Below are positions 1 through 64,000 of a stretch of DNA of 64,000 nucleotides, in pieces. Origin of the DNA: Myroides odoratus DSM 2801 (GTDB taxonomy: Bacteria > Bacteroidota > Bacteroidia > Flavobacteriales > Flavobacteriaceae); NCBI RefSeq assembly GCF_000243275.1, contig NZ_CM001437.1, positions 1,461,100 to 1,525,099 on the forward strand, given 5' to 3'. Every line of letters starts with the position of its first letter. The first letter of the stretch is position 1. A program made the position numbers and the translations under genes. The notes below the pieces were generated by a model that saw nothing but the letters and a program-made list of their open reading frames with translations, was not told where the DNA came from and searched no databases.

Positions 1-897
1 ATCTAAAAACTTCAAATGTTGTTCTGCTGTTGGATTAAAAGGACGATGATTCAATCCTTTCTGAACCTCATCTACTTTTTTCATTACAGCATACATTTGT
101 TCGTCGATATAATGCGCAACAAAGCGTTCCCAAATGTATTGGATCGCAATAGCATTGGGATGAATCAAATCTTCCTTATAGAAACGATAATCGCGCAATT
201 CATCCATCATTATTTCATAAACGGGAATATAGCTTACTTTCGTATCTTGTAATGCATCAAATGCACAGTGCAAAGCAGCAAGTAAAATACTTTTACTGCG
301 TTCATTCTCTACAAAACCATCTTTGATATGACGTACAGGTGATATAGAACACAAAATTTGCACCTCACTATTCACTGTGCGAATCAACGTAATGATGTGT
401 TGATAACTTGCCAATACTTCTTCATAAGAAAGCAAGCGTTTCTCGAACTGTGTATTCGGTACTTTATGGCAATTTGCTACAATCTCCCCTGTTTCTTTTA
501 CTGCATATACCCAAGCTGTACCAAAAGTAAGTGTAATGAAAGCACTTTCTCGTAAGGCGACCTGCAAATCGAATAATTTGACATTCAATTTAGTAACGAT
601 ATCCTCTTGTTCCAGTTCATTTAAATCAGAATGCGCAACAAAAGAACTCCAAATATCTTGATGTTCAAAAACATCTGAAGCAGTAAACTCATGCCCTTTT
701 ACTGCGTATTCCACCAACCTTTCTATAGCCTTTGGATGAAATAAAATACCAAATGGATTGATAGTTTGCTGAAATTGGTACGCTTTAAACTTTTCTCCAA
801 TATTAACGGCAAAACAAGAGCCTAGACAAAGGATTTTATCTTCATAAGTAATCTTTTTTCCTGTATAGGATAAGGGAACAACGGTACTGAAATTCAT
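1..897 (-). CDS. GSCFA domain protein (partial, 3' end outside window)
   Basis: Read on the minus strand from the ATG at 897, the frame stays open to the window edge and gives 299 codons. The family-naming motif is present as LCLGSCFA (GSCFA at residues 26-30), followed by IG. The GSCFA family is related to SGNH/GDSL hydrolases. No substrate is established and I infer none. A later Asp-x-x-His-like pattern (DLIHPNAIA) fits the catalytic Asp-His of that superfamily. There is no signal peptide, so it is probably cytoplasmic. The gene lies just downstream of alaS on the same strand, with an intrinsic terminator between them. Confidence 0.85.
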   Translation of the reverse strand, partial: MNFSTVVPLSYTGKKITYEDKILCLGSCFAVNIGEKFKAYQFQQTINPFGILFHPKAIERLVEYAVKGHEFTASDVFEHQDIWSSFVAHSDLNELEQEDIVTKLNVKLFDLQVALRESAFITLTFGTAWVYAVKETGEIVANCHKVPNTQFEKRLLSYEEVLASYQHIITLIRTVNSEVQILCSISPVRHIKDGFVENERSKSILLAALHCAFDALQDTKVSYIPVYEIMMDELRDYRFYKEDLIHPNAIAIQYIWERFVAHYIDEQMYAVMKKVDEVQKGLNHRPFNPTAEQHLKFLD

Positions 898-911
898 TTC
901 TACTAGGTATA

Positions 912-943
912 AGAAAAAAAGATTCCTACGAATAGGAATCTTT
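912..943 (-). terminator. Intrinsic terminator of alaS
   Basis: The arms AAAGATTCCTA and TAGGAATCTTT form a perfect 11-bp stem around CGAA. On the minus strand the stem is followed by a T-rich run. It lies 14 nt after the alaS stop and before the GSCFA gene. Confidence 0.85.
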
Positions 944-957
944 CTTTTATCATTATA

Positions 958-3594
958 TTATTTCAAATAATCAATAGCATGACTGATAGCTTCTTTCATT
1001 CCAGCTGGATTTTTACCTCCTGCTGTTGCGAAGAAAGCTTGTCCTCCTCCACCCCCTTGGATGTATTTTCCTAACTCACGAACAATTTGACCAGCATTTA
1101 ATCCTTTTGCCTCAACAATTTCTTTAGAAACGTAACACGTTAACATTGGTTTATCATTGGCATTAGATCCCAACACGACATAAAGATTAGTCAACTCACT
1201 TCCTAATTCATAAGCTAAGTCTTTTGCTCCATTCGCATCTAAATCCACTTCTACAGCTAAGAAAGACACTTCATTGATCAGTTGAATTTGTCCTTTCAAC
1301 TCTCCTTTTAAATTTTTAGCTTTCTCTTTCAACAATTGCTCAACTTGTTTTTTAAGTTTTGCATTTTCATCTTGTAGAGCCACAACTGCTTTCAATGTAT
1401 CTTGTGGATTTTTCAATACTGCTTTTAATTCTTTCAGCGTATTTTCTTGGTCTGCATAAAAAGCACGTGCCGCTTTATTGGTAATCGCTTCAATACGGCG
1501 AATTCCAGCTGCAACAGCTCCTTCACTTACAATTTTAAACTGCCAGATATCAGCGGTATTTTGAACGTGCGTTCCTCCACATAATTCCATACTTTCACCA
1601 AAGCGAATAGCACGTACTTCATCTCCGTATTTCTCACCAAAAAGTGCCATTGCACCTTCAGCTACGGCTTGATTAAAAGGAATACTGCGTCTTTCAATTA
1701 ACGGTAGTTGTTCGTGAATACGACTGTTAACGAAATCTTCCACTTGTTGTAATTCCTCTTCAGTAACTTTAGCAAAGTGCGAAAAGTCAAAACGCAAATG
1801 TGTAGGAGACACTAAAGAACCTTTTTGTTCCACATGCGTTCCTAAAATGGTACGCAACGCTTGGTGTAATAAGTGAGTTGCTGAGTGATTCGCCATGGAT
1901 TGTTGACGAGCCTCTACATCTACTTTTGCTGCAAAAGTTCCTTCTACATTAGCAGGCAATTCTCTTACAATATGTAAAATTAAATTGTTTTCTTTTTTGG
2001 TATCGATAACCTGAATAGCCTCATTCGCAGAAACGATTAATCCACAATCTCCTACTTGACCTCCACCTTCTGGATAGAATGGCGTTGCATCAAGTACCAA
2101 TTGGAATAATTTTCCATCTTTCTTGCTATCAACTTTTCTGTAACGCGTAATTTTCACTTGGTTTTCTAGTTGATCGTAACCAACGAATTGCTCTACATTA
2201 CCGCCAATTAGAATCGTCCAGTCATCGGTAGATACCTCTGATGCTGCTCTTGAACGTGTTTTTTGCTCATTCATAGCAACTTCAAATCCTTTCTCATCTA
2301 ATTCGAATCCTTTTTCTCTTAGGATTAATGCTGTTAAGTCAATAGGGAATCCAAAAGTATCATACAATTCAAATGCTTTTGCTCCATCTACTACCTTTCC
2401 ATTCGTTTTCTCAATCACTTGGTCCAATAAATGCAATCCTTGTTCTAATGTACGCAAGAATGAAGCTTCTTCTTCTTTGATTACATTTTCAACCAACGTT
2501 TTTTGTGCAACGATTTCAGGGAAGAAAGCCCCCATCTGTACCGCTAGCACTTCAACTAATTGGTAGATAAAAGGTTCTTTTGTTCCTAAAAACGTAAATC
2601 CGTAGCGAATTGCACGACGTAAAATACGGCGAATAACATACCCTGCTCCGTTATTTGATGGTAATTGTCCATCAGCAATAGCGAACGCAACTGCACGAAC
2701 GTGATCCACGATTACGCGAATGGCAATATTGGTTTTATTTTGTTGTTCTGTAATGTCTTTTACTGTATTGTCCGTGTATTTCAATCCAGTGATTTCTTCT
2801 ACTTTTCGGATTAAAGGTGTAAATACATCTGTATCATAATTAGATGTTACGCCTTGCATAGCCATACACAAACGTTCAAATCCCATTCCTGTATCCACAT
2901 GCTGAGCTGGTAATTTCTCCAAAGAACCATCCGCTTTACGGTTGAATTCCATGAATACGTTATTCCAAATCTCTACTACTTGAGGGTGATCCGCATTAAC
3001 TAAAGAAAAACCTGAAACGGCTGCTCTTTCTGCATCAGTACGCAAATCAATATGAATTTCAGAACAAGGTCCGCAAGGTCCTTGATCTCCCATTTCCCAA
3101 AAGTTATCTTTTTTATTTCCTAGAATAATACGGTCTTCGGCTACATACTGTTTCCACAGATCAAAAGCCTCTTGATCAAATGGTACATTTTCAGCAGGAT
3201 TTCCTTCAAAAACAGACACATATAGGCGATCTTTTTCTAGTTTTAAAACTTCCGTTAAAAATTCCCATGCCCAAGCGATTGCTTCTTTTTTGAAGTAATC
3301 TCCAAATGACCAGTTCCCTAACATCTCGAACATCGTATGGTGATACGTGTCAAAACCTACATCTTCTAAATCATTGTGCTTTCCAGAAACACGTAAACAT
3401 TTTTGTGTATCTGCTATACGTTTGCTTTTCGGCGTGGCGTTTCCTAAAAAATATTCTTTAAACTGGGCCATCCCAGAGTTGTTAAACATTAGAGTTGGAT
3501 CGTCTTTTAAAACGATCGGTGCTGAAGGAACGATTAAATGTCCCTTTTCTTCAAAAAAGTTTAAAAACTTCTGACGAATTTCTTGTGATTTCAT
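958..3594 (-). CDS. alaS: Alanine--tRNA ligase
   Basis: Class II aminoacyl-tRNA synthetase that charges tRNA-Ala in the cytoplasm. The 878 aa match the usual full length. The N-terminal catalytic domain opens [19 protein letters not shown]. The editing domain shows the zinc/active-site motifs SATHLLHQ (HxxxH) and CGGTH. The C-terminal part has the coiled coil and Gly-rich end ([14 protein letters not shown]) of the C-Ala domain. The start codon gives the canonical N-terminus. It is divergent from the M23 peptidase gene across a 217-bp spacer. Confidence 0.98.
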
Positions 3595-3715
3595 ATTTTC
3601 GGAAACTAATATTTTCTATCAAACATTTAAATAACTTGCTAATTGTATTGTATAACCCTGTATTGACCAACAAAATGTGTTAATTTTTTATTCCCATTTG
3701 TTATTTAACCAAGTA

Positions 3716-3762
3716 TTAAACCAAAACATTGTTTAAATTTGTTGTTTAACGCCTTTTTAAAC
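3716..3762. repeat. Cluster of TTAAAC/GTTTAA half-sites between alaS and the M23 gene
   Basis: Within 47 bp there are four six-base half-sites in alternating orientation: TTAAAC at 3716-3721, GTTTAA at 3731-3736 and 3744-3749, and TTAAAC at 3757-3762. Each is next to a CAA or TTG extension. This looks like an operator region for one or both divergent genes. No binding protein is known from the sequence. Confidence 0.4.
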
Positions 3763-3811
3763 CAAACAAGGGTGTTTACAAAATTAGTGCAAAAATAGTG
3801 TTTTTTAAATT

Positions 3812-4789
3812 ATGGCTAAGGTAAAATATTATTACGATTCCGAAAAGTTAGCGTTTCACAGAATACGTCCCAAATCTTCTAAGAGAATCGTAAACATATT
3901 CTTGTTTATCCTATCTGCGGCTGCCTTTGGTTTATTGGGATTATTTATTTTAATTAATTCCAATATCCTAGCGACACCCAAAGAGAAGATGTTAGAAAGA
4001 GAGGTTGCAGAATTTAAAACCAACTATACCTTACTCAATAAAAAAATTGATCTTATTGCGGAAGTTTTAGATGAACTTGAAGTTCGTGATAACGAAATCT
4101 ATAGGGCTTACTTCAACACCGCTCCTATTCCAGAGGAGCAGCGCAAAGCGGGATTGGGAGGAATTAATCGCTATAAAGAATTTAAAAACTTACAAAACGA
4201 AAAGCTATTGCAATTGACAACTGAAAAAATCGATCTCATTGCTAAACAAACCGCAATACAATCACGTTCATTGGATGATATCATTAATCTAGCAAAAGGA
4301 AAAGAAAAATTATTAGCGGCTATTCCGGCTATTCAACCCGTAAAGAATGAAAGTCTAAAACACATGGCTTCAGGTTATGGTTATCGCAGTGACCCTTTTA
4401 CGAAGATTAAGAAGTTCCACTCGGGCATGGACTTTTCTGTCAACATTGGAACCCCTATTTATGCTACGGGAGATGGACGAGTAACAAGAGCCAACAATCA
4501 ACTTTCTGGTTATGGAAATTTAATTGAGGTGGAACATGGATATGGATATCAAACGCGTTATGCCCACTTGAGTAAGTATAACGTTAAACAAGGGCAAACC
4601 GTAAAAAGAGGGGATATCATTGGTTATGCAGGAAGTACAGGGCGAAGTTCTGGTCCACACTTACACTATGAAGTTCACTACAAAGGAAATCCTGTGAATC
4701 CACTGAATTACTACTATGGCGATATTTCAGCCAAAGAATTTGAATTATTATTACAAGAAGCTAATCACGAAAATCAATCTCTAGACTAA
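3812..4789 (+). CDS. M23 family metallopeptidase (murein endopeptidase-like)
   Basis: The 325-aa protein has an N-terminal membrane segment at about residues 28-50, a predicted coiled coil at about 60-180, and a C-terminal LytM/M23 domain. The zinc ligands are visible as FHSGMDF (HxxxD) and HLHYE. These enzymes cleave peptidoglycan stem or cross-bridge peptides in the periplasm, and the coiled-coil plus M23 layout matches MepM/NlpD-like cell-wall hydrolases. Its stop overlaps the start of the MerR-like gene by one base (TAATG), so the two are probably cotranscribed. Confidence 0.92.
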   Translation: MAKVKYYYDSEKLAFHRIRPKSSKRIVNIFLFILSAAAFGLLGLFILINSNILATPKEKMLEREVAEFKTNYTLLNKKIDLIAEVLDELEVRDNEIYRAYFNTAPIPEEQRKAGLGGINRYKEFKNLQNEKLLQLTTEKIDLIAKQTAIQSRSLDDIINLAKGKEKLLAAIPAIQPVKNESLKHMASGYGYRSDPFTKIKKFHSGMDFSVNIGTPIYATGDGRVTRANNQLSGYGNLIEVEHGYGYQTRYAHLSKYNVKQGQTVKRGDIIGYAGSTGRSSGPHLHYEVHYKGNPVNPLNYYYGDISAKEFELLLQEANHENQSLD

Positions 4790-5118
4790 TGAAAGTTAAT
4801 TTACCTGAAAAAAGATATTACAGTATTGGCGAGCTTGCAAAAGCTTTTGACGTCAACACTTCTTTGATTCGTTTTTGGGAAAAAGAATTTGACATCATCA
4901 AGCCCAAAAAGAATGCCAAGGGCAATCGTATGTTCTCGCAACAAGATGTCAAAAACTTTGAATTAATTTACCATCTAGTCAAAGAAAGAGGATTCACTTT
5001 AGAGGGAGCCAAGGAACAACTGAAACTCAAACCCAAAGAAGCTGTGGACAACCTTGAAATCATCAAGCGATTAGAATACATCAAAGAAACATTAATAAGT
5101 ATAAAAAACGAACTTTAA
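4789..5118 (+). CDS. MerR family transcriptional regulator
   Basis: The 109-aa protein begins its winged-helix DNA-binding domain with YYSIGELAKAFDVNTSLIRFWEKEF, then GNRMFSQQDV, the usual MerR HTH and wing. A short C-terminal helix (about residues 80-109) may dimerise. There is no cysteine-bearing effector domain, so it is not a metal sensor of the classic type. It is translationally coupled to the upstream M23 gene, an arrangement I know from related Flavobacteriaceae. Its target is unknown. Confidence 0.9.
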   Translation: MKVNLPEKRYYSIGELAKAFDVNTSLIRFWEKEFDIIKPKKNAKGNRMFSQQDVKNFELIYHLVKERGFTLEGAKEQLKLKPKEAVDNLEIIKRLEYIKETLISIKNEL

Positions 5119-5133
5119 AACAGAAAAAAACAA

Positions 5134-5718
5134 ATGAAAAAAGCGTTACCTATTATCATCGTATTAGTTGTATTAATTGGGGGATACTTCTTGTTATCCA
5201 TGAATTATCAAAATACAGCTTTAGGACACAAACAAGCCGTGGATAAATCATGGGCAGATGTTGAAGGTGCCTACCAAAGAAGAAATGACTTAATTGGAAA
5301 CTTAGTAGAAACAGTAAAAGGAGCCGCTGATTTTGAGAAATCAACCTTAGAAGCAGTTGTGAATGCAAGAGCGAAGGCAACTTCCGTTTCTATTGATCCA
5401 ACAAATATGACAGAAGCACAATTAGCAAACTTCCAACAAACACAATCTGGAGTTTCTAGCGCATTGGGACGTTTATTAGTTACGGTAGAAAAATATCCTG
5501 ACTTAAAAACGAATCAAAACTTCTTGAAATTACAAGATGAATTAGCGAGTACTGAAAATCAAATCTTTACACAGCGTAGTCGCTTCAATGAGACAGTACA
5601 AGTGTACAATGGATATATTTTAAAAGTACCTAATAAATTTTTCTTGAATGGCTATGCAGAGCGACCATTCTTTAAAGCAGAAGCTGGAGCTGAAAATGCA
5701 CCAAAAGTAAAATTCTAA
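5134..5718 (+). CDS. LemA family protein
   Basis: The 194-aa protein has one N-terminal transmembrane helix (about residues 4-24), then the helical LemA domain with the typical NTALGHKQAVDKSWADVEGAYQRRNDLIGNLVETVKG region. LemA proteins are membrane-anchored with an extended helical bundle, and their biochemical role is not settled. It is followed immediately by two TPM-domain genes. LemA and TPM genes are frequent neighbours, which suggests a shared envelope process. Confidence 0.93.
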   Translation: MKKALPIIIVLVVLIGGYFLLSMNYQNTALGHKQAVDKSWADVEGAYQRRNDLIGNLVETVKGAADFEKSTLEAVVNARAKATSVSIDPTNMTEAQLANFQQTQSGVSSALGRLLVTVEKYPDLKTNQNFLKLQDELASTENQIFTQRSRFNETVQVYNGYILKVPNKFFLNGYAERPFFKAEAGAENAPKVKF

Positions 5719-5724
5719 TTGATT

Positions 5725-6165
5725 ATGCAACCAATTCATCAATTTCTAAGTCCTTCGGATGAACAAGAAATTATAGCGGCCATTACACAAGCGGAGAAAA
5801 ATACCACGGGAGAAATCAGAGTTCACATTGAAACAAAAACAACAAAAGAACCCTATACAAGAGCTCAAGAGGTATTTTTTGAACTTGCTATGGACAAAAC
5901 CACACATGCAAATGGGGTTTTGTTCTATATCTGTTTAAGCTCCAAAGCTTTTGTGATTCTTGGCGACAAAGGAATTGATCAACGCGTAAAGACGGAAAAT
6001 TTTTGGGAAGGAACCAAAGAACTTGTTATTAATTACTTCAAACAAGGATTATTCAAACAGGGGCTTATTTATGGAATTCTCAAAGCAGGTAGTCAATTAA
6101 AAGTGTATTTCCCTGCTGAAGGAGAAAACAAAAATGAACTATCAAACGAAATATCAAAAGCTTAA
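5725..6165 (+). CDS. TPM domain protein (cytoplasmic form)
   Basis: The start is taken at ATG 5725, giving 146 aa that begin MQPIHQFLSPSDEQEII. An in-frame TTG at 5719 is possible but abuts the lemA stop. The domain resembles the TPM/YgcG-type fold (GEIRVHIETKT, ANGVLFYI, FVILGDKGID). It lacks a signal peptide and C-terminal membrane helix, unlike its neighbour. It lies between lemA and the secreted TPM gene, apparently in one operon. Confidence 0.85.
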   Translation: MQPIHQFLSPSDEQEIIAAITQAEKNTTGEIRVHIETKTTKEPYTRAQEVFFELAMDKTTHANGVLFYICLSSKAFVILGDKGIDQRVKTENFWEGTKELVINYFKQGLFKQGLIYGILKAGSQLKVYFPAEGENKNELSNEISKA

Positions 6166-6171
6166 CTCAAC

Positions 6172-6996
6172 ATGCGAAAACTACAGAACAGAGTCCTATC
6201 ATTTGTTGTATTTGCTTTCCTTTTACTTTGGTCGCAAGTCAATTATGCGCAATTTGATATTCCAACCAAGCCTACGGGTACGAAACAAACAGCAGTTTAT
6301 GATTATGCTCAACTTCTAAGCAGTCAACAAAATAAAGCATTAGAACAAAAATTAATCAACTATAGTGACACAACCTCAACGCAGATTGTAGTCATTATCA
6401 TTCCTTCTCTAAAAGGAGAGAGTATTGGTATTCTAGGACCTAAATGGGGACAAACCTGGGGTATTGGTCAAAAAGGGAAAGACAATGGCGTTTTAATCCT
6501 AATGGCTGCGGAAGAAAGACAAATAGGCATTTACCCTGGGTATGGTGCCGAAGTGCAAATTACAGCAGGACAAGGAGGAGAATTGATTCGAAATAGGATT
6601 ATTCCAGAGTTTAAACGAGGGGATTACTATGCGGGTCTTAATGAAGGAGTAGATGGAATTATGGAAATGCTTGCCGGAACATACCAAGCGGATAAAGATG
6701 CTCGTATGGACGGCGACAATGAAATAGGGGGATTATTTTGCTTGATAGCGATTATCGCTTTGATAGTGGGTACAATTCTATTTAACAAAGGTAAAAACAA
6801 TGGAGGTGGTCGAGGCAACTCTGGCCATCGTGGTTTCTTAGATGATTTAACCAGCATGGTTATCCTCAGTAACCTTGGCAGAAGCTCCGGAGGCGGAGGT
6901 TTTGGTGGAGGTGGAAGCTTCGGCGGCGGTGGCGGATTTGGCGGCGGCTTCGGAGGTGGAGGTTTCTCTGGTGGTGGATCAAGTGGAAGCTGGTAA
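6172..6996 (+). CDS. TPM domain protein YgcG-like, with Gly-rich tail
   Basis: The 274-aa protein has a signal peptide (about residues 1-26, ending NYAQ) and a TPM domain with QIVVIIIPSLKGESI and KDNGVLILMAAEERQIGIYPGYG. A transmembrane helix follows at about residues 187-203, then a C-terminal Gly/Ser/Phe tail of roughly 50 residues. This architecture is common in bacterial YgcG-like proteins. The domain is periplasmic, with the Gly-rich tail on the other side of the membrane. Function is unknown beyond association with LemA. Confidence 0.9.
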   Translation: MRKLQNRVLSFVVFAFLLLWSQVNYAQFDIPTKPTGTKQTAVYDYAQLLSSQQNKALEQKLINYSDTTSTQIVVIIIPSLKGESIGILGPKWGQTWGIGQKGKDNGVLILMAAEERQIGIYPGYGAEVQITAGQGGELIRNRIIPEFKRGDYYAGLNEGVDGIMEMLAGTYQADKDARMDGDNEIGGLFCLIAIIALIVGTILFNKGKNNGGGRGNSGHRGFLDDLTSMVILSNLGRSSGGGGFGGGGSFGGGGGFGGGFGGGGFSGGGSSGSW

Positions 6997-7011
6997 TCCA
7001 TCAAATAAAAC

Positions 7012-7045
7012 AATAAGGGGGATGTTGATCAACATCCCCCTTATT
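7012..7045. terminator. Bidirectional terminator between TPM gene and outer-membrane barrel gene
   Basis: A perfect 34-bp palindrome (AATAAGGGGGATG arms meeting at TTGATCAA) lies between two convergent genes. T-rich sequence follows on the plus side. It probably ends transcription in both directions. Confidence 0.85.
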
Positions 7046-7050
7046 TATTC

Positions 7051-9813
7051 TTAATATCCTCCTCTTTGTATGACAGTTCCTCTACGGCTTCCTCCTGGTC
7101 CGCCAAAGCTTCCTCTATTCCCTCTCATTTCTTTACTTCCAAACGCTTTTAAACTATACGTCAAAGAAAACATCACATAGCGTTTAAGCACTAAACTTTC
7201 TGAATCCACAATAGATGTCGCGTCAATTGTTCGTCTTGAACTTGTATTTTGATTCAACATATCATATACTTTAACTTTAGCTTTAAAGCGGTCATTAAAA
7301 AACTCATACGCTAAACTCACATTCCACATATAGAAATCTCGATTGTAGCCTGAAGCAATTTGAGAATTATAGGTATACGTAAAATCATTTCCTATCGTGA
7401 ATTTACTCGGCCAATACACCACTGTTTCCAATGCTGCATTGTGAACGAAATTACTTGCACGATCTATAGTAAAATTCTTATAGCTCGACCAACTTCTATT
7501 GTAGTTGTACGAAGGTGAAATTCGAAACAATTCTCCGTAATCCAAATTCACATATACTCTTGGGCTTATTCCATTGGTAATTGCATCATACGTTACTCCA
7601 TCAATATATCCTTTATTGACATTCTGATTGTAACGCAAATTAATACCATAACGCATCGTCAAGGCCTCCCATTTTTCTGATCGATACCAAGATCCATATA
7701 AAGACCAATTATATGCTCCAGAAACGTTTTTATAAGTAGAAATACTCTTTCTATCCTCGTCGTAATCTACAGCATTCACAATGCTATTATTCATGAAGTT
7801 GATATTACCATTCAGGGAATAACCTGATCGCGTTTGGAAGTTATACGATCGGTAACTCAGATTTACTCCATGATTCCCTGTTGGGCGCAAATCAGGATTT
7901 CCTACCGACGTATGTAGTGGATTACTTATATCTACAATATCCAACAATTGCGCTGCACTTTGATAGCTGACATTATAGTTATACATCATCCAGAAATAAC
8001 TCCCCTTTCCCATAGCATAACTCAAATTAAGGCGCACATTCGGGTCGATATATTTCTTATCCAAAGAGTAAATCTGATTGTTATATAAGGCCTCTACACT
8101 ATTCTTAACAATATTCGTAGACGTATTAAAATCAGCAAACCACTTTTTATATTTATAATTCAATCCTACGTAGGGTGCTACTGTTGTTTGAACCGTATTA
8201 TAACGATTCGTTTGCAATGTATTTAACTCTGAATACTCCTGTGTTGCTTCATCATAATCAAATACTTTTGAATCCGTAATTGTTTGATTTCGGTCCCAAT
8301 TACTCCCCACCAACAACGTCAATGAATCCGTAATCGGCTGACTATATTCCATCGCAAAACGGTAGGTATCATTGGTATTGTTTTGTGTCTGAAACTGACG
8401 GCGAATATCATCTTCTTGTTCTGATTTATAAAAACGCGTCGTTGATTCTTGTAGCGCATCACTCGTATTTACACTATTTGTGTTCATAAATTCAAGTGTA
8501 AAAAACTGTCGGTCTCTTTTCAATTTTCGCATATAGCGCATGGCATTAGAAAAAGAATTACTATCCCCCTTACTTGTAGCATTAGATTCGCTATCATTCA
8601 ACAATTCCCCCACTTCATTAAGGGCTTGATCTTTCGAGCTCGTTACTGAACGGGAATAGTTGGTTTGAAAATTAGGCATAATATAAAAGGAATCCTTCTC
8701 CCCTATATAGTCTATCGACACATTCGCAGAATGCCCTTCCGAGTCGCTATTAGATGCCGATTCCGAATTATTCACAAACGTTCCAGAAGGTAAAAATTGT
8801 GTTACTGTGGATCGACTTTTACTTTCCGTATCCGAAAAATTGTAATTATAACTACCGTTAACCTTCAGCTTGGTATTGATATCTTGTACGAAGTTTACTC
8901 CCAACATTCTCGATTCTGTAATTCCGCCCGAGCTCTTTCCCATCCGCATATTATCAAATACCTCATCCATTGAAAAGCCCATAGCATTGATATTATTAGC
9001 AGAACCTATCACATTCAACTGAGTTTTATCAAAAAACGTATTAAAGAATAAACTACTTTCATATCGCTTATCCGAGCCATATCCTCCAGTTATCTTTCCG
9101 AAATACCCCTTATTATGCTCTTCATCAATCGTAATGTTGATGCTGGCATCTTCTGATTTTGCACGTTCCCCCGTAAATTTTTCTTTTTTCGTTTTCTTAT
9201 CTGTTACCTGAACTTTATTGATAATTTCCGAAGGCAAATTTTCTAAAGCAATTTTGCCATCTTCTCCAAAAAATGGTTTTCCATTAACCAATATCTCCTT
9301 TACTTCCTTGCCGTTTACTGTAATTTTTTTGTCTTCATCAATCTGAAAACCGGGCAATTGCTTCAACAATTGTTCAAGATTAGCATCAGGGCGAACAGAA
9401 AAAGAAGACGCATTAAACTCTAAGGTATCTTTTTTCACTCGAATTGGAGGAACATCTGCCGTAATGACTAACTCATCCAAACTCGTCACCAATTCTTGTA
9501 AGCGTATTACCCCTAAGTCATAGGTTGATTCTCCTGTTTTCTCTATTGCTTTAGTATAAGGTTTGAATCCAACCATACTGGCTTTGAAGAGTATTTTTTC
9601 CTCTGGTAGTTTTATTTTTAAATCAAACTTTCCTTCCGCATTCGACATATTGTATTCTAGTACAGCATTGTCTTTTTCTTTCACGAGATAAACCGTAACG
9701 GCTTCTAATGGATTTTTTACAGAATCCATCAATTGACCTTTGAAGATAACTGTAGATTGGCTGAATATCAGCTGGGTAATAAAAACAGTTAAGATGCAAA
9801 TTAGTTTCTTCAT
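7051..9813 (-). CDS. Outer-membrane beta-barrel protein (TonB-receptor-like)
   Basis: The 920-aa protein has a signal peptide (residues 1-19), a carboxypeptidase-regulatory-like beta domain (about 22-105) and a plug-like region (about 125-225, LEQLLKQLPGFQIDEDKKITVNG). A long barrel with alternating aromatic strands fills the rest. It fits the 'outer membrane beta-barrel family protein' group of Bacteroidota, related to TonB-dependent receptors. The substrate cannot be read from sequence. The last 25 residues are unusual, rich in Gly, Arg and Ser (RGNRGSFGGPGGSRRG), extending past the expected final barrel strand. It is transcribed alone, between two terminators. Confidence 0.9.
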   Translation of the reverse strand: MKKLICILTVFITQLIFSQSTVIFKGQLMDSVKNPLEAVTVYLVKEKDNAVLEYNMSNAEGKFDLKIKLPEEKILFKASMVGFKPYTKAIEKTGESTYDLGVIRLQELVTSLDELVITADVPPIRVKKDTLEFNASSFSVRPDANLEQLLKQLPGFQIDEDKKITVNGKEVKEILVNGKPFFGEDGKIALENLPSEIINKVQVTDKKTKKEKFTGERAKSEDASINITIDEEHNKGYFGKITGGYGSDKRYESSLFFNTFFDKTQLNVIGSANNINAMGFSMDEVFDNMRMGKSSGGITESRMLGVNFVQDINTKLKVNGSYNYNFSDTESKSRSTVTQFLPSGTFVNNSESASNSDSEGHSANVSIDYIGEKDSFYIMPNFQTNYSRSVTSSKDQALNEVGELLNDSESNATSKGDSNSFSNAMRYMRKLKRDRQFFTLEFMNTNSVNTSDALQESTTRFYKSEQEDDIRRQFQTQNNTNDTYRFAMEYSQPITDSLTLLVGSNWDRNQTITDSKVFDYDEATQEYSELNTLQTNRYNTVQTTVAPYVGLNYKYKKWFADFNTSTNIVKNSVEALYNNQIYSLDKKYIDPNVRLNLSYAMGKGSYFWMMYNYNVSYQSAAQLLDIVDISNPLHTSVGNPDLRPTGNHGVNLSYRSYNFQTRSGYSLNGNINFMNNSIVNAVDYDEDRKSISTYKNVSGAYNWSLYGSWYRSEKWEALTMRYGINLRYNQNVNKGYIDGVTYDAITNGISPRVYVNLDYGELFRISPSYNYNRSWSSYKNFTIDRASNFVHNAALETVVYWPSKFTIGNDFTYTYNSQIASGYNRDFYMWNVSLAYEFFNDRFKAKVKVYDMLNQNTSSRRTIDATSIVDSESLVLKRYVMFSLTYSLKAFGSKEMRGNRGSFGGPGGSRRGTVIQRGGY

Positions 9814-9819
9814 AGCAAT

Positions 9820-9854
9820 AAAAAACGGTCTTTGTTCTCACAAACAAAGACCGT
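9820..9854 (-). terminator. Intrinsic terminator of der
   Basis: The stem ACGGTCTTTGT/ACAAAGACCGT at 9825-9854 is followed on the minus strand by a run of T (9820-9824). It lies between the der stop and the start of the outer-membrane barrel gene. Confidence 0.8.
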
Positions 9855-9874
9855 ATATTTTAGTATAATTACAA

Positions 9875-11188
9875 TTATTTTTGTCTAAAATAGATATCTA
9901 TAGGCACACCGCTAAAGTCATAGATTTCGCGTAATTTATTCTCAACAAACCTTTTATAAGGATCTTTAATGTATTGAGGTAAATTAGCAAAAAACACAAA
10001 TTGAGGCGATGGTGTTGGCAACTGCATACAATATTTAATCTTGATATACTTTCCTTTGATTGCTGGAGGAGGAGTATGTTCAATGATTGGCAACATCGTT
10101 TCATTAAATTTAGACGTAGAAATGCGATTTTTTCTATTTTCATATACTTGAACTGCAGTTTCTAACGCTTTTAATAAACGTTGTTTTGTAATAGTTGACG
10201 TGAACACAATAGGCACATCCGTAAACGGAGCAATGCTTTCGCGAATCTTATCCTCGAATTGTTTTGACGTTAGTGTGTCCTTGTCAATCAAGTCCCACTT
10301 ATTTACTAAAATAACAATTCCTTTTCTATTTTTCTCTGCTAACCAGAAAATATTTTGATCTTGTCCTTCAAACCCTCTCGTAGCGTCTACCATCAAGATA
10401 CAAACATCGCTGTGTTCGATGGCGCGAATAGAACGCATAACAGAATAGAACTCCAAATCTTCTTTTACTTTTGTCTTTCTACGGATCCCTGCAGTATCAA
10501 CTAAATTAAAGTCAAATCCAAATTGAGTAAAACGCGTATCAATAGCATCCCTTGTTGTTCCAGCAATATCTGTTACAATATAACGATCTTCACCAATTAA
10601 AGCATTGATAAAACTTGATTTTCCAGCATTTGGACGTCCTACTACTGCAAAACGAGGTAATTCTCCATCTTCACTTTCTTCTCTTACTTCCTCTTCTGGC
10701 AATACTTTGATTACTTCATCTAATAAATCACCTGTTCCACTACCGCTCATTCCGGCAATTGGATAAATTTCACCCAATCCTAAATTGTAGAACTCATAGG
10801 TATCTTCCATGCGCTTTCCACTATCTACCTTATTCACTGCAACAAAAACAGGTTTTGTTTCACGGTGTAATAATTTAGCTACCTCAGCATCCATTGGAGT
10901 AATTCCCTCCTCTACATCAACTACAAATATGATAACATCAGCCTCTTCAATAGCTAATGCTACTTGGCGTCTGATTTCTTCTTCAAAAACATCATCAGAA
11001 CCTTTTATATATCCTCCTGTATCAATGACAGAAAACTCTCTTCCATTCCATTCTGATTTGCCGTAGTTTCTATCACGGGTTACCCCGCTAACCGAATCTA
11101 CAATTGCCTCTCTCCTTTGAATCAAGCGATTAAAGAAAGTGGATTTCCCTACGTTTGGTCTCCCAACTATGGCTACTATACTACTCAT
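9875..11188 (-). CDS. der: Ribosome biogenesis GTPase Der (EngA)
   Basis: The 437-aa protein has two tandem GTPase domains and a C-terminal KH-like domain, the diagnostic Der layout. G1 motifs are GRPNVGKS at residues 9-16 and GRPNAGKSS at about 184. The switch II motifs are DTGGYI and DTAGIR, and NKVD and NKWD supply base specificity. Der acts in 50S subunit assembly. era lies directly upstream on the same strand, but a TAACTTTG -7 box (11208-11215) indicates that der has its own promoter. Confidence 0.98.
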
Positions 11189-11207
11189 ATACTATTTAAA
11201 TATCTCG

Positions 11208-11215
11208 CAAAGTTA
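11208..11215 (-). promoter_or_regulatory. -7 box of der promoter
   Basis: On the minus strand this reads TAACTTTG, a full match to the Bacteroidota TAnnTTTG element, 19 nt before the der start codon. Confidence 0.6.
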
Positions 11216-11254
11216 ATATTTCAATGCAATATTTGACGCTATTATTTAATTTCT

Positions 11255-12142
11255 CTATTTTTTTTGATTGTATCCGAAACGTTTCAACTGATAATCGCTC
11301 GATCTCCAATCTTTATTCACCTTCACAAAAAGCTCTAAATGCACTTTTTTATCAAAGAATTTCTCCATTTCTATACGGGCAGCAATTCCTACCTTTTTCA
11401 ATGCAGCTCCTTTATGACCAATCAAAATTCCCTTTTGTGTGTCGCGTTCCACCATAATAATGGCTTTGATGCGAATGATCTCCTCTTCTTCTAAGAATTC
11501 TTCTGTCTCAACTTCTACGGCATACGGAATTTCTTTATCGTAATTCAATAAAATCTTCTCGCGAATGATTTCATTAACAAAGAAACGTTCTGATTTATCT
11601 GTCAAAGCATCCTTTGCATAATAAGGGGGCGATTCTGGAATTAGCTCCAAAATGCGATCAAATACGGCTTGTGTATTAAATTTCTCTAAAGCCGAAATAG
11701 GAAAAATCTCAGCATTAGGCACTTTTGATGTCCACAATTCTACTTGTTCCTCTAATTGAACTTGATTGGATTTATCAATTTTATTCAACAACAATAAAAT
11801 AGGCACTTTAGAGTGAATAATGCGATTGAAAAAAGCTTCGTCTTTCAATTCTTTTTCTCCAACCTCTACCATATAAATCAAGACATCTGCGTCTTCAAAA
11901 GCAGATTTTACAAAGTCCATCATCGAGGCTTGTAATTCATACGCTGGTTTAATAATACCAGGGGTATCCGAAAATACAATTTGATACTCCTCTTCATTTA
12001 CAATTCCTAGAATACGATGTCTTGTTGTTTGTGCTTTTGATGTAATTATTGATAATCGCTCTCCTACTAATGCATTCATTAGGGTAGATTTCCCTACATT
12101 GGGATTACCTATAATGTTCACAAATCCAGCTTTATGTGCCAT
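11255..12142 (-). CDS. era: GTPase Era
   Basis: The 295-aa protein has a G1 motif GNPNVGKST, G3 DTPGI, G4 NKID, and a C-terminal KH domain with GILIGHKGAALKKVG. Era binds 16S rRNA near its 3' end and acts in 30S maturation. Length and motifs are canonical. A TACCTTTG -7 box on the minus strand lies about 18 nt upstream of the ATG (12161-12168). It precedes der on the same strand. Confidence 0.98.
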   Translation of the reverse strand: MAHKAGFVNIIGNPNVGKSTLMNALVGERLSIITSKAQTTRHRILGIVNEEEYQIVFSDTPGIIKPAYELQASMMDFVKSAFEDADVLIYMVEVGEKELKDEAFFNRIIHSKVPILLLLNKIDKSNQVQLEEQVELWTSKVPNAEIFPISALEKFNTQAVFDRILELIPESPPYYAKDALTDKSERFFVNEIIREKILLNYDKEIPYAVEVETEEFLEEEEIIRIKAIIMVERDTQKGILIGHKGAALKKVGIAARIEMEKFFDKKVHLELFVKVNKDWRSSDYQLKRFGYNQKK

Positions 12143-12160
12143 AAAAATATATTTTTCGCT

Positions 12161-12168
12161 ACAAAGGT
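12161..12168 (-). promoter_or_regulatory. -7 box of era promoter
   Basis: The minus strand reads TACCTTTG (TAnnTTTG consensus) upstream of the era start codon. Confidence 0.55.
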
Positions 12169-12306
12169 AGTTTTTATCAATGAGATAGTTGAAAAAAAAT
12201 GAAAGAACTCGACTTAAATCCTTCCCAAAAGGCTTTTTTAGGGATCAAAATTTTGATTTATATGCGATTTTACTAGCTTTATCTTTTTTAAAGCAAATAC
12301 AATTTT

Positions 12307-12963
12307 ATGATTACAAACCAAAAACATTGGTCGATAGTAGAATATTTACACGAAACGGTTAAAAATCCCAATATACACATTAAAGGAAGTACAAGTTATT
12401 ACAGTGCCGCTTGGAGTGGTTCATTTGAAGAAAGTGTTGTACGCTATTTATATGGAGATGCTTATAGTGCGAGCCAATGGGAACCCGCTTGGCCCATTGA
12501 TCAACTTTATATTGGTTCACATGTTTGCATTGCTGCAGAAGCCGTAATCTTAATGGGAGGTAACAATACACACCGCACTGATTGGTTTAGTTTATATCCT
12601 TTTATTGAAACCATAGTAGAATCTTATGAAGGAAAAGGAGATACCCTCATAGGCGATGGAGCTTGGATTGGTATGCGCGCAATGATAATGCCTGGCATTA
12701 CCATAGGAGAAGGTGCTATAATTGCCTCCGGAGCGGTAGTCACTAAAAATGTAGCTCCGTATACACTTGTAGCAGGCAATCCTGCAAAGCCCATCAAAAC
12801 GAGATTTGATGAAGCAACCATCACACGCTTACTACAATTAAACCTTTATGATTGGCCTGAAGCGAAATTTAAAGCGTTACAACCTTACATCAGCGCCAAT
12901 GCTATTGCTGTTTTAGAGGAAAAAAGCCAATTATACGACCAAACGAACAACATACTCAAATAA
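12307..12963 (+). CDS. CatB-related O-acetyltransferase (xenobiotic acetyltransferase)
   Basis: The 218-aa protein has left-handed beta-helix hexapeptide repeats (IGDGAWIGMRAMIMPGITIGEGAIIASGAVVTKNV region). It also has the signature GGNNTHRTDWFSLYPF, with the likely catalytic His at residue 89. The family includes streptogramin Vat and chloramphenicol CatB acetyltransferases that use acetyl-CoA. Many members are uncharacterised, so a resistance role is only possible. It is monocistronic, just before the first initiator tRNA unit, in an accessory-looking region. Confidence 0.88.
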   Translation: MITNQKHWSIVEYLHETVKNPNIHIKGSTSYYSAAWSGSFEESVVRYLYGDAYSASQWEPAWPIDQLYIGSHVCIAAEAVILMGGNNTHRTDWFSLYPFIETIVESYEGKGDTLIGDGAWIGMRAMIMPGITIGEGAIIASGAVVTKNVAPYTLVAGNPAKPIKTRFDEATITRLLQLNLYDWPEAKFKALQPYISANAIAVLEEKSQLYDQTNNILK

Positions 12964-13062
12964 TTAAAAAAAATATCGCCACACATCCCCCTATTGCCCA
13001 GCAGATTAGAACAAACAAAGGCCAACTCAACCTTTTTTATCAAAAGTTTTTCCTTGATTTAC

Positions 13063-13094
13063 TTGGTTTGTACTCATATTAGTTTGTATCTTTG
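13063..13094 (+). promoter_or_regulatory. Promoter of the first tRNA-fMet gene
   Basis: The -7 box TATCTTTG (13087-13094) fits TAnnTTTG exactly. A TTG at 13063-13065 lies 21 nt upstream as the -33 element. The same spacing is found in the second copy. Confidence 0.75.
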
Positions 13095-13105
13095 TACCAC
13101 AATAG

Positions 13106-13178
13106 CGCGGGATAGAGCAGTAGGCAGCTCGTCGGGCTCATAACCCGAAGGTCACAGGTTCGAGTCCTGTTCCCGCTA
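13106..13178 (+). tRNA. tRNA-fMet (initiator, anticodon CAU), copy 1
   Basis: A 73-nt cloverleaf with 7-bp acceptor CGCGGGA/TCCCGCT, D stem GAGC/GCTC, anticodon stem TCGGG/CCCGA with loop CTCATAA, and T arm ACAGG-TTCGAGT-CCTGT. The initiator hallmarks are the non-paired first acceptor position (C1 opposite U72) and three G:C pairs in the anticodon stem. CCA is not encoded. The sequence is identical to the copy at 18642. Confidence 0.95.
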
Positions 13179-13189
13179 CTAAGCCAAAA

Positions 13190-13221
13190 AGACTTAATCT
13201 AACGATTAGGTCTTTTTTTTT
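13190..13221 (+). terminator. Terminator of tRNA-fMet copy 1
   Basis: The stem AGACTTAATC/GATTAGGTCT, with one G-T pair, is followed by a run of nine or more T. Confidence 0.85.
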
Positions 13222-13491
13222 GGTTTACGGTGAACTACTGGCAGATCAAGTAAAGTTTATGGTGAATGGAACAAGAGTAAAATAGGAAATGATGTAAAAA
13301 TTATCTTTTTGACCAATTAACATCCCTCTGAGATTATATAAGCCTATCTCTTCATCTATTTTATTAATCTTTTTTTTGACGACATCCCTCCCCTACTTCA
13401 ATATTGACTTTTTTATCCCTTAGGGACAAAAATATGCGGTATTGTTATTCTGCTTTTATTTCAAAAAATTTGCAGGTAAAATATCGTAAAC

Positions 13492-14124
13492 ATGACAACA
13501 TTAGCCCAACAAATTGAAGCGCTAAATGAAAATCTAGCTTCTCAATTACCTACAGAAATACTGGAAGCCTTTGGTCAATCTATTGCCGATTTAAAAAGTC
13601 AAGGATTAGAAAATAAAGCTCCAAAAGTAGGCCAATTTTTTCCTAATTTTAAACTTCCGAATACGTTTAATCAGCCAGTTGAACTAAAAGAACTCTTGAA
13701 AAAAGGAAACGTTATCCTTGCTTTCTTTCGAGGAAATTGGTGTCCGTACTGTAATCTTGAATTAAAAGCTTTACAAGATCGTTTACACGACCTAAAAGGA
13801 GCTACATTAGTTGCTATTTCACCACAGGTGACAACGTATAATGAAGAATTAAAAAACAACCATGCGCTAGGTTTTGATGTCTTGACCGATCCAGACAATA
13901 GTTTAGCTAAACAATTGGGTATTTCTTTTTCCTTGCAAGACTTCGTACTTCCTATCTATCAAAATTTAGGTATCACCCTTTCTTCTTTCAATGGAAATGA
14001 GAACAACGAACTACCAGTTCCTGCTGTTTTTGTATTGGATCAAACGGGAACCATTACTTATACGTTTATCGATTCTAATTATATGAATCGAGTTGATATA
14101 GATGAAATAATTTCACACATTTAA
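13492..14124 (+). CDS. Peroxiredoxin-like family protein (AhpC/TSA)
   Basis: The 210-aa thioredoxin-fold protein has the active-site stretch FFRGNWCPYCNLELKALQ. The first Cys is the likely peroxidatic one and the CxxC is complete. The N-terminal 50 residues are helical, as in the peroxiredoxin-like group. It probably reduces hydroperoxides in the cytoplasm, as no signal peptide is seen. It is the first gene of the segment between the two initiator tRNA copies. The 270 bp upstream hold no recognisable gene. Confidence 0.9.
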   Translation: MTTLAQQIEALNENLASQLPTEILEAFGQSIADLKSQGLENKAPKVGQFFPNFKLPNTFNQPVELKELLKKGNVILAFFRGNWCPYCNLELKALQDRLHDLKGATLVAISPQVTTYNEELKNNHALGFDVLTDPDNSLAKQLGISFSLQDFVLPIYQNLGITLSSFNGNENNELPVPAVFVLDQTGTITYTFIDSNYMNRVDIDEIISHI

Positions 14125-14130
14125 ATACAT

Positions 14131-14159
14131 AAAAAAGCATTCCACCCGGGATGCTTTTT
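14131..14159 (+). terminator. Terminator after the peroxiredoxin gene
   Basis: The stem AAAAGCATTCC/GGGATGCTTTT, with a short loop, lies 7 nt after the stop codon and ends in T-rich sequence. Confidence 0.75.
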
Positions 14160-14215
14160 ATTTAAAATTAATGAGATAATGTTTTACCTTAGCGAATTAC
14201 ATCATCTTATTCACC

Positions 14216-15058
14216 ATGAAACATTTTATTGTCATCTTATTCACTTTTTCTTTAATCTCTTGTTTTGCTCAATCAAAAATAGATAAGCAACATAAAGAAA
14301 TTCTTGATGAAGGAATCCGCCTATATCGCTCCGAAATGGCATCTTGGTATGGTACAGATCTATTCCTTTCTCAATATAGCAACAAAGAAAATATTGGAGG
14401 TTATCTTTCCTATGTAGAAGAAGAAGCTTCTATTTGTATCTTTTTTTCCAAAACACCAAACCCGCAAGTACTAGGCACTATTACTTTTAATAAAGATTAT
14501 AACGTACAACAAGCGAAGGTTGACATAAAAGAACGTCCTTTTAGCCAAAAGGAATTAGATTTGTATACAATTAGGCAAATTGCACTAGAAGATATTCCTA
14601 ACGATACGCTTTTTAAACGATATAAAAACACTAATTTAAACTTGGTTCCCCTCATTCATGAAAAGGAGAAAAAAGTTTATGTTCTTACTGGCCCAACTAC
14701 GGGTGGAGTTGTCATTTTTGGCAATGATTATCTGATTACTTTCGATAAAAAAAATAAGATCCGCACAAAAAAACAATTACATCAAAATATTATTCCTATC
14801 CAAACCGAAGCAACAGAAGGTAATCATACTATTCTAAGTACAATGCACTCTCACACATCTGAAACGGGTCATTTACCCACCGCAACTGATGTATGTACCC
14901 TAATGCTATACGCCCCGTACGTTAACTGGGGAACCCATATCATAGTTTCAGAAGAGTACAAGAGTATTTGGGATTTTAAAAAATCTGACTTTGTTGCATT
15001 ATCTAATAAAACAATCGATAACATAATTCAACATTCAGAGAAGCAAAAAGAGAACTAA
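14216..15058 (+). CDS. Secreted protein with JAMM-like motif (DUF4329-like)
   Basis: The 280-aa protein has a signal peptide (about residues 1-19, ISCFAQ; the Cys could also make it a lipoprotein). It has no obvious family up to residue ~200, then a stretch MHSHTSETGHLPTATD. This resembles the JAMM/JAB metalloprotease pattern HxH-x(7-10)-[ST]-x-x-D. The DUF4329 group includes such JAB-like domains. Peptidase activity is an inference. The gene is monocistronic and convergent with the AraC gene downstream. Confidence 0.6.
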   Translation: MKHFIVILFTFSLISCFAQSKIDKQHKEILDEGIRLYRSEMASWYGTDLFLSQYSNKENIGGYLSYVEEEASICIFFSKTPNPQVLGTITFNKDYNVQQAKVDIKERPFSQKELDLYTIRQIALEDIPNDTLFKRYKNTNLNLVPLIHEKEKKVYVLTGPTTGGVVIFGNDYLITFDKKNKIRTKKQLHQNIIPIQTEATEGNHTILSTMHSHTSETGHLPTATDVCTLMLYAPYVNWGTHIIVSEEYKSIWDFKKSDFVALSNKTIDNIIQHSEKQKEN

Positions 15059-15068
15059 TTTTGTTCTA

Positions 15069-15908
15069 TTAACTTTTTACTATTTCCATCTTTCGAAAAG
15101 CTGACATACTCATTCCTTTATGTCGTTTAAAAAATTTATTGCAATGACTTTCATCTGCGAATCCAAATTCATGGACAATTTCATTGATTCGCATTTCACT
15201 AAAGAGCAAACGATGTTCGATTAGTCGAATTTTATATGCTGAAATATACGCTTGAAAGGATTCGCCTGCTTGTTTACGGAAATAACTTCCCATATATGTT
15301 TCTGAAAGTCCAAAACGCGCTGCAACTACAGCCACTTTCAACTGTTCTGGTTCGCGAATGTGTTCTTGGATGTAGTTGAGTATTTGCACAATTTTCGCAT
15401 CAGTCGTAACCTCTAGGGGTTTCAACTGAATTCGAGCTATATTGCGAGCGGCGATCACCAATATCGCATTGACAATTGGCCGAATTAAATCTTCATTATA
15501 CATCAACTCCACCTTCAATACTTCTTGTAGGGTTTGCATCAATTGAGCCACAAGGCGTTTATCTTCTTCATGCACTAACACTGAAGCGGATAAATGAGAA
15601 GCGTAGTATAACAGGCATTCAATATGATCAATACTCTTCCACTGATATTCCTTGACATAAGATTCGCCAAAACGAATCACCATAAATTCACACATCCCCT
15701 CTAAATCAAATTCATGGCAATCTTGAGGCGTAATCAAGAACAAATCTCCTACTTTAAATGAAATGCGATTGCCATTTACAGCATGACTCCCTTTTCCTGA
15801 AATGACATAAACGAGTTCAAAAAAATTAAACTGCCTATCGCGCAAAGGACAAACCTCTACTTTTTCATAATACACCTCAAGGGCCTGGTACATATTCTCT
15901 TTTGCCAT
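15069..15908 (-). CDS. AraC family transcriptional regulator
   Basis: The 279-aa protein has an N-terminal cupin-type ligand domain (VCPLRDRQFNFFELVYVISGKGSH... and FLITPQDCHEF) and a C-terminal double HTH (residues ~175-275). The second HTH ends INEIVHEFGFADESHCNKFFKRHKGMS. It is divergent, across 87 bp, from the oxidoreductase-esterase-flavoprotein operon and is likely to control it. Its -7 box TATCTTTG (15913-15920, minus) is only 4 nt from the ATG, suggesting a leaderless or nearly leaderless transcript. Confidence 0.93.
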   Translation of the reverse strand: MAKENMYQALEVYYEKVEVCPLRDRQFNFFELVYVISGKGSHAVNGNRISFKVGDLFLITPQDCHEFDLEGMCEFMVIRFGESYVKEYQWKSIDHIECLLYYASHLSASVLVHEEDKRLVAQLMQTLQEVLKVELMYNEDLIRPIVNAILVIAARNIARIQLKPLEVTTDAKIVQILNYIQEHIREPEQLKVAVVAARFGLSETYMGSYFRKQAGESFQAYISAYKIRLIEHRLLFSEMRINEIVHEFGFADESHCNKFFKRHKGMSMSAFRKMEIVKS

Positions 15909-15912
15909 ACTG

Positions 15913-15920
15913 CAAAGATA
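15913..15920 (-). promoter_or_regulatory. -7 box of the AraC gene, abutting its start codon
   Basis: The minus strand reads TATCTTTG. Only four bases separate it from the ATG at 15908. Confidence 0.55.
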
Positions 15921-15966
15921 CCGAAATACACTTGATTTATACCTAATAAACCTTGTTTTATCAGTC

Positions 15967-15974
15967 TATTTTTG
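15967..15974 (+). promoter_or_regulatory. -7 box of the oxidoreductase operon
   Basis: TATTTTTG matches TAnnTTTG, 21 nt before the oxidoreductase ATG. No good -33 TTG at normal spacing is seen, in keeping with activator-dependent expression by the divergent AraC protein (inference). Confidence 0.5.
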
Positions 15975-15995
15975 CTAAAAACAAAATAGAAGATA

Positions 15996-16943
15996 ATGAA
16001 AGCCATTACATTAGAAGGATTTGGAGGAATCGAATACCTCCATTATCAAGATATTCCAATTCCCCAACTGCAAGCGAAAGAAGTACTCATTCAAACCAAA
16101 GCAATAAGCATCAATCCAGTAGATGTAAAAGTTCGCACCCGTCAAGCCCCCTTAGCGGAACAGCTGCTTCACCACCATCCTTTAATTTTAGGATGGGATA
16201 TTTCAGGAGTTGTGGTACAAGTAGGTCATGCTGTGACTGATTTTTCTATTGGAGATGAAGTATTTGGTATGGTCAACTTTGTAGGGCATGGCCAAACGTA
16301 TGCAGCATACGTCGCTGCACCCGCTCATCATTTAGCGTTAAAACCTACCAATATTTCCCATGCAGAAGCTGCTGCGAGTACACTAGCTGCATTGACGGCT
16401 TGGCAGGCTTTTACAGCTTATGGGAAATTACGCCCTCATGATCGTTTACTCATTCATGCCGCTGCTGGTGGTGTTGGGCATTTTGCTGTACAAATCGCGA
16501 AACACCTTGGTGCGTACGTTATTGCAACATCTTCCGCAGTCAATAAGGATTTTGTACTTTCTTTAGGCGCAGACGAGCATCTGGATTACCGTCAAGTTGA
16601 TTTTGAAAAAGAATTGAGTAACCTTGATTTTGTCTTAGAATCCATTGGAGGTACAAATTTTCAAAAATCCGTTGCGATACTCAACCCTTTTGGAACCATT
16701 GTCGCTCTACCCTCTGGGCATACAAAAGAAGATGAACAAAAGGCGCAAGCTAAATTTCTACACGCTTGTTATTTTATGTCAGTGTATTCTAGTCAAGAGG
16801 ATATGAAGCAGATTGCTCAACTATTAGCAGCAGGTCATATCAAACCCCATCTGTCGCACATTTATTCGTTTGACGAATTACCACAAGCTCATCTCCAACT
16901 AGAAAGCGGACATACCGTAGGAAAAATAGTAATTGAATTTTAA
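15996..16943 (+). CDS. NADP-dependent MDR oxidoreductase (quinone reductase-like)
   Basis: The 315-aa protein is a zinc-independent member of the medium-chain dehydrogenase/reductase family. It has a GroES-like N-terminal half (ISINPVDVKVR, LGWDISGVVVQVG) and a Rossmann domain with HAAAGGVGHFAVQIAKHLGA (AxxGGVG). No structural zinc cysteine cluster is present. It probably reduces quinones or enones with NADPH. It is the first gene of a three-gene operon with an esterase and a flavodoxin-fold reductase, likely under control of the divergent AraC regulator. Confidence 0.92.
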   Translation: MKAITLEGFGGIEYLHYQDIPIPQLQAKEVLIQTKAISINPVDVKVRTRQAPLAEQLLHHHPLILGWDISGVVVQVGHAVTDFSIGDEVFGMVNFVGHGQTYAAYVAAPAHHLALKPTNISHAEAAASTLAALTAWQAFTAYGKLRPHDRLLIHAAAGGVGHFAVQIAKHLGAYVIATSSAVNKDFVLSLGADEHLDYRQVDFEKELSNLDFVLESIGGTNFQKSVAILNPFGTIVALPSGHTKEDEQKAQAKFLHACYFMSVYSSQEDMKQIAQLLAAGHIKPHLSHIYSFDELPQAHLQLESGHTVGKIVIEF

Positions 16944-16944
16944 T

Positions 16945-17898
16945 ATGATACAACAAGATATTTCCATCGAGCTGCAACAAGCCATTAACGAAAGCCCTTA
17001 TAACCAAATTGACTATGACTATTTACTGGCTCACAACCCTGCGCAAATTCGCATCGAGGAACAACAACTAGCAGATACAGAAGAACCTTTAGCAATTCCA
17101 GAGGGCCTGGTCGTTGAAAACCTTGAAATCCCCTCTCGAGAGCTTCATCGAACCATCAGATTAAGAACCTATCGACCATTGGGACAAAGCAATCTTCCCG
17201 TGTTAATGTATTTTCATGGGGGTGCTTTTATTTACGGTACTCCAGAACAATATGATTTTATTTTTTACCCTATGGCGATAGCCTTGAATATTTCAATTGT
17301 ATCAGTTGATTATCGTTTAGCACCTGAACATCCATTTCCAGCAGCCTTAGAAGATGCTTATGATGCATTACTTTGGGTGGCACAAGAAGCAGATCAATTG
17401 GGAGGAAATAAAGAAAACATCAGCATTGGCGGAAGTAGTGCGGGTGGAACTATCGCAGCCTCGCTCGCCCATATGGCCCGAGACAAGCAAGAAGTGATAC
17501 TACAGCATCAATATTTGCTCTATCCTCCAATGGATCATCGTTTGCTTACACCTTCCATGCAGACCTTAGCTGATGCTCCTATGCAAACCAAAGCTGCTGC
17601 CGCTTTCATGTGGAAGTACTATTTAGCCCCCCATCATGAGACTCCACTTCCATATGCTGTACCTTACCTGCAATCAAATTTTGCAGATCTTCCTCCAACT
17701 ACTTTAATTGTAGCGGAGTTTGATCCCCTCAAGGATGAGGCTAAACAATATGTTGATAAACTCAAGGAAGCTCAAGTTCCAACAACCTTTTTTGAAGTAA
17801 AAGGTGCAACGCATGTATTTGACTTTTTTCCAACCGCCATGGCTCGCGACTTCTGGCAAGAACAACTTACTTATTTAAAAACCATTTTTATTCGATAA
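16945..17898 (+). CDS. Alpha/beta hydrolase (HSL-type esterase)
   Basis: The start is taken at ATG 16945, two bases after the upstream stop; an in-frame TTG at 16933 would overlap that gene. The 317-aa protein has the oxyanion-hole motif HGGAF, the nucleophile elbow GGSSAGG, an Asp near VAEFDPLKDE and a His in GATHVFDFFP. These complete the hormone-sensitive-lipase-family triad. It hydrolyses small esters, probably in the cytoplasm. It is the second gene of the AraC-linked operon. Confidence 0.92.
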   Translation: MIQQDISIELQQAINESPYNQIDYDYLLAHNPAQIRIEEQQLADTEEPLAIPEGLVVENLEIPSRELHRTIRLRTYRPLGQSNLPVLMYFHGGAFIYGTPEQYDFIFYPMAIALNISIVSVDYRLAPEHPFPAALEDAYDALLWVAQEADQLGGNKENISIGGSSAGGTIAASLAHMARDKQEVILQHQYLLYPPMDHRLLTPSMQTLADAPMQTKAAAAFMWKYYLAPHHETPLPYAVPYLQSNFADLPPTTLIVAEFDPLKDEAKQYVDKLKEAQVPTTFFEVKGATHVFDFFPTAMARDFWQEQLTYLKTIFIR

Positions 17899-17902
17899 TC
17901 AT

Positions 17903-18520
17903 ATGAATCTCCTAGTCATCAATGGACACCCAAATCCAACTAGCCTTAATGCTACCTTAGCACAAACCTATATTGCAACTGCTCAAGCTTTAGGTGTCAC
18001 TGTGCGCTATCTGGCTATTGGTGAATTACACTTTAATCCCAACCTCCAGTACGGCTATGCAAAACGCATGGAATTAGAACCCGATTTACTCCGCGCATTA
18101 GATGATATCTATTGGAGTACCCATCAAGTTTGGATACATCCAATGTGGTGGGTGGGCATGCCTGCAATCATGAAAGGGTTCTTTGATCGTCTATTTTTAC
18201 CAGGATTAGTGTTTAAACATCATACTTCAACACATACAGAAGGGCTTTTACAAGGTAAAACCGCTCGTATTATAGTAACCATGGGCGACTTATCTCCAGG
18301 AATTCATCAATCGGTATATCACGCTAGTGGTTCAATTCCATTAAAAGAAGGCATATTAGCTTATTGTGGTGTAGAGGTAGAACAAGCGGAAGTTTTTGGC
18401 CCGTTGAATGATTATAGTCCAAATGATATTCATCAACTCCTCTTACAAATGAAAGAAAAAGCGAAAGAAGATGTCAAAAACCACCTTTCAAAAGTAGTGT
18501 CGAGTGATATTTTGAATTAA
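17903..18520 (+). CDS. NAD(P)H-dependent flavoprotein oxidoreductase (flavodoxin fold)
   Basis: The 205-aa protein has the MdaB/KefF/NQO-type opening INGHPNPTSLNATLA and the WIHPMWWVGMPAIMKGFFDRLFLPG region, which builds the FMN or FAD site. It catalyses two-electron quinone or nitro reduction in the family. It follows the esterase by 4 nt and closes the operon. With the MDR enzyme this makes a small electrophile/quinone-handling set. Confidence 0.92.
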   Translation: MNLLVINGHPNPTSLNATLAQTYIATAQALGVTVRYLAIGELHFNPNLQYGYAKRMELEPDLLRALDDIYWSTHQVWIHPMWWVGMPAIMKGFFDRLFLPGLVFKHHTSTHTEGLLQGKTARIIVTMGDLSPGIHQSVYHASGSIPLKEGILAYCGVEVEQAEVFGPLNDYSPNDIHQLLLQMKEKAKEDVKNHLSKVVSSDILN

Positions 18521-18597
18521 AAAAACAATATATAAAACTATAAATCAATAAGTTACAACATAAATTAAATAATTTTGAAAATTATTTATTCTTTTTA

Positions 18598-18630
18598 TTT
18601 GTTTTATACCATTATTAGTTTGTATATTTG
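18598..18630 (+). promoter_or_regulatory. Promoter of the second tRNA-fMet gene
   Basis: The -33 element TTTG (18598-18601) lies 21 nt from the -7 element TATATTTG (18623-18630), the full Bacteroidota consensus. Confidence 0.8.
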
Positions 18631-18641
18631 CACCACAATAG

Positions 18642-18714
18642 CGCGGGATAGAGCAGTAGGCAGCTCGTCGGGCTCATAACCCGAAGGTCACAGGTTCGAG
18701 TCCTGTTCCCGCTA
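18642..18714 (+). tRNA. tRNA-fMet (initiator, anticodon CAU), copy 2
   Basis: Identical over all 73 nt to the copy at 13106, with the same initiator hallmarks. The homology continues into the promoter and terminator, giving about 155 bp of direct repeat. Confidence 0.95.
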
Positions 18715-18724
18715 CTAAGCCAAA

Positions 18725-18756
18725 AGACTTAATCCAACGATTAAGTCTTTTTTTTT
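18725..18756 (+). terminator. Terminator of tRNA-fMet copy 2
   Basis: A perfect stem AGACTTAATC/GATTAAGTCT is followed by nine T. It is homologous to the terminator at 13190. Confidence 0.85.
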
Positions 18757-18779
18757 GGTTTACAGCGAACGGCTTACTG

Positions 18780-19808
18780 TTAACCGTTCACAGTTTCCTC
18801 CATTGTAGGTCGTTTACGAGTACCAGCTATCACTTCCGTAATTAAGTTTTTTATATTTTCATTGACTTCATCCTTGGGTTCTAACACTAAGGCTTCTTCA
18901 ATCAATGCCAAGGCTTCCTCATCACGTTCTGCCAATACCAAATTCATGGCGTGATTGCCCATTAAAGCAAAATCATTGGGTTTTCGTTCCATAGACGCTG
19001 CTGAATAATACAAAGCCTTTTCCAAATCTTGTAAATGAACGGCTTCTAAAGCAGCTTCCATCGGAATAGAGTGATTCTCTTCATTAATCACAAACGCTTT
19101 TTCTAATAAGGCAAATGCTTCTTCATGACGTTCCAAGCGCTGCAATGCTTTTGCCATTAACACCATACTAGGCCAATGATCTTCGATTAACGCTAGACAT
19201 TGTTCAAAATAATGTACTGACTCTTCTAATCTTCCTTGATCTTTAGCATTTAATTCCTGCATGCGGTACCCACCTAATAGGATCAGGTCCTTTTGTTTTT
19301 CACAAGCTAGATCATAGAGGGTATTGAATTGTTCAATATGCTGTCTTTCCGCTTCGTCTGCATCAATTTGATCGTATATCGTACCATTCATCAACTGCTC
19401 AATCTCTGCAGGTAATAATTCTTTATGATACGGTGAATAAGGATTTAAAATGAAAGTAGAACCTTTAGTCATACTGAACAAATCCTGTCCCTTCAAGCTA
19501 ATGTAAGATACTTTTTCCTTCATAATATCCTGATCAAAAACGCGATTCAACGAGGTAAATACAGGAATATGCCCTCCATCAAAAGACACCAATTTGACAG
19601 TGGTATTTCCTCCGACTGTTTGCTCTCCTTCTTCCAATTCCATGCCATCTGGAGTCAACACAATCAGTTGATTCCACATCAATTTTTGATAAAAATACTT
19701 CTGTGCATCAATACTAGATGCTCCTTCTATCAAATAACGTTCTAATTCATTTTCAGGAAAAGTAGAGGGTTGTTCTTTTTTCTTTTTAAAAATATCAAAT
19801 AATTTCAT
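18780..19808 (-). CDS. SseB-like domain protein with TPR repeats
   Basis: The 342-aa protein has an N-terminal domain (about residues 18-155) resembling SseB N-terminal domains (GGHIPVFTSLNRVFD, STFILNPYSPYHKELL). A helical tetratricopeptide region follows (about 190-325, AEALLEKAFVINEE-type repeats). No signal peptide is seen. SseB-like domains are of unclear function outside Salmonella secretion and TPRs mediate protein contacts. It is monocistronic and I cannot assign a pathway. Confidence 0.75.
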   Translation of the reverse strand: MKLFDIFKKKKEQPSTFPENELERYLIEGASSIDAQKYFYQKLMWNQLIVLTPDGMELEEGEQTVGGNTTVKLVSFDGGHIPVFTSLNRVFDQDIMKEKVSYISLKGQDLFSMTKGSTFILNPYSPYHKELLPAEIEQLMNGTIYDQIDADEAERQHIEQFNTLYDLACEKQKDLILLGGYRMQELNAKDQGRLEESVHYFEQCLALIEDHWPSMVLMAKALQRLERHEEAFALLEKAFVINEENHSIPMEAALEAVHLQDLEKALYYSAASMERKPNDFALMGNHAMNLVLAERDEEALALIEEALVLEPKDEVNENIKNLITEVIAGTRKRPTMEETVNG

Positions 19809-19960
19809 TTACTTTCTTTTATACTTATTTCATTGGCGTTCAGCACTCTTCTATATTCATAAACTGAATAACATTGAGTGTTTAGCTATAACCACTAAAG
19901 ATACAACACTTTTAATCTTCCTTCCAAATGCTCTCCTATCCTCCTACTTTCACTGTTATT

Positions 19961-20530
19961 TTATTCACGCTTCCTTTTTTTCGCTGCAGACATCGTCTTA
20001 AAATTAGCTGCGGATTTCATTCTCAACTGAACAACAGCCGTAACTTCTTTTAAATCCAACTGATCCAAAGGAACAACGGCGTAATCCACAATATAATTTT
20101 GATCCAATAGCACCCAATTGGGCTGCGTATTCAACACCACTCCATCAATCATAAAAATCAATTTTCCTTTGTAGCTGATATTTTGTTTGGCCCACTGTTC
20201 CAAGACCACTAAATTCGATTTATGCCCTTCTTTCAGTGGAAGGGTAATCTTCTTGTCATAGGTAGTCGTTCCAACTGGAAAAAGACCTTCTTCTACTTTG
20301 ATGCTAGCAAAACTCTTTGGGTTTATGCCCAATAAACTATATCCACCATACAGTTGGTTTTCCACTTCAATTGCAAAATTGTAATGCAACTTATCGATGT
20401 CTTGAAGCCCAACCTTGGTTGGCATTGCAGCCGATAAATCTGTTTTTTGTTTCGTTTGTGCAGCAGTTGTTGTGCTCCATAACCCGAGGCAAACCATACC
20501 CAAAACCCAAAATGTTCGATATACTTTCAT
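19961..20530 (-). CDS. Secreted hypothetical protein
   Basis: The 189-aa protein has a clear signal peptide (about residues 1-24, ending TTAAQ). The mature part looks like one or two small beta domains (VAVPLDQLDLKEVTAVVQL near the end, and GKLIFMIDGVVLN). It ends in a basic tail, AAKKRKRE. I do not recognise a family. It may be a periplasmic protein of the TonB-plug-like or carboxypeptidase-regulatory-like kind, but that is weak. It is separated from the ABC-F gene downstream by a terminator. Confidence 0.65.
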   Translation of the reverse strand: MKVYRTFWVLGMVCLGLWSTTTAAQTKQKTDLSAAMPTKVGLQDIDKLHYNFAIEVENQLYGGYSLLGINPKSFASIKVEEGLFPVGTTTYDKKITLPLKEGHKSNLVVLEQWAKQNISYKGKLIFMIDGVVLNTQPNWVLLDQNYIVDYAVVPLDQLDLKEVTAVVQLRMKSAANFKTMSAAKKRKRE

Positions 20531-20582
20531 TGTATTTTTTTATTAAATGTAAGCAAAAACTACTGATCTTAAACTGAGGGCA

Positions 20583-20615
20583 TAAAAAAAAGGTTTGTGT
20601 AAACCACACAAACCT
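20583..20615 (-). terminator. Terminator upstream of the ABC-F gene end region
   Basis: The stem AGGTTTGTGT/ACACAAACCT (20591-20614) is followed on the minus strand by eight T. It terminates the ABC-F transcript, whose stop is at 20629. Confidence 0.8.
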
Positions 20616-20628
20616 TCTCTATATTCAT

Positions 20629-22548
20629 TTACATCAACTCTGCAGCTACATCTTCCCATTCCTGCATCAATGCTTCTATTTTCTTTTTGTTCTGCTCATA
20701 GGCTTTAAAAAAGCTCTCATCTTGCATCAGTTTTTCATAATCAACGGCTAATCGTTCGTCGTCTTTAGCGACTTTCTTTTCAAGCTCATTGATTTCACTT
20801 TCTATTTTACTCAATCTATTTTGAAGCGTTTTTTGCTTCTTCTGATCTTCGTATGATAAAGCTTCGACTTTCTTTACCTCGACCTTAACTTCAACTTGAG
20901 GCTCTTTCTTCTCACTTTTCTTTTCGATTTCACGCATATTTTGCGCTTTGCGTTCTTCTAAGAAATAGTTGATATCCCCCAAATATTCTTTAATCTTTTG
21001 ATCTTTGAATTCATAAACCAAATTAGTTAATCCCTGTAAGAAATCACGGTCGTGTGAAACCAAAATCAAGGTACCTTTAAAGTTTAGTAACGCCTGTTTC
21101 AACACATTCTTCGATTTTATATCCAAGTGGTTGGTCGGCTCATCCATCAGCAAGACATTGATAGGCGAAAGTAGCATACGACATAAAGCCAAGCGATTTC
21201 GCTCTCCTCCAGATAGCACTTTTACTTTCTTCTCTACATCATCCCCTCTAAATAAGAAAGCACCTAACATATCGCGTACTTTTACGCGATTTCCATCTGT
21301 TGCAGCGTCTAACATCGTATCTAAAAGGGTTTTCTCTCCATCTAGATAGTCCGCTTGATTCTGAGCGAAATATCCAATTTGAACATTATGTCCTAATTTA
21401 ATTGTTCCGTCATATTCAAACTCTTTCATCACGGCTTTAATCAACGTAGATTTTCCTTGTCCATTTTGTCCAACAAACGCAATTTTACTTCCACGTTCAA
21501 TTAAAAAATCAACATCTTTAAAAATGACCTTATCACCAAAGCGCTTGGTAACTCCTTCCATTTCCAATACAACCTTACCAGGATCAATGCTCACAGGAAA
21601 CGAAATATTCATTACAGCATTATCATCTTCATCAACCTCAATACGCTCAACCTTGTCTAATTTCTTAATTAGCGATTGTGCCATTGCTGCTTTGGAAGCT
21701 TTGTAACGGAAACGCTCAATGAGCTTCTCAGTCTCCTCTATTTTTTTTGCTTGATTTTTTTGAGTCGCTAATTGCATTTCACGCAATTCTTCGCGCAACA
21801 ACAAATAAGCAGAATACGGTTTATCAAAATCGTAAATCTTACCTAATGATATTTCAATAGTGCGATTCGTCACGTTATCTAAGAACATTTTATCGTGGGA
21901 AATAATCACCACGGCTCCTGGATAACTTCTTAGAAATTGCTCTAACCAAATGATACTTTCAATATCCAAGTGGTTGGTCGGCTCATCGAGTAAAAGCACA
22001 TCATTATCTTGTAATAACAATTTTGCTAATTCAATTCGCATACGCCATCCTCCAGAAAAAGTATCTGTAAGATTCTCAAAATCTTCGCGTTTAAATCCTA
22101 ATCCTTGTAAGATACGCTCTGTATTACCCACGTAATTATATCCACCGATAATTTCATAACGATGCGTTAAGTCGCTTAGTTTTTCAATTAATTCCGAATA
22201 TGATTCTGACTCGTAATCGGTGCGTTCAGTTAATTCTTTATTCACGCGATCTAATGCCGCTTCTACTTCTTTAATTTCAACAAAGGCTTGGTAGGCTTCT
22301 TCTAGTACCGTTCTTCCAGGAGTAAAATCAATATCCTGACGTAAAAACCCAATTTTAAGCTCTTTCTCCATGGCGATACTTCCTGTATCTGGTTCCATAT
22401 CGCGGGATAAAAGTTTCAACATCGTTGACTTTCCAGCTCCATTTTTCCCAACCAAACCAACACGATCACCAGCCCCAATTTTGAATGTTACGTTTTCAAA
22501 TAAATATTCTCCTGCAAACGAAACAGACAAATTATGTATATTCAACAT
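20629..22548 (-). CDS. ABC-F family ATPase
   Basis: The 639-aa soluble protein has two ABC domains and no membrane segments. The Walker A motifs are GKNGAGKST and GQNGQGKST. The signatures are FSGGWRMR and LSGGERNR, each with LLLDEPTNHLD or LLMDEPTNHLD. Between them lies the linker with the arm region (LLREELREMQLATQKNQAKK). A C-terminal coiled coil of about 100 residues is like that of Uup/YheS. ABC-F proteins act on the ribosome; the subfamily is not fixed. The gene overlaps none, with 5 nt to the FAD oxidoreductase upstream. Confidence 0.95.
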   Translation of the reverse strand: MLNIHNLSVSFAGEYLFENVTFKIGAGDRVGLVGKNGAGKSTMLKLLSRDMEPDTGSIAMEKELKIGFLRQDIDFTPGRTVLEEAYQAFVEIKEVEAALDRVNKELTERTDYESESYSELIEKLSDLTHRYEIIGGYNYVGNTERILQGLGFKREDFENLTDTFSGGWRMRIELAKLLLQDNDVLLLDEPTNHLDIESIIWLEQFLRSYPGAVVIISHDKMFLDNVTNRTIEISLGKIYDFDKPYSAYLLLREELREMQLATQKNQAKKIEETEKLIERFRYKASKAAMAQSLIKKLDKVERIEVDEDDNAVMNISFPVSIDPGKVVLEMEGVTKRFGDKVIFKDVDFLIERGSKIAFVGQNGQGKSTLIKAVMKEFEYDGTIKLGHNVQIGYFAQNQADYLDGEKTLLDTMLDAATDGNRVKVRDMLGAFLFRGDDVEKKVKVLSGGERNRLALCRMLLSPINVLLMDEPTNHLDIKSKNVLKQALLNFKGTLILVSHDRDFLQGLTNLVYEFKDQKIKEYLGDINYFLEERKAQNMREIEKKSEKKEPQVEVKVEVKKVEALSYEDQKKQKTLQNRLSKIESEINELEKKVAKDDERLAVDYEKLMQDESFFKAYEQNKKKIEALMQEWEDVAAELM

Positions 22549-22553
22549 AAATA

Positions 22554-23609
22554 CTACTTCTTTAATTTAAACTTTTTGTAGCGATGAATCGATATATTCT
22601 CCTCCAACGCTATGTTATTTTCAATATAATTATACAGCTGTTCAGCCAAATAAGGTGCGAGTAAAACCCCTCGTGTTCCCAATCCATTCAATACAAAAAT
22701 ACGATCTGACTCTAAACTTCTACCTAATAAAGGACGGCGATCTTTCACCGTAGGACGAATCCCCGCAATGTGTTCTATTATTTCAAAATCTAAATCAATA
22801 AAACTCTTCAATCCTTCGATTAGTTCTTCTCTTCCTTCTTTTGTAGGAACATCTGTTTTATCCTCCCAGTTATATGTAGCGCCTAGTTTGTATTTATCCT
22901 CTCCAATCGGAATCAAAAATACACCTGCTTTCAACATAAAATCACATTTCAAACCTGGAATTTTAACAATCATCAGCTCTCCTTTTGTTCCATCCAAGGG
23001 CAATTCTTTAAAAAAGGGATTTTGCAATAGACCAAAACCTTCTGCAAATACAATGCGCCCAGCTTCTATCCCTTTATATGAAATACCATTTTCATGATAT
23101 ACCAACTGGTCGTAATCAAAAGTTTCCTTTTTGTAACATCCAATTTGTGTCAAATAACGGCGATAAGCAGGAATTAAATCATCTGTTTCCAGATACCCTG
23201 TTTCCTTTACTTTTCCTAAACCGAAGGACAAATCTACTCCATCTAGTTGCATCTTTATAATTTCGGGCGATAAAAAGGTATTTAAATTTGGTCGATCAGC
23301 TGCTTGAAACCAATTATTCTGTTCTTCAATAGAAGCGAGACGACGGTATAAGTCCATTGGATACCAGCATTTCACTTGTAATTTTGCTTCTAAGGCAGGA
23401 TAAAACACTTCAGCTATAGTCAATTGTTCCTTCACTTTCCAAACATCCGTAAAGCGTTTGAGTACAACAGGATTGTACATACCTCCTGCAATTAACGAAG
23501 AAGAACGTTCTTCTGAATCAATCACAACAAACGTTTTTCCTTCTTGAGCCAACTTTTCAGTAAATGCAATGCCCGCTAATCCCGTTCCTACAACAATATA
23601 ATCCACCAT
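22554..23609 (-). CDS. FAD-dependent oxidoreductase (DAO family)
   Basis: The start is set at ATG 23609 (351 aa, MVDYIVVGTGLAGIAF). An upstream in-frame ATG at 23621 sits against the gldN terminator stem. The Rossmann motif VGTGLAG binds FAD. The C-terminal part carries IAGIRPTVKDRRPLLG and FVLNGLGTRGVLLAPYLAEQL, typical of glycine-oxidase/MnmC-type DAO proteins. The substrate is unknown; a glycine oxidase or MnmC-like role is possible. It lies just downstream of gldKLMN, separated by a terminator, and upstream of the ABC-F gene. Confidence 0.85.
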   Translation of the reverse strand: MVDYIVVGTGLAGIAFTEKLAQEGKTFVVIDSEERSSSLIAGGMYNPVVLKRFTDVWKVKEQLTIAEVFYPALEAKLQVKCWYPMDLYRRLASIEEQNNWFQAADRPNLNTFLSPEIIKMQLDGVDLSFGLGKVKETGYLETDDLIPAYRRYLTQIGCYKKETFDYDQLVYHENGISYKGIEAGRIVFAEGFGLLQNPFFKELPLDGTKGELMIVKIPGLKCDFMLKAGVFLIPIGEDKYKLGATYNWEDKTDVPTKEGREELIEGLKSFIDLDFEIIEHIAGIRPTVKDRRPLLGRSLESDRIFVLNGLGTRGVLLAPYLAEQLYNYIENNIALEENISIHRYKKFKLKK

Positions 23610-23621
23610 AATTGAAATCAT

Positions 23622-23660
23622 AAAAAAAGCTCTTATCTAATTTAGATAAGAGCTTTATAA
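23622..23660 (-). terminator. Terminator of the gldKLMN operon
   Basis: A long stem (AAAGCTCTTATCTAA arms) in the space between gldN and the FAD oxidoreductase. It is followed on the minus strand by seven T. Confidence 0.85.
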
Positions 23661-23676
23661 ATTAGTAATTACAAAA

Positions 23677-24573
23677 TTAGTAATTCCATAAATCATCTTC
23701 AAGGTTTCTGATCAATTCTTTGATGCGTTCGCCTTCAAATAATTGACTTAACTCTCCACCTTTGATGTAATCGTTAATACGAGAATCTCCATATTGATTA
23801 TCTGCTTTGTAAATCGTAGAGCTAAAGCGTCTAGCGTTTAACAAATGATCAAAGTTCATAGGATTCATTGGGTTTTTAGAGTTAAATACCTGAGCATCGA
23901 ACAAAGTAGTTCTAGCATCTGGGAAGAAAATCCAGAAAAGCTCTACTGCGTTTTCTACATCCGCTCCTTTCGTGTATAAGTCAACTACTACTGGAGCAAT
24001 TCCTAATAAACGATATTTTAACTGTCCCTCATTGCGGTCAAAAAACCACAATCCCAACACGTGATACGATTTTACATCAGATGGACGTAATTCAATACGT
24101 TGAATATATTCCTCTGGAATTTTTTCACCAGCATTATAGTATTCAATACCAGCATCTGTAGTATCAACTTTCACGAAAGATGTTTCAAGTTCCTTTAATG
24201 TTCTTTTTCTTTTAAAGTCACTATCATCGTATACTTCTGTGATAGTTCCAGACTTAATACCATCAATCAAAGCTTGGAACATTGATTTTCTTCCATCTCC
24301 AGATACCTCTTCGATTGGATAGTAATAAGACTCATTAGCTTTCTCTTCAAGAGAAATGTTTTCCCATACTTTAATACCAAATAGGATATCCTTATCTGCT
24401 ACATACCCGTATGGAATTGGTCCTTCGCTTTGTACGTATATATCTTGAATACTTTTCATTCCAATTTCCTCAGCAGACTTAGCATTTAATAAGTTGCTTT
24501 GTGCAAATGATTGCAATGAGAATATTGAAAATGCTACAAATAGTGAAATTTTTTTCCAGTTCATATTATTCAA
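23677..24573 (-). CDS. gldN: Gliding motility / type IX secretion protein GldN
   Basis: The 298-aa periplasmic protein has a signal peptide (about residues 1-24). It shows the GldN/PorN core: DILFGIKVWENISLEEKANESYYYPI and the RRFSSTIYKADNQYGDSRI region. GldN associates with the GldK ring and is a core type IX secretion component in Flavobacterium johnsoniae. It is the last gene of gldKLMN, 27 nt after gldM. Only one copy is seen; F. johnsoniae also has a gldN paralogue (gldO), which is not in this window. Confidence 0.97.
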   Translation of the reverse strand: MNNMNWKKISLFVAFSIFSLQSFAQSNLLNAKSAEEIGMKSIQDIYVQSEGPIPYGYVADKDILFGIKVWENISLEEKANESYYYPIEEVSGDGRKSMFQALIDGIKSGTITEVYDDSDFKRKRTLKELETSFVKVDTTDAGIEYYNAGEKIPEEYIQRIELRPSDVKSYHVLGLWFFDRNEGQLKYRLLGIAPVVVDLYTKGADVENAVELFWIFFPDARTTLFDAQVFNSKNPMNPMNFDHLLNARRFSSTIYKADNQYGDSRINDYIKGGELSQLFEGERIKELIRNLEDDLWNY

Positions 24574-24600
24574 AGTTTTCTTCTTTTATTTATTTCGAAA

Positions 24601-26166
24601 TTACATGATTTCGAATGTACAAGGTGCTGTTTTCTTCAATGCATAATCACTTGCACCGTCTAAACGTACCTTGATATCAGAAATAACAACCACATCTCCT
24701 AGTCTTGCTTTAGAAATCGCAGCTTTCGCTCTGTCATTCATTCTATTCCCTTGAACTACCACAGATGGTTGTCCTGGAACTTGCAATACAAATCCTGTAA
24801 CTGTTAAACCTAATTCAAAATCAAAATCTTCTAATTTTGCACCGATGGTAACTACTTCTAAGTTAGACTTAGGTCCTTTCGCAGCGTATTCACCACGAAC
24901 TGTACCACGAGGTGCAGGAATATCTTTAATTCTAAATACTTTTTTATCGCTTACAGATGTTCCGTCAGGTAATTTTCCATTTACGTTAATTGTAACTTCT
25001 CTACCTGCTTGTGGACGCATGTTATATTGTCCTGCTTTTCCTCCTTTAGATAAACCAGGAGCAGAAGCTACTACTTTATCATCAGAAATACCAGCGAAAG
25101 AGATTGTCATTGGGTTTGTTACCCCACGATACACCACGTTCATTTTATCTGCAGAGATATTCGCTGAATTTGGTTTTGGTACAACAACATAGTTTCCTTT
25201 GATGTCGATTTCAACTGGTTTTCCGTCTTCCATGAATGTAAATTTACCTTTTACATCATGCTCACCAACGTTACCTGTTCCAAAGCTCAAATTTACTTGT
25301 CCATCTTCTAAAGCTTTTGATAAATCAACTTTTTGTCCGTTTACAATTACTTCCGTAGGAACTGTAGATTTATCATAGCGTCCTAATACCACTTTACCTT
25401 TAAACTGTTCTCCAGCAAAGAAAGCTGATTTTTCAGGAATAACGATAGCTGCATAGTTACGCATTGAAGCCGCTTGACTCAATGTATTTCCTAATAAGCT
25501 ATTGTAAATTTCGTGCTCAATAACCATTGCATCATTCTGCATCGTAGATAATTTCGTTAACGATGCAATTGCTGGAAATCCTTGGAAGTTGTAATTTAAA
25601 TAAGGCTTTACAATTCCTTCTCCATCTTTCACATCAGAAATATCAAATCTATTTTGCAAATCTACAACAATTGGTTGAAACTTAACGTCTTCACCTACTA
25701 TACCTAAAATAGCACTTTTGTATTTTTCAATTGCTCCAATAAACTCTTCTCCTTGTGTAGAGTATTTATCACCACTAAACCAAGCTTGATCAATTACGTC
25801 ACCTTTCTCCATACGTTCCGCTGGTAATTTACCATCAATACGTTGTGCTTCTAATGGATCTGTAATTTGTTTTTTAACTGTAGCAACGTAATCGTAAAAC
25901 TCTTTCGTTACAGCCGCTACTTGCTTAGCTTTCTTATAAGGCTCGCCAAAACGAGTTGGATCATCCGCCGATTTAGCTTCTAAACCTCCTAATAATCTGT
26001 CATTATTGTCTATCGCCGAAACGTTCGCCGATTCAAATTTATCGTTTACCATACCAAAAGCTGATAAAACCTCCTTTGACATCTGAAGTGCCATCATCGC
26101 GATGAACACAAGATACATAAGGTTAATCATCCTTTGCCTAGGCGTCAATTTTGCTCCTCCTGCCAT
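24601..26166 (-). CDS. gldM: Gliding motility / type IX secretion protein GldM
   Basis: The 521-aa inner-membrane protein has one N-terminal transmembrane helix (about residues 14-34, MINLMYLVFIAMMALQMS). The large periplasmic part consists of helical D1 and beta-rich D2-D4 domains. GldM pairs with GldL to form the proton-driven motor that powers gliding and type IX secretion. Length and order are canonical. It sits 26 nt after gldL. Confidence 0.97.
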   Translation of the reverse strand: MAGGAKLTPRQRMINLMYLVFIAMMALQMSKEVLSAFGMVNDKFESANVSAIDNNDRLLGGLEAKSADDPTRFGEPYKKAKQVAAVTKEFYDYVATVKKQITDPLEAQRIDGKLPAERMEKGDVIDQAWFSGDKYSTQGEEFIGAIEKYKSAILGIVGEDVKFQPIVVDLQNRFDISDVKDGEGIVKPYLNYNFQGFPAIASLTKLSTMQNDAMVIEHEIYNSLLGNTLSQAASMRNYAAIVIPEKSAFFAGEQFKGKVVLGRYDKSTVPTEVIVNGQKVDLSKALEDGQVNLSFGTGNVGEHDVKGKFTFMEDGKPVEIDIKGNYVVVPKPNSANISADKMNVVYRGVTNPMTISFAGISDDKVVASAPGLSKGGKAGQYNMRPQAGREVTINVNGKLPDGTSVSDKKVFRIKDIPAPRGTVRGEYAAKGPKSNLEVVTIGAKLEDFDFELGLTVTGFVLQVPGQPSVVVQGNRMNDRAKAAISKARLGDVVVISDIKVRLDGASDYALKKTAPCTFEIM

Positions 26167-26192
26167 TATTTATAACTTTATCTGATTATAAA

Positions 26193-26864
26193 TTAATTAG
26201 CACCACGGTTTCCCATTGCAGAAAGCATTCCTCCATAAACAGTGTTTAATGAAGACAAGTTGCTTGTTAAAGCAGACATTTGCTCTTTTAATTTGATGTT
26301 ATTTTCGGCAACTTCTTTATTGATTTCAGCGTTACGAGTAGCACTTTCCAATTGTACTTTATACATTGAGTTTAAAGATTCCAATTGAGCAGCAGCCATT
26401 GACATTTCTTCCGCATATTTTCTAGTAGAAGCTACAGAGTCAACTGTTGGAGCAATCTCTTTTGATGCTGCTTCAAAGTTTCTGATACTTTTACTTAAAC
26501 TATTCATTAACTCACCGTCAATTTTCGCTTCTTTCAATAAATCATCTAATTTTTTAGATAACATACCTTGTTCTTCTGTTGTTCCACCGCCAACAAATCC
26601 TACAGCACTACCACCACCTCTAACTTGCTTTGGCTCTCCTCCTTTTAATTCTGGATACACTTTAGACCAATCTAACTCGTCATCAACTGGTTCAAAAGCA
26701 GATATCGCAAAAATAAGAGCTTCTACAACCAATCCTAAAGTTAGCATATTATTTCCATTAATTGGACCTAACTCCATGTGCGTAATCTTAAATAATGCAC
26801 CGATAATTACAACTGAAGCCCCCATTCCATAACAGAAGTTCATTACTTTTTTAGGTATTGCCAT
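26193..26864 (-). CDS. gldL: Gliding motility / type IX secretion motor protein GldL
   Basis: The 223-aa protein has two N-terminal transmembrane helices (about residues 9-29 and 40-58) and a long cytoplasmic helical tail. Residues that correspond by motif to the proton-coupling glutamates known in F. johnsoniae GldL are present at E48 and E58 (VVEALIFAISAFEP). H29 in FKITHM is also kept. GldL pentamers surround a GldM dimer and convert proton flow into rotation. It lies 56 nt after gldK. Confidence 0.97.
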   Translation of the reverse strand: MAIPKKVMNFCYGMGASVVIIGALFKITHMELGPINGNNMLTLGLVVEALIFAISAFEPVDDELDWSKVYPELKGGEPKQVRGGGSAVGFVGGGTTEEQGMLSKKLDDLLKEAKIDGELMNSLSKSIRNFEAASKEIAPTVDSVASTRKYAEEMSMAAAQLESLNSMYKVQLESATRNAEINKEVAENNIKLKEQMSALTSNLSSLNTVYGGMLSAMGNRGAN

Positions 26865-26919
26865 AATTTTTTAATTGTTTTAATTGTTTGTCTATAATCT
26901 ATAATTGTTTTGGTTCTGG

Positions 26920-28320
26920 TTATTTAGCCATTTTAGACGCGTTGCTTCTTGACATAGATCCTGAAACAGATTGTACTGTTCTAAATCCGATGTATGATCT
27001 AGCAGAATCTGCGTATTCTGAATCACGTGTAGCAACTTGTAACATATAAGCTGGGTCTCTCCAAGATCCCCCTCTAACTACTTTTAATGGCGTATCTGAT
27101 CTTCTGTTTTTTGGTTTTAAGCTTGACATGAAATCATATGATGATGAATCATACGGTGAACTTGTCCACTCTGCAACGTTTCCAGACATATTGTATAAAT
27201 TATATCCGTTTGGTGGATAAGCACGTGCTTCAGCTGTATAAGTAGCTCCATCCGCTGCATAGTCAAAACGGCTAGGTTTGAAGTTTGCCATAAAACAACC
27301 TTTTTCATCCGTTGTATATGGGCCTCCCCAAGGATACATAGCTCCTTCTAAACCACCTCTAGCTGCAAATTCCCATTCGCTTTCCATTGGTAATCGGTAC
27401 TCATGTACTTCAGAAGGTAAACGTTTTGAACGTAAGAATGTGTTTTTATATAACGTTCTCCATGCTGCAAACGCTCTAGCTTGATTCCAGTTTACACCCA
27501 CAACAGGATATTCACCAAAAGCTTCGTGCCAGAAATAATCATTGTGCATTGGCTCGTTATAAGAGTATTGGAATTCTTTAATCCAACGTGTTGTATCAGG
27601 ATAGATTAATAACGTTTCCGTTTTTAAATGTCTGCTACGTTTTCCACGAGGATCAACTCCTTTATCTTTCATTGCTCCTTCTAAATCCACATACGTGTAT
27701 TTGAATTTAATTTTAGAAGCATCGAACATACCTAATCCGTTATATGTTTCAGAAGCTGGAATGTATAAAGAGTCCATTACTTCAACATAATATTCGTCTG
27801 GGTAACGATCTACCGATACAGGTAAGTTCACTTTTTTATTCAATCTTCTACCTGCATACATATCATCGCTGCTATCCATGCTGTAGTAGTTTTCGTACAT
27901 ATATCTTTGATAAGGCGTCATACGATCTAGATTTTCTTCATTATCTAAAAATGCATAAGCACCAATTCCACCACCATCTGGAGTCAATCCCATATCATCT
28001 GCAGCAATAGCTAAACGAGTTCGGATAACCGAATCCTTTACCCAATCCACAAATTTTCTGTACTGGTTGTTTGTAACGGCAGTCTCATCCATGTAGAATG
28101 AACCAACAGTTACCGTTTTTGTTGGAGCATCCTGTGCACCAAGGAAATCTTCGTTTGATTGTCCCATTGTAAAAGTTCCACCTGGAACCAAAGACATACC
28201 ATGAGGCTTCGTAGTTGACCATCTCTTACCTTCTACTCCGCCTAACAACTCACCTCGATCTCCAGTACCACAGCTGCATACCAAAGCTAAAACTGCTCCT
28301 AACGTAATGATCTTCTTCAT
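26920..28320 (-). CDS. gldK: Gliding motility / type IX secretion lipoprotein GldK
   Basis: The 466-aa outer-membrane lipoprotein has a lipobox VCSC at about residues 14-17. It has a formylglycine-generating-enzyme-like (sulfatase-modifying) domain: VPGGTFTMGQSNEDF, YMDETAVTNNQYRKFVDW, NMSGNVAEWTSSPYD and VVRGGSW. GldK forms part of the periplasmic ring of the type IX secretion system with GldN; the FGE fold there is not known to be catalytic. It is the first gene of gldKLMN. A TAGCTTTG -7 box lies at 28391-28398. Confidence 0.97.
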   Translation of the reverse strand: MKKIITLGAVLALVCSCGTGDRGELLGGVEGKRWSTTKPHGMSLVPGGTFTMGQSNEDFLGAQDAPTKTVTVGSFYMDETAVTNNQYRKFVDWVKDSVIRTRLAIAADDMGLTPDGGGIGAYAFLDNEENLDRMTPYQRYMYENYYSMDSSDDMYAGRRLNKKVNLPVSVDRYPDEYYVEVMDSLYIPASETYNGLGMFDASKIKFKYTYVDLEGAMKDKGVDPRGKRSRHLKTETLLIYPDTTRWIKEFQYSYNEPMHNDYFWHEAFGEYPVVGVNWNQARAFAAWRTLYKNTFLRSKRLPSEVHEYRLPMESEWEFAARGGLEGAMYPWGGPYTTDEKGCFMANFKPSRFDYAADGATYTAEARAYPPNGYNLYNMSGNVAEWTSSPYDSSSYDFMSSLKPKNRRSDTPLKVVRGGSWRDPAYMLQVATRDSEYADSARSYIGFRTVQSVSGSMSRSNASKMAK

Positions 28321-28390
28321 ATATTATTTAGGTTTTCTTATATACTTCTTAAAAATGTAAACGTATTCAATTATTTTTAATTTTCAAAAA

Positions 28391-28398
28391 CAAAGCTA
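28391..28398 (-). promoter_or_regulatory. -7 box of the gldKLMN operon
   Basis: The minus strand reads TAGCTTTG (TAnnTTTG), giving a 5' leader of about 60 nt before gldK. Confidence 0.6.
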
Positions 28399-28415
28399 AA
28401 AAAAATTTAGTTTAT

Positions 28416-28439
28416 ATTTAACATATGTAAATGTTAAAT
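28416..28439. promoter_or_regulatory. Operator-like palindrome upstream of gldK
   Basis: The inverted repeat ATTTAACAT-ATGTAA-ATGTTAAAT is perfect. It lies 10 nt after the stop of the ureohydrolase gene and 18 nt upstream of the gldK -7 box. It lacks an immediate T run, so it is either an operator or a weak AT-rich terminator. Confidence 0.45.
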
Positions 28440-28448
28440 TTTTCAAGC

Positions 28449-29597
28449 TTAAACTAAACTCTTTTTAAATGCTCTCCACCATCTATCAGGTAATTGCTGA
28501 GCGGTCGCCTTTTCGTAATCTTCATAGCTACAAGGCAGCAAGATTTTCTTTGTTAACTTTTCATTAACACCCGCCTCGACATTCACTTCTATCCACCATC
28601 TTCCGGAAATATCGCTCTTGTAAAATATTAAATTCTCGTAATCATCAAAAGGCACTATATACTTTATATAATTATCCTTACAGGCAAACGGATATTCATT
28701 GTAGCGATAATTAACACCTTCAATAAAATACCACAATATTTGTCCTAATAATAACGTTTCATTTGTTTGATTATTATAATTAAATATTCCAAAAGTACTA
28801 ACTTTATCGCTTAATCCACTATAACGAGCCAAAGAACAAATCTCTCTTCCGTCAAATCCGTTGGGATTATAGGTCGCGAAATTCCCTGAATCACTTGACT
28901 TTACAGCGTTGACGTCGATACTTACAATATCTGCATCACGCAATACCGGTTCCGCCAATGCAATATTATTAATAATTTCTCCAACTCGGTACGCTTCAAA
29001 GTATAAACTTTCAATTAAATCGATCTCTTCTTGCGAATTATAATACGTTTGGTAGCCTAAGTTTGAAAAATTAAACAAATTATTCGGTTCTTCTAGAATT
29101 ATTCTCGACAAGAAACTTTCCGCCGCAGGGCCTCCATCTTTTGCAACATCTAATTTATGATCAATACAAACGAGGTTCACCATCTGTTCTAATTTATCAT
29201 AACCCCTATACAATGCATAGGTCAAATCTTGGCTTCCACCAACTACGACAGGAATTGTTCCGTTCTTTACTAAATCTTCTACAATTTTCCTTAATAGAAA
29301 ATAAGTATCCTCCATCGATTCACCGGGTGTAATATCCCCTAAATCTGCTATTCGAACATTCCAATTCCCAGGAAATAACGTATAAAAAGCTTTTCTAACT
29401 TTCATCAGGTCCACCATAGCAGGTTCCGAAGCTAATCCTCTATTATCAGTTACACCTATAATAGCGATTTTATACTGCTCGTACTTATCGAAACTACCAC
29501 CAGAATGGAAATAAACTTTTTTACCTAAACTTTGGCTAGGTAATCCATCGATGTAATTTCTAAATTCAATACTAACTGGACGTAAAAGTTCTAACAT
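28449..29597 (-). CDS. Ureohydrolase (arginase)-family protein, annotated formimidoylglutamase, degenerate metal site
   Basis: The 382-aa protein has the arginase/ureohydrolase fold, but the metal-binding motifs are altered. GGSQDLT stands where GGDHS is expected. IDHKLDV replaces DAHxD, and SIDVNAVKSSD replaces SxDxDxxDP. The family is often annotated as formimidoylglutamase in Flavobacteriia. I see a probable pseudoenzyme or a different ligand. It lies between topA (14 nt downstream of it) and gldK. Linkage to gldKLMN is common in this family. Confidence 0.75.
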   Translation of the reverse strand: MLELLRPVSIEFRNYIDGLPSQSLGKKVYFHSGGSFDKYEQYKIAIIGVTDNRGLASEPAMVDLMKVRKAFYTLFPGNWNVRIADLGDITPGESMEDTYFLLRKIVEDLVKNGTIPVVVGGSQDLTYALYRGYDKLEQMVNLVCIDHKLDVAKDGGPAAESFLSRIILEEPNNLFNFSNLGYQTYYNSQEEIDLIESLYFEAYRVGEIINNIALAEPVLRDADIVSIDVNAVKSSDSGNFATYNPNGFDGREICSLARYSGLSDKVSTFGIFNYNNQTNETLLLGQILWYFIEGVNYRYNEYPFACKDNYIKYIVPFDDYENLIFYKSDISGRWWIEVNVEAGVNEKLTKKILLPCSYEDYEKATAQQLPDRWWRAFKKSLV

Positions 29598-29611
29598 GCC
29601 TTACTATTCAA

Positions 29612-32134
29612 TTATTTCTTGGTCGTTGTTTTTTTAGTCGTAGCTTTTTTAGCTGCCGGTTTTTTAGCTGCTGTAGCCTTTGTTTTCTTTGCAGGTGTTT
29701 TTGCTTCAATCATCGCTTTGACCTCATCCAACGTCAAAGCTTGCGCATCTACATCTTTAGACAACTCTATTTTCACCTTACCTTTTAAGATAACCGATCT
29801 TCCCCATCTTGCTTTCTCCACGCGGATACCTTCTGCTGTCCAATCGTGAATCACCTTATCTTTTTCTTTCTGAATTTTATCCTCAATCAATTCAGTGATA
29901 TCTTGATTCGATAAATTATCGAAGTTGTATTTCTTATTGACATTGATAAAGATATTATTCCACTTCAAGTAAGGACCAAATCGCCCTACACCTTTTTGTA
30001 CTGGTAGATCTTGATAAGTAGCAATTGGTCTATCTGCTTCCTCTTTTTCTTGAATAAACTCTAACGCTTTTTCGTAAGATACATCTAGTGGTTCTAATCC
30101 TTTTGGCAAAGAAATAAACGTTTTTCCAACGCGTACATAAGGACCAAATCGCCCATTATTTACTTCTACTTCTTCTCCTTTATATTCCCCTAACATACGA
30201 GGTAATAAGAATAGCTTTAATGCTTCTTCTAAAGTGATTGTTCCAATATTTTGATCTGGTGCTAAACTTGCAAATTGTTTATTTTCATCTTCAGCATCAC
30301 CAATTTGAGCCATAGGCCCGAATTTCCCTAAACGAACTAGCACTGGTTTACCAGAAGCAGGATCCGTACCTAAAATACGTTCCCCTGATTCACGCTCTGC
30401 ATTTTCTTCAACATCTTTTACTGTTGGATGAAAGTGATCGTAAAACTCACGCATCATCTTTGCCCAATCTTCTTCTCCAGCAGCAATAGCATCAAAATCT
30501 TCTTCTACTTTTGCCGTAAAGTTATAATCTAAGATTGTCTTGAAGTTCTTCACTAAGAAATCGTTGACAATAATTCCAATATCAGTCGGAATCATTTTTC
30601 CTTTATCTGACCCTGTTTTTTCCACCAACACTTTTTCAGTCACAGCAGCTTGAGCTAGCGTCATTACTTTATAATTGCGCTCTTTTCCTTCTGTTGTTCC
30701 TTTTTCTACATAATTACGTGCAATAATTGTAGAAATCGTTGGTGCATAGGTAGATGGTCGTCCAATTCCTAATTCCTCTAGCTTCTTCACTAAAGAAGCT
30801 TCTGTATAGCGAGCAGCAGGTTTACTAAAACGTTGTGTTGCCACAATTGCATTAGATAAAAGTGACTCTCCTACTTTTAAGTGTGGTAAGATTCCTTCTA
30901 CTTCTTCCTCTTCATCATCATGTCCTTCTAAGTATACTTTTAAGAATCCATCAAATAACAATACCTCACCTGTAGCTACGAATAAATCGCTGTATTTGTT
31001 CGCACCGATTTTCACATTCGTACGCTCCAATTTAGCATCACTCATCTGAGAAGCTAACGTACGTTTCCAGATCAAATCGTACAAACGCGCTTGATCTCTA
31101 TCCAAAGGCACGGAGTGTAAAGCCATATTCGTAGGTCTAATTGCCTCATGCGCTTCTTGTGCTCCTTTGCTCTTTGTTACATAACTTCTTGATTGTACAT
31201 ATTCTGCACCGTATGATTTTGCAATTTCAGCAGCAGCAGCTTTGGTCGCTTCTTCAGATAAATTCACACTATCGGTTCTCATATAGGTGATATATCCTTC
31301 TTCGTACAAACGCTGTGCTAACATCATGGTCTGTCCAACAGAATAATATAGCTTACGCGCTGCTTCCTGTTGTAAGGTTGATGTTGTAAATGGTGCGGCT
31401 GGTGATTTTTTAGCGGGTTTTGTTTCTAAATCCTTAATGGCATAGTTTGCTCCTATATTAAGGTTTAGAAAATCTTTGGCTTCTTGTTCACTAGCAAAAT
31501 TCTTTGATAATCTTGCTTTGACAACTTTGCCTTCAGCAGTTTTAAATTCTGCCGTTATAACATAAGAAGATTCGATTTTAAAATCGTTGATTTCTTTTTC
31601 TCTTTCAACAATTAATCGAACGGCTACAGACTGAACACGTCCAGCAGATAACCCTCCTTTTACTTTTTTCCACAATACGGGTGATAACTCATACCCTACC
31701 AAACGGTCTAATACACGTCTAGCTTGTTGTGCATTTACTAAATTATAATTAATCCCTCTTGGGTTATCAATCGCTTTTAGAATTGCTGACTTAGTAATTT
31801 CGTGAAAAACAATGCGTTTTGTTTTATTCTGATCTAGTTTTAACTCTTCTGCCAAATGCCAAGCAATGGCCTCACCCTCACGGTCCTCATCGGAAGCTAA
31901 CCAAACAACTTCTGCATTTTTAGAAAGATCTTTTAGTTTCTTTACTACTGCTTTCTTATCACTAGAAACCTCATATTTGGGTTTAAAATTATCTTCTACA
32001 TTAACCCCTATCTCTTTAGAAGGTAAATCCGCTATATGTCCATAACTAGATTCTACCTGATAATCTTTTCCTAAAAATTTCTCAATTGTTTTTGCCTTTG
32101 CAGGCGACTCCACGATCACTAAATTCTTTGCCAT
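29612..32134 (-). CDS. topA: DNA topoisomerase I
   Basis: The 840-aa type IA topoisomerase has a TOPRIM domain (SPAKAKTIEKFLG at the N-terminus and SDEDREGEAIAWHL at residues 81-94). The active-site Tyr is in YITYMRTD (Y284). Several toprim C-terminal repeats follow, then a Lys/Ala/Thr-rich basic tail (AAKKPAAKKATTKK). It relaxes negative supercoils. The downstream ureohydrolase gene is 14 nt away and probably cotranscribed. A TATTTTTG -7 box lies at 32154-32161. Confidence 0.98.
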   Translation of the reverse strand: MAKNLVIVESPAKAKTIEKFLGKDYQVESSYGHIADLPSKEIGVNVEDNFKPKYEVSSDKKAVVKKLKDLSKNAEVVWLASDEDREGEAIAWHLAEELKLDQNKTKRIVFHEITKSAILKAIDNPRGINYNLVNAQQARRVLDRLVGYELSPVLWKKVKGGLSAGRVQSVAVRLIVEREKEINDFKIESSYVITAEFKTAEGKVVKARLSKNFASEQEAKDFLNLNIGANYAIKDLETKPAKKSPAAPFTTSTLQQEAARKLYYSVGQTMMLAQRLYEEGYITYMRTDSVNLSEEATKAAAAEIAKSYGAEYVQSRSYVTKSKGAQEAHEAIRPTNMALHSVPLDRDQARLYDLIWKRTLASQMSDAKLERTNVKIGANKYSDLFVATGEVLLFDGFLKVYLEGHDDEEEEVEGILPHLKVGESLLSNAIVATQRFSKPAARYTEASLVKKLEELGIGRPSTYAPTISTIIARNYVEKGTTEGKERNYKVMTLAQAAVTEKVLVEKTGSDKGKMIPTDIGIIVNDFLVKNFKTILDYNFTAKVEEDFDAIAAGEEDWAKMMREFYDHFHPTVKDVEENAERESGERILGTDPASGKPVLVRLGKFGPMAQIGDAEDENKQFASLAPDQNIGTITLEEALKLFLLPRMLGEYKGEEVEVNNGRFGPYVRVGKTFISLPKGLEPLDVSYEKALEFIQEKEEADRPIATYQDLPVQKGVGRFGPYLKWNNIFINVNKKYNFDNLSNQDITELIEDKIQKEKDKVIHDWTAEGIRVEKARWGRSVILKGKVKIELSKDVDAQALTLDEVKAMIEAKTPAKKTKATAAKKPAAKKATTKKTTTKK

Positions 32135-32153
32135 ACTTCATTCTTTTGTGAAG

Positions 32154-32161
32154 CAAAAATA
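32154..32161 (-). promoter_or_regulatory. -7 box of topA promoter
   Basis: The minus strand reads TATTTTTG, 19 nt upstream of the ATG. Confidence 0.6.
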
Positions 32162-32749
32162 TGCGTTTTTTCTTAATATTTCTACTTCAACCGATATAAT
32201 TCATACTTTCTCTTAAAATCCTTTCCGATGATTTAAAAAATATACACTTTTTTAACGTTGATTAGAAAAAAATTCTTTTTTTCACCCAACACCTTATATA
32301 ATCAGAAATTCGTTCAAAAGTAAAAAAACAAAAGTAATTAATGCATACCTTCTTGTGTATTTTACTTTTTACATAAATTCAGAACACCTATAATATAAGG
32401 AAAATCCGCTGATTTCTGTACTAAAAAAAACGACTTTTCACTTAGTAATAACCACTCCTTTTCATTGTAAAATTTATATTTCTACTGGTATTAATTATCG
32501 TAATTCATCGCTGCGTAAAACTCAACTTTTATTACTAAAAAAAGCTTACGCAACTCCTTTTTTAGTTTTCTCACGACCTATTCAAACCATCCCTCAATCG
32601 TGCTTCAAGATTATAGTAGCCGCACATTTAAAGCAGCAATTCTGTTCAGATAGAACCTCCGGAATGAAAGGTTGCCTCTTCATTGCAATAAAATCGCTAA
32701 GAGCTTCTTAAATATAAAGCTGTCAACTTGTCAGCAAATAAAATTAAAC
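32162..32749. other. Long intergenic region between topA and miaB
   Basis: About 590 bp without a supported gene. It is strongly AT-rich near topA. From about 32490 to 32700 one plus-strand frame stays open for roughly 75 codons but has no start and no recognisable family. Nothing else stands out. Confidence 0.5.
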
Positions 32750-32757
32750 TATCTTTG
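32728..32757 (+). promoter_or_regulatory. Promoter of miaB
   Basis: The -33 TTG (32728-32730) and -7 TATCTTTG (32750-32757) are separated by 19 nt, the expected Bacteroidota spacing. The ATG is 34 nt downstream. Confidence 0.75.
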
Positions 32758-32791
32758 TGACTTAAAATAAAACTCCCTTTTAAATAATCAT

Positions 32792-34243
32792 ATGGAAAAG
32801 GTAATTGACGAAAATAAACAAGGAACGAGCTTACAGCTAGAACAGAATAGAGACAATACGAAAAAGCTTTTTATTGAGAGCTATGGTTGTCAAATGAATT
32901 TTTCAGATAGTGAAATCGTTGCTTCCATTTTATCTGATGCAGGATACAATACAACCAATAACTTAGAAGAAGCTGATTTAGTTTTAGTAAACACTTGTTC
33001 TATTCGCGACAAAGCTGAACAAACAGTACGCAAACGCTTAGACCAATACAACCGAGTAAAGAAAAAAAATCCAGGCATGAAAGTGGGTGTTTTAGGTTGT
33101 ATGGCGGAACGTCTAAAAAGTAAATTCTTAGAAGAAGAGAAGATTGTGGATATGGTTGTCGGACCTGATGCTTACAAAGATCTTCCTAACCTTTTAAAAG
33201 AAGTAGATGAAGGTAGAGATGCCATCAATGTAATTTTATCGAAAGATGAAACCTATGGTGATATTGCTCCTGTTCGTTTACAAAGTAATGGGGTTACTGC
33301 TTTTGTATCGATTACAAGAGGTTGTGACAACATGTGTACGTTTTGTGTTGTCCCTTTTACAAGAGGACGTGAACGCAGTAGAGAACCACACAGTATTATT
33401 TCAGAAATCCAAGATTTATACGAAAGAGGCTTCAAAGAAATCACTTTGTTAGGTCAAAACGTAGATAGTTACCTTTGGTATGGAGGAGGATTAAAGAAAG
33501 ATTATGACAAAGCCTCAGAAATTCAAAAAGCAACGGCGGTTGATTTCGCACAGCTTCTAGACTTATGTGCTACAAAATTCCCGAAGATGAGATTTCGTTT
33601 TTCGACTTCAAATCCACAGGATATGCACATGGAAGTAATTGAGGTCATTGCAAATCACGACAACATCTGTAAATATATTCACTTACCTGTTCAATCAGGA
33701 AGTACTCGTATCTTACAAGAGATGAATCGTCAACATACAAGAGAAGAATACATCGAATTAGTAGATAAGATTTACGCGTTAATTCCAGACATTTCTCTTT
33801 CACAAGATATGATTACAGGTTTCCCTACAGAAACAGAGGAAGACCACCAAGATACGCTTTCATTAATGGAGCATGTTCGCTATGATTTTGGTTTCATGTT
33901 TGCTTATTCAGAACGTCCAGGTACATTAGCTGCACGTAAACTAGAAGACGACATTCCAGAAGAAGTGAAAAAACGCCGTTTAAGCGAAATTATCGCAGTA
34001 CAAGGTAAGATTAGCTTAGAGCGTACAAAGCGTTTTGTAGGACAAACCGTAGAAGTTTTGATTGAAAAAACATCAAAGCGTTCAGATTTAGAATGGAGTG
34101 GAAGAAATTCACAGAATACAACCGTTGTATTCCCGAAAGAAAATTATAAAGTAGGTGACTTTGTAGAAGTTTACATTGAAGATTGTACTTCTGCTACCTT
34201 AATCGGTAAGGCTGTTGGTTATTCGCCAATGCAAGAAGATTAA
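32792..34243 (+). CDS. miaB: tRNA-2-methylthio-N6-dimethylallyladenosine synthase MiaB
   Basis: The 483-aa radical SAM methylthiotransferase has an N-terminal UPF0004 domain with cluster cysteines C33, C69 and C103. The radical SAM CxxxCxxC is C178/C182/C185 (GCDNMCTFC). A C-terminal TRAM domain follows. It converts i6A37 to ms2i6A37 in tRNAs. It heads a plus-strand run into the sigma-54 activator, LptE, TPR, SecG and GroE genes. Confidence 0.97.
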   Translation: MEKVIDENKQGTSLQLEQNRDNTKKLFIESYGCQMNFSDSEIVASILSDAGYNTTNNLEEADLVLVNTCSIRDKAEQTVRKRLDQYNRVKKKNPGMKVGVLGCMAERLKSKFLEEEKIVDMVVGPDAYKDLPNLLKEVDEGRDAINVILSKDETYGDIAPVRLQSNGVTAFVSITRGCDNMCTFCVVPFTRGRERSREPHSIISEIQDLYERGFKEITLLGQNVDSYLWYGGGLKKDYDKASEIQKATAVDFAQLLDLCATKFPKMRFRFSTSNPQDMHMEVIEVIANHDNICKYIHLPVQSGSTRILQEMNRQHTREEYIELVDKIYALIPDISLSQDMITGFPTETEEDHQDTLSLMEHVRYDFGFMFAYSERPGTLAARKLEDDIPEEVKKRRLSEIIAVQGKISLERTKRFVGQTVEVLIEKTSKRSDLEWSGRNSQNTTVVFPKENYKVGDFVEVYIEDCTSATLIGKAVGYSPMQED

Positions 34244-34280
34244 TCACCTTTTGAAAAAATAGTACGAAAAAGTTCACTAC

Positions 34281-35579
34281 ATGGAAAATGTTCAAGCGAT
34301 TAAACAACGATTTGAAATTATAGGTAATGACCCTAAGCTCAACCGTGCGATCCAAAAAGCAATACAAGTTGCGCCAACGGATATTTCGGTTTTAGTAACA
34401 GGAGAAAGTGGAGTTGGGAAAGAAAGTATTCCCAAAATCATCCATTCCCTATCCCACCGCAAGCACGGCAAATACATTGCTGTAAACTGTGGTGCTATTC
34501 CTGAAGGAACGATTGACAGTGAACTATTTGGTCACGAAAAAGGAGCTTTTACGGGTGCAATTAGCACGCGAGAAGGTTATTTTGAAGAAGCGAATGGGGG
34601 TACTATTTTTTTAGATGAAGTAGGTGAATTGCCGCTAACTACGCAGGTGCGTTTATTGCGTATTTTGGAAAATGGAGAATTTATTAAAGTAGGTTCTTCT
34701 CGTGTTCAAAAAACGGATATTCGCATTATTGCAGCGACAAATGTCAATATGATTGACGCCATACAAAAAGGTAAATTTAGAGAGGATTTATACTACCGTT
34801 TGAGTACCATTGAAATTAGCCTGCCTCCACTTCGAGAAAGAGGAGAAGATATTCACTTGTTGTTTAGAAAATTCGCTTCGGATTTTGCACATAAATACAA
34901 AATGCCTCCTGTCCGCTTAGATGCGAATGCAGCTAATTTTTTAATTCGCTATCGCTGGGATGGAAACATCAGACAATTGCGAAATGTGGCAGAGGAAATA
35001 TCTGTATTGGAAACAAACAGAGAAATTACACTTCCCATTTTACAGACGTATTTACCCAACCACGACAGACAATTACCTTCTGTCGTACAGAGTAAAAAAG
35101 CGGAGAGCGATTTCAGTACGGAACGAGAGATTTTATACAAAATTCTCTTTGACATGCGCAATGATATTACTGATCTAAAAAAACTGACCTTAGAGCTCTT
35201 AAAACAAGACAAAGGGCAGGTACAAGAGAGCAATCAGCACCTCATTCAACGCATCTACGGTAATAAAAATGAATCGGTGGATTATCCAGCTAATCCTTCG
35301 GATATTCTACAGTTGGAAAACAGCAATTCACATGCTGCACATCCTTCGCAACCAGTTCATCCTACGTATCATCCAACCATTATTGAAAATGAAGATGATG
35401 ATGACAACTACCTAATTGCAGAAACAGTGGAAGACGAACCACTTAATCTGGAAGAACAAGAAGTAGAATTAATCCGCAAATCTTTGGAACGCAACAAGGG
35501 AAAAAGAAAAGCGGCTGCCGAAGAGCTCGGTATTTCAGAACGAACTTTATATCGAAAGATTAAACAATATAACTTATAA
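34281..35579 (+). CDS. Sigma-54-interacting transcriptional regulator (no receiver domain)
   Basis: The 432-aa protein starts directly with the AAA+ domain: Walker A GESGVGKE (residues 41-48), sigma-54 contact loop GAFTGA (88-93) and Walker B near GGTIFLDEVGE (106-116). A Fis-type HTH closes it (KRKAAAEELGISERTLYRKIKQYNL). A roughly 100-residue acidic, low-complexity linker precedes the HTH. No N-terminal receiver or sensor is present. It activates sigma-54 promoters; targets are unknown. The stop abuts the lptE start, so the two are cotranscribed. Confidence 0.95.
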   Translation: MENVQAIKQRFEIIGNDPKLNRAIQKAIQVAPTDISVLVTGESGVGKESIPKIIHSLSHRKHGKYIAVNCGAIPEGTIDSELFGHEKGAFTGAISTREGYFEEANGGTIFLDEVGELPLTTQVRLLRILENGEFIKVGSSRVQKTDIRIIAATNVNMIDAIQKGKFREDLYYRLSTIEISLPPLRERGEDIHLLFRKFASDFAHKYKMPPVRLDANAANFLIRYRWDGNIRQLRNVAEEISVLETNREITLPILQTYLPNHDRQLPSVVQSKKAESDFSTEREILYKILFDMRNDITDLKKLTLELLKQDKGQVQESNQHLIQRIYGNKNESVDYPANPSDILQLENSNSHAAHPSQPVHPTYHPTIIENEDDDDNYLIAETVEDEPLNLEEQEVELIRKSLERNKGKRKAAAEELGISERTLYRKIKQYNL

Positions 35580-36086
35580 ATGATGAAGTTTAAACCAGTT
35601 CTTATCATTCTTTTTATAACTTTAGGCTTACAAAGTTGTAAGTACTATAACTTTACGGGAACAGGAAAAATTGATGCTGATTCTTTCCAGGTGAATTATT
35701 TTCAAAATAATGCGCCATTGGTTGAGCCAGGAATTGAACGTACCTTCACCCTAGCCTTGCAAGATTTGATTCAGAATCAAACCAGTTTAACCCTAACTAA
35801 TTCTGATGCAGATTTAGTTTATGAAGGTGAAATTGTCGATTATCGAATCAGCCCGATGACAGCAACTGCAGATCAGAGAGCCGCGCAAAACCGTTTGTAT
35901 ATCGCCATTAACGTGCGCTTTACAAACAAGCGAAATGCAGAAGATGATTTTGAAAAACGCTTCTCTTTCTATTATGACTATGATGCTAATGCACAATTAG
36001 TAGGAGCCACATTAAATACAGCCTTAGACGAAATTTACGAAAGAATTACGCAAGATGTATTCAATGAATCCCTAGCAAAATGGTAA
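35580..36086 (+). CDS. lptE: LptE family outer-membrane lipoprotein
   Basis: The 168-aa protein has a lipoprotein signal with Cys20 (LGLQSC). The LptE-like beta/alpha domain follows (SFQVNYFQNNAPLVEPGIERTFTLALQDLI). LptE plugs the LptD barrel that inserts lipopolysaccharide into the outer membrane. The start codon directly follows the stop of the sigma-54 activator. In Bacteroidota this gene regularly sits between that activator and the secG region. Confidence 0.9.
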   Translation: MMKFKPVLIILFITLGLQSCKYYNFTGTGKIDADSFQVNYFQNNAPLVEPGIERTFTLALQDLIQNQTSLTLTNSDADLVYEGEIVDYRISPMTATADQRAAQNRLYIAINVRFTNKRNAEDDFEKRFSFYYDYDANAQLVGATLNTALDEIYERITQDVFNESLAKW

Positions 36087-36105
36087 AAGATCAACAAGAA
36101 TTAAT

Positions 36106-37092
36106 TTGAATATAGCTACTTTACATACTTACTTAGCTGATCCAACACAAGTACAGCGTTCAGACATTCAAGAATTAAAACAATTACTTGAGCAGTACCC
36201 TTATGTACAGGCTATACGCAGTTTGTACCTGAAAGCCCTTTATTCAAATGAAAGTACCTCATACAACCAAGAGCTCAAAAAAACCGCTGCCTATACCTTA
36301 GACCGCGATATTTTATTTAGCTTCATTGTTTCGGATGATTTTACCGCTTACACTCCTTTATCCATCGACATAGCAGATGAAATTGAGGAAGAAATAGAGC
36401 CTGAAGTAAAGGAAAAAGACAAAGATCCAGAGCAGAATATCAGCACATTATTGCAAAATATTTCTAAAGTTGCTTATGAAATTGTACAAGAAAGTCCTTC
36501 TTTGGTGGATGACGGGGAAAAAGAAATAGAAGAAGTAACGATACAATCGGAATCCATCTCAATAGTAGAACCTCTAGTTCAAGAAGAACAAAAGACAGTT
36601 TCTCCTGTTGAAGAATTGGAAGATAAGCTAGAAATTGGGAAACCTTTAGCTTTTGAAGCAGGAGAAAAATACTCGTTTCAAGAATGGTTAAAGCTTTCCA
36701 AACAACAGCCAATTGTCCGTGAATTGGACACAAAAAACGAGGAAATACAGGCTGAAAAGGAAGAAAAAGAAGAGATAATTACGGAAGATGAAAAAAATTT
36801 TCAAAAAAGTTTGGAGAAAAAACAAGCCATGATTGATAAATTCATCGAAACAAATCCTAAAATTATCCCAACAAAAAAAGTTACGGCAAGCCCCATAAAT
36901 GTTGAATTATCGGTACAAGAGAATACCAGTTTAATGACGGAGACCTTAGCCAAAATTTATTTGGAGCAAAAAAAATATCAAAAAGCAATACAAGCTTATG
37001 AGATTTTAATTTTGAAATATCCAGAAAAAAGTAGTTTCTTTGCAAACCAAATATTAGATATAAAAGCGTTACAACAACATAATAGTTTATAA
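36106..37092 (+). CDS. TPR-like hypothetical protein
   Basis: The 328-aa protein uses a TTG start at 36106; no ATG lies in frame until well inside. The N-terminal part (IATLHTYLADPTQVQRSDIQELKQLLEQYPYVQAIRSLYLKAL) is conserved-looking and helical. A Glu/Lys-rich central segment of about 160 residues follows, and a C-terminal TPR unit (ETLAKIYLEQKKYQKAIQAYEILILKYP). No signal peptide is seen. The function is unknown. It lies between lptE and secG. Confidence 0.75.
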   Translation: MNIATLHTYLADPTQVQRSDIQELKQLLEQYPYVQAIRSLYLKALYSNESTSYNQELKKTAAYTLDRDILFSFIVSDDFTAYTPLSIDIADEIEEEIEPEVKEKDKDPEQNISTLLQNISKVAYEIVQESPSLVDDGEKEIEEVTIQSESISIVEPLVQEEQKTVSPVEELEDKLEIGKPLAFEAGEKYSFQEWLKLSKQQPIVRELDTKNEEIQAEKEEKEEIITEDEKNFQKSLEKKQAMIDKFIETNPKIIPTKKVTASPINVELSVQENTSLMTETLAKIYLEQKKYQKAIQAYEILILKYPEKSSFFANQILDIKALQQHNSL

Positions 37093-37094
37093 GC

Positions 37095-37484
37095 ATGAAC
37101 ACATTTACAGTATTTTTAGTATTGATTGCTATCGTATGTTTTTTATTAATTGTGGTTATTATGGTACAAAATCCTAAAGGTGGAGGTTTAGACTCATCTT
37201 TTGGAGGATCTACTGTTGCAGGAGGTGTAAAAAACACGAATGACTTCTTAGATAAGAGTACTTGGACTTTAGGAGCGGTGTTAATCATCCTAATCTTAAT
37301 GTCGAGCATTAGCTTTAGTGGTGGTGCAGTTGGAGATTCTAAACTTTTAGATCCTAACGCAGCAATGCCAGCACAACCTACTGTTCCTGCTGCAGCTAAC
37401 ACAGAAAACACGACAGAATCAACAACAGGAACTGAAGCTCCAGCTACTAGCGAGACTTCAACACCTGAAACTACACAAGAATAA
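37095..37484 (+). CDS. secG: Preprotein translocase subunit SecG
   Basis: The 129-aa protein has two transmembrane helices (about residues 3-23 and 55-75) joined by the conserved QNPKGGGLDSSFGGS loop. The C-terminal 40 residues are low-complexity, rich in Thr, Glu and Pro. SecG assists the SecYE channel. It starts 3 nt after the preceding gene. Confidence 0.95.
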   Translation: MNTFTVFLVLIAIVCFLLIVVIMVQNPKGGGLDSSFGGSTVAGGVKNTNDFLDKSTWTLGAVLIILILMSSISFSGGAVGDSKLLDPNAAMPAQPTVPAAANTENTTESTTGTEAPATSETSTPETTQE

Positions 37485-37509
37485 GAAAGTATTTTACTTT
37501 TCGTTATAG

Positions 37510-37540
37510 AATGCCAGCTGTCAAGTTGGCATTTTTTTTT
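37510..37540 (+). terminator. Terminator of secG
   Basis: The stem AATGCCA/TGGCATT with a loop is followed by nine T. Confidence 0.8.
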
Positions 37541-37563
37541 GGCAATAGGTGTCAATACAAGGT

Positions 37564-37580
37564 TTGGCACACTTTATGAC
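37564..37580 (+). promoter_or_regulatory. Sigma-54-like element upstream of groES (weak)
   Basis: TTGGCAC at 37564-37570 matches the -24 half of sigma-54 promoters. The -12 half is poor (ATGA in place of TTGC). It lies about 60 nt before groES. No TAnnTTTG box with correct spacing is obvious there. Confidence 0.25.
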
Positions 37581-37639
37581 TATTTATATAGCATTTAGAA
37601 CTAATATAAATAATTCAATTTTTATAAACTATAAACACT

Positions 37640-37915
37640 ATGGCATTAAACATTAAACCACTTGCGGATAGAGTTCTTATTGAACCTCAACCAGCAGAAA
37701 CAAAAACTGCTTCTGGTCTTTTTATTCCTGACACAGCGAAAGAAAAACCACAAAAAGGGACAGTAGTCGCTGTAGGAAACGGTACAAAAGACCACAACAT
37801 GACGGTACAAGTAGGCGATACAGTATTGTATGGTAAGTATGCAGGAACAGAGCTAAAATTAGAAGGTAAAGATTACCTAATCATGCGTGAAGATGACATC
37901 TTAGCGATTGTTTAA
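37640..37915 (+). CDS. groES: Co-chaperonin GroES
   Basis: The 91-aa protein is of canonical size. It has the mobile loop region ([21 protein letters not shown]) and GroES beta-barrel motifs such as [10 protein letters not shown] and [16 protein letters not shown]. It caps GroEL. groEL follows 41 nt later in a bicistron. Confidence 0.98.
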
Positions 37916-37953
37916 TAAATTGAATAGTAACACACAAAGTAAAACAAGACTAA

Positions 37954-39585
<1,632 letters not shown>

Positions 39586-39607
39586 TAAAATCGCACATTT
39601 TATAGTT

Positions 39608-39643
39608 AAGTGGTTTGAGCAATTTGTTCAAGCCACTTTTTTT
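39608..39643 (+). terminator. Terminator of groESL
   Basis: The stem AAGTGGTTTGA/TCAAGCCACTT, with a 9-nt loop, ends in seven T. Confidence 0.85.
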
Positions 39644-39712
39644 ATGTTTAATAATAATTACCTCTTCACTTTTTCAATGTACAATCATTCATCGAAGCCT
39701 ATATTCCTTTTG

Positions 39713-40291
39713 TTATGGTTTAAGTCTACTTTTTATCCATTTGCCCTCTTTATATTCAAACAACATACGTTCGTGAAAACGAGCCTCACTAAAAACAAGA
39801 AACTCTATCCTATAAGGTTGAACTGCCCAAGCAGTAAAAGCTTCTGGCGTTGGAAGTGACTGCCCTTCATACTGCTGCATAATCTTGCTATAAGATTCCT
39901 CCAGATCCGCGATATTAGTTAACACCTCTCCTTGAGCACTAACAAGCGATACCGCTTGACTTTCTCTATTTCGCTCTTGAAAATAACGATGACTATCTTC
40001 CTGGCTTAATTCTTCAATAGTTCCTTGTACTCGGACTTGCACATTTGTAGAAGTCCACCAAAAAGCAAGAGCTACTTTATTATTCTGAACTACTTCTTGC
40101 CCTTTACGAGCAGTCTTACTTCCGGTAAAAATAAATTGATCTTTCTTTATCTCTTTGCACGACACAAATCGACTATTAGGATAACCATCCATCCCTATTG
40201 TGGTAAAACAACAAGCTGATGGAATTTTAACTTGCGTTTGGGCTAATTCTTTTTGATAGAATTGATCAAATAACAAAATAGGATTGTGCAT
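39713..40291 (-). CDS. pdxH: Pyridoxamine 5'-phosphate oxidase
   Basis: The 192-aa FMN enzyme oxidises pyridoxine- or pyridoxamine-phosphate to PLP. Motifs include PNSRFVSCKEI, FTGSKTARKGQEVVQNNKVALAFWW, and a C-terminal PYRIEFLVFSEARFHERMLF with WIKSRLKP. The protein is slightly shorter than the usual ~215 aa because its N-terminus is short, which is common in some lineages. A terminator lies between it and rpe. Confidence 0.95.
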   Translation of the reverse strand: MHNPILLFDQFYQKELAQTQVKIPSACCFTTIGMDGYPNSRFVSCKEIKKDQFIFTGSKTARKGQEVVQNNKVALAFWWTSTNVQVRVQGTIEELSQEDSHRYFQERNRESQAVSLVSAQGEVLTNIADLEESYSKIMQQYEGQSLPTPEAFTAWAVQPYRIEFLVFSEARFHERMLFEYKEGKWIKSRLKP

Positions 40292-40327
40292 GTTTTTAAT
40301 TTTAAATTGTACGCTATCCTCTAAAAT

Positions 40328-40368
40328 AAAAAAACATCTTTGCTTTTAGAAACAAAGATGTTTTTTTT
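40328..40368 (-). terminator. Terminator between rpe and pdxH
   Basis: The stem AAAACATCTTTG/CAAAGATGTTTT is followed on both sides by T-rich runs. It mainly ends the rpe transcript. Confidence 0.8.
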
Positions 40369-40438
40369 ATATGAAATGCGTTTGCATCTACTTCAATCTT
40401 ATCTTTTAGATGACGAATTGCCATTCGTTTCAACGAAA

Positions 40439-41098
40439 TTATTTTACAATTTCTTTCAAATCAGCAATTGTTGCCATCGGATCCGCAGCGCTAAACACAA
40501 AATTCCCTGCTACTAAAGCACTTGCACCCGCATCTACTAATGCTTTGGCATTCTTACTATTTACACCTCCGTCAATCTCAATGATTACATTTGCTCCTTT
40601 AGCATCAATCATCGCTTTTAACTTACGCACTTTCTCATACGTATTTTCAATAAAGCTCTGTCCTCCAAACCCAGGATTTACACTCATAATCAAAACTAAA
40701 TCTAAATCTTGAATGATGTCTTCTAAAACAGCAACTGGTGTATGTGGATTTAAGGCTACCCCTGCTTGCATTCCTTCCGCTTTAATGGCTTGTATCGTAC
40801 GGTGTAAATGCGTACAAGCTTCATAGTGTACCGTTAAAATATCGGTACCTAATTCTTTAAATGTTTTGATATAGCGATCAGGATCTACAATCATCAAATG
40901 CACATCCAATGTTTTCTTTGCATGTTTATTGATTGCCGCTAAAACGGGCATTCCAAAAGAAATGTTTGGTACGAAAACTCCGTCCATAATATCAATGTGA
41001 AACCAATCTGCTTGGCTTTCATTAATCATTTCGATATCGCGTTGTAGATTTGCAAAATCGGCAGCCAAAACTGATGGCGCTATCTTTATATTTTTCAT
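40439..41098 (-). CDS. rpe: Ribulose-phosphate 3-epimerase
   Basis: The TIM-barrel enzyme interconverts ribulose- and xylulose-5-phosphate. The start is set at ATG 41098 (219 aa, MKNIKIAPSVLAADFANL). A longer start at 41119 is unlikely because it overlaps the -7 box (41117-41124, minus TATCTTTG). Motifs are DIMDGVFVPNISFG, DVHLMI, and MSVNPGFGGQSF with the metal and phosphate ligands. It lies between lipB and pdxH. Confidence 0.97.
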   Translation of the reverse strand: MKNIKIAPSVLAADFANLQRDIEMINESQADWFHIDIMDGVFVPNISFGMPVLAAINKHAKKTLDVHLMIVDPDRYIKTFKELGTDILTVHYEACTHLHRTIQAIKAEGMQAGVALNPHTPVAVLEDIIQDLDLVLIMSVNPGFGGQSFIENTYEKVRKLKAMIDAKGANVIIEIDGGVNSKNAKALVDAGASALVAGNFVFSAADPMATIADLKEIVK

Positions 41099-41116
41099 AC
41101 TGTTGTGTTGTTTGTA

Positions 41117-41124
41117 CAAAGATA
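41117..41124 (-). promoter_or_regulatory. -7 box of rpe
   Basis: The minus strand reads TATCTTTG, 18 nt upstream of the ATG at 41098. It decides that start over the longer one. Confidence 0.55.
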
Positions 41125-41169
41125 AAAAAATCCCAAGAGGAAAGTCCGCTTAGAATTTTATAAATTATG

Positions 41170-41874
41170 TTATTGTTCTTTTATAGTCGCTTCAAATAAT
41201 TCGGCAAAGTACTTGATGATTTTAGCGCGTACCTCATCTTCATCTACGTAATTTACCCCTAATTCTACATGTAAAGAAGTAACCCCTTTTCCGCGGATTC
41301 CACAAGGAATAATATTGTCAAAATACCCTAAATCTGAATTGACATTCAAGGCAAAACCATGCATTGTTACCCAGCGAGAAGCACGTACACCCATCGCACA
41401 TATCTTCCTTGCAAACGGAGTTCCTACGCCTAACCAAACGCCTGTTTCTCCTTCACTTCTCCCCGCTTCAATACCATAGTCTTTCAGTACAAGAATCATC
41501 GTTTCTTCTAACAAGCGCAAATACTTGTGGATATCAGTAAAGAAGTTTTCTAAATCTAAAATGGGATATCCTACAATCTGACCCGGTCCGTGATAGGTAA
41601 TATCTCCCCCTCTATTTATCTTATAGAATGTCGCTCCTTTTGCTTTTAATTGTTCTTCATCCAGCAAAAGATTCTCCATATCTCCACTTTTTCCTAAGGT
41701 ATATACATGAGGGTGCTCAACAAACAAAAAATAATTGGGTGTTGGCTCTTCCGTTTCTTCTCTTCTATTCTTGATTTTGATATCTAAAACCGATTGAAAA
41801 AGCTCTTCTTGATACGCCCAAGTATCTTTATAGTCTTTTTCACCTAAATCAATTAAGGTCACTTCTTTATTCAT
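41170..41874 (-). CDS. lipB: Lipoyl(octanoyl) transferase LipB
   Basis: The 234-aa enzyme moves octanoyl from ACP to lipoyl domains. The family motif is RGGDITYHGPGQIVGYPILDLENF, and the active-site Cys is in NIIPCGIRGKGVTSL. A TAAGTTTG -7 box (41880-41887, minus) is only 5 nt from the ATG and overlaps the stop codon of the small YqaE-like gene upstream. Confidence 0.97.
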   Translation of the reverse strand: MNKEVTLIDLGEKDYKDTWAYQEELFQSVLDIKIKNRREETEEPTPNYFLFVEHPHVYTLGKSGDMENLLLDEEQLKAKGATFYKINRGGDITYHGPGQIVGYPILDLENFFTDIHKYLRLLEETMILVLKDYGIEAGRSEGETGVWLGVGTPFARKICAMGVRASRWVTMHGFALNVNSDLGYFDNIIPCGIRGKGVTSLHVELGVNYVDEDEVRAKIIKYFAELFEATIKEQ

Positions 41875-41879
41875 GTTTA

Positions 41880-41887
41880 CAAACTTA
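41880..41887 (-). promoter_or_regulatory. -7 box of lipB, overlapping the upstream gene's stop codon
   Basis: The minus strand reads TAAGTTTG, ending 5 nt before the lipB ATG, so the transcript would have almost no leader. Confidence 0.45.
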
Positions 41888-42049
41888 GCGGTTATATTTT
41901 GGATTATTGAGAATAACTAACGCTCCGATAACACCGGGAATCCAACCTGCTAGGGTTAAAAGAAAAACAATTATTATGGATCCGCACCCTTTATCATACA
42001 CAGCGATAGGCGGAAAAATAATAGACAAAATTACTCTCCAAATACTCAT
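41885..42049 (-). CDS. YqaE/Pmp3 family small membrane protein
   Basis: The 54-aa protein has two hydrophobic helices. Its recognisable YqaE/Pmp3 pattern is SIIFPPIAVYDKGCGSIIIVFLL, then LAGWIPGVIGALVILNN. The family has small stress-related membrane proteins in bacteria, plants and yeast. It lies on the minus strand directly upstream of lipB, with 10 nt between stop and ATG, so it may be cotranscribed. Function in this organism is not known. Confidence 0.85.
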   Translation of the reverse strand: MSIWRVILSIIFPPIAVYDKGCGSIIIVFLLTLAGWIPGVIGALVILNNPKYNR

Positions 42050-42246
42050 AATCACTTATTTATATCCTACAAATTTCGTCATTTTTTATGAATTACGGCT
42101 ATAAATTCAGCTAAACCCACGCTTGAAATCCGCTCAAAAAGATCAATTGACTAATTAACTGACATTTGGCGAGATACAATGGGTACTAATTTTTAAAGAT
42201 TACCTATATTTGCACTTTATAAATTAATTCATAATTCACAATTATT

Positions 42247-43947
42247 ATGCAACTTTCAGAACAAGAAATCATCAGAAGAGAGAAGCTCGCAAAATTGCAA
42301 GAGCTTGGTGTGAATCCTTATCCTGCTAACTTATTTCCAGTAAATCATACATCCAAGCAGATAAAGAACGGTTTTGAAGAAGGTAAGAAGGTAATTGTGG
42401 CAGGAAGATTAATGTCTTCTCGTATTCAAGGAAAAGCTTCTTTCGCAACCATTCAAGACAGTGAAGGAAAGATTCAATTATACATCAACAGAGATGAACT
42501 TTGTCCAGGTGAGAACAAAGATTTATATAACGAAGTTTACAAAAAACTAATTGACTTAGGAGATATCATTGGTATCGAAGGGGAATTATTTACAACGCAA
42601 GTAGGAGAAAAAACAGTACGTGTACAAGGGCTTTCTCTACTGAGTAAATCTTTACGTCCGTTACCATTACCTAAGACAGATGCGGAAGGTAATACATTCG
42701 ATGCTTTTACGGATCCTGAATTGCGTTACAGAATGCGTTATGTAGATTTAGTTGTTAATCCTTCAATTAAAGAAACGTTTATTAAGCGTACGAAGTTGTT
42801 TAACGCTATGCGTCAATTCTTCAATGAATCTGGCTATATGGAGGTTGAAACACCTGTACTACAGTCTATCCCTGGAGGAGCTGCTGCACGTCCATTCATG
42901 ACTCATCACAACGCCTTGGATATTCCATTGTACTTGCGTATCGCGAATGAATTGTATTTAAAACGCTTAATCGTAGGTGGTTTTGACGGAGTCTATGAGT
43001 TCGCTAAAAACTTCCGTAACGAAGGAATGGACAGAACCCATAATCCAGAATTTACCGTAATGGAAATCTATGTAGCCTATAAAGACTACAACTGGATGAT
43101 GGACTTCACAGAGCGTTTATTAGAGCATTGTGCAATGGCAGTTAACGGTTCTTCAAAAGCTATTTTTGGCGAACATGAGATTGACTTTAAAGCCCCATAT
43201 AAACGAATCACTATGGCTGATTCGATTAAAGAATTTACTGGTTTTGACATTACCGGAAAAACAGAAGATGAAATTCGTCAAGCTGCTTTAGGTATGGGTA
43301 TTCCAGTAGATGAAACGATGGGGAAAGGAAAATTAATTGACGAGATTTTCGGGGAAAAATGTGAGGGGAACTACATCCAACCTACGTTTATCACAGATTA
43401 TCCAAAAGAAATGTCTCCCTTAACCAAAGCACACCGTGACAATCCAGAATTAACAGAGCGTTTTGAGTTGATGGTTTGTGGAAAAGAAGTAGCCAATGCA
43501 TATTCAGAGTTAAATGATCCGATTGACCAAAGAGAGCGTTTTGAAGCTCAAATGGCTTTAGCGGATCGTGGAGATGATGAAGCGATGTTCATTGATCAAG
43601 ATTTCTTACGTGCTTTAGAATACGGAATGCCTCCTACTTCTGGAATGGGGATTGGAATGGATCGTTTAGCCATGTTCTTAACGAATAATCCATCTATTCA
43701 AGAAGTATTATTCTTCCCTCAAATGAGACCAGAGAAAACAGCTCCAACTGTAGAATTATCAGATGAAGAGAAAATCATCATCCAAATTCTAGAGCAAAAC
43801 GAAAACAAAGTGGAGTTAGGTTCACTAAAAGAACAAGCCGCTTTAAGTGGTAAGAAATGGGATAAAGCCATGAAAGCGCTTTCCTCACATAACTTAACCA
43901 AAGTAGTGACGGAAGATGATAATAAATATGTTGTTTATCAACAGTAA
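42247..43947 (+). CDS. lysS: Lysine--tRNA ligase (class II)
   Basis: The 566-aa class II enzyme has an OB-fold anticodon-binding domain (residues ~40-160). The catalytic motifs are FRNEGMDRTHNPEFTVMEIY (motif 2) and GMGIGMDRLAMFLTN (motif 3). A C-terminal extension of about 65 residues (after ~500) looks like a small helical, winged-helix-like domain and is usual for Bacteroidota LysS. It is monocistronic and ends at a strong terminator. Confidence 0.98.
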   Translation: MQLSEQEIIRREKLAKLQELGVNPYPANLFPVNHTSKQIKNGFEEGKKVIVAGRLMSSRIQGKASFATIQDSEGKIQLYINRDELCPGENKDLYNEVYKKLIDLGDIIGIEGELFTTQVGEKTVRVQGLSLLSKSLRPLPLPKTDAEGNTFDAFTDPELRYRMRYVDLVVNPSIKETFIKRTKLFNAMRQFFNESGYMEVETPVLQSIPGGAAARPFMTHHNALDIPLYLRIANELYLKRLIVGGFDGVYEFAKNFRNEGMDRTHNPEFTVMEIYVAYKDYNWMMDFTERLLEHCAMAVNGSSKAIFGEHEIDFKAPYKRITMADSIKEFTGFDITGKTEDEIRQAALGMGIPVDETMGKGKLIDEIFGEKCEGNYIQPTFITDYPKEMSPLTKAHRDNPELTERFELMVCGKEVANAYSELNDPIDQRERFEAQMALADRGDDEAMFIDQDFLRALEYGMPPTSGMGIGMDRLAMFLTNNPSIQEVLFFPQMRPEKTAPTVELSDEEKIIIQILEQNENKVELGSLKEQAALSGKKWDKAMKALSSHNLTKVVTEDDNKYVVYQQ

Positions 43948-44050
43948 TACATGAAGGTTATGGGAAATTGGAGATGAGAGATGGGTTGAGTACTAAACGA
44001 GTGTCAAATCCTTGAGATAAATGAACTCACTGCCATGAACCGAAAACCGA

Positions 44051-44100
44051 AATGAAACAAAAAAGAGGAAGTTTATTCAACTTCCTCTTTTTTGTTTCAT
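44051..44100. terminator. Terminator downstream of lysS
   Basis: A perfect 22-bp stem (ATGAAACAAAAAAGAGGAAG arm and its complement) around TATTC is followed by T and A runs on both sides, so it may work in both directions. The rest of the ~410-bp spacer between lysS and the zeta-like gene has no gene. Confidence 0.85.
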
Positions 44101-44348
44101 TATTTTTGATCCGATATCCAGAACTAAGGAAGGGAATAAAAGTTCAAAAGAATCTAAAGTCAGGTTCTCTAAAACTATAGCCTATATTTTTAAAAAACAC
44201 GTAGCCTATTATTCTCTCCCCTATTCTTTATAAGCTACATAGTTTTAAAAGATTTTTTTCATAATCTAATAAATAGATAACTACATCACAATGTAACTAA
44301 TAGTATTGTATCTTTAGTAGATTAAAATACAAACAACTAAATATATTA
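44101..44348. other. Gene-free spacer before the zeta-like module
   Basis: About 250 bp of very AT-rich DNA. A TATCTTTA box lies near 44308 and a full TATCTTTG -7 box at 44349-44356. Nothing else is evident. Confidence 0.5.
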
Positions 44349-44356
44349 TATCTTTG
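44349..44356 (+). promoter_or_regulatory. -7 box directly before the zeta-like gene
   Basis: TATCTTTG is 4 nt from the ATG at 44361, so transcription would start at or inside the start codon. Confidence 0.45.
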
Positions 44357-44360
44357 TTAT

Positions 44361-44942
44361 ATGAATGATAAAAATCTATACATTATTGCAGGGTGTAATG
44401 GTGCGGGAAAAACAACCGCATCCTATACAATATTACCTGAAATTTTAAATTGTAAAGAATTTGTCAATGCAGATGAAATTGCAAAAGGGCTCTCTCCTTT
44501 TCAACCAGAGAAGGTAGCTATTGAAGCAGGTAGAATTATGCTTACTAGAATATATGATTTATTGAAAAGTGAAGAAAATTTTGCCTTTGAGACAACATTA
44601 TCAACTAAAACATATAAAAACAAAATAGTGGCTGCTAGAAAATCTGGTTACTATTCTACATTATTGTTCTTCTGGCTGAGAAATTTTGATTTAGCAAAGG
44701 AAAGGGTAAAAACGAGAGTAAATGAAGGAGGGCATAATATTCCAGAAAACGTTATAGAAAGAAGATACCTAAATGGAATCAGAAATCTATTTGAGATTTA
44801 TCTTGATATTGTAGATGAAGCTTTTATTTTTGACAACTCGGAAGGGATGCCAATTCTTATAGCAGAAAAATTTCTAGGTGAAGATCTTATCGTTCATGAA
44901 CAACAAAAATTTAATGACTTAAAAAAATATTATGAAAACTGA
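44361..44942 (+). CDS. Zeta-toxin-like P-loop kinase
   Basis: The 193-aa protein has the Walker A motif GCNGAGKT at residues 11-18, a NADEIAKGLSPF segment and FAFETTLSTKTY with an Asp/Glu typical of the zeta toxin / UDP-N-acetylglucosamine kinase family. In known systems zeta toxins phosphorylate UNAG. That activity is not proven for this branch. A 48-aa gene overlaps its 3' end by 11 nt, suggesting a two-gene toxin-antitoxin-like unit. Codon use and AT content look more AT-rich than the flanking genes. Confidence 0.75.
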   Translation: MNDKNLYIIAGCNGAGKTTASYTILPEILNCKEFVNADEIAKGLSPFQPEKVAIEAGRIMLTRIYDLLKSEENFAFETTLSTKTYKNKIVAARKSGYYSTLLFFWLRNFDLAKERVKTRVNEGGHNIPENVIERRYLNGIRNLFEIYLDIVDEAFIFDNSEGMPILIAEKFLGEDLIVHEQQKFNDLKKYYEN

Positions 44943-45078
44943 AGCAAGAAAATTAAAAAAAGAAAAGATTTTAATTGGACTTGAAAAAGCATATGAAAAA
45001 ATGATTCAGTTCAAGAAAGAAAAAAACAGCGAAATTGTTGTGCTTAAAGGCAATAAAATTGTACGCATTAAGCCTTAA
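44932..45078 (+). CDS. Small basic partner protein of the zeta-like gene (possible antitoxin)
   Basis: The 48-aa ORF starts at ATG 44932, overlapping the zeta-like gene by 11 nt (stop at 44942). It has a Lys-rich helix (LKKEKILIGLEKAYEKMIQFKKEK) and a short C-terminal strand (IVVLKGNKIVRIKP). Such small proteins next to zeta-family kinases are a recurring pair, and a toxin-neutralising role is inferred only. Confidence 0.6.
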   Translation: MKTEARKLKKEKILIGLEKAYEKMIQFKKEKNSEIVVLKGNKIVRIKP

Positions 45079-45214
45079 TAGTATTGTAAATCTCCATGTT
45101 GTTGAACATGTATAGGTGAACAGACTGGACAATAAGACCTATAATACAAGTAAAAAGAGGACGCTCTTTTGAAATATTCTTTTTGATTACTGTTCACATG
45201 TAAAATACAAGCAT

Positions 45215-45247
45215 AAAAAAAGCACTGCTGAGCAGTGCTTTTTTTTA
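45215..45247 (-). terminator. Terminator of rpoD
   Basis: The palindrome AAAAAGCACTGCT/AGCAGTGCTTTTT has T runs on both strands. It lies directly against the rpoD stop. Confidence 0.85.
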
Positions 45248-46111
45248 TTATCCTAAATACGTTTTCAGTATTTTACTTCTTGACGTATGTTTTAAGCGAC
45301 GAATCGCTTTTTCTTTAATCTGACGAACACGTTCTCTGGTTAAGTCAAACGTTTCTCCTATTTCTTCTAATGTCATTGGGTGTTGATCTCCTAAACCGAA
45401 ATACAAACGAACAACATCAGCTTCACGTGGTGTTAACGTTTCTAAGGCTCTTTCAATCTCTGTACGCAATGATTCGTGGATTAACTCACGGTCTGGGTTT
45501 GGTGATTCACCTGAACGCAATACATCGTATAAGTTAGAATCCTCTCCTTCTACTAAAGGAGCATCCATTGATAAATGACGCCCCGAGTTTTTCATACTCT
45601 CTTTTACGTCGTTTACAGTCATATCCAATTCTACAGCGATTTCCTCTGCTGAAGGTGGACGTTCATTAGACTGCTCTAACAGCGCGTACATTTTATTAAT
45701 TTTATTAATCGAACCAATTTTATTTAATGGTAAACGTACAATTCTAGATTGTTCAGCTAAAGCAGACAAAATAGATTGTCTAATCCACCAAACTGCGTAA
45801 GAAATAAATTTAAAACCACGAGTTTCATCAAAACGCTGTGCGGCTTTAATCAACCCCAAGTTTCCTTCATTAATTAAATCCGGAAGCGTCAACCCTTGGT
45901 TTTGGTATTGTTTAGCTACCGAAACCACGAATCTTAAGTTAGCCTTAGTTAATTTCTCTAAAGCTCTTTGATCACCTGCTTTAATTCGCTGTGCTAATTC
46001 TACCTCTTCATCTGCAGTAATCAAATCTACTTTACCAATCTCTTGCAAATACTTATCTAGTGAAGCGGTTTCACGATTCGTAACTTGCTTGGTAATTTTA
46101 AGTTGTCTCAT
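45248..46111 (-). CDS. rpoD: RNA polymerase primary sigma factor (RpoD/SigA)
   Basis: The 287-aa sigma-70 factor has regions 1.2 to 4.2 but no region 1.1, typical of Bacteroidota sigma-A. Region 2 is [37 protein letters not shown]..., then [14 protein letters not shown]. Region 4 ends [13 protein letters not shown] and [29 protein letters not shown]. It recognises the TTG/TAnnTTTG promoters used by its neighbours. It is monocistronic. Confidence 0.98.
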
Positions 46112-46230
46112 AGTATTTTACTCCTTATTTGTCTTTGTCCTTAATGGTCTACATAAGTTATACGTACACATTCCTCAAAAAGTTACAATATTTTGAAAAA
46201 TATTTTCTTTTTGTTGCCTTCTAAAAATAT

Positions 46231-46262
46231 AAAGCCTTAAAAACATGGTTTCTAAGGCTTTA
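46231..46262 (-). terminator. Terminator of the monooxygenase gene
   Basis: The stem AAAGCCTTA/TAAGGCTTT, with an internal pairing in the loop, lies after the monooxygenase stop on the minus strand. The downstream T run is modest. Confidence 0.6.
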
Positions 46263-46294
46263 TAAAAACAATTTATTTCAATAATCGCTAACGA

Positions 46295-47761
<1,467 letters not shown>

Positions 47762-47938
47762 AAGAATCTTGTACGAAGACTCTTACAGACACTCTTACTG
47801 AGTGATTTGATAGGTCATCGTGAAAGACAACCTAATAATAGGAGAACCCGTAGTGGGTTCTTACTAGACAAAGAGGAAAAGCCTCTATAGATTACTGCCT
47901 AATTGCAAGTGATTTTAATCAATCACTTTACAGCTGAT
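47762..47938 (-). ncRNA. Candidate structured RNA / leader upstream of tmm
   Basis: Downstream of a perfect TATATTTG -7 box, about 170 nt contain five perfect stem-loops. Plus-strand positions are 47907-47914/47921-47928 (8 bp), 47872-47876/47882-47886, 47843-47849/47855-47861 (7 bp), 47831-47834/47839-47842 and 47790-47794/47800-47804. A terminator-like hairpin (47762-47770/47776-47784) ends in a T-rich tail. The segment 47921-47927 can pair with either 47908-47914 or 47801-47807, so two folds exclude each other. It could be a stable ncRNA (length fits 6S-like RNA) or a riboswitch-like leader. No Rfam family is assigned. Confidence 0.45.
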
Positions 47939-47942
47939 AGAG

Positions 47943-47950
47943 CAAATATA
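47943..47950 (-). promoter_or_regulatory. -7 box upstream of the structured RNA and tmm
   Basis: The minus strand reads TATATTTG (TAnnTTTG), giving a leader of about 255 nt before the tmm ATG. Confidence 0.6.
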
Positions 47951-48077
47951 AGCAATTTTTAGGACATGGCCAAACTCCTCCATTTTTAACTAGCTAATTA
48001 TCAATATCTAATTTAAAAAAAGGATGGTTTAATGAAGATAAAAAAGGTTATCTTTACTTCAACCAATACAAAAAACG

Positions 48078-48368
48078 ATGAATCAAACACCTAAATTAAC
48101 CTATGTTTTACACAGCGGTTCTTTCTTAAGTACCTTGCTGATTTTCTTCTTTATATTTTTAAGTCGAAGGGGAGCTAACGGTATATATACACAGCCCTTG
48201 TTAGGTGCATTATACGAATTATTATGGTTGCCACTTCTCGCCGCTTTATTCAGTATTCCAGTGGTGTGGTTTGTCTTAGCTTGTAGAAAAAAAGTAGCTT
48301 GGACAAAGCTAATCCTTCCTTGTGTATTATCCGCAGGAACAATCGCGTACTTGATACTATCACAATAA
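48078..48368 (+). CDS. Small membrane protein, unknown
   Basis: The 96-aa protein has three probable transmembrane helices (about residues 14-30, 48-66 and 77-93) with basic loops. I do not recognise a family. Its gene lies between the divergent tmm leader and convergent panE, ends at a shared terminator, and has a normal codon bias. It is most likely a real, lineage-restricted gene. Confidence 0.6.
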   Translation: MNQTPKLTYVLHSGSFLSTLLIFFFIFLSRRGANGIYTQPLLGALYELLWLPLLAALFSIPVVWFVLACRKKVAWTKLILPCVLSAGTIAYLILSQ

Positions 48369-48399
48369 AAAAAGAGCCTTTAAATACAGGCTCTTTTTA
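48367..48399. terminator. Bidirectional terminator between the small membrane protein gene and panE
   Basis: The stem AAAAAGAGCCT/AGGCTCTTTTT lies between convergent genes, with T runs on both strands. Confidence 0.8.
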
Positions 48400-48403
48400 T
48401 TTG

Positions 48404-49342
48404 CTACATGGTATAATGACCTTGTTTTACTTTTAAAACGTCATATAATTTCTGATACGTTTGAACATCCGTTTGCAAGCGCAGACCTTCTCGAATTAAA
48501 TAACCCGCCATCACTTCAAGTTCTGTTTGGGGTTTATTACTCAAGAAATCACTATGCATGGACGTCGTAGAATCAAAGGGAATTACTGCTAAACGCTGCA
48601 TCACTACCTCAACTACATCTTCTGTTAGGTTTACTCCTTTGGCTTGAGCAACTTGACTTGCTTCCGTTACTAGCGCTTGTATAACTGCAGGATGATCACG
48701 CATCACAACACCAAAAGAACAATTGTAAAATGCCGTTGCCACGGCAGAAGAAGAAACTAAAATATATTTCTCCCAAACTTCTCGTGCAATATCCTGTGTA
48801 CAAATAGAGATAATCCCTGCAGCTTTCAGCAATTCATCCAATTGTAACATCTGGGGCGTAATCCCTTCTGTACGTCCAAAAACAATCTTTTGTCTTCCAC
48901 TCGGATTATCAATGACACCTGCTTCTTTTAAACGAGAAACCATATACGTACACCCTTGCCAAACTTCAGCATCCAAAAGATGATCTAGCTTCTCGAAAGC
49001 TTCAACACCATTCAATAAAGGAAGAATAACCGTGTTTTTAGACACAATCGCTTTCAAATCATCAATTACCTTATCCAGATCATATTCCTTCGTACAAAGC
49101 AAGATAAAATCCATTGCCCCCAACTCTTGTACACGTTCTACTACTTGTGCAGGTTTTCCAATGATCACATTGCCTTTAGACAAGACAGTTAGTCCATGTG
49201 TTTCTATTTGTTTGCCGTGTTCGCCTCTTGCAACGAAATGGATATCTACTTGTGCATCTTGTTCAAAATGATGGGCTAATAATCCTCCATAAAACCCACC
49301 AACACCACCTAGACCAATAACCCCTATATTTATTTTACTCAT
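48404..49342 (-). CDS. 2-dehydropantoate 2-reductase family protein
   Basis: The 312-aa protein has the N-terminal NADP Rossmann motif GVIGLGGVGGFYGG. The LLNGVEAFEKLDHLL stretch and the C-terminal ApbA helical domain (EVWEKYILVSSSAVATAF, SMHSDFLSNKPQTELEVMAGYLI) show the ketopantoate-reductase fold. In the pathway it reduces 2-dehydropantoate to pantoate for CoA synthesis. Several paralogues exist in bacteria, so panE itself is likely but not certain. It is monocistronic. Confidence 0.88.
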   Translation of the reverse strand: MSKINIGVIGLGGVGGFYGGLLAHHFEQDAQVDIHFVARGEHGKQIETHGLTVLSKGNVIIGKPAQVVERVQELGAMDFILLCTKEYDLDKVIDDLKAIVSKNTVILPLLNGVEAFEKLDHLLDAEVWQGCTYMVSRLKEAGVIDNPSGRQKIVFGRTEGITPQMLQLDELLKAAGIISICTQDIAREVWEKYILVSSSAVATAFYNCSFGVVMRDHPAVIQALVTEASQVAQAKGVNLTEDVVEVVMQRLAVIPFDSTTSMHSDFLSNKPQTELEVMAGYLIREGLRLQTDVQTYQKLYDVLKVKQGHYTM

Positions 49343-49420
49343 TGTATTATTTCTTTTTTTCCTTTTTTAAAGATACTCAAAAAGCTAGAAAACACGCTAC
49401 CTCTATCCGTTTAAAACAAA

Positions 49421-49446
49421 AAAAACACCTCGATTGAGGTGTTTTT
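49421..49446 (-). terminator. Terminator of pnp
   Basis: The stem AAAAACACCTC/GAGGTGTTTTT, with a GATT loop, is followed by T-rich sequence on the minus strand, 17 nt after the pnp stop. Confidence 0.85.
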
Positions 49447-49462
49447 ATATGCTAGATCGGAA

Positions 49463-51658
49463 TTATTTCTTCTCTTCTTTTTTCGGTCCTTGAGCTCCTT
49501 CTGGTTTGTTTCCTTCTGGTTTGTTTCCTTCTGGTTTATTTTCTCTTGGAGGACGTGGTAAAAGTGCCTTTTTAGAAACTTTTGGTTTTTTCGTTTTCGG
49601 ATCAATACCCATGTATTTCACTTCTAACTCATCACCTAATTTCAATACATCTGCTGGATTTTCAATGCGTTTCCAATCCAATTCAGATACGTGAAGTAAA
49701 GTTTCTTTACCTGGTACAAATTCTACTACTGCACCAAAATCCAACATTTTTACAACTTTCACTTTGTATACTTCTCCTTCTACTGGAGCAAAGATTGTGT
49801 TGTTGATTGATTGGATTGCTCTGTCCATTCCCGCTTGACTTGTACCTAAAACTTCAATTACTCCTTTGTCATCTACTTCGTTGATAACAATTGTAGTTTC
49901 AGTTTCAGCTTGAAGTGCTTGAATATTTTTACCTCCAGGTCCGATAACTGCTCCAATGAAATCTTTAGGAATTTCAATTGTAACAATTTTTGGTGCTTTT
50001 GGTTTCACAGTTGCATTAGGTGTAGCGATTGTTTCTTCTAATAATCCTAAGATATGTAGACGTCCTTCAAGCGCTTGTTTTAATGCTTGCTCCATAATAT
50101 CATAAGCTAATCCGTCGATTTTAATATCCATTTGACAAGCTGTGATACCATCTTTTGTTCCTGTTACTTTAAAGTCCATATCTCCTAAGTGATCTTCATC
50201 ACCTAAAATATCAGACAATACAGCCCAACGTCCAGTTTTTGAATCTGAGATTAATCCCATTGCGATACCTGAAACTGGTTTGATCATTTGGATACCTGCA
50301 TCCATTAAGGCTAATGTACCCGCACAAACTGTTGCCATAGAAGACGAACCGTTTGACTCTAATACCTCAGACACTAAACGAATCGTATAAGGACAATCCG
50401 CAGGAATCATGTTTTTCAAAGCACGTTGTGCTAAGTTACCATGACCTACTTCTCTACGTGATGTACCTCTTAATGGTTTTGCTTCACCTGTTGAGAATGG
50501 AGGGAAGTTATAGTGTAAATAGAATCTATCTTCTCCTTGCTCACTTGGTAAGTCAATAATATTAGCATCTCTAGATGTACCTAATGTTACTGTAGCTAAT
50601 GCTTGTGTTTCTCCACGTGTAAAGATTGATGATCCGTGTACTGAAGGTAAGTAATCTACTTCACTCCAAATCGGGCGGATTTCTGTCGTTTTACGACCAT
50701 CTAAACGGATGTTTTGATCTAAGATCAAGTTACGTACCGCTTCTTTTTGTGTCTTTTTGAAATACGTGCTGATTAACTCTGCTTTTTCTGCTAGATCCTC
50801 TTCAGAGAATAAAGCTTTAACCTCTTCATATACCTCAGCAAATTTCTCACCACGTTCGCTTTTACCACTTGCATGAGAAGCGATTTCGTACAATTTAGCA
50901 TACGCTGCATCGTGAACGATTTTCTCTACTTCTACATCAGTAGCTTCTGGTTCGTACTCACGGAAAGTAAGACCTAAAGCTGCACGCATTTTCTCTTGTG
51001 CTTCGATTTGAACTTTAATAGCTTCATGTGCAAATTTAATTGCATCAATCATCTCTTGTTCTGAGATTTCTCTCATTTCTCCCTCTACCATACAAACAGA
51101 GTCTTTAGAAGCTCCGATCATCATATCTAGATCAGAAGCATTTAACTGCTCTCTTGAAGGGTTGATAATAAATTGTCCGTCAACACGTCCAACTCTTACC
51201 TCAGAGATTGAATTGTAAAAAGGAATATCTGATACTGCTAATGCTGCAGAAGCAGCTAAACCAGCTAATGCATCAGGCATTACATTTTCGTCATGAGACA
51301 TTAACTGAATCATCACTTGTGTTTCCGCGTGGTAATCGTCTGGGAACAATGGGCGTAAACAACGGTCAACTAGACGCATTGTCAATACTTCTTGGTCACT
51401 TGGGCGAGCCTCACGTTTAAAAAAGCCTCCTGGAAAACGTCCAGCAGCAGCGAATTTTTCTCTGTAATCTACAGTTAAAGGAAGGAAGTCCACACCAGGA
51501 TTTGCCGTTCTCGCAGAAACAGCTGTAGCAAGAAGCATACAGTCTCCCATACGAACAACAACAGAACCATCTGCTTGTTTCGCTAATTTCCCCGTTTCGA
51601 TTGAGATGCTACGTCCATCTCCTAAATCGATAATTTCTTTGGTTACCTTAGGAATCAT
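49463..51658 (-). CDS. pnp: Polyribonucleotide nucleotidyltransferase (PNPase)
   Basis: The 731-aa enzyme degrades RNA 3'-5' with phosphate. Two RNase PH domains are separated by a helical linker, then come a KH domain ([15 protein letters not shown]) and an S1 domain. The catalytic region includes the [23 protein letters not shown] stretch. The C-terminal tail carries three NKPEG repeats. The gene follows rpsO on the same strand, the widespread rpsO-pnp order, with a leader hairpin between. Confidence 0.98.
49497..49541. repeat. Tandem 15-bp repeat coding for NKPEG in pnp
   Basis: Three 15-bp units (49497-49511, 49512-49526, 49527-49541; the third has one change) encode the repeated Asn-Lys-Pro-Glu-Gly near the end of PNPase. 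They look prone to copy-number change by slippage. Confidence 0.85.
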
Positions 51659-51683
51659 AATAATTTAATACTTTAGGGTTTCT

Positions 51684-51701
51684 GTCTCTCCGAAGAGAGA
51701 C
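51684..51701 (-). promoter_or_regulatory. pnp leader hairpin with UUCG tetraloop
   Basis: On the minus strand the stem GTCTCTC/GAGAGAC closes a UUCG loop, a very stable form. It lies 26 nt before the pnp ATG. In Escherichia coli the pnp leader hairpin is part of autoregulation; a like role here is inferred. Confidence 0.5.
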
Positions 51702-51708
51702 GTAAAAT

Positions 51709-51738
51709 GTGTTGTGTGTGTTGTGTTGTGTGTTGTGT
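51709..51738 (-). repeat. ACACAACAC-type simple repeat in the pnp leader
   Basis: Thirty bases of GTTGTGT-type repeats on the plus strand (ACACAAC on the pnp mRNA sense strand) lie between the rpsO terminator and the pnp hairpin. Confidence 0.7.
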
Positions 51739-51782
51739 AGTATATGAAACCCAATGAAAAACCAGATCTAACTCTGCTAAAG

Positions 51783-51818
51783 GCAAAAAAACAAAAAGAG
51801 GCGCGCAGGCACCTCTTT
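51783..51818 (-). terminator. Terminator of rpsO
   Basis: On the minus strand a stem with AAAGAGG/CCTCTTT arms is followed by a T-rich run. It lies 10 nt after the rpsO stop, so part of transcription may continue into pnp. Confidence 0.7.
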
Positions 51819-51828
51819 CCTATATTGA

Positions 51829-52098
51829 TTATTTTCTAATACCCAATACTTTAATGATCTCACGATATCTGTTAATCTCAGTTTTCTTTAAGTAGTCAAG
51901 AAGTCTTCTTCTTTTACCTACTAAAAGAACTAATGAACGCTCCGTGTTGTAATCTTTACGATTTCTTTTCAAGTGCTCAGTTAAGTGAGAGATTCTGTAA
52001 GTGAACAAAGCGATTTGTCCTTCTGCAGATCCTGTGTTTGCAGCTACACCTCCGTGTTGTTGGAAGATCTCAGCTTTTTTTTCTTTCGTTAAATACAT
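51829..52098 (-). CDS. rpsO: 30S ribosomal protein S15
   Basis: The 89-aa protein has the complete S15 fold. Its signature stretch runs from TGSAEGQIALFTYRISHLTEHLK to RNRKDYNTERSLVLLVGKRRRLLDYLKK. S15 binds 16S rRNA early in 30S assembly. It is followed by pnp. Confidence 0.99.
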   Translation of the reverse strand: MYLTKEKKAEIFQQHGGVAANTGSAEGQIALFTYRISHLTEHLKRNRKDYNTERSLVLLVGKRRRLLDYLKKTEINRYREIIKVLGIRK

Positions 52099-52237
52099 GC
52101 CAATATTCTTTAATGATTTTTATGTACGAATTCTAGTTCTCTAAAATTCAATTGCAAAGTTACTTTTATTTTTCAAACCATCATCACAGTTCTATATTTT
52201 TTTTCAAAAAAATAATAAGTTCCTTGCTAACACCTTA

Positions 52238-52699
52238 TTACACATATAAAGAGGCAATCTTTTCATTCAGTGCTTCCAGAAATTGTTGATCCTCTTGGGT
52301 GAATGCACGAAGCGTATGGGAGTCGATATCAATTTGTCCGATGTTTTTTTCTTCCACAAATAAAGGAACCACGATTTCTGACTTTACAGTCATACTACAA
52401 GCAATATAATTGCTTTGTGCGTTCACATCATCAACGAGAAACGTTTGGTTGCTCTCCGCTACTTGCCCACAAATCCCCTTTCCAAAAGGAATAACAGTAT
52501 GGTCTGTTGCCTCTCCCGTATAAGGACCTAAATGCAACAAACGCTTTTCGGCATCAGCAAAATAAAATCCAACCCAATCATAATGGGATACTTTTTCCTC
52601 CAATAAATCACAAATAGACTGTAGTTTTTCTGTTACACTACCTTCTTTGGTTAATATAGATGTAGCTTCTTCTAAAAGGGTGGTATATAACGTATGCAT
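52238..52699 (-). CDS. GAF-domain protein, free methionine-(R)-sulfoxide reductase-like
   Basis: The 153-aa single GAF domain has fRMsr features: DWVGFYF, LGPYTGE, GKGICGQVAE and ACSMTVKSEIVVPLF. The cysteines at 77 and 101 match two of the three catalytic Cys of E. coli fRMsr by spacing. The third is absent. fRMsr reduces free methionine sulfoxide with thioredoxin. Activity is likely but not shown. A TACCTTTG -7 box is at 52719-52726. Confidence 0.8.
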   Translation of the reverse strand: MHTLYTTLLEEATSILTKEGSVTEKLQSICDLLEEKVSHYDWVGFYFADAEKRLLHLGPYTGEATDHTVIPFGKGICGQVAESNQTFLVDDVNAQSNYIACSMTVKSEIVVPLFVEEKNIGQIDIDSHTLRAFTQEDQQFLEALNEKIASLYV

Positions 52700-52718
52700 A
52701 TTTTATTTTTTAGTCTAC

Positions 52719-52726
52719 CAAAGGTA
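52719..52726 (-). promoter_or_regulatory. -7 box of the fRMsr-like gene
   Basis: The minus strand reads TACCTTTG, 19 nt upstream of the ATG. Confidence 0.5.
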
Positions 52727-52814
52727 CAATTTCTGTTGTAGGCATTTTTTCTTTTTTCTCCTCAATAATTTATACAAAAAACTTTTTGCCCTCCTTAAAT
52801 AATGCTTTTTTTCT

Positions 52815-52822
52815 TATTTTTG
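52815..52822 (+). promoter_or_regulatory. -7 box of the HYC_CC_PP operon, next to the start codon
   Basis: TATTTTTG ends 4 nt before the ATG at 52827, implying a leaderless or near-leaderless transcript for the first gene. Confidence 0.45.
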
Positions 52823-52826
52823 CTCC

Positions 52827-53294
52827 ATGCTAAAGAAAAAACTTGTCAGTATTTGGTTTCTGTTGATTTTCCTATTTTCAAACATAGGATGGTCAATGAG
52901 TGTACATTACTGTCAAGGCGAAGCACATTACAGTCCCTTGCGTTATACGCACACCCATCAAGATACGGGATGTACCATGGAAATGGAGCAAGAAATACAA
53001 CAAGAAGAAAAAGCCTGTTGTTCTACAAAAGCTCCTGTTGAAAAACCCATCAAAAAATTTGCTGATAAAAAATGTTGTCAAGATGAATTGATTAAATCCA
53101 ATCTTTCGGACCACAACATTCAGCATGTCTATACTCCGCATTTCGAATTCATTCTTCCTGATTATAGCTGGACTGAATGCTCTAGGTATGTGGTGGATTT
53201 TCCTGTACAAAAACAGGAAACACTAGCCTATTACATGGAGGCAAATGCTCCTCCACTCTATCAATTATATTGTCGTCTAGTTCTTTACGCGTAA
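52827..53294 (+). CDS. HYC_CC_PP family secreted protein
   Basis: The 155-aa protein has a signal peptide (about residues 1-23). It carries the name-giving HYC motif (27-29), then CC pairs at 64-65 and 83-84 and a histidine-rich stretch (THTHQDT). The family is small and of unproven function. The paired cysteines and histidines suggest metal, probably copper, binding (inference). A TonB receptor and an HMA protein follow in the same direction. Confidence 0.8.
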   Translation: MLKKKLVSIWFLLIFLFSNIGWSMSVHYCQGEAHYSPLRYTHTHQDTGCTMEMEQEIQQEEKACCSTKAPVEKPIKKFADKKCCQDELIKSNLSDHNIQHVYTPHFEFILPDYSWTECSRYVVDFPVQKQETLAYYMEANAPPLYQLYCRLVLYA

Positions 53295-53374
53295 CCTATT
53301 GTTGCTACATTTTCGTTTGACTTCCCTTTGTAAGTCGAACAGTTCTATTTTGTATTAACAATTACACGTAAAAA

Positions 53375-55615
53375 ATGATCAAACATTTAGTCACCCTTGC
53401 TGTATTCACAGTGGGTACTTCGCTATATGCACAACAAACGATTACTGGACAAATCGTAGATGAAACTCATACCCCAATCATTGGTGCTTCTGTTTTTTAT
53501 GCCAATCAATCTATTGGTGTAGCGACAGATGCACAAGGGAAATTCACCTTGCCTTATGTAGAAAAGGAATCCTTAACCATTTCTTATATTGGGTATAAAA
53601 CTCAATCGCTTACTCCACAAGTAGGACAATCCTATCACCTTGTTTTACAACCAGAAGAATCGTTAGATGAAGTAATCATCCAAACGAAACAACGCAATAC
53701 CACGCGTTCAATTAAAGGAACAACGAATAGTTTCACCATGAATAGTGGAGAATTACTCAAAGCGGCTTGTTGTAATATTTCAGAAGCTTTTGAAACAAAT
53801 CCATCCATTGATGTCAATTATACAGATGCGATTACTGGAACTAAGCAAATTAAAATGCTAGGATTAACTAGTCCTTATATTTTGATTGCAGAGGAGAACA
53901 TTCCTTCAGTACGCGGAGCTTCTCAAATTTACGGGTTAACTTTTACACCAGGGACTTGGGTAGAAAGTATCCAAGTAACGAAAGGAGCAGGAACCGTAAT
54001 CAATGGATATGAAAGTATCTCAGGTCAATTGAATACTGAATTAATCAAACCCGCGACGGATCGTCCGTTTTTCTTAAATCTATATGGTTCAACAGATGAG
54101 CGTTTTGAAGCGAACGTACACGGAAATTATCGTTTAAATGACAAATGGAGTTCTTCTCTATTCATTCACGGAAACTTGAGAACTGGTGACCACGATAAAA
54201 ACCACGACGGTTTCTTGGACATGCCAAAAGGAGAGCAAATTAATGTAATGAATCGTTGGCAATACATCAACCCCGAAAAAGGAGTGGTAAGTTTTATCAC
54301 GGCTCGTTATATGAAAGATAATAAAGTAGCAGGACAAGTGGATTTCGACAAAAAGAAAGACAAGGGTTCTACAGTACTTTGGGGATCAGAGATTAATACA
54401 GAAAAGATCGATTTATCTACCAAACTAGGGTATGTATTCCCCGATTTGCCCTTCCAAAGTGCAGGATTACAGGTCGCGTATAACTACCACAAACAAGATT
54501 CTTATTTTGGATTGAATCTCTATGATATCAAACAGAATAGCTTATACTCTAATCTTGTTTTCAATTCTATTATCAACAATACCCTACACAAATTCGCTAC
54601 GGGAATTAGTTTTACATTAGACCAATATACTGAACAGGTATTTGTTCCAGGTATTGATGCAAATTTCAACCGCACAGATAATGCTTTAGGGGCTTTCTAC
54701 GAATATACATATGACAATACCACTGACTTCAGTGTTGTAGCGGGTATGCGTGTGGATTATCACAATCGCATGGGGCTATTTGCAACACCGCGTTTGCATT
54801 TGCGCTATAATCCATGGGAAAATGGAGTTTTACGTGCTTCAGTAGGTCGAGGAAAACGCCTGGCAAACGTATTTGCGGAAAACCAAATTTTCTTTGCAAC
54901 GAATCGCTACTTCCAAATTGAAGGGAACAACGGAAAAATCTATGATTTAGATCCTGAAATTGCCTGGAATTATGGGTTAAGTTTCACTCAAAACTTCCAT
55001 TTAATTGGTCGTAAAGGGGATGTAACATTGGATTTCTACCGTACAGATTTTGAAAACCAAATTGTGGTAGATGCAGATTATGACGCACATCAGTTACTAT
55101 TTTACAACTTAGATGGAAAATCCTATGCTAATAGCTTCCAGCTAGAGGTCAACTACAACTTAGCGCGTAATTTAAATCTTCGTTCTGCCTACAAATACTA
55201 CGATATTGCTACAGATCAAAAGACAGGTAAATTTGAAAAAGCCTATCAACCCAAACATCGTTTCTTTGCGAATTTAGAGTTTACAACGAACGAACAAGAC
55301 AATGGTGCACATTGGAAATTTGATTTCACTTACAATTGGTTAGGCAAACAACGTATCACCTCTACAGCAGAGTATGCTACTGCGAATCAGATGAAATCAG
55401 CTTCAAATCCGTATTCTTTGATGAACTTCCAAATTACAAAAGTATTCTCTCCTCGTTTTGAATTTTATGTTGGTGGGGAAAATATTGGAAACTACAAGCA
55501 ACGCAATCCAATTGTTAGTGCTAGTAATCCTTTTGATACTGATTTTGATACCTCTATGGTCTATGCTCCTATTGCAGGCTCAATGTATTATGCAGGCTTG
55601 CGTCTTAAACTTTAA
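53375..55615 (+). CDS. TonB-dependent receptor (metal-linked)
   Basis: The 746-aa outer-membrane receptor has a signal peptide (about residues 1-20) and an N-terminal carboxypeptidase-regulatory-like domain (21-92). The plug and 22-strand-type barrel follow. An unusual Cys pair sits in the plug (AACCN, residues 132-133). Its upstream and downstream neighbours are both cysteine-rich metal-type proteins. Copper or another thiophilic metal is the inferred cargo. It probably uses TonB-ExbBD energy. Confidence 0.88.
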   Translation: MIKHLVTLAVFTVGTSLYAQQTITGQIVDETHTPIIGASVFYANQSIGVATDAQGKFTLPYVEKESLTISYIGYKTQSLTPQVGQSYHLVLQPEESLDEVIIQTKQRNTTRSIKGTTNSFTMNSGELLKAACCNISEAFETNPSIDVNYTDAITGTKQIKMLGLTSPYILIAEENIPSVRGASQIYGLTFTPGTWVESIQVTKGAGTVINGYESISGQLNTELIKPATDRPFFLNLYGSTDERFEANVHGNYRLNDKWSSSLFIHGNLRTGDHDKNHDGFLDMPKGEQINVMNRWQYINPEKGVVSFITARYMKDNKVAGQVDFDKKKDKGSTVLWGSEINTEKIDLSTKLGYVFPDLPFQSAGLQVAYNYHKQDSYFGLNLYDIKQNSLYSNLVFNSIINNTLHKFATGISFTLDQYTEQVFVPGIDANFNRTDNALGAFYEYTYDNTTDFSVVAGMRVDYHNRMGLFATPRLHLRYNPWENGVLRASVGRGKRLANVFAENQIFFATNRYFQIEGNNGKIYDLDPEIAWNYGLSFTQNFHLIGRKGDVTLDFYRTDFENQIVVDADYDAHQLLFYNLDGKSYANSFQLEVNYNLARNLNLRSAYKYYDIATDQKTGKFEKAYQPKHRFFANLEFTTNEQDNGAHWKFDFTYNWLGKQRITSTAEYATANQMKSASNPYSLMNFQITKVFSPRFEFYVGGENIGNYKQRNPIVSASNPFDTDFDTSMVYAPIAGSMYYAGLRLKL

Positions 55616-55636
55616 TTAACTAAAACTCTTTATAAG

Positions 55637-55972
55637 ATGAAAAAAATATTTTTAACACTAGGGCTATTCCTAGTTACGAATGCAGCTATCGTTGCACAAG
55701 AAAAAGAACAACCAAAACAAGTAATTGGCGTGAAAGGTTTATGCGAGATGTGTAAAAAACGCATTGAAAAAGCAGCTTTAGACGTTAAAGGCGTACGCTC
55801 TGTAGATTGGTCTATTGCAGATCAACAGCTAACGGTGTATTTGAATCCAAAGAAAACAACGGGAAAAGAAGTACAAGAAGCAGTGGCTTTAGCGGGTCAT
55901 GATACAGAATCAGTAAAAGCAACAAATGAAGCGTATAACAATTTACATGGTTGTTGTAAATACGAGAGATAG
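55637..55972 (+). CDS. Heavy-metal-associated (HMA) domain protein
   Basis: The 111-aa secreted protein has a signal peptide (1-20) and one HMA ferredoxin-like fold with the metal motif CEMC (residues 36-39). A C-terminal GCC (105-107) follows. HMA proteins bind Cu(I) or other soft metals and pass them on. The gene follows the TonB receptor by 21 nt, so it is in the same operon and may act as its periplasmic metal acceptor. Confidence 0.88.
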   Translation: MKKIFLTLGLFLVTNAAIVAQEKEQPKQVIGVKGLCEMCKKRIEKAALDVKGVRSVDWSIADQQLTVYLNPKKTTGKEVQEAVALAGHDTESVKATNEAYNNLHGCCKYER

Positions 55973-55982
55973 GTATAAAAAT

Positions 55983-56017
55983 AAAAAAGCACTAACTAGC
56001 GATTAGTGCTTTTTTTC
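55983..56017 (+). terminator. Terminator of the metal operon
   Basis: The stem AAAAAAGCACTAA/TTAGTGCTTTTTT with a T run lies 11 nt after the HMA stop. Confidence 0.8.
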
Positions 56018-56273
56018 AAACAACAATATGCTATTCTGTAGCCAAACTCACAAACTACAAAATATCTTTTTCTTTTTCATAGCATTTCTCCCTATCTTCT
56101 GTAAACCATCTTGAACAAGACACTAAAACATCGTTTACTAGAAAGATAAACAGAAACGTAATTTCTCTTTATAGCTGTATTTTATTACACAACAAAAGTA
56201 AGATGCTATGCATGCATAAAACATGATTTTTATCACTTTTTAGAAAAAATAGCTTAAAAAACGTTTTTTTCAT
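56018..56273. other. Gene-free spacer between the metal operon and tRNA-Arg
   Basis: About 250 bp of AT-rich DNA. No open frame or RNA structure could be supported. Confidence 0.5.
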
Positions 56274-56311
56274 AAAAAAAAGCACTTATGAGATTCATAA
56301 GTGCTTTTTTT
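56274..56311. terminator. Terminator downstream of tRNA-Arg
   Basis: A perfect stem AAAAAAAGCACTTATGA/TCATAAGTGCTTTTTTT lies 4 nt after the tRNA 3' end. T runs on both strands let it stop transcription from either side. Confidence 0.8.
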
Positions 56312-56315
56312 ATTG

Positions 56316-56389
56316 CGTCCGCGGAAGGGCTCGAACCCTCAACCCTCAGAGCCGAAATCTGATATTCTATCCAATTGAACTACGCGGAC
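56316..56389 (-). tRNA. tRNA-Arg (anticodon UCG)
   Basis: A 74-nt cloverleaf on the minus strand: acceptor GTCCGCG/CGCGGAC, D arm GTTC/GAAT, anticodon stem TCAGA/TCTGA with loop TTTCGGC, T arm AGGG-TTCGAGC-CCTT, discriminator G. CCA is not encoded. The 35 bp around its 3' end recur as a fragment at 58071. Confidence 0.9.
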
Positions 56390-56401
56390 CAACCAAAAAA
56401 T

Positions 56402-56854
56402 TTATTTTGTCAATAGTGTTTTTACTATTGTTGAAATTGTCTTTCCATCAGCTTTACCAGCTAATTCTTTCGATGCCATTCCCATCACTTGTCCCATAGC
56501 AGCCATACCTGCATGATTTCCATCAGCGATAATTTTAGCAATAATTGCTTCTACTTCTTCGTTAGACAACTGTGCTGGTAAAAATTGTTCGATAACAGCT
56601 ACTTGTGCTAATTCAGGTTCTACTAAATCCGCTCTTCCTTGTTCAGCAAAAATAGCAGCACTGTCTTTGCGTTGTTTTACTAATTTTTGTAAAATCTTAA
56701 TCTCTTCCTCTTCGCTGATTTCTTCTTTAGAACCTGATTGAGTTTGCGCTAATAACAATTCTGCCTTAACTGCTCTAAGTGCTTCTAAAGCGATACTATC
56801 TTTTGATTTCATGGCGCTTTTCATCGCATCCATAATACTTGCTTGTAAACTCAT
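56402..56854 (-). CDS. GatB/YqeY domain-containing protein
   Basis: The 150-aa YqeY protein consists of the helical domain that is shared with GatB's tail (AMKSKDSIALEALRAVKAELLLAQ..., MGQVMGMASKELAGKADGKTISTIVK). Its role may be tRNA-linked, but its function is unclear. It precedes tRNA-Arg on the same strand by 12 nt. A TATCTTTG -7 box is at 56875-56882. Confidence 0.93.
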   Translation of the reverse strand: MSLQASIMDAMKSAMKSKDSIALEALRAVKAELLLAQTQSGSKEEISEEEEIKILQKLVKQRKDSAAIFAEQGRADLVEPELAQVAVIEQFLPAQLSNEEVEAIIAKIIADGNHAGMAAMGQVMGMASKELAGKADGKTISTIVKTLLTK

Positions 56855-56874
56855 ATCTTATTTATTTGATTTTG

Positions 56875-56882
56875 CAAAGATA
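56875..56882 (-). promoter_or_regulatory. -7 box of the yqeY gene
   Basis: The minus strand reads TATCTTTG, 20 nt before the yqeY ATG. Confidence 0.55.
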
Positions 56883-57159
56883 TAAAAAAGCCGAGAAAAC
56901 AAGACAAATTCGCTATTTTTACTTTTTATTCTCCCCGCATATTCATCCTCCTTTTACAAAAAAAATAAAATTATTCCTTTTTTGAAGAAATAATTCCCTC
57001 TACTCCATTATACTTTCCTACCCAAAAAAAGAAAACGGCTAACTTTATTTAGTCTCGGTAAAACGTTAAAATAGAGCGAGAACCCTTCATATTCCATAGA
57101 AAATTCTATTTTTACAGTCAATAAAATATTTTAGAAAACACTATTTACCCCTTCTTATA
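56883..57159. other. Gene-free spacer between yqeY and the AraC gene
   Basis: About 280 bp of AT-rich DNA with no supported feature other than the divergent promoters expected there. Confidence 0.5.
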
Positions 57160-58011
57160 ATGTTATCTTCTATTGAACTAAAATCCATTTATGGATTTGA
57201 TGCTGGCACAGCCACTTATCTGACTGAAAATGATCATCTTTTTCAACAGCACAACGACGTGTATCAATTGCTTTGGCTACAAAAAGGAAAAGTTTCCGTG
57301 ATCATGTCTACCAACAAAAAAGAATTGACAGAAGGCGACTGTTTATTTTTGGGTAAAAATGAATTATTTCGCTTAACTGCTGACGAGAGCTATTCCCTCT
57401 GTTATGTCCAATTTACGGACAACTTCTATTGTCGCACGGAAGTAGATCGTCACTTTTTGGATAAATGTGTCTTTTTTGACAATACCAAAGCGATTAATTC
57501 CATTACACTGAAACCAGAACAAATGGCTTTTGCGCAATACTATTTTATTTCATTACTGAAATTACAAAGCAAAACGTACAGCAATTTGAATTATATGACC
57601 GCTCATAATATTATTGAGCGCGTCTTACTGTTCATTATGGCTTGTCATATTAATACCTATGTAGAGTTTAATAAGGAAAAGTTATCTCCTGCTCAACTTA
57701 AAAATGTCATTAAGTTTAATGAACTGATTAAAACCAATATTCGAAAAGAACGCAACGTACAGTTTTATGCAGATCACATGAATATTTCAGTTTCAAAGCT
57801 TACCGAAATTAGCAAGGATATTTATGGAACAACGCCTAAAAAGATTATTGCGAGTGCCGTAGTAAATGAGGTAAAGCTATTATTAAAGCACACACCTTTG
57901 ACAATCAAAGAGATTGCGTATGAGTTAAACTTTGAAGATTCAAGTAATTTCACTCGCTTTTTCATTAAAGCAACAGGACTCAGTCCAAAGGAATACCGCG
58001 AGAGTTTATAA
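57160..58011 (+). CDS. AraC family transcriptional regulator
   Basis: The 283-aa protein has an N-terminal cupin-like domain (residues ~20-150, EGDCLFLGKNELF). The C-terminal double HTH (about 185-283) ends TIKEIAYELNFEDSSNFTRFFIKATGLSPKEYRESL. The ligand is unknown. It lies left of the tRNA-Arg fragment, with the fibre-like operon beginning 330 bp after its end. Regulation of that operon is possible but not shown. Confidence 0.93.
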   Translation: MLSSIELKSIYGFDAGTATYLTENDHLFQQHNDVYQLLWLQKGKVSVIMSTNKKELTEGDCLFLGKNELFRLTADESYSLCYVQFTDNFYCRTEVDRHFLDKCVFFDNTKAINSITLKPEQMAFAQYYFISLLKLQSKTYSNLNYMTAHNIIERVLLFIMACHINTYVEFNKEKLSPAQLKNVIKFNELIKTNIRKERNVQFYADHMNISVSKLTEISKDIYGTTPKKIIASAVVNEVKLLLKHTPLTIKEIAYELNFEDSSNFTRFFIKATGLSPKEYRESL

Positions 58012-58041
58012 CGTATATTCTCTTTTATAAAATTATATAGG

Positions 58042-58072
58042 CACCAATGAGTTTCATTGGTGTTTTTTTTTT
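58042..58072 (+). terminator. Terminator of the AraC gene
   Basis: The stem CACCAATGA/TCATTGGTG with a GTT loop is followed by twelve T, just left of the tRNA fragment. Confidence 0.85.
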
Positions 58073-58105
58073 GCGTCCGCGGAAGGGCTCGAACCCTCAA
58101 CCCTC
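58071..58105 (-). other. 3' fragment of tRNA-Arg (att-like remnant)
   Basis: Thirty-five bp are identical to 56313-56347, the 3' acceptor strand, T arm and variable-loop edge of the intact tRNA-Arg(UCG). They are in the same orientation. Homology ends sharply at 58105, before the anticodon stem. The 5' half is missing. The layout fits the distal end left by tRNA-targeted integration, with the element on the right side. Confidence 0.7.
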
Positions 58106-58343
58106 CGAATTAAAATCGAAAAGCACATTTCAACACTTCCAAAATCTTTCTATTTGCGACAACAAAACCGAATTAAATTCTCAAAAAACGACTTCAAACC
58201 GTATTTTTAAGTAAATATTCACTAATTAAGAGAAAAATGACAATTCTTTAGCGAGATTTGACCTTTATTTAGAAGCTAACCTACTATACATTTGTCCTAT
58301 CAAAACAAGTAAAAAAAAACACTTTAAAAAAAATAACAAAACG
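58106..58343. other. Spacer with the promoter of the first fibre-like gene
   Basis: About 240 bp with no gene. A TACATTTG -7 box lies at 58287-58294, followed by an A-rich leader of ~50 nt. A TTTG at 58257-58260 is too far (26 nt) to be a good -33 element. Confidence 0.5.
58287..58294 (+). promoter_or_regulatory. -7 box of the first fibre-like gene
   Basis: TACATTTG matches TAnnTTTG. The A-rich leader that follows is common before strongly expressed genes in this group. Confidence 0.5.
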
Positions 58344-58904
58344 ATGAAAACAACCTTCAAATTAGCATTAGTAGCCGCTTTATCTTTTATCAGTGTAACA
58401 TCATTTGCTCAAGAGGGCAACAAAAAAAGTTCAAGCACTACCAACTTAAACGTTAATTTGTCAGATGTATACGAACTTAACGTAACAAATGCATCTGTAA
58501 CTATCCCGATGAATACTGTTGAGCAGTTTCAAAAAGGAAGTACTTCTGGAGAATTAAAAAATCACTTAGAAGTAACAGCTACTCAAAAATACGAAATCAA
58601 AGTAGTAGCAAGTAGCGATTTAAACAACAGCGGTGTAACTATTCCAGTAAACACAGTAGAAGTAAGAATCAAAGGAAATACCAACTTAGCTGAAGGAGCA
58701 GGACCAAACAATTTCACTGCCTCTCACAACATTGCACAATTAGCAACAACAGAAAGTACACCTTTAATTACGACTTCTGCAGGTACAGCAAAAATGGGAT
58801 ATGCAGTTGAGTATGCTATTCCAGCAAGTCAAACTTCTGCTTATACAGACAAAAAAGAAGGAACTTACACTACAACAGTGACTTACAATTTATACGCATT
58901 ATAA
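58344..58904 (+). CDS. Secreted fibre-subunit-like protein, first paralogue (DUF4402-like)
   Basis: The 186-aa protein has a signal peptide (about residues 1-23, FAQ) and no lipobox. The mature part is beta-rich and carries a motif shared with the next two genes: FQKG (62-65), NHL (73-75), YEIKV (83-87) and a terminal beta strand GTYTTTVTYNL (173-183). The family resembles DUF4402-type secreted proteins often coded near fimbrial chaperones. Being first and followed by a strong hairpin, it is the candidate major subunit (inference). Confidence 0.7.
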   Translation: MKTTFKLALVAALSFISVTSFAQEGNKKSSSTTNLNVNLSDVYELNVTNASVTIPMNTVEQFQKGSTSGELKNHLEVTATQKYEIKVVASSDLNNSGVTIPVNTVEVRIKGNTNLAEGAGPNNFTASHNIAQLATTESTPLITTSAGTAKMGYAVEYAIPASQTSAYTDKKEGTYTTTVTYNLYAL

Positions 58905-58926
58905 TATAAAAAGCGCCCCAATTTTA

Positions 58927-58965
58927 TCTACTGTTGCTTCATTTTTGCAACAGTAGATTTTTTTT
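58927..58965 (+). terminator. Strong hairpin after the first subunit-like gene
   Basis: The stem TCTACTGTTGC/GCAACAGTAGA is followed by eight T, 22 nt after the stop. It should reduce transcription into the downstream cluster. Confidence 0.8.
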
Positions 58966-59131
58966 GTCTGCTCCTTTCACTGGGTCAACACGTGTTCAAA
59001 CAAATCGCCTAAGTCGTGCTAAAAAATTGAGAAGTCTAGCTTCTATTTCACCTTTAAGGCCTTTATTTTAGAGAAATCTGCTTAATTAATTCGATTTTTT
59101 TTGCTAAATTTAACCTAGATAATTTGATACA

Positions 59132-59644
59132 ATGCGAAACATATTAGCCCCTTTATTCCTGTTGTTTAGTTTTGTCCTATCTGCGCAAAATTCAGCTCAA
59201 AGTAACCTTAATGTTATTTTGAAACCCATCCAATCGATTAAAATTAACGATCAGCAACAGCACGTTAATTTATCTTTTGAAACGGTTGAAGATTATACCA
59301 AAGGAAAAATCAGCAATCAAGCAGATCACATCGAAGTGATGAGTAGTGGAACCTATGAAATACGCGTAGTTGCTCAAGCTCCTCTTATGCATAATGCCGA
59401 TGAAATTCGAGTAGAACATATTGGACTCAACCCTAGCTTAGGTGCTATTGGTGATTTTAGAGATAATATTACACTTCTTCCCGTTTCGCTTTCTATGCGC
59501 GAACGCAATATGATTCAATCGAATGCAGGGGATGTGAAACGAACTTTTAATGTTTCGTACAAAATGAATGCCTCTGATGAATTATTAAATAAACCAGTAG
59601 GTACTTATAGTACTGTGATAACCTATACTATTTTATCTTTGTAA
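59132..59644 (+). CDS. Secreted fibre-subunit-like protein, second paralogue
   Basis: The 170-aa protein has a signal peptide (1-19). The shared motif is YTKG (55-58), DHIEV (65-69), YEIRV (75-79), and the C-terminal strand GTYSTVITYTI (157-167). The mature N-terminus (SNLNVILKPIQSIKI) resembles the edge strand of the first paralogue. The gene starts the second transcript portion of the cluster, with 8 nt to the next gene. Confidence 0.68.
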   Translation: MRNILAPLFLLFSFVLSAQNSAQSNLNVILKPIQSIKINDQQQHVNLSFETVEDYTKGKISNQADHIEVMSSGTYEIRVVAQAPLMHNADEIRVEHIGLNPSLGAIGDFRDNITLLPVSLSMRERNMIQSNAGDVKRTFNVSYKMNASDELLNKPVGTYSTVITYTILSL

Positions 59645-59652
59645 CAATATAC

Positions 59653-60186
59653 GTGTTTAAAAAAACTCTATTTATCTTAACTTTGTTACTTACCACTTCT
59701 CCAATCTTAGCTCAAATTGGTTCTGCTAAGTCTAAAATTGTGCTCAATTTTCGAGAACAACAGTCGTTGGTAATTAGTCATCCTTCTGTTGACATAAACC
59801 TCAACAAAGGTGCTGAATACGCTAAAGGTGTAGAAACAGGTATGCTTAAAAATCACTTAATCATCCAATGTTCCACTCCTTACGAATTATCGGTACGTTC
59901 CATTAATGCGTATTTCCAATATGAAAATTCGCTTTCTGGTTTACCCGTATCCATCATTCGCATTAAACCGAATATCACCACATCTACGGCTTTGGATTTT
60001 CCGTTACAACTACATCCCGTTGATCTGACCATCAATCCACAGCTTATGATTCAATCTAATAATAGAGGGAATAGTCAACAAATAGATGTCAATTATACAA
60101 TACCCGTTCAAAATATTGGTCAAACATTAAATCAAAAAGCAGGAAGTTATCAAACTACAATTGTTTATACTTTATTGCCCCATTAA
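59653..60186 (+). CDS. Secreted fibre-subunit-like protein, third paralogue
   Basis: The 177-aa protein uses a GTG start (59653), 8 nt after the previous stop. It has a signal peptide (1-20) and the shared motif: YAKG (56-59), NHLII (67-71), YELSV (77-81), and terminal strand GSYQTTIVYTL (164-174). No lipobox. Being a separate paralogue, it may be a minor subunit or a fibre-base adapter (inference). Confidence 0.68.
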   Translation: MFKKTLFILTLLLTTSPILAQIGSAKSKIVLNFREQQSLVISHPSVDINLNKGAEYAKGVETGMLKNHLIIQCSTPYELSVRSINAYFQYENSLSGLPVSIIRIKPNITTSTALDFPLQLHPVDLTINPQLMIQSNNRGNSQQIDVNYTIPVQNIGQTLNQKAGSYQTTIVYTLLPH

Positions 60187-60200
60187 TTAATTGCTTTATA

Positions 60201-60992
60201 ATGAGAAAATTATTTTATCTAGTCTTTCTTTTGAGTTCAATTGTTTCATTTGCACAAGCGGGATTATCCATCTCTCCTGGAAAAATGTATTTTCGAAATA
60301 CGGCGGGTACGGTTGCTACACAAAAGGTACGTATTGCAAATCCCAATGATAAAGCAGTTGAAGTAGGAGTTTCTTTAGGAGATTGGAATTATGATACCAA
60401 TGGAAGTAATCACATTGCGGAAGCTAATACCTTGCGTAATTCTGCTTCTTCTTGGATTCAGGTTTTACCTAATTCTTATTTTGTAATTGAACCCAATGAG
60501 ATCAAAGAGGTAGAGGTAATTTTGAATGTTCCACAGCAATTAGATGCTGGCACACCTGTACATACGGCGATGATTTTCTTTACGCAGTTAAATCCAGGGA
60601 ATGCAGTAGACGAAAATGGAGCTGCAATAAAAGTAACGGTTCGCATGGGATTAAAAGTATATCATGCCAATCAGAATAATACAGAATCTGTAGAGATTAC
60701 AAATTTAGAACCAAATAAAACGACAGATGGCCAGCGTGCAATTGATGTTTCGTTTCAAAATAATGGATTATTGTGGAGTGACGGAAAAATCACGGCTACA
60801 ATATTTGATCAACAAACAGGAGAAAAACAAGCCTTGAATACGCTTGATTTTTATAGCTTACCTGATGACTCGAGAAAACAATCTTTTCCTTTGCCGCAAG
60901 ATTTAAAACCAGGCACCTACACTTTTATAGTACAATTGACTTATGGAAAGGACAATACTGTAAAAGTAGCCGAACTTGATTTTACCCTATGA
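60201..60992 (+). CDS. PapD-like periplasmic chaperone
   Basis: The 263-aa protein has a signal peptide (1-18) and two Ig-like domains. The first opens GLSISPGKMYFRNTAGTVATQKVRIANPND, the second begins at about 155 and ends DNTVKVAELDFTL. This matches the layout of fimbrial chaperones of the PapD superfamily. The conserved Arg and Lys of classical PapD cannot be placed with confidence. It would hold the subunits until export. Its stop overlaps the next start by 4 nt (ATGA). Confidence 0.72.
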   Translation: MRKLFYLVFLLSSIVSFAQAGLSISPGKMYFRNTAGTVATQKVRIANPNDKAVEVGVSLGDWNYDTNGSNHIAEANTLRNSASSWIQVLPNSYFVIEPNEIKEVEVILNVPQQLDAGTPVHTAMIFFTQLNPGNAVDENGAAIKVTVRMGLKVYHANQNNTESVEITNLEPNKTTDGQRAIDVSFQNNGLLWSDGKITATIFDQQTGEKQALNTLDFYSLPDDSRKQSFPLPQDLKPGTYTFIVQLTYGKDNTVKVAELDFTL

Positions 60993-62011
60993 GTTTCAAA
61001 CAAAAACTTTTTTTAGCACTTACTTGTTGTTTGCATACCTTTATTTATGCACAATATGACCTCAATGTATACGATGGTGGGCAATTGGTGCTAAACTCCT
61101 ATAACGATTTAAAATTTGGCAAGTCGGAAGAGCGACAAATTTCGGTTCAATTTAGAAGAAATTTTAATGTAACTGCTCCTGCCAAATGGAAGATTACAGT
61201 TCGTTTACTTGATGATTATACGTTTGAAAACTATAGTGTTCCAGCAGAAAATTCGAGCTTAAGCATCAATAGACAAAGTGGTAATTTCAATCAAATTTCA
61301 TTCAGCAGTATAGGACGGGATTTGCCTTTGAGTAAGTTCCAAGAAAGTACTATTGTAGAAAGTACAACAGCACTTCCTGAAGGGAACTATTACACCCTAT
61401 CTTTTAACTTAGCACTACGAGGAGGCGTGCATCTTTTAACCATTCCCAATGGTATCTACCGCAGTACTTATGAGTTTTCACTCTATGATACAACTTCGGG
61501 GAAAGATGTTTTACTCACCCGTAGAACTTCCTCACCAGGAGTTGCGCGATTCCAAGTGAATTATGTAGGAAATCACGGAGATCAAGTGGCTGAATTGCGC
61601 AATGGAGCCAATGAGTTTATTTTTAATTTTGATTCTCCAGAAGACATCGTTAAGGGTAAAAAAATTACCATCAACAATGCTTTATATGTTCGAAGCTATC
61701 AAGGACACCAAGTATTGGTTAAAACAGCTGATAATTTACTATACAACACAACGATGTCTAATAGTATTCCTGTTTCTGTTTTAAAACTAAAAGCCACATT
61801 AAACAATATTCAAGGCGGAAATGCTTCTGAGGTTACCTTATTTGGACCACTCTCCTTATCCGCTCAAGAACAAGCCTTGGCTTCTTTTCCGAGATGGAGT
61901 CAATCCATGTCCTACAATTTGGAATTGAGTATTCCTCCCAATACCAAAGAACTACAACAAGCAAGTGGAAGATATGAAACCTATCTTTATTTTATAATTG
62001 TTCCGAATTAA
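60989..62011 (+). CDS. Two-domain fibre protein, candidate tip adhesin
   Basis: The 340-aa protein has a signal peptide (1-21). Residues ~22-185 form an N-terminal beta domain with its own closing strand (GIYRSTYEFSLYD, 155-167). Residues ~186-340 match the single-domain subunits: IVKG (220-223), NNALYV (229-234), GHQVLV (239-244), and final strand GRYETYLYFII (327-337). A ligand domain plus subunit domain is the tip-adhesin layout of chaperone-usher fibres. The binding partner is unknown. The 4-nt ATGA overlap couples it to the chaperone gene. Confidence 0.65.
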   Translation: MSFKQKLFLALTCCLHTFIYAQYDLNVYDGGQLVLNSYNDLKFGKSEERQISVQFRRNFNVTAPAKWKITVRLLDDYTFENYSVPAENSSLSINRQSGNFNQISFSSIGRDLPLSKFQESTIVESTTALPEGNYYTLSFNLALRGGVHLLTIPNGIYRSTYEFSLYDTTSGKDVLLTRRTSSPGVARFQVNYVGNHGDQVAELRNGANEFIFNFDSPEDIVKGKKITINNALYVRSYQGHQVLVKTADNLLYNTTMSNSIPVSVLKLKATLNNIQGGNASEVTLFGPLSLSAQEQALASFPRWSQSMSYNLELSIPPNTKELQQASGRYETYLYFIIVPN

Positions 62012-64000
62012 TGGCTAAAAAGCTTTTTATCTTCTTTTTCTTTTTACTTGGTTCATCTTCGTTGTGGGCACAGGGGGCATCTGTTTTTTTAAAATTTACC
62101 ACCACTGCTTCTCAAGCCGATGAACTAGGACATATTACTGCTACACTGGAACTATCCAATTTAGGGCAATCTGCGTGGACAGGAAATCTAGGGATAGAAA
62201 GCAATGCTAAATCCATTCGCATTTCGAGTTCGCCAACAAAAGTAGTGCGATTAAATCCTGGTCAAAAGATGTTTGTGCCCGTTATTGCACAAGTAGACCA
62301 AAGTACAGCGATGGAAGGAAACTTATCCATTAAAGCTAAATTAACCGCTGATTTTGGCCCTTCTATTCCTTGGGTAGAACAGCCTATTTTAATTCAAAAG
62401 AATCGACGCATTCTACTTTTAAATGTAGAAAATCAACTCCAATTTCAACAAATTGGAGACAGTATCTATTTGAAAGCTTTGATTCAAAATAAAGGAAATA
62501 CAACAGAGAAAGTTCACTACATTCTGACCTTACCTTCTCAACTGTACAAGGATAAAACCTTAGCCCTTGATTTTGCCCTTCAACCGCAGAATGACACCTT
62601 ACTTTCCATTCAACAACGCATTAGCAAAGAGGCTTTTAAATTAGAGGATTTCGATATTAGCGCGACTTTGTTATATGAAAATGGCGATTTTATTGCTCGT
62701 ACCAATTATGCTGTTAGTTCTTTAAAATCAAAACGACGCTATAAAGCAGAAGACCAAAACCTTGCCTATGCAGCACAATCCAATACGGTAGAATTAAACC
62801 GTGTAATGGGAAAAAACGTGCTGGGGGCTACACAATTGATTGGTTCAGCTACCTTACAATTTACAGAGAAAACGCAACTGGGGTTAACTGCTGACTTGAT
62901 TCATTGGGACAAAGAAAATAAAATGAATTTGCGCTACTTCCTTGCTGACTTTCAAACAGAAAAAGTACAAGTACAAGCGGGTAATATCTTTCAATCGGGT
63001 GAGTTCTCTCAACAAGGACGCGGGATTCAAACGAATATTAAAGTGAGTGATTCCCTCTATCTTCAAGCGGGGTATTTAGATAAAACATACCTGATTACCG
63101 ATCCGAATGATCGTTCTATTGGCTATAATACTTGGGTGGGATTCCAATCACAAAAGAATCGCTGGAAACAGGCACAATTGTATTACGATGTCAATCATCG
63201 CTATGATGAAAAGAAAATACTAGCGTACAATAGTTTTACTTTATGGAATAAACCGACTATTCAGGCGGATTTAAATCAAGGGACTTCTTTACTAGAAGCA
63301 ACAGAATCCAAACAATTGGGGCTTTTTGTCGGGTTAAATTTATATGCCAACTTCAATAAGTATCAGGTACAACACAACAGTTTTTATAGTAGCCCGTATT
63401 ACGGAGGTATGCGTCAAGGGGTTTCTCAAGTAGCCACGACTGTTCGACGAAATTTTGACCGACACAGTGTTGGAATCGTTCAACATTTTATTGATTATGC
63501 GCCAAAGTACAGCTATACTAATTCCTATAATGCAAAGCAACAATCCAATACGGTGGGGCTAAGCTATTCGTATCGATTCGCAACAAGTACACTTGCCGTA
63601 AGTCCGCAATATGTCCATGAGAAACGCTATAACTACCACACTACGGCGATGGAAGATTTATATGCAGTTCGACTCAATACTGCCTTTACGAAAAGTAACT
63701 TCTTAAAAGGCTTAGGGTATAATGCGTCTATTGATTTAGGGAACTACACAACAGAAACAGAACTACAAGAGCGCTTACATTATCGAATCAACCTGGGATT
63801 AAACTATAAATATTTTGATTTTGGGTTGAGTTACCAATACAATTACAACAACTTAAGCGAACTTATTAATGCTTCTTATTACGACGTGCAAACGCTGAAT
63901 ACCTATACCAACTTAATGGTTATGGGAAACTATCGACAGCGTTTTTTCAACAATCGCTTAGGTGTTCAATTCAGTAGTTACTATACCCATACGACTACAA
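62011..64000 (+). CDS. Usher-like outer-membrane protein (partial, 3' end outside window)
   Basis: Starts at ATG 62011, one base overlapping the previous stop (TAATG), and stays open for 663 codons to the window end. It has a signal peptide (1-20, LWAQ), two beta-sandwich domains (~22-125 and ~130-240; LSNLGQSAWTGNLGIES, then KALIQNKGNTTEKVHYILTLPSQ) and a long region from about 250 with alternating aromatic and polar strands typical of an outer-membrane barrel. Place and neighbours suggest the export pore. The plug and other signatures of classical FimD are not evident, so it may be an analogue. Confidence 0.6.
   Translation, partial: MAKKLFIFFFFLLGSSSLWAQGASVFLKFTTTASQADELGHITATLELSNLGQSAWTGNLGIESNAKSIRISSSPTKVVRLNPGQKMFVPVIAQVDQSTAMEGNLSIKAKLTADFGPSIPWVEQPILIQKNRRILLLNVENQLQFQQIGDSIYLKALIQNKGNTTEKVHYILTLPSQLYKDKTLALDFALQPQNDTLLSIQQRISKEAFKLEDFDISATLLYENGDFIARTNYAVSSLKSKRRYKAEDQNLAYAAQSNTVELNRVMGKNVLGATQLIGSATLQFTEKTQLGLTADLIHWDKENKMNLRYFLADFQTEKVQVQAGNIFQSGEFSQQGRGIQTNIKVSDSLYLQAGYLDKTYLITDPNDRSIGYNTWVGFQSQKNRWKQAQLYYDVNHRYDEKKILAYNSFTLWNKPTIQADLNQGTSLLEATESKQLGLFVGLNLYANFNKYQVQHNSFYSSPYYGGMRQGVSQVATTVRRNFDRHSVGIVQHFIDYAPKYSYTNSYNAKQQSNTVGLSYSYRFATSTLAVSPQYVHEKRYNYHTTAMEDLYAVRLNTAFTKSNFLKGLGYNASIDLGNYTTETELQERLHYRINLGLNYKYFDFGLSYQYNYNNLSELINASYYDVQTLNTYTNLMVMGNYRQRFFNNRLGVQFSSYYTHTTT

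Follow-up and report, generated by a model that had tools for sequence, protein, structure and literature searches.

A putative surface-fibre cluster of the divergent chaperone–usher type in Myroides odoratus DSM 2801

Introduction

The chaperone-and-pore route to surface fibres is best known in Escherichia coli and its relatives. In taxonomic lists from 2015/2016, as given in excerpts of the source papers, the carriers of chaperone–usher systems are Proteobacteria, Cyanobacteria and Deinococcus-Thermus (PMC4654587), with Spirochaetes also named in the second list (PMC4827864), and Bacteroidota are absent from the excerpted lists of both. Archaic pili are described in the first of these excerpts as broadly spread, including Cyanobacteria and Deinococcus-Thermus (PMC4654587). 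A search of the open-licence literature, with preprints outside its scope, returned no description of chaperone–usher pili in Bacteroidota in the excerpts of the matches listed. A Chryseobacterium genome table, in the part available as an excerpt, contains one COG named 'P pilus assembly protein, chaperone PapD' (PMC10710014), indicating that automatic annotation has already reached such genes.

Here, we examined a stretch of 64,000 nucleotides (the window) from M. odoratus DSM 2801 that carries a gene cluster which we read, with a probability of roughly 0.8 and from its gene content, as encoding a surface fibre made by a divergent chaperone–usher route. The elements established in this study are a conserved gene order, the homology and anchor register of the chaperone, the presence of a subunit domain in the two-domain protein and an indirect similarity between the barrel protein and ushers. 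The original prediction, i.e., a divergent chaperone–usher-type pathway with a non-classical usher, is supported: chaperone homology was recovered by profile comparison with controls, and the barrel–usher link in this assessment consists of an indirect profile chain together with gene order.

Gene organization and regulatory context

The cluster comprises six open frames, with an AraC-type gene ahead of them and the last frame truncated by the window edge (Table 1). The full barrel gene lies at L001:5111-7843, with 663 residues of its product falling inside the window, and the next gene in the genome is convergent. Overlaps of 4 nt between the chaperone and two-domain genes (60989-60992) and of 1 nt between the two-domain and barrel genes (62011) agree with those noted in the original prediction. 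The same gene set was also found in Myroides, Flavobacterium, Chryseobacterium and Sphingobacterium, and the order subunit–chaperone–tip–barrel was observed in 12 of the 18 listed loci (two of these, L006 and L058, being one record).

Table 1. Features of the predicted fibre cluster, in window coordinates
Feature	Position	Strand	Basis
AraC-type regulator gene	57160..58011	+	HTH_18 E 5.5e-20
Subunit A, candidate for the major pilin, 186 aa	58344..58904	+	Subunit family A5; own-genome profile E 5.8e-46
Subunit B, 170 aa	59132..59644	+	Top own-genome match of subunit profile, E 9.4e-55
Subunit C, 177 aa, GTG start	59653..60186	+	Subunit profile E 4.3e-46
PapD-like two-Ig-domain periplasmic chaperone (predicted), 263 aa	60201..60992	+	Family profile A4 vs E. 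coli chaperones
Two-domain protein, 340 aa, candidate tip adhesin	60989..62011	+	Own N-terminal domain and C-terminal subunit domain
Usher-like outer-membrane protein (putative), 910 aa	62011..64000, gene on to 64743 equivalent	+	Alignments A2, A6

The AraC-type gene is probably the regulator of the cluster and perhaps forms its own transcription unit. An AraC-like gene encoding 276-305 aa was located upstream on the same strand at 22 of the 32 barrel loci for which the sequence reached 4.2 kb or more in that direction (L006 and L058 again being one record); its recurrence with the cluster had gone unmentioned in the original prediction. A terminator-like hairpin follows the AraC-type gene at 58039-58065, with the hairpin count at shuffle level (1 vs 1.1 expected). 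Matches to the Bacteroidota-type promoter pattern occurred at about the shuffle frequency, with none ahead of the operon, and the 14 sigma-70-like sites detected (8.8 expected, sd 3.5) were uninformative.

Scans of the seven window proteins against Pfam and NCBIfam yielded nothing above cut-off except for the AraC-type gene in Pfam, and the system appears too divergent for standard family searches to detect. Weak NCBIfam matches were recorded between subunit B and the CPR Pam pilin model (E 0.032) and between the barrel protein and choice_anch_T (E 0.0023).

Subunits and the candidate tip protein

The first three open frames had been described as consecutive secreted paralogues sharing a motif, and a search of the M. 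odoratus genome with the subunit profile indeed recovered four places, three being these paralogues and the fourth the C-terminal half of the two-domain protein. All three begin with a signal-peptide-like segment ending in ...AQ and, in line with the original description, show no lipobox cysteine (both read by eye from the translations). Subunit A contains a TTNLNVNL segment near its N-terminus and a C-terminal GTYTTTVTYNLYAL; this protein is put forward as the major subunit as a guess based on gene position.

The subunit family (A5, 28 of 36 non-redundant subunit-length matches) gave no match to E. coli subunits in a direct profile comparison (6.4%), and the suggested relation to PF14352 (DUF4402) did not hold, with 0/28 subunits matching at E 0.01. 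A putative N-terminal donor-strand motif was present in 44/56 subunit sequences. The alternation expected of a donor strand reached p<=0.05 in 14/56 subunits and in none of the three window subunits (p 0.10, 0.33 and 0.12), as judged with a crude cleavage-site rule that misplaced some sites.

The second half of the two-domain protein proved to be subunit-like, as predicted: the profile of the 28 subunits aligned with the C-terminal half of the two-domain proteins (A7, all 21 non-redundant members, with three tip-like proteins of 400-520 aa left unaligned) at 99.5% probability and E 2.2e-23. This alignment begins past the columns of the subunits' N-terminal strand, meaning that the C-terminal domain lacks that strand. 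The protein thus has the features expected of a tip subunit—a pilin domain at its C-terminus and no donor strand—and a position at the fibre tip is predicted from its sequence. No PDB sequence relatives of the two-domain protein were found at E 5.

These data bear on an alternative in which the cluster is a chaperone-assisted secretion system and not a pilus, with non-polymerising Ig-fold surface proteins as the cargo exported by the chaperone and the barrel. In its favour, polymerisation is a proposal, the donor-strand pattern in the window's own subunits is weak and their family has no profile relation to E. coli subunits. However, many clusters carry multiple subunit paralogues along with a tip-like protein devoid of the N-terminal strand, and the N-terminal part of the subunits resembles residues 5-67 of TLP-1 and TLP-2 (PDB 9ikj and 9ikk; E 2e-5 and 7e-6), the PDB entries of which hold 16 copies each. 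A literature search found no publication on these two proteins. On balance, we regard secretion of non-polymerising proteins as improbable, and assembly of the subunits into a fibre is the reading carried forward.

The predicted chaperone and its anchor residues

The chaperone family (A4) comprises 21 sequences left from 52 family matches after odd lengths and close copies were removed, with all 21 non-redundant members kept. Its profile matched that of eight E. coli K-12 pilus chaperones at 94.3%, with a pairwise E of 1.1e-7 over 203 columns spanning both domains. The score of 57.2 compares with a maximum of 24.4 among 60 column shuffles and with 13.3 for the reversed control, consistent with the originally proposed two-domain PapD-like chaperone. 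In the profile alignment, Lys28 and Lys152 are in register with the FimC anchor pair Arg8/Lys112. Across A4, the position of Arg8 is basic in 19/21 sequences and that of Lys112 is Lys in 15/21. By sequence, the protein therefore has the PapD-like two-domain architecture of a chaperone–usher pathway, and a carboxylate anchor of the classical Arg8/Lys112 type, located in domain 1, is predicted for it. Of the 21 chaperones, only one gave a match to the suggested PF00345, and a weak one (E 0.0025).

The top solved-chain match of the family was EfmWxLIP1, a Gram-positive WxL-interacting protein (E 2.4e-4) and not a pilus chaperone, and WxLIP_PGBD matched 2/21 members. Both observations would suit a different arrangement: self-assembly of the subunits by donor strand, a barrel that acts as an accessory pore or is an unrelated receptor, and a WxLIP-like surface protein in place of the presumed chaperone. 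Against this arrangement stand the register of the anchor residues with FimC and the large barrel-like gene that directly follows the chaperone gene in 16 of the 20 neighbourhoods fetched phylum-wide (850-1455 aa) as well as on one Deinococcus plasmid. Seven of the 20 neighbourhoods were chosen for a known weak barrel match, and 9 of the other 13 have the large gene; the 16 include L117, assigned by gene position; its chaperone came from the genome profile search and was missed on re-detection. We regard this different arrangement as unlikely and retain the PapD-like chaperone as the working assignment.

Distribution across genomes

The chaperone profile matched 96/395 sampled Bacteroidota genomes (E 0.001), 3 of them over fewer than 65 positions only. 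With about a quarter of the sampled genomes matching the family, the phylum may hold a class of surface fibre that is so far unnamed. A plasmid search with the chaperone returned two records—the Deinococcus plasmid mentioned above and a second, in which a 189-aa gene intervenes between the chaperone and the large gene—and the same search with the barrel protein gave no match. Distance matrices of chaperone, tip and barrel proteins from 25 loci correlated at r 0.98-0.99, a result left unused since common vertical descent would suffice to produce it.

Since Bacteroidota usually rely on such systems, a type V (FimA/Mfa) pilus or a type IX secretion cluster is worth considering, and a distant Deinococcus chaperone is annotated as FimB/Mfa2 (Pfam Mfa2, 21.7 vs a cut-off of 21.2 bits). 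Nevertheless, the subunits show no lipobox by eye, and families of either kind were found neither in the window proteins up to E 1 nor in the 28 subunits and 21 chaperones (Pfam, E 0.01), rendering this reading very unlikely. Tentatively, and at slightly under even odds in our estimation, the systems described here may form a separate phylum-wide branch of chaperone–usher systems across Bacteroidota and Deinococcota, with ushers that receive chaperone–subunit complexes on two N-terminal Ig domains in place of the usual N-terminal domain and with the window subtype being plugless.

The barrel protein and its possible link to ushers

The barrel protein consists of two N-terminal Ig-like stretches, a barrel-like region of ~475 residues and two C-terminal sandwich domains (limits set by eye), with a conserved VKxKxxxVKKF at its C-terminus. 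A crude count gave 24 amphipathic strands in the barrel region (28 and 21 at other thresholds), and 29 for FimD with its plug (34 and 25). The original prediction had pointed to PF00577, and the scans of the barrel protein, one of them on the 663 in-window residues, found no match to PF00577, PF13954 or PF13953, all of which were matched by FimD as a positive control. PF00577 exceeded its cut-off in 0/296 Bacteroidota genomes. Three weak matches were seen, each in a gene adjoining an A4 chaperone, and these do not count independently of the A11–usher alignment described below, since all three genes are within the six of A11.

Direct profile comparison of the barrel family (A6, all 28 non-redundant members) with E. 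coli ushers gave no match (2.4%). We connected the two through A11 and A12, groups of related chaperone-adjacent barrel genes elsewhere in the phylum: A6 matched A12 at 100% (E 2e-40, 844 columns), A12 matched A11 at 97.4% (E 1.1e-11, 543 columns, in a loose alignment) and A11 matched E. coli ushers at 92.2% (E 5.7e-7, 260 columns). Under another setting, A12–A11 covered only 130 columns and A11–A9 dropped to 73%. Shuffle maxima were much below the real scores for A11–A9, A6–A11 and A12–A11. The likeness between A6 and A11 is confined to the C-terminal sandwich domains, a common domain type, and in a whole-Pfam scan just one of the six A11 sequences gave a PF00577 match (E 0.01). Taken together, these alignments suggest that the window barrel protein joins E. 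coli ushers indirectly, only via related Bacteroidota barrel genes.

A plain TonB-dependent receptor, which an outer-membrane-like barrel region with CarboxypepD_reg-like domains might call to mind (CarboxypepD_reg E 8.6e-5 and SpaA E 0.0018, both in the C-terminal part and below the Pfam cut-off), is next to negligible as an explanation: the CarboxypepD_reg-like domain is C-terminal and not N-terminal, and neither PF00593 nor PF07715 (TonB receptor/plug) is among the 8 families with a match in the 28 barrel members at E 0.01, whereas the window's own TonB receptor (53375-55615) matches both.

Proposed assembly route

Donor-strand exchange, pore function, adhesion and regulation are steps that we infer for the proposed chaperone–usher route. 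An AraC-type activator would be the probable switch for the operon, and Sec would carry subunits A-C and the two-domain protein into the periplasm. There, the PapD-like chaperone may grip the C-terminus of a subunit via Lys28 and Lys152 and donate a strand to its incomplete Ig fold. The resulting complex could dock at the barrel protein, probably on the two Ig domains at the N-terminus of the latter. At this site, the chaperone strand would give way to the N-terminal extension of the incoming subunit, and the fibre would be extruded. Lacking such an extension, the two-domain protein would start the fibre and act as an adhesin at its tip. If this pathway is true, it offers a natural test for which usher parts, e.g., the plug or the N-terminal domain, are indispensable.

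Comparison with known systems

The cluster resembles the classical pili of E. coli K-12 (Fim, Sfm, Elf, Yad, Yeh, Yra and Ybg) in its two-Ig chaperone with a basic anchor pair in register, its subunits and two-domain tip-like protein, its large barrel-like outer-membrane protein and its compact operon. Unlike the classical ushers, however, the window barrel protein lacks PapC_N, Usher and PapC_C matches and begins with two Ig-like stretches; the window subunits have no detectable sequence relation to the classical ones, and the gene for the tip-like protein lies ahead of that for the usher. The chaperone family also resembles EfmWxLIP1 of the Gram-positive WxL/WxLIP clusters over both domains; to our knowledge, those clusters have no outer membrane or barrel partner. 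Moreover, the match of the subunits to TLP-1/TLP-2 ends at residue 67 of ~237, setting them apart from these proteins. Finally, the locus shares its sequence divergence with archaic (sigma) and alternative chaperone–usher pili (Csu, ECP), and with the archaic ones also a broad spread. The chaperones of those pili are anchored, according to the excerpted description, by a strand F1 Arg together with Tyr/Arg in domain 2 (PMC4654587), and it is this description that separates them from the window chaperone and most of A4, in which the pair is of the classical type.

Gene content of the locus

A divergent chaperone–usher pathway, as the original prediction had it, is the reading that best fits the evidence on the cluster listed in the table, through the profile homology of its chaperone and an indirect link between its barrel protein and ushers; the cluster should work like such a pathway. 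When the subunit profile was searched against the genome carrying the window (4.30 Mb, single contig), four places were matched, one in each paralogue and a fourth in the C-terminal half of the 340-aa protein. The gene that follows the barrel-protein gene in the genome is convergent. Elsewhere in the window (52827–55972), three consecutive genes encode a secreted protein bearing cysteine and histidine, a receptor of the TonB-dependent type (PF00593, E 8.5e-21) and a small secreted protein whose CxxC motif is reminiscent of heavy-metal-binding domains; together they possibly form a metal uptake or handling cluster.

Features of the cluster and of the matched Deinococcus plasmids (L-numbers denote fetched loci)
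Feature	Position	Strand
AraC-type regulator gene	57160-58011	+
Three secreted paralogues (subunits)	3' of AraC-type regulator gene	+
Two-Ig-domain protein, 263 aa (chaperone)		+
Two-domain protein, 340 aa		+
Large barrel protein, 910 aa in genome	crosses window edge	+
Deinococcus plasmid chaperone and barrel-like genes	L121:6001-9292	
Deinococcus plasmid chaperone and barrel-like genes	L120:5953-10577	

The chaperone is related to pilus chaperones

The chaperone family profile (A4) comprised 21 rows, retained from 52 family hits after odd lengths and close copies had been removed. Compared profile to profile with pilus chaperones of E. coli K-12 (eight sequences), it aligned across both domains, over 203 columns in total (94.3%, E 1.1e-7, the value for a single comparison). 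On a rerun the score was 57.2, whereas 60 controls with shuffled columns reached at most 24.4 and the profile read in reverse scored 13.3. In this alignment the FimC anchor residues Arg8 and Lys112 are in register with Lys28 and Lys152, respectively, of the window chaperone. The Arg8 position is basic in 19 of the 21 chaperones, while the Lys112 position holds Lys in 15 and His in four. By sequence only, EfmWxLIP1 comes nearest among solved chains (E 2.4e-4), and PF00345 matches one of the 21 family members (E 0.0025).

An indirect profile link between the barrel protein and ushers

On our reading of the sequence, from which the domain limits are taken, the barrel protein has two Ig-like stretches at its N terminus, a region of approximately 475 residues in which amphipathic strands abound, and two sandwich domains at its C terminus; no plug-like stretch was seen on that reading. 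A crude alternation count gave 24 strands in residues 238–725, versus 29 for FimD including the plug, and two other thresholds gave 28 and 21, versus 34 and 25. The usher families searched returned no match to the protein, nor did direct comparison of its family profile (A6) with E. coli ushers (2.4%).

The link runs instead through profiles of other chaperone-adjacent barrel proteins. A6 aligned with A12 (nine such proteins) at 100% (E 2e-40, 844 columns); A12 aligned, loosely, with A11 (six more) at 97.4% over 543 columns; and A11 aligned with seven E. coli ushers (A9) at 92.2% (E 5.7e-7) over 260 columns, which should include the plug region as placed in FimD. Under other settings, A11 and A9 aligned at 73% (score 54.7, maximum 29.1 in 40 shuffles) and A12 and A11 over 130 columns (score 99.5, maximum 23.3 in 20 shuffles). 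Direct similarity between A6 and A11 was restricted to the C-terminal domains. At the level of sequence profiles, the link between the window barrel protein and E. coli ushers is indirect, via A12 and A11. All three weak matches to PF00577, the Pfam Usher family, found in 296 genomes fall in a gene adjoining an A4-type chaperone; because these three genes belong to A11, the matches are not independent of the A11–usher comparison. A whole-Pfam scan matched only one of the six A11 members to PF00577 at E 0.01. These usher-like proteins (family f23; loci L100–L103, L111 and L117) also show TPR matches in three of six and SPOR matches in two (best E 5.5e-23), the latter of which would suggest peptidoglycan anchoring.

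Subunits and the two-domain protein

The match already noted between the second half of the two-domain protein and the subunits was borne out by profile alignment (99.5%, E 2.2e-23), which identifies this half as a subunit domain. The alignment starts past the N-terminal LNVxL strand of the subunits, which would suit a tip subunit. Of 56 distinct subunit-length sequences, 44 carry the N-terminal strand motif; under a crude cleavage-site rule, and with one of the 56 resembling a cut tip protein, strand alternation exceeded shuffles at p 0.05 in only 14 of the 56, the three window subunits not among them. No Pfam match was obtained for any of 28 subunits, and the subunit profile did not match E. 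coli subunits.

Conservation and distribution

The window barrel protein is 95% identical to a protein from a Myroides odoratus contig (L047). A search of Bacteroidota with it matched 3 of 296 genomes, its own included, and a three-row barrel alignment matched 29 of 395 at E 0.001; by hand count, 10 of these covered at least 600 of 930 positions in a single match, the remaining matches being mostly C-terminal pieces. Within the genus, 10 of 101 genomes matched this alignment, seven over at least 600 positions. Named relatives, from 22 loci found via one short peptide pattern, belong to Myroides, Flavobacterium or Flavobacteriaceae, Chryseobacterium and Sphingobacterium. The order subunit(s)–chaperone–two-domain protein–barrel is kept in 12 of the 18 loci listed (11 records, as L006 equals L058), and the other six are rearranged or without some recognised part; the chaperone gene lies on the opposite strand in L072 and L073. 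An AraC-like gene is found upstream in 22 of the 32 barrel loci with enough sequence. 

An additional cluster in one genome (G095; L069, 3808–11657) encodes four subunits, a chaperone, a barrel and a 478-aa tip-like protein, whose gene sits 3' of the barrel gene; this cluster is a second subtype. Additionally, a 144-aa secreted protein is encoded between regulator and subunit in L005 (5877–6311). It starts with an LNVNL-type strand like that of the subunits and may be a specialised one with a terminating or anchoring role; further Chryseobacterium loci have ORFs of 121–150 aa at the corresponding position.

At E 0.001, the chaperone profile matched 96 of 395 genomes from Bacteroidota; in three of these, the match spans fewer than 65 positions. 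Among 20 chaperone neighbourhoods fetched, seven of them chosen since a weak barrel match there was already known, a gene of 850–1455 aa lies directly 3' of the chaperone in 16 (9 of 13 without the preselected seven); in the remaining four, a 202-aa gene intervenes once, a contig end cuts one and two are ambiguous. Genes of about 160–210 aa often lie 5' of the chaperone. Across 72,556 plasmid records, the window chaperone matched two, both from Deinococcus. On each, the chaperone gene is accompanied by a large barrel-like gene, which is its direct neighbour on one plasmid and is separated from it by a 189-aa gene on the other. With E-values set for 1000 sequences, these chaperones matched the chaperone profile at 1e-31 and 5e-17 and the barrel-like proteins matched A12 at 1e-12 and 4e-27, the last spanning N- and C-terminal parts only. 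The annotations of these genes (hypothetical, FimB/Mfa2, carboxypeptidase regulatory-like) are probably wrong names.

Comparison with known systems

In the parts consulted, PMC4654587 lists chaperone–usher systems for Proteobacteria, Cyanobacteria and Deinococcus-Thermus, and PMC4827864 adds Spirochaetes; no paper describing such a pathway in Bacteroidota was among the matches listed in our literature search. By sequence, the window barrel protein stands outside the Pfam usher family, in keeping with the non-classical usher that had been proposed. The anchor of the window chaperone is of the classical type, unlike that of archaic chaperones, to which the consulted part of PMC4654587 ascribes a different type. 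Finally, the first part of the subunits resembles residues 5–67 of TLP-1 and TLP-2 (E 2e-5 and 7e-6), chains present in 16 copies each in PDB 9ikj and 9ikk.
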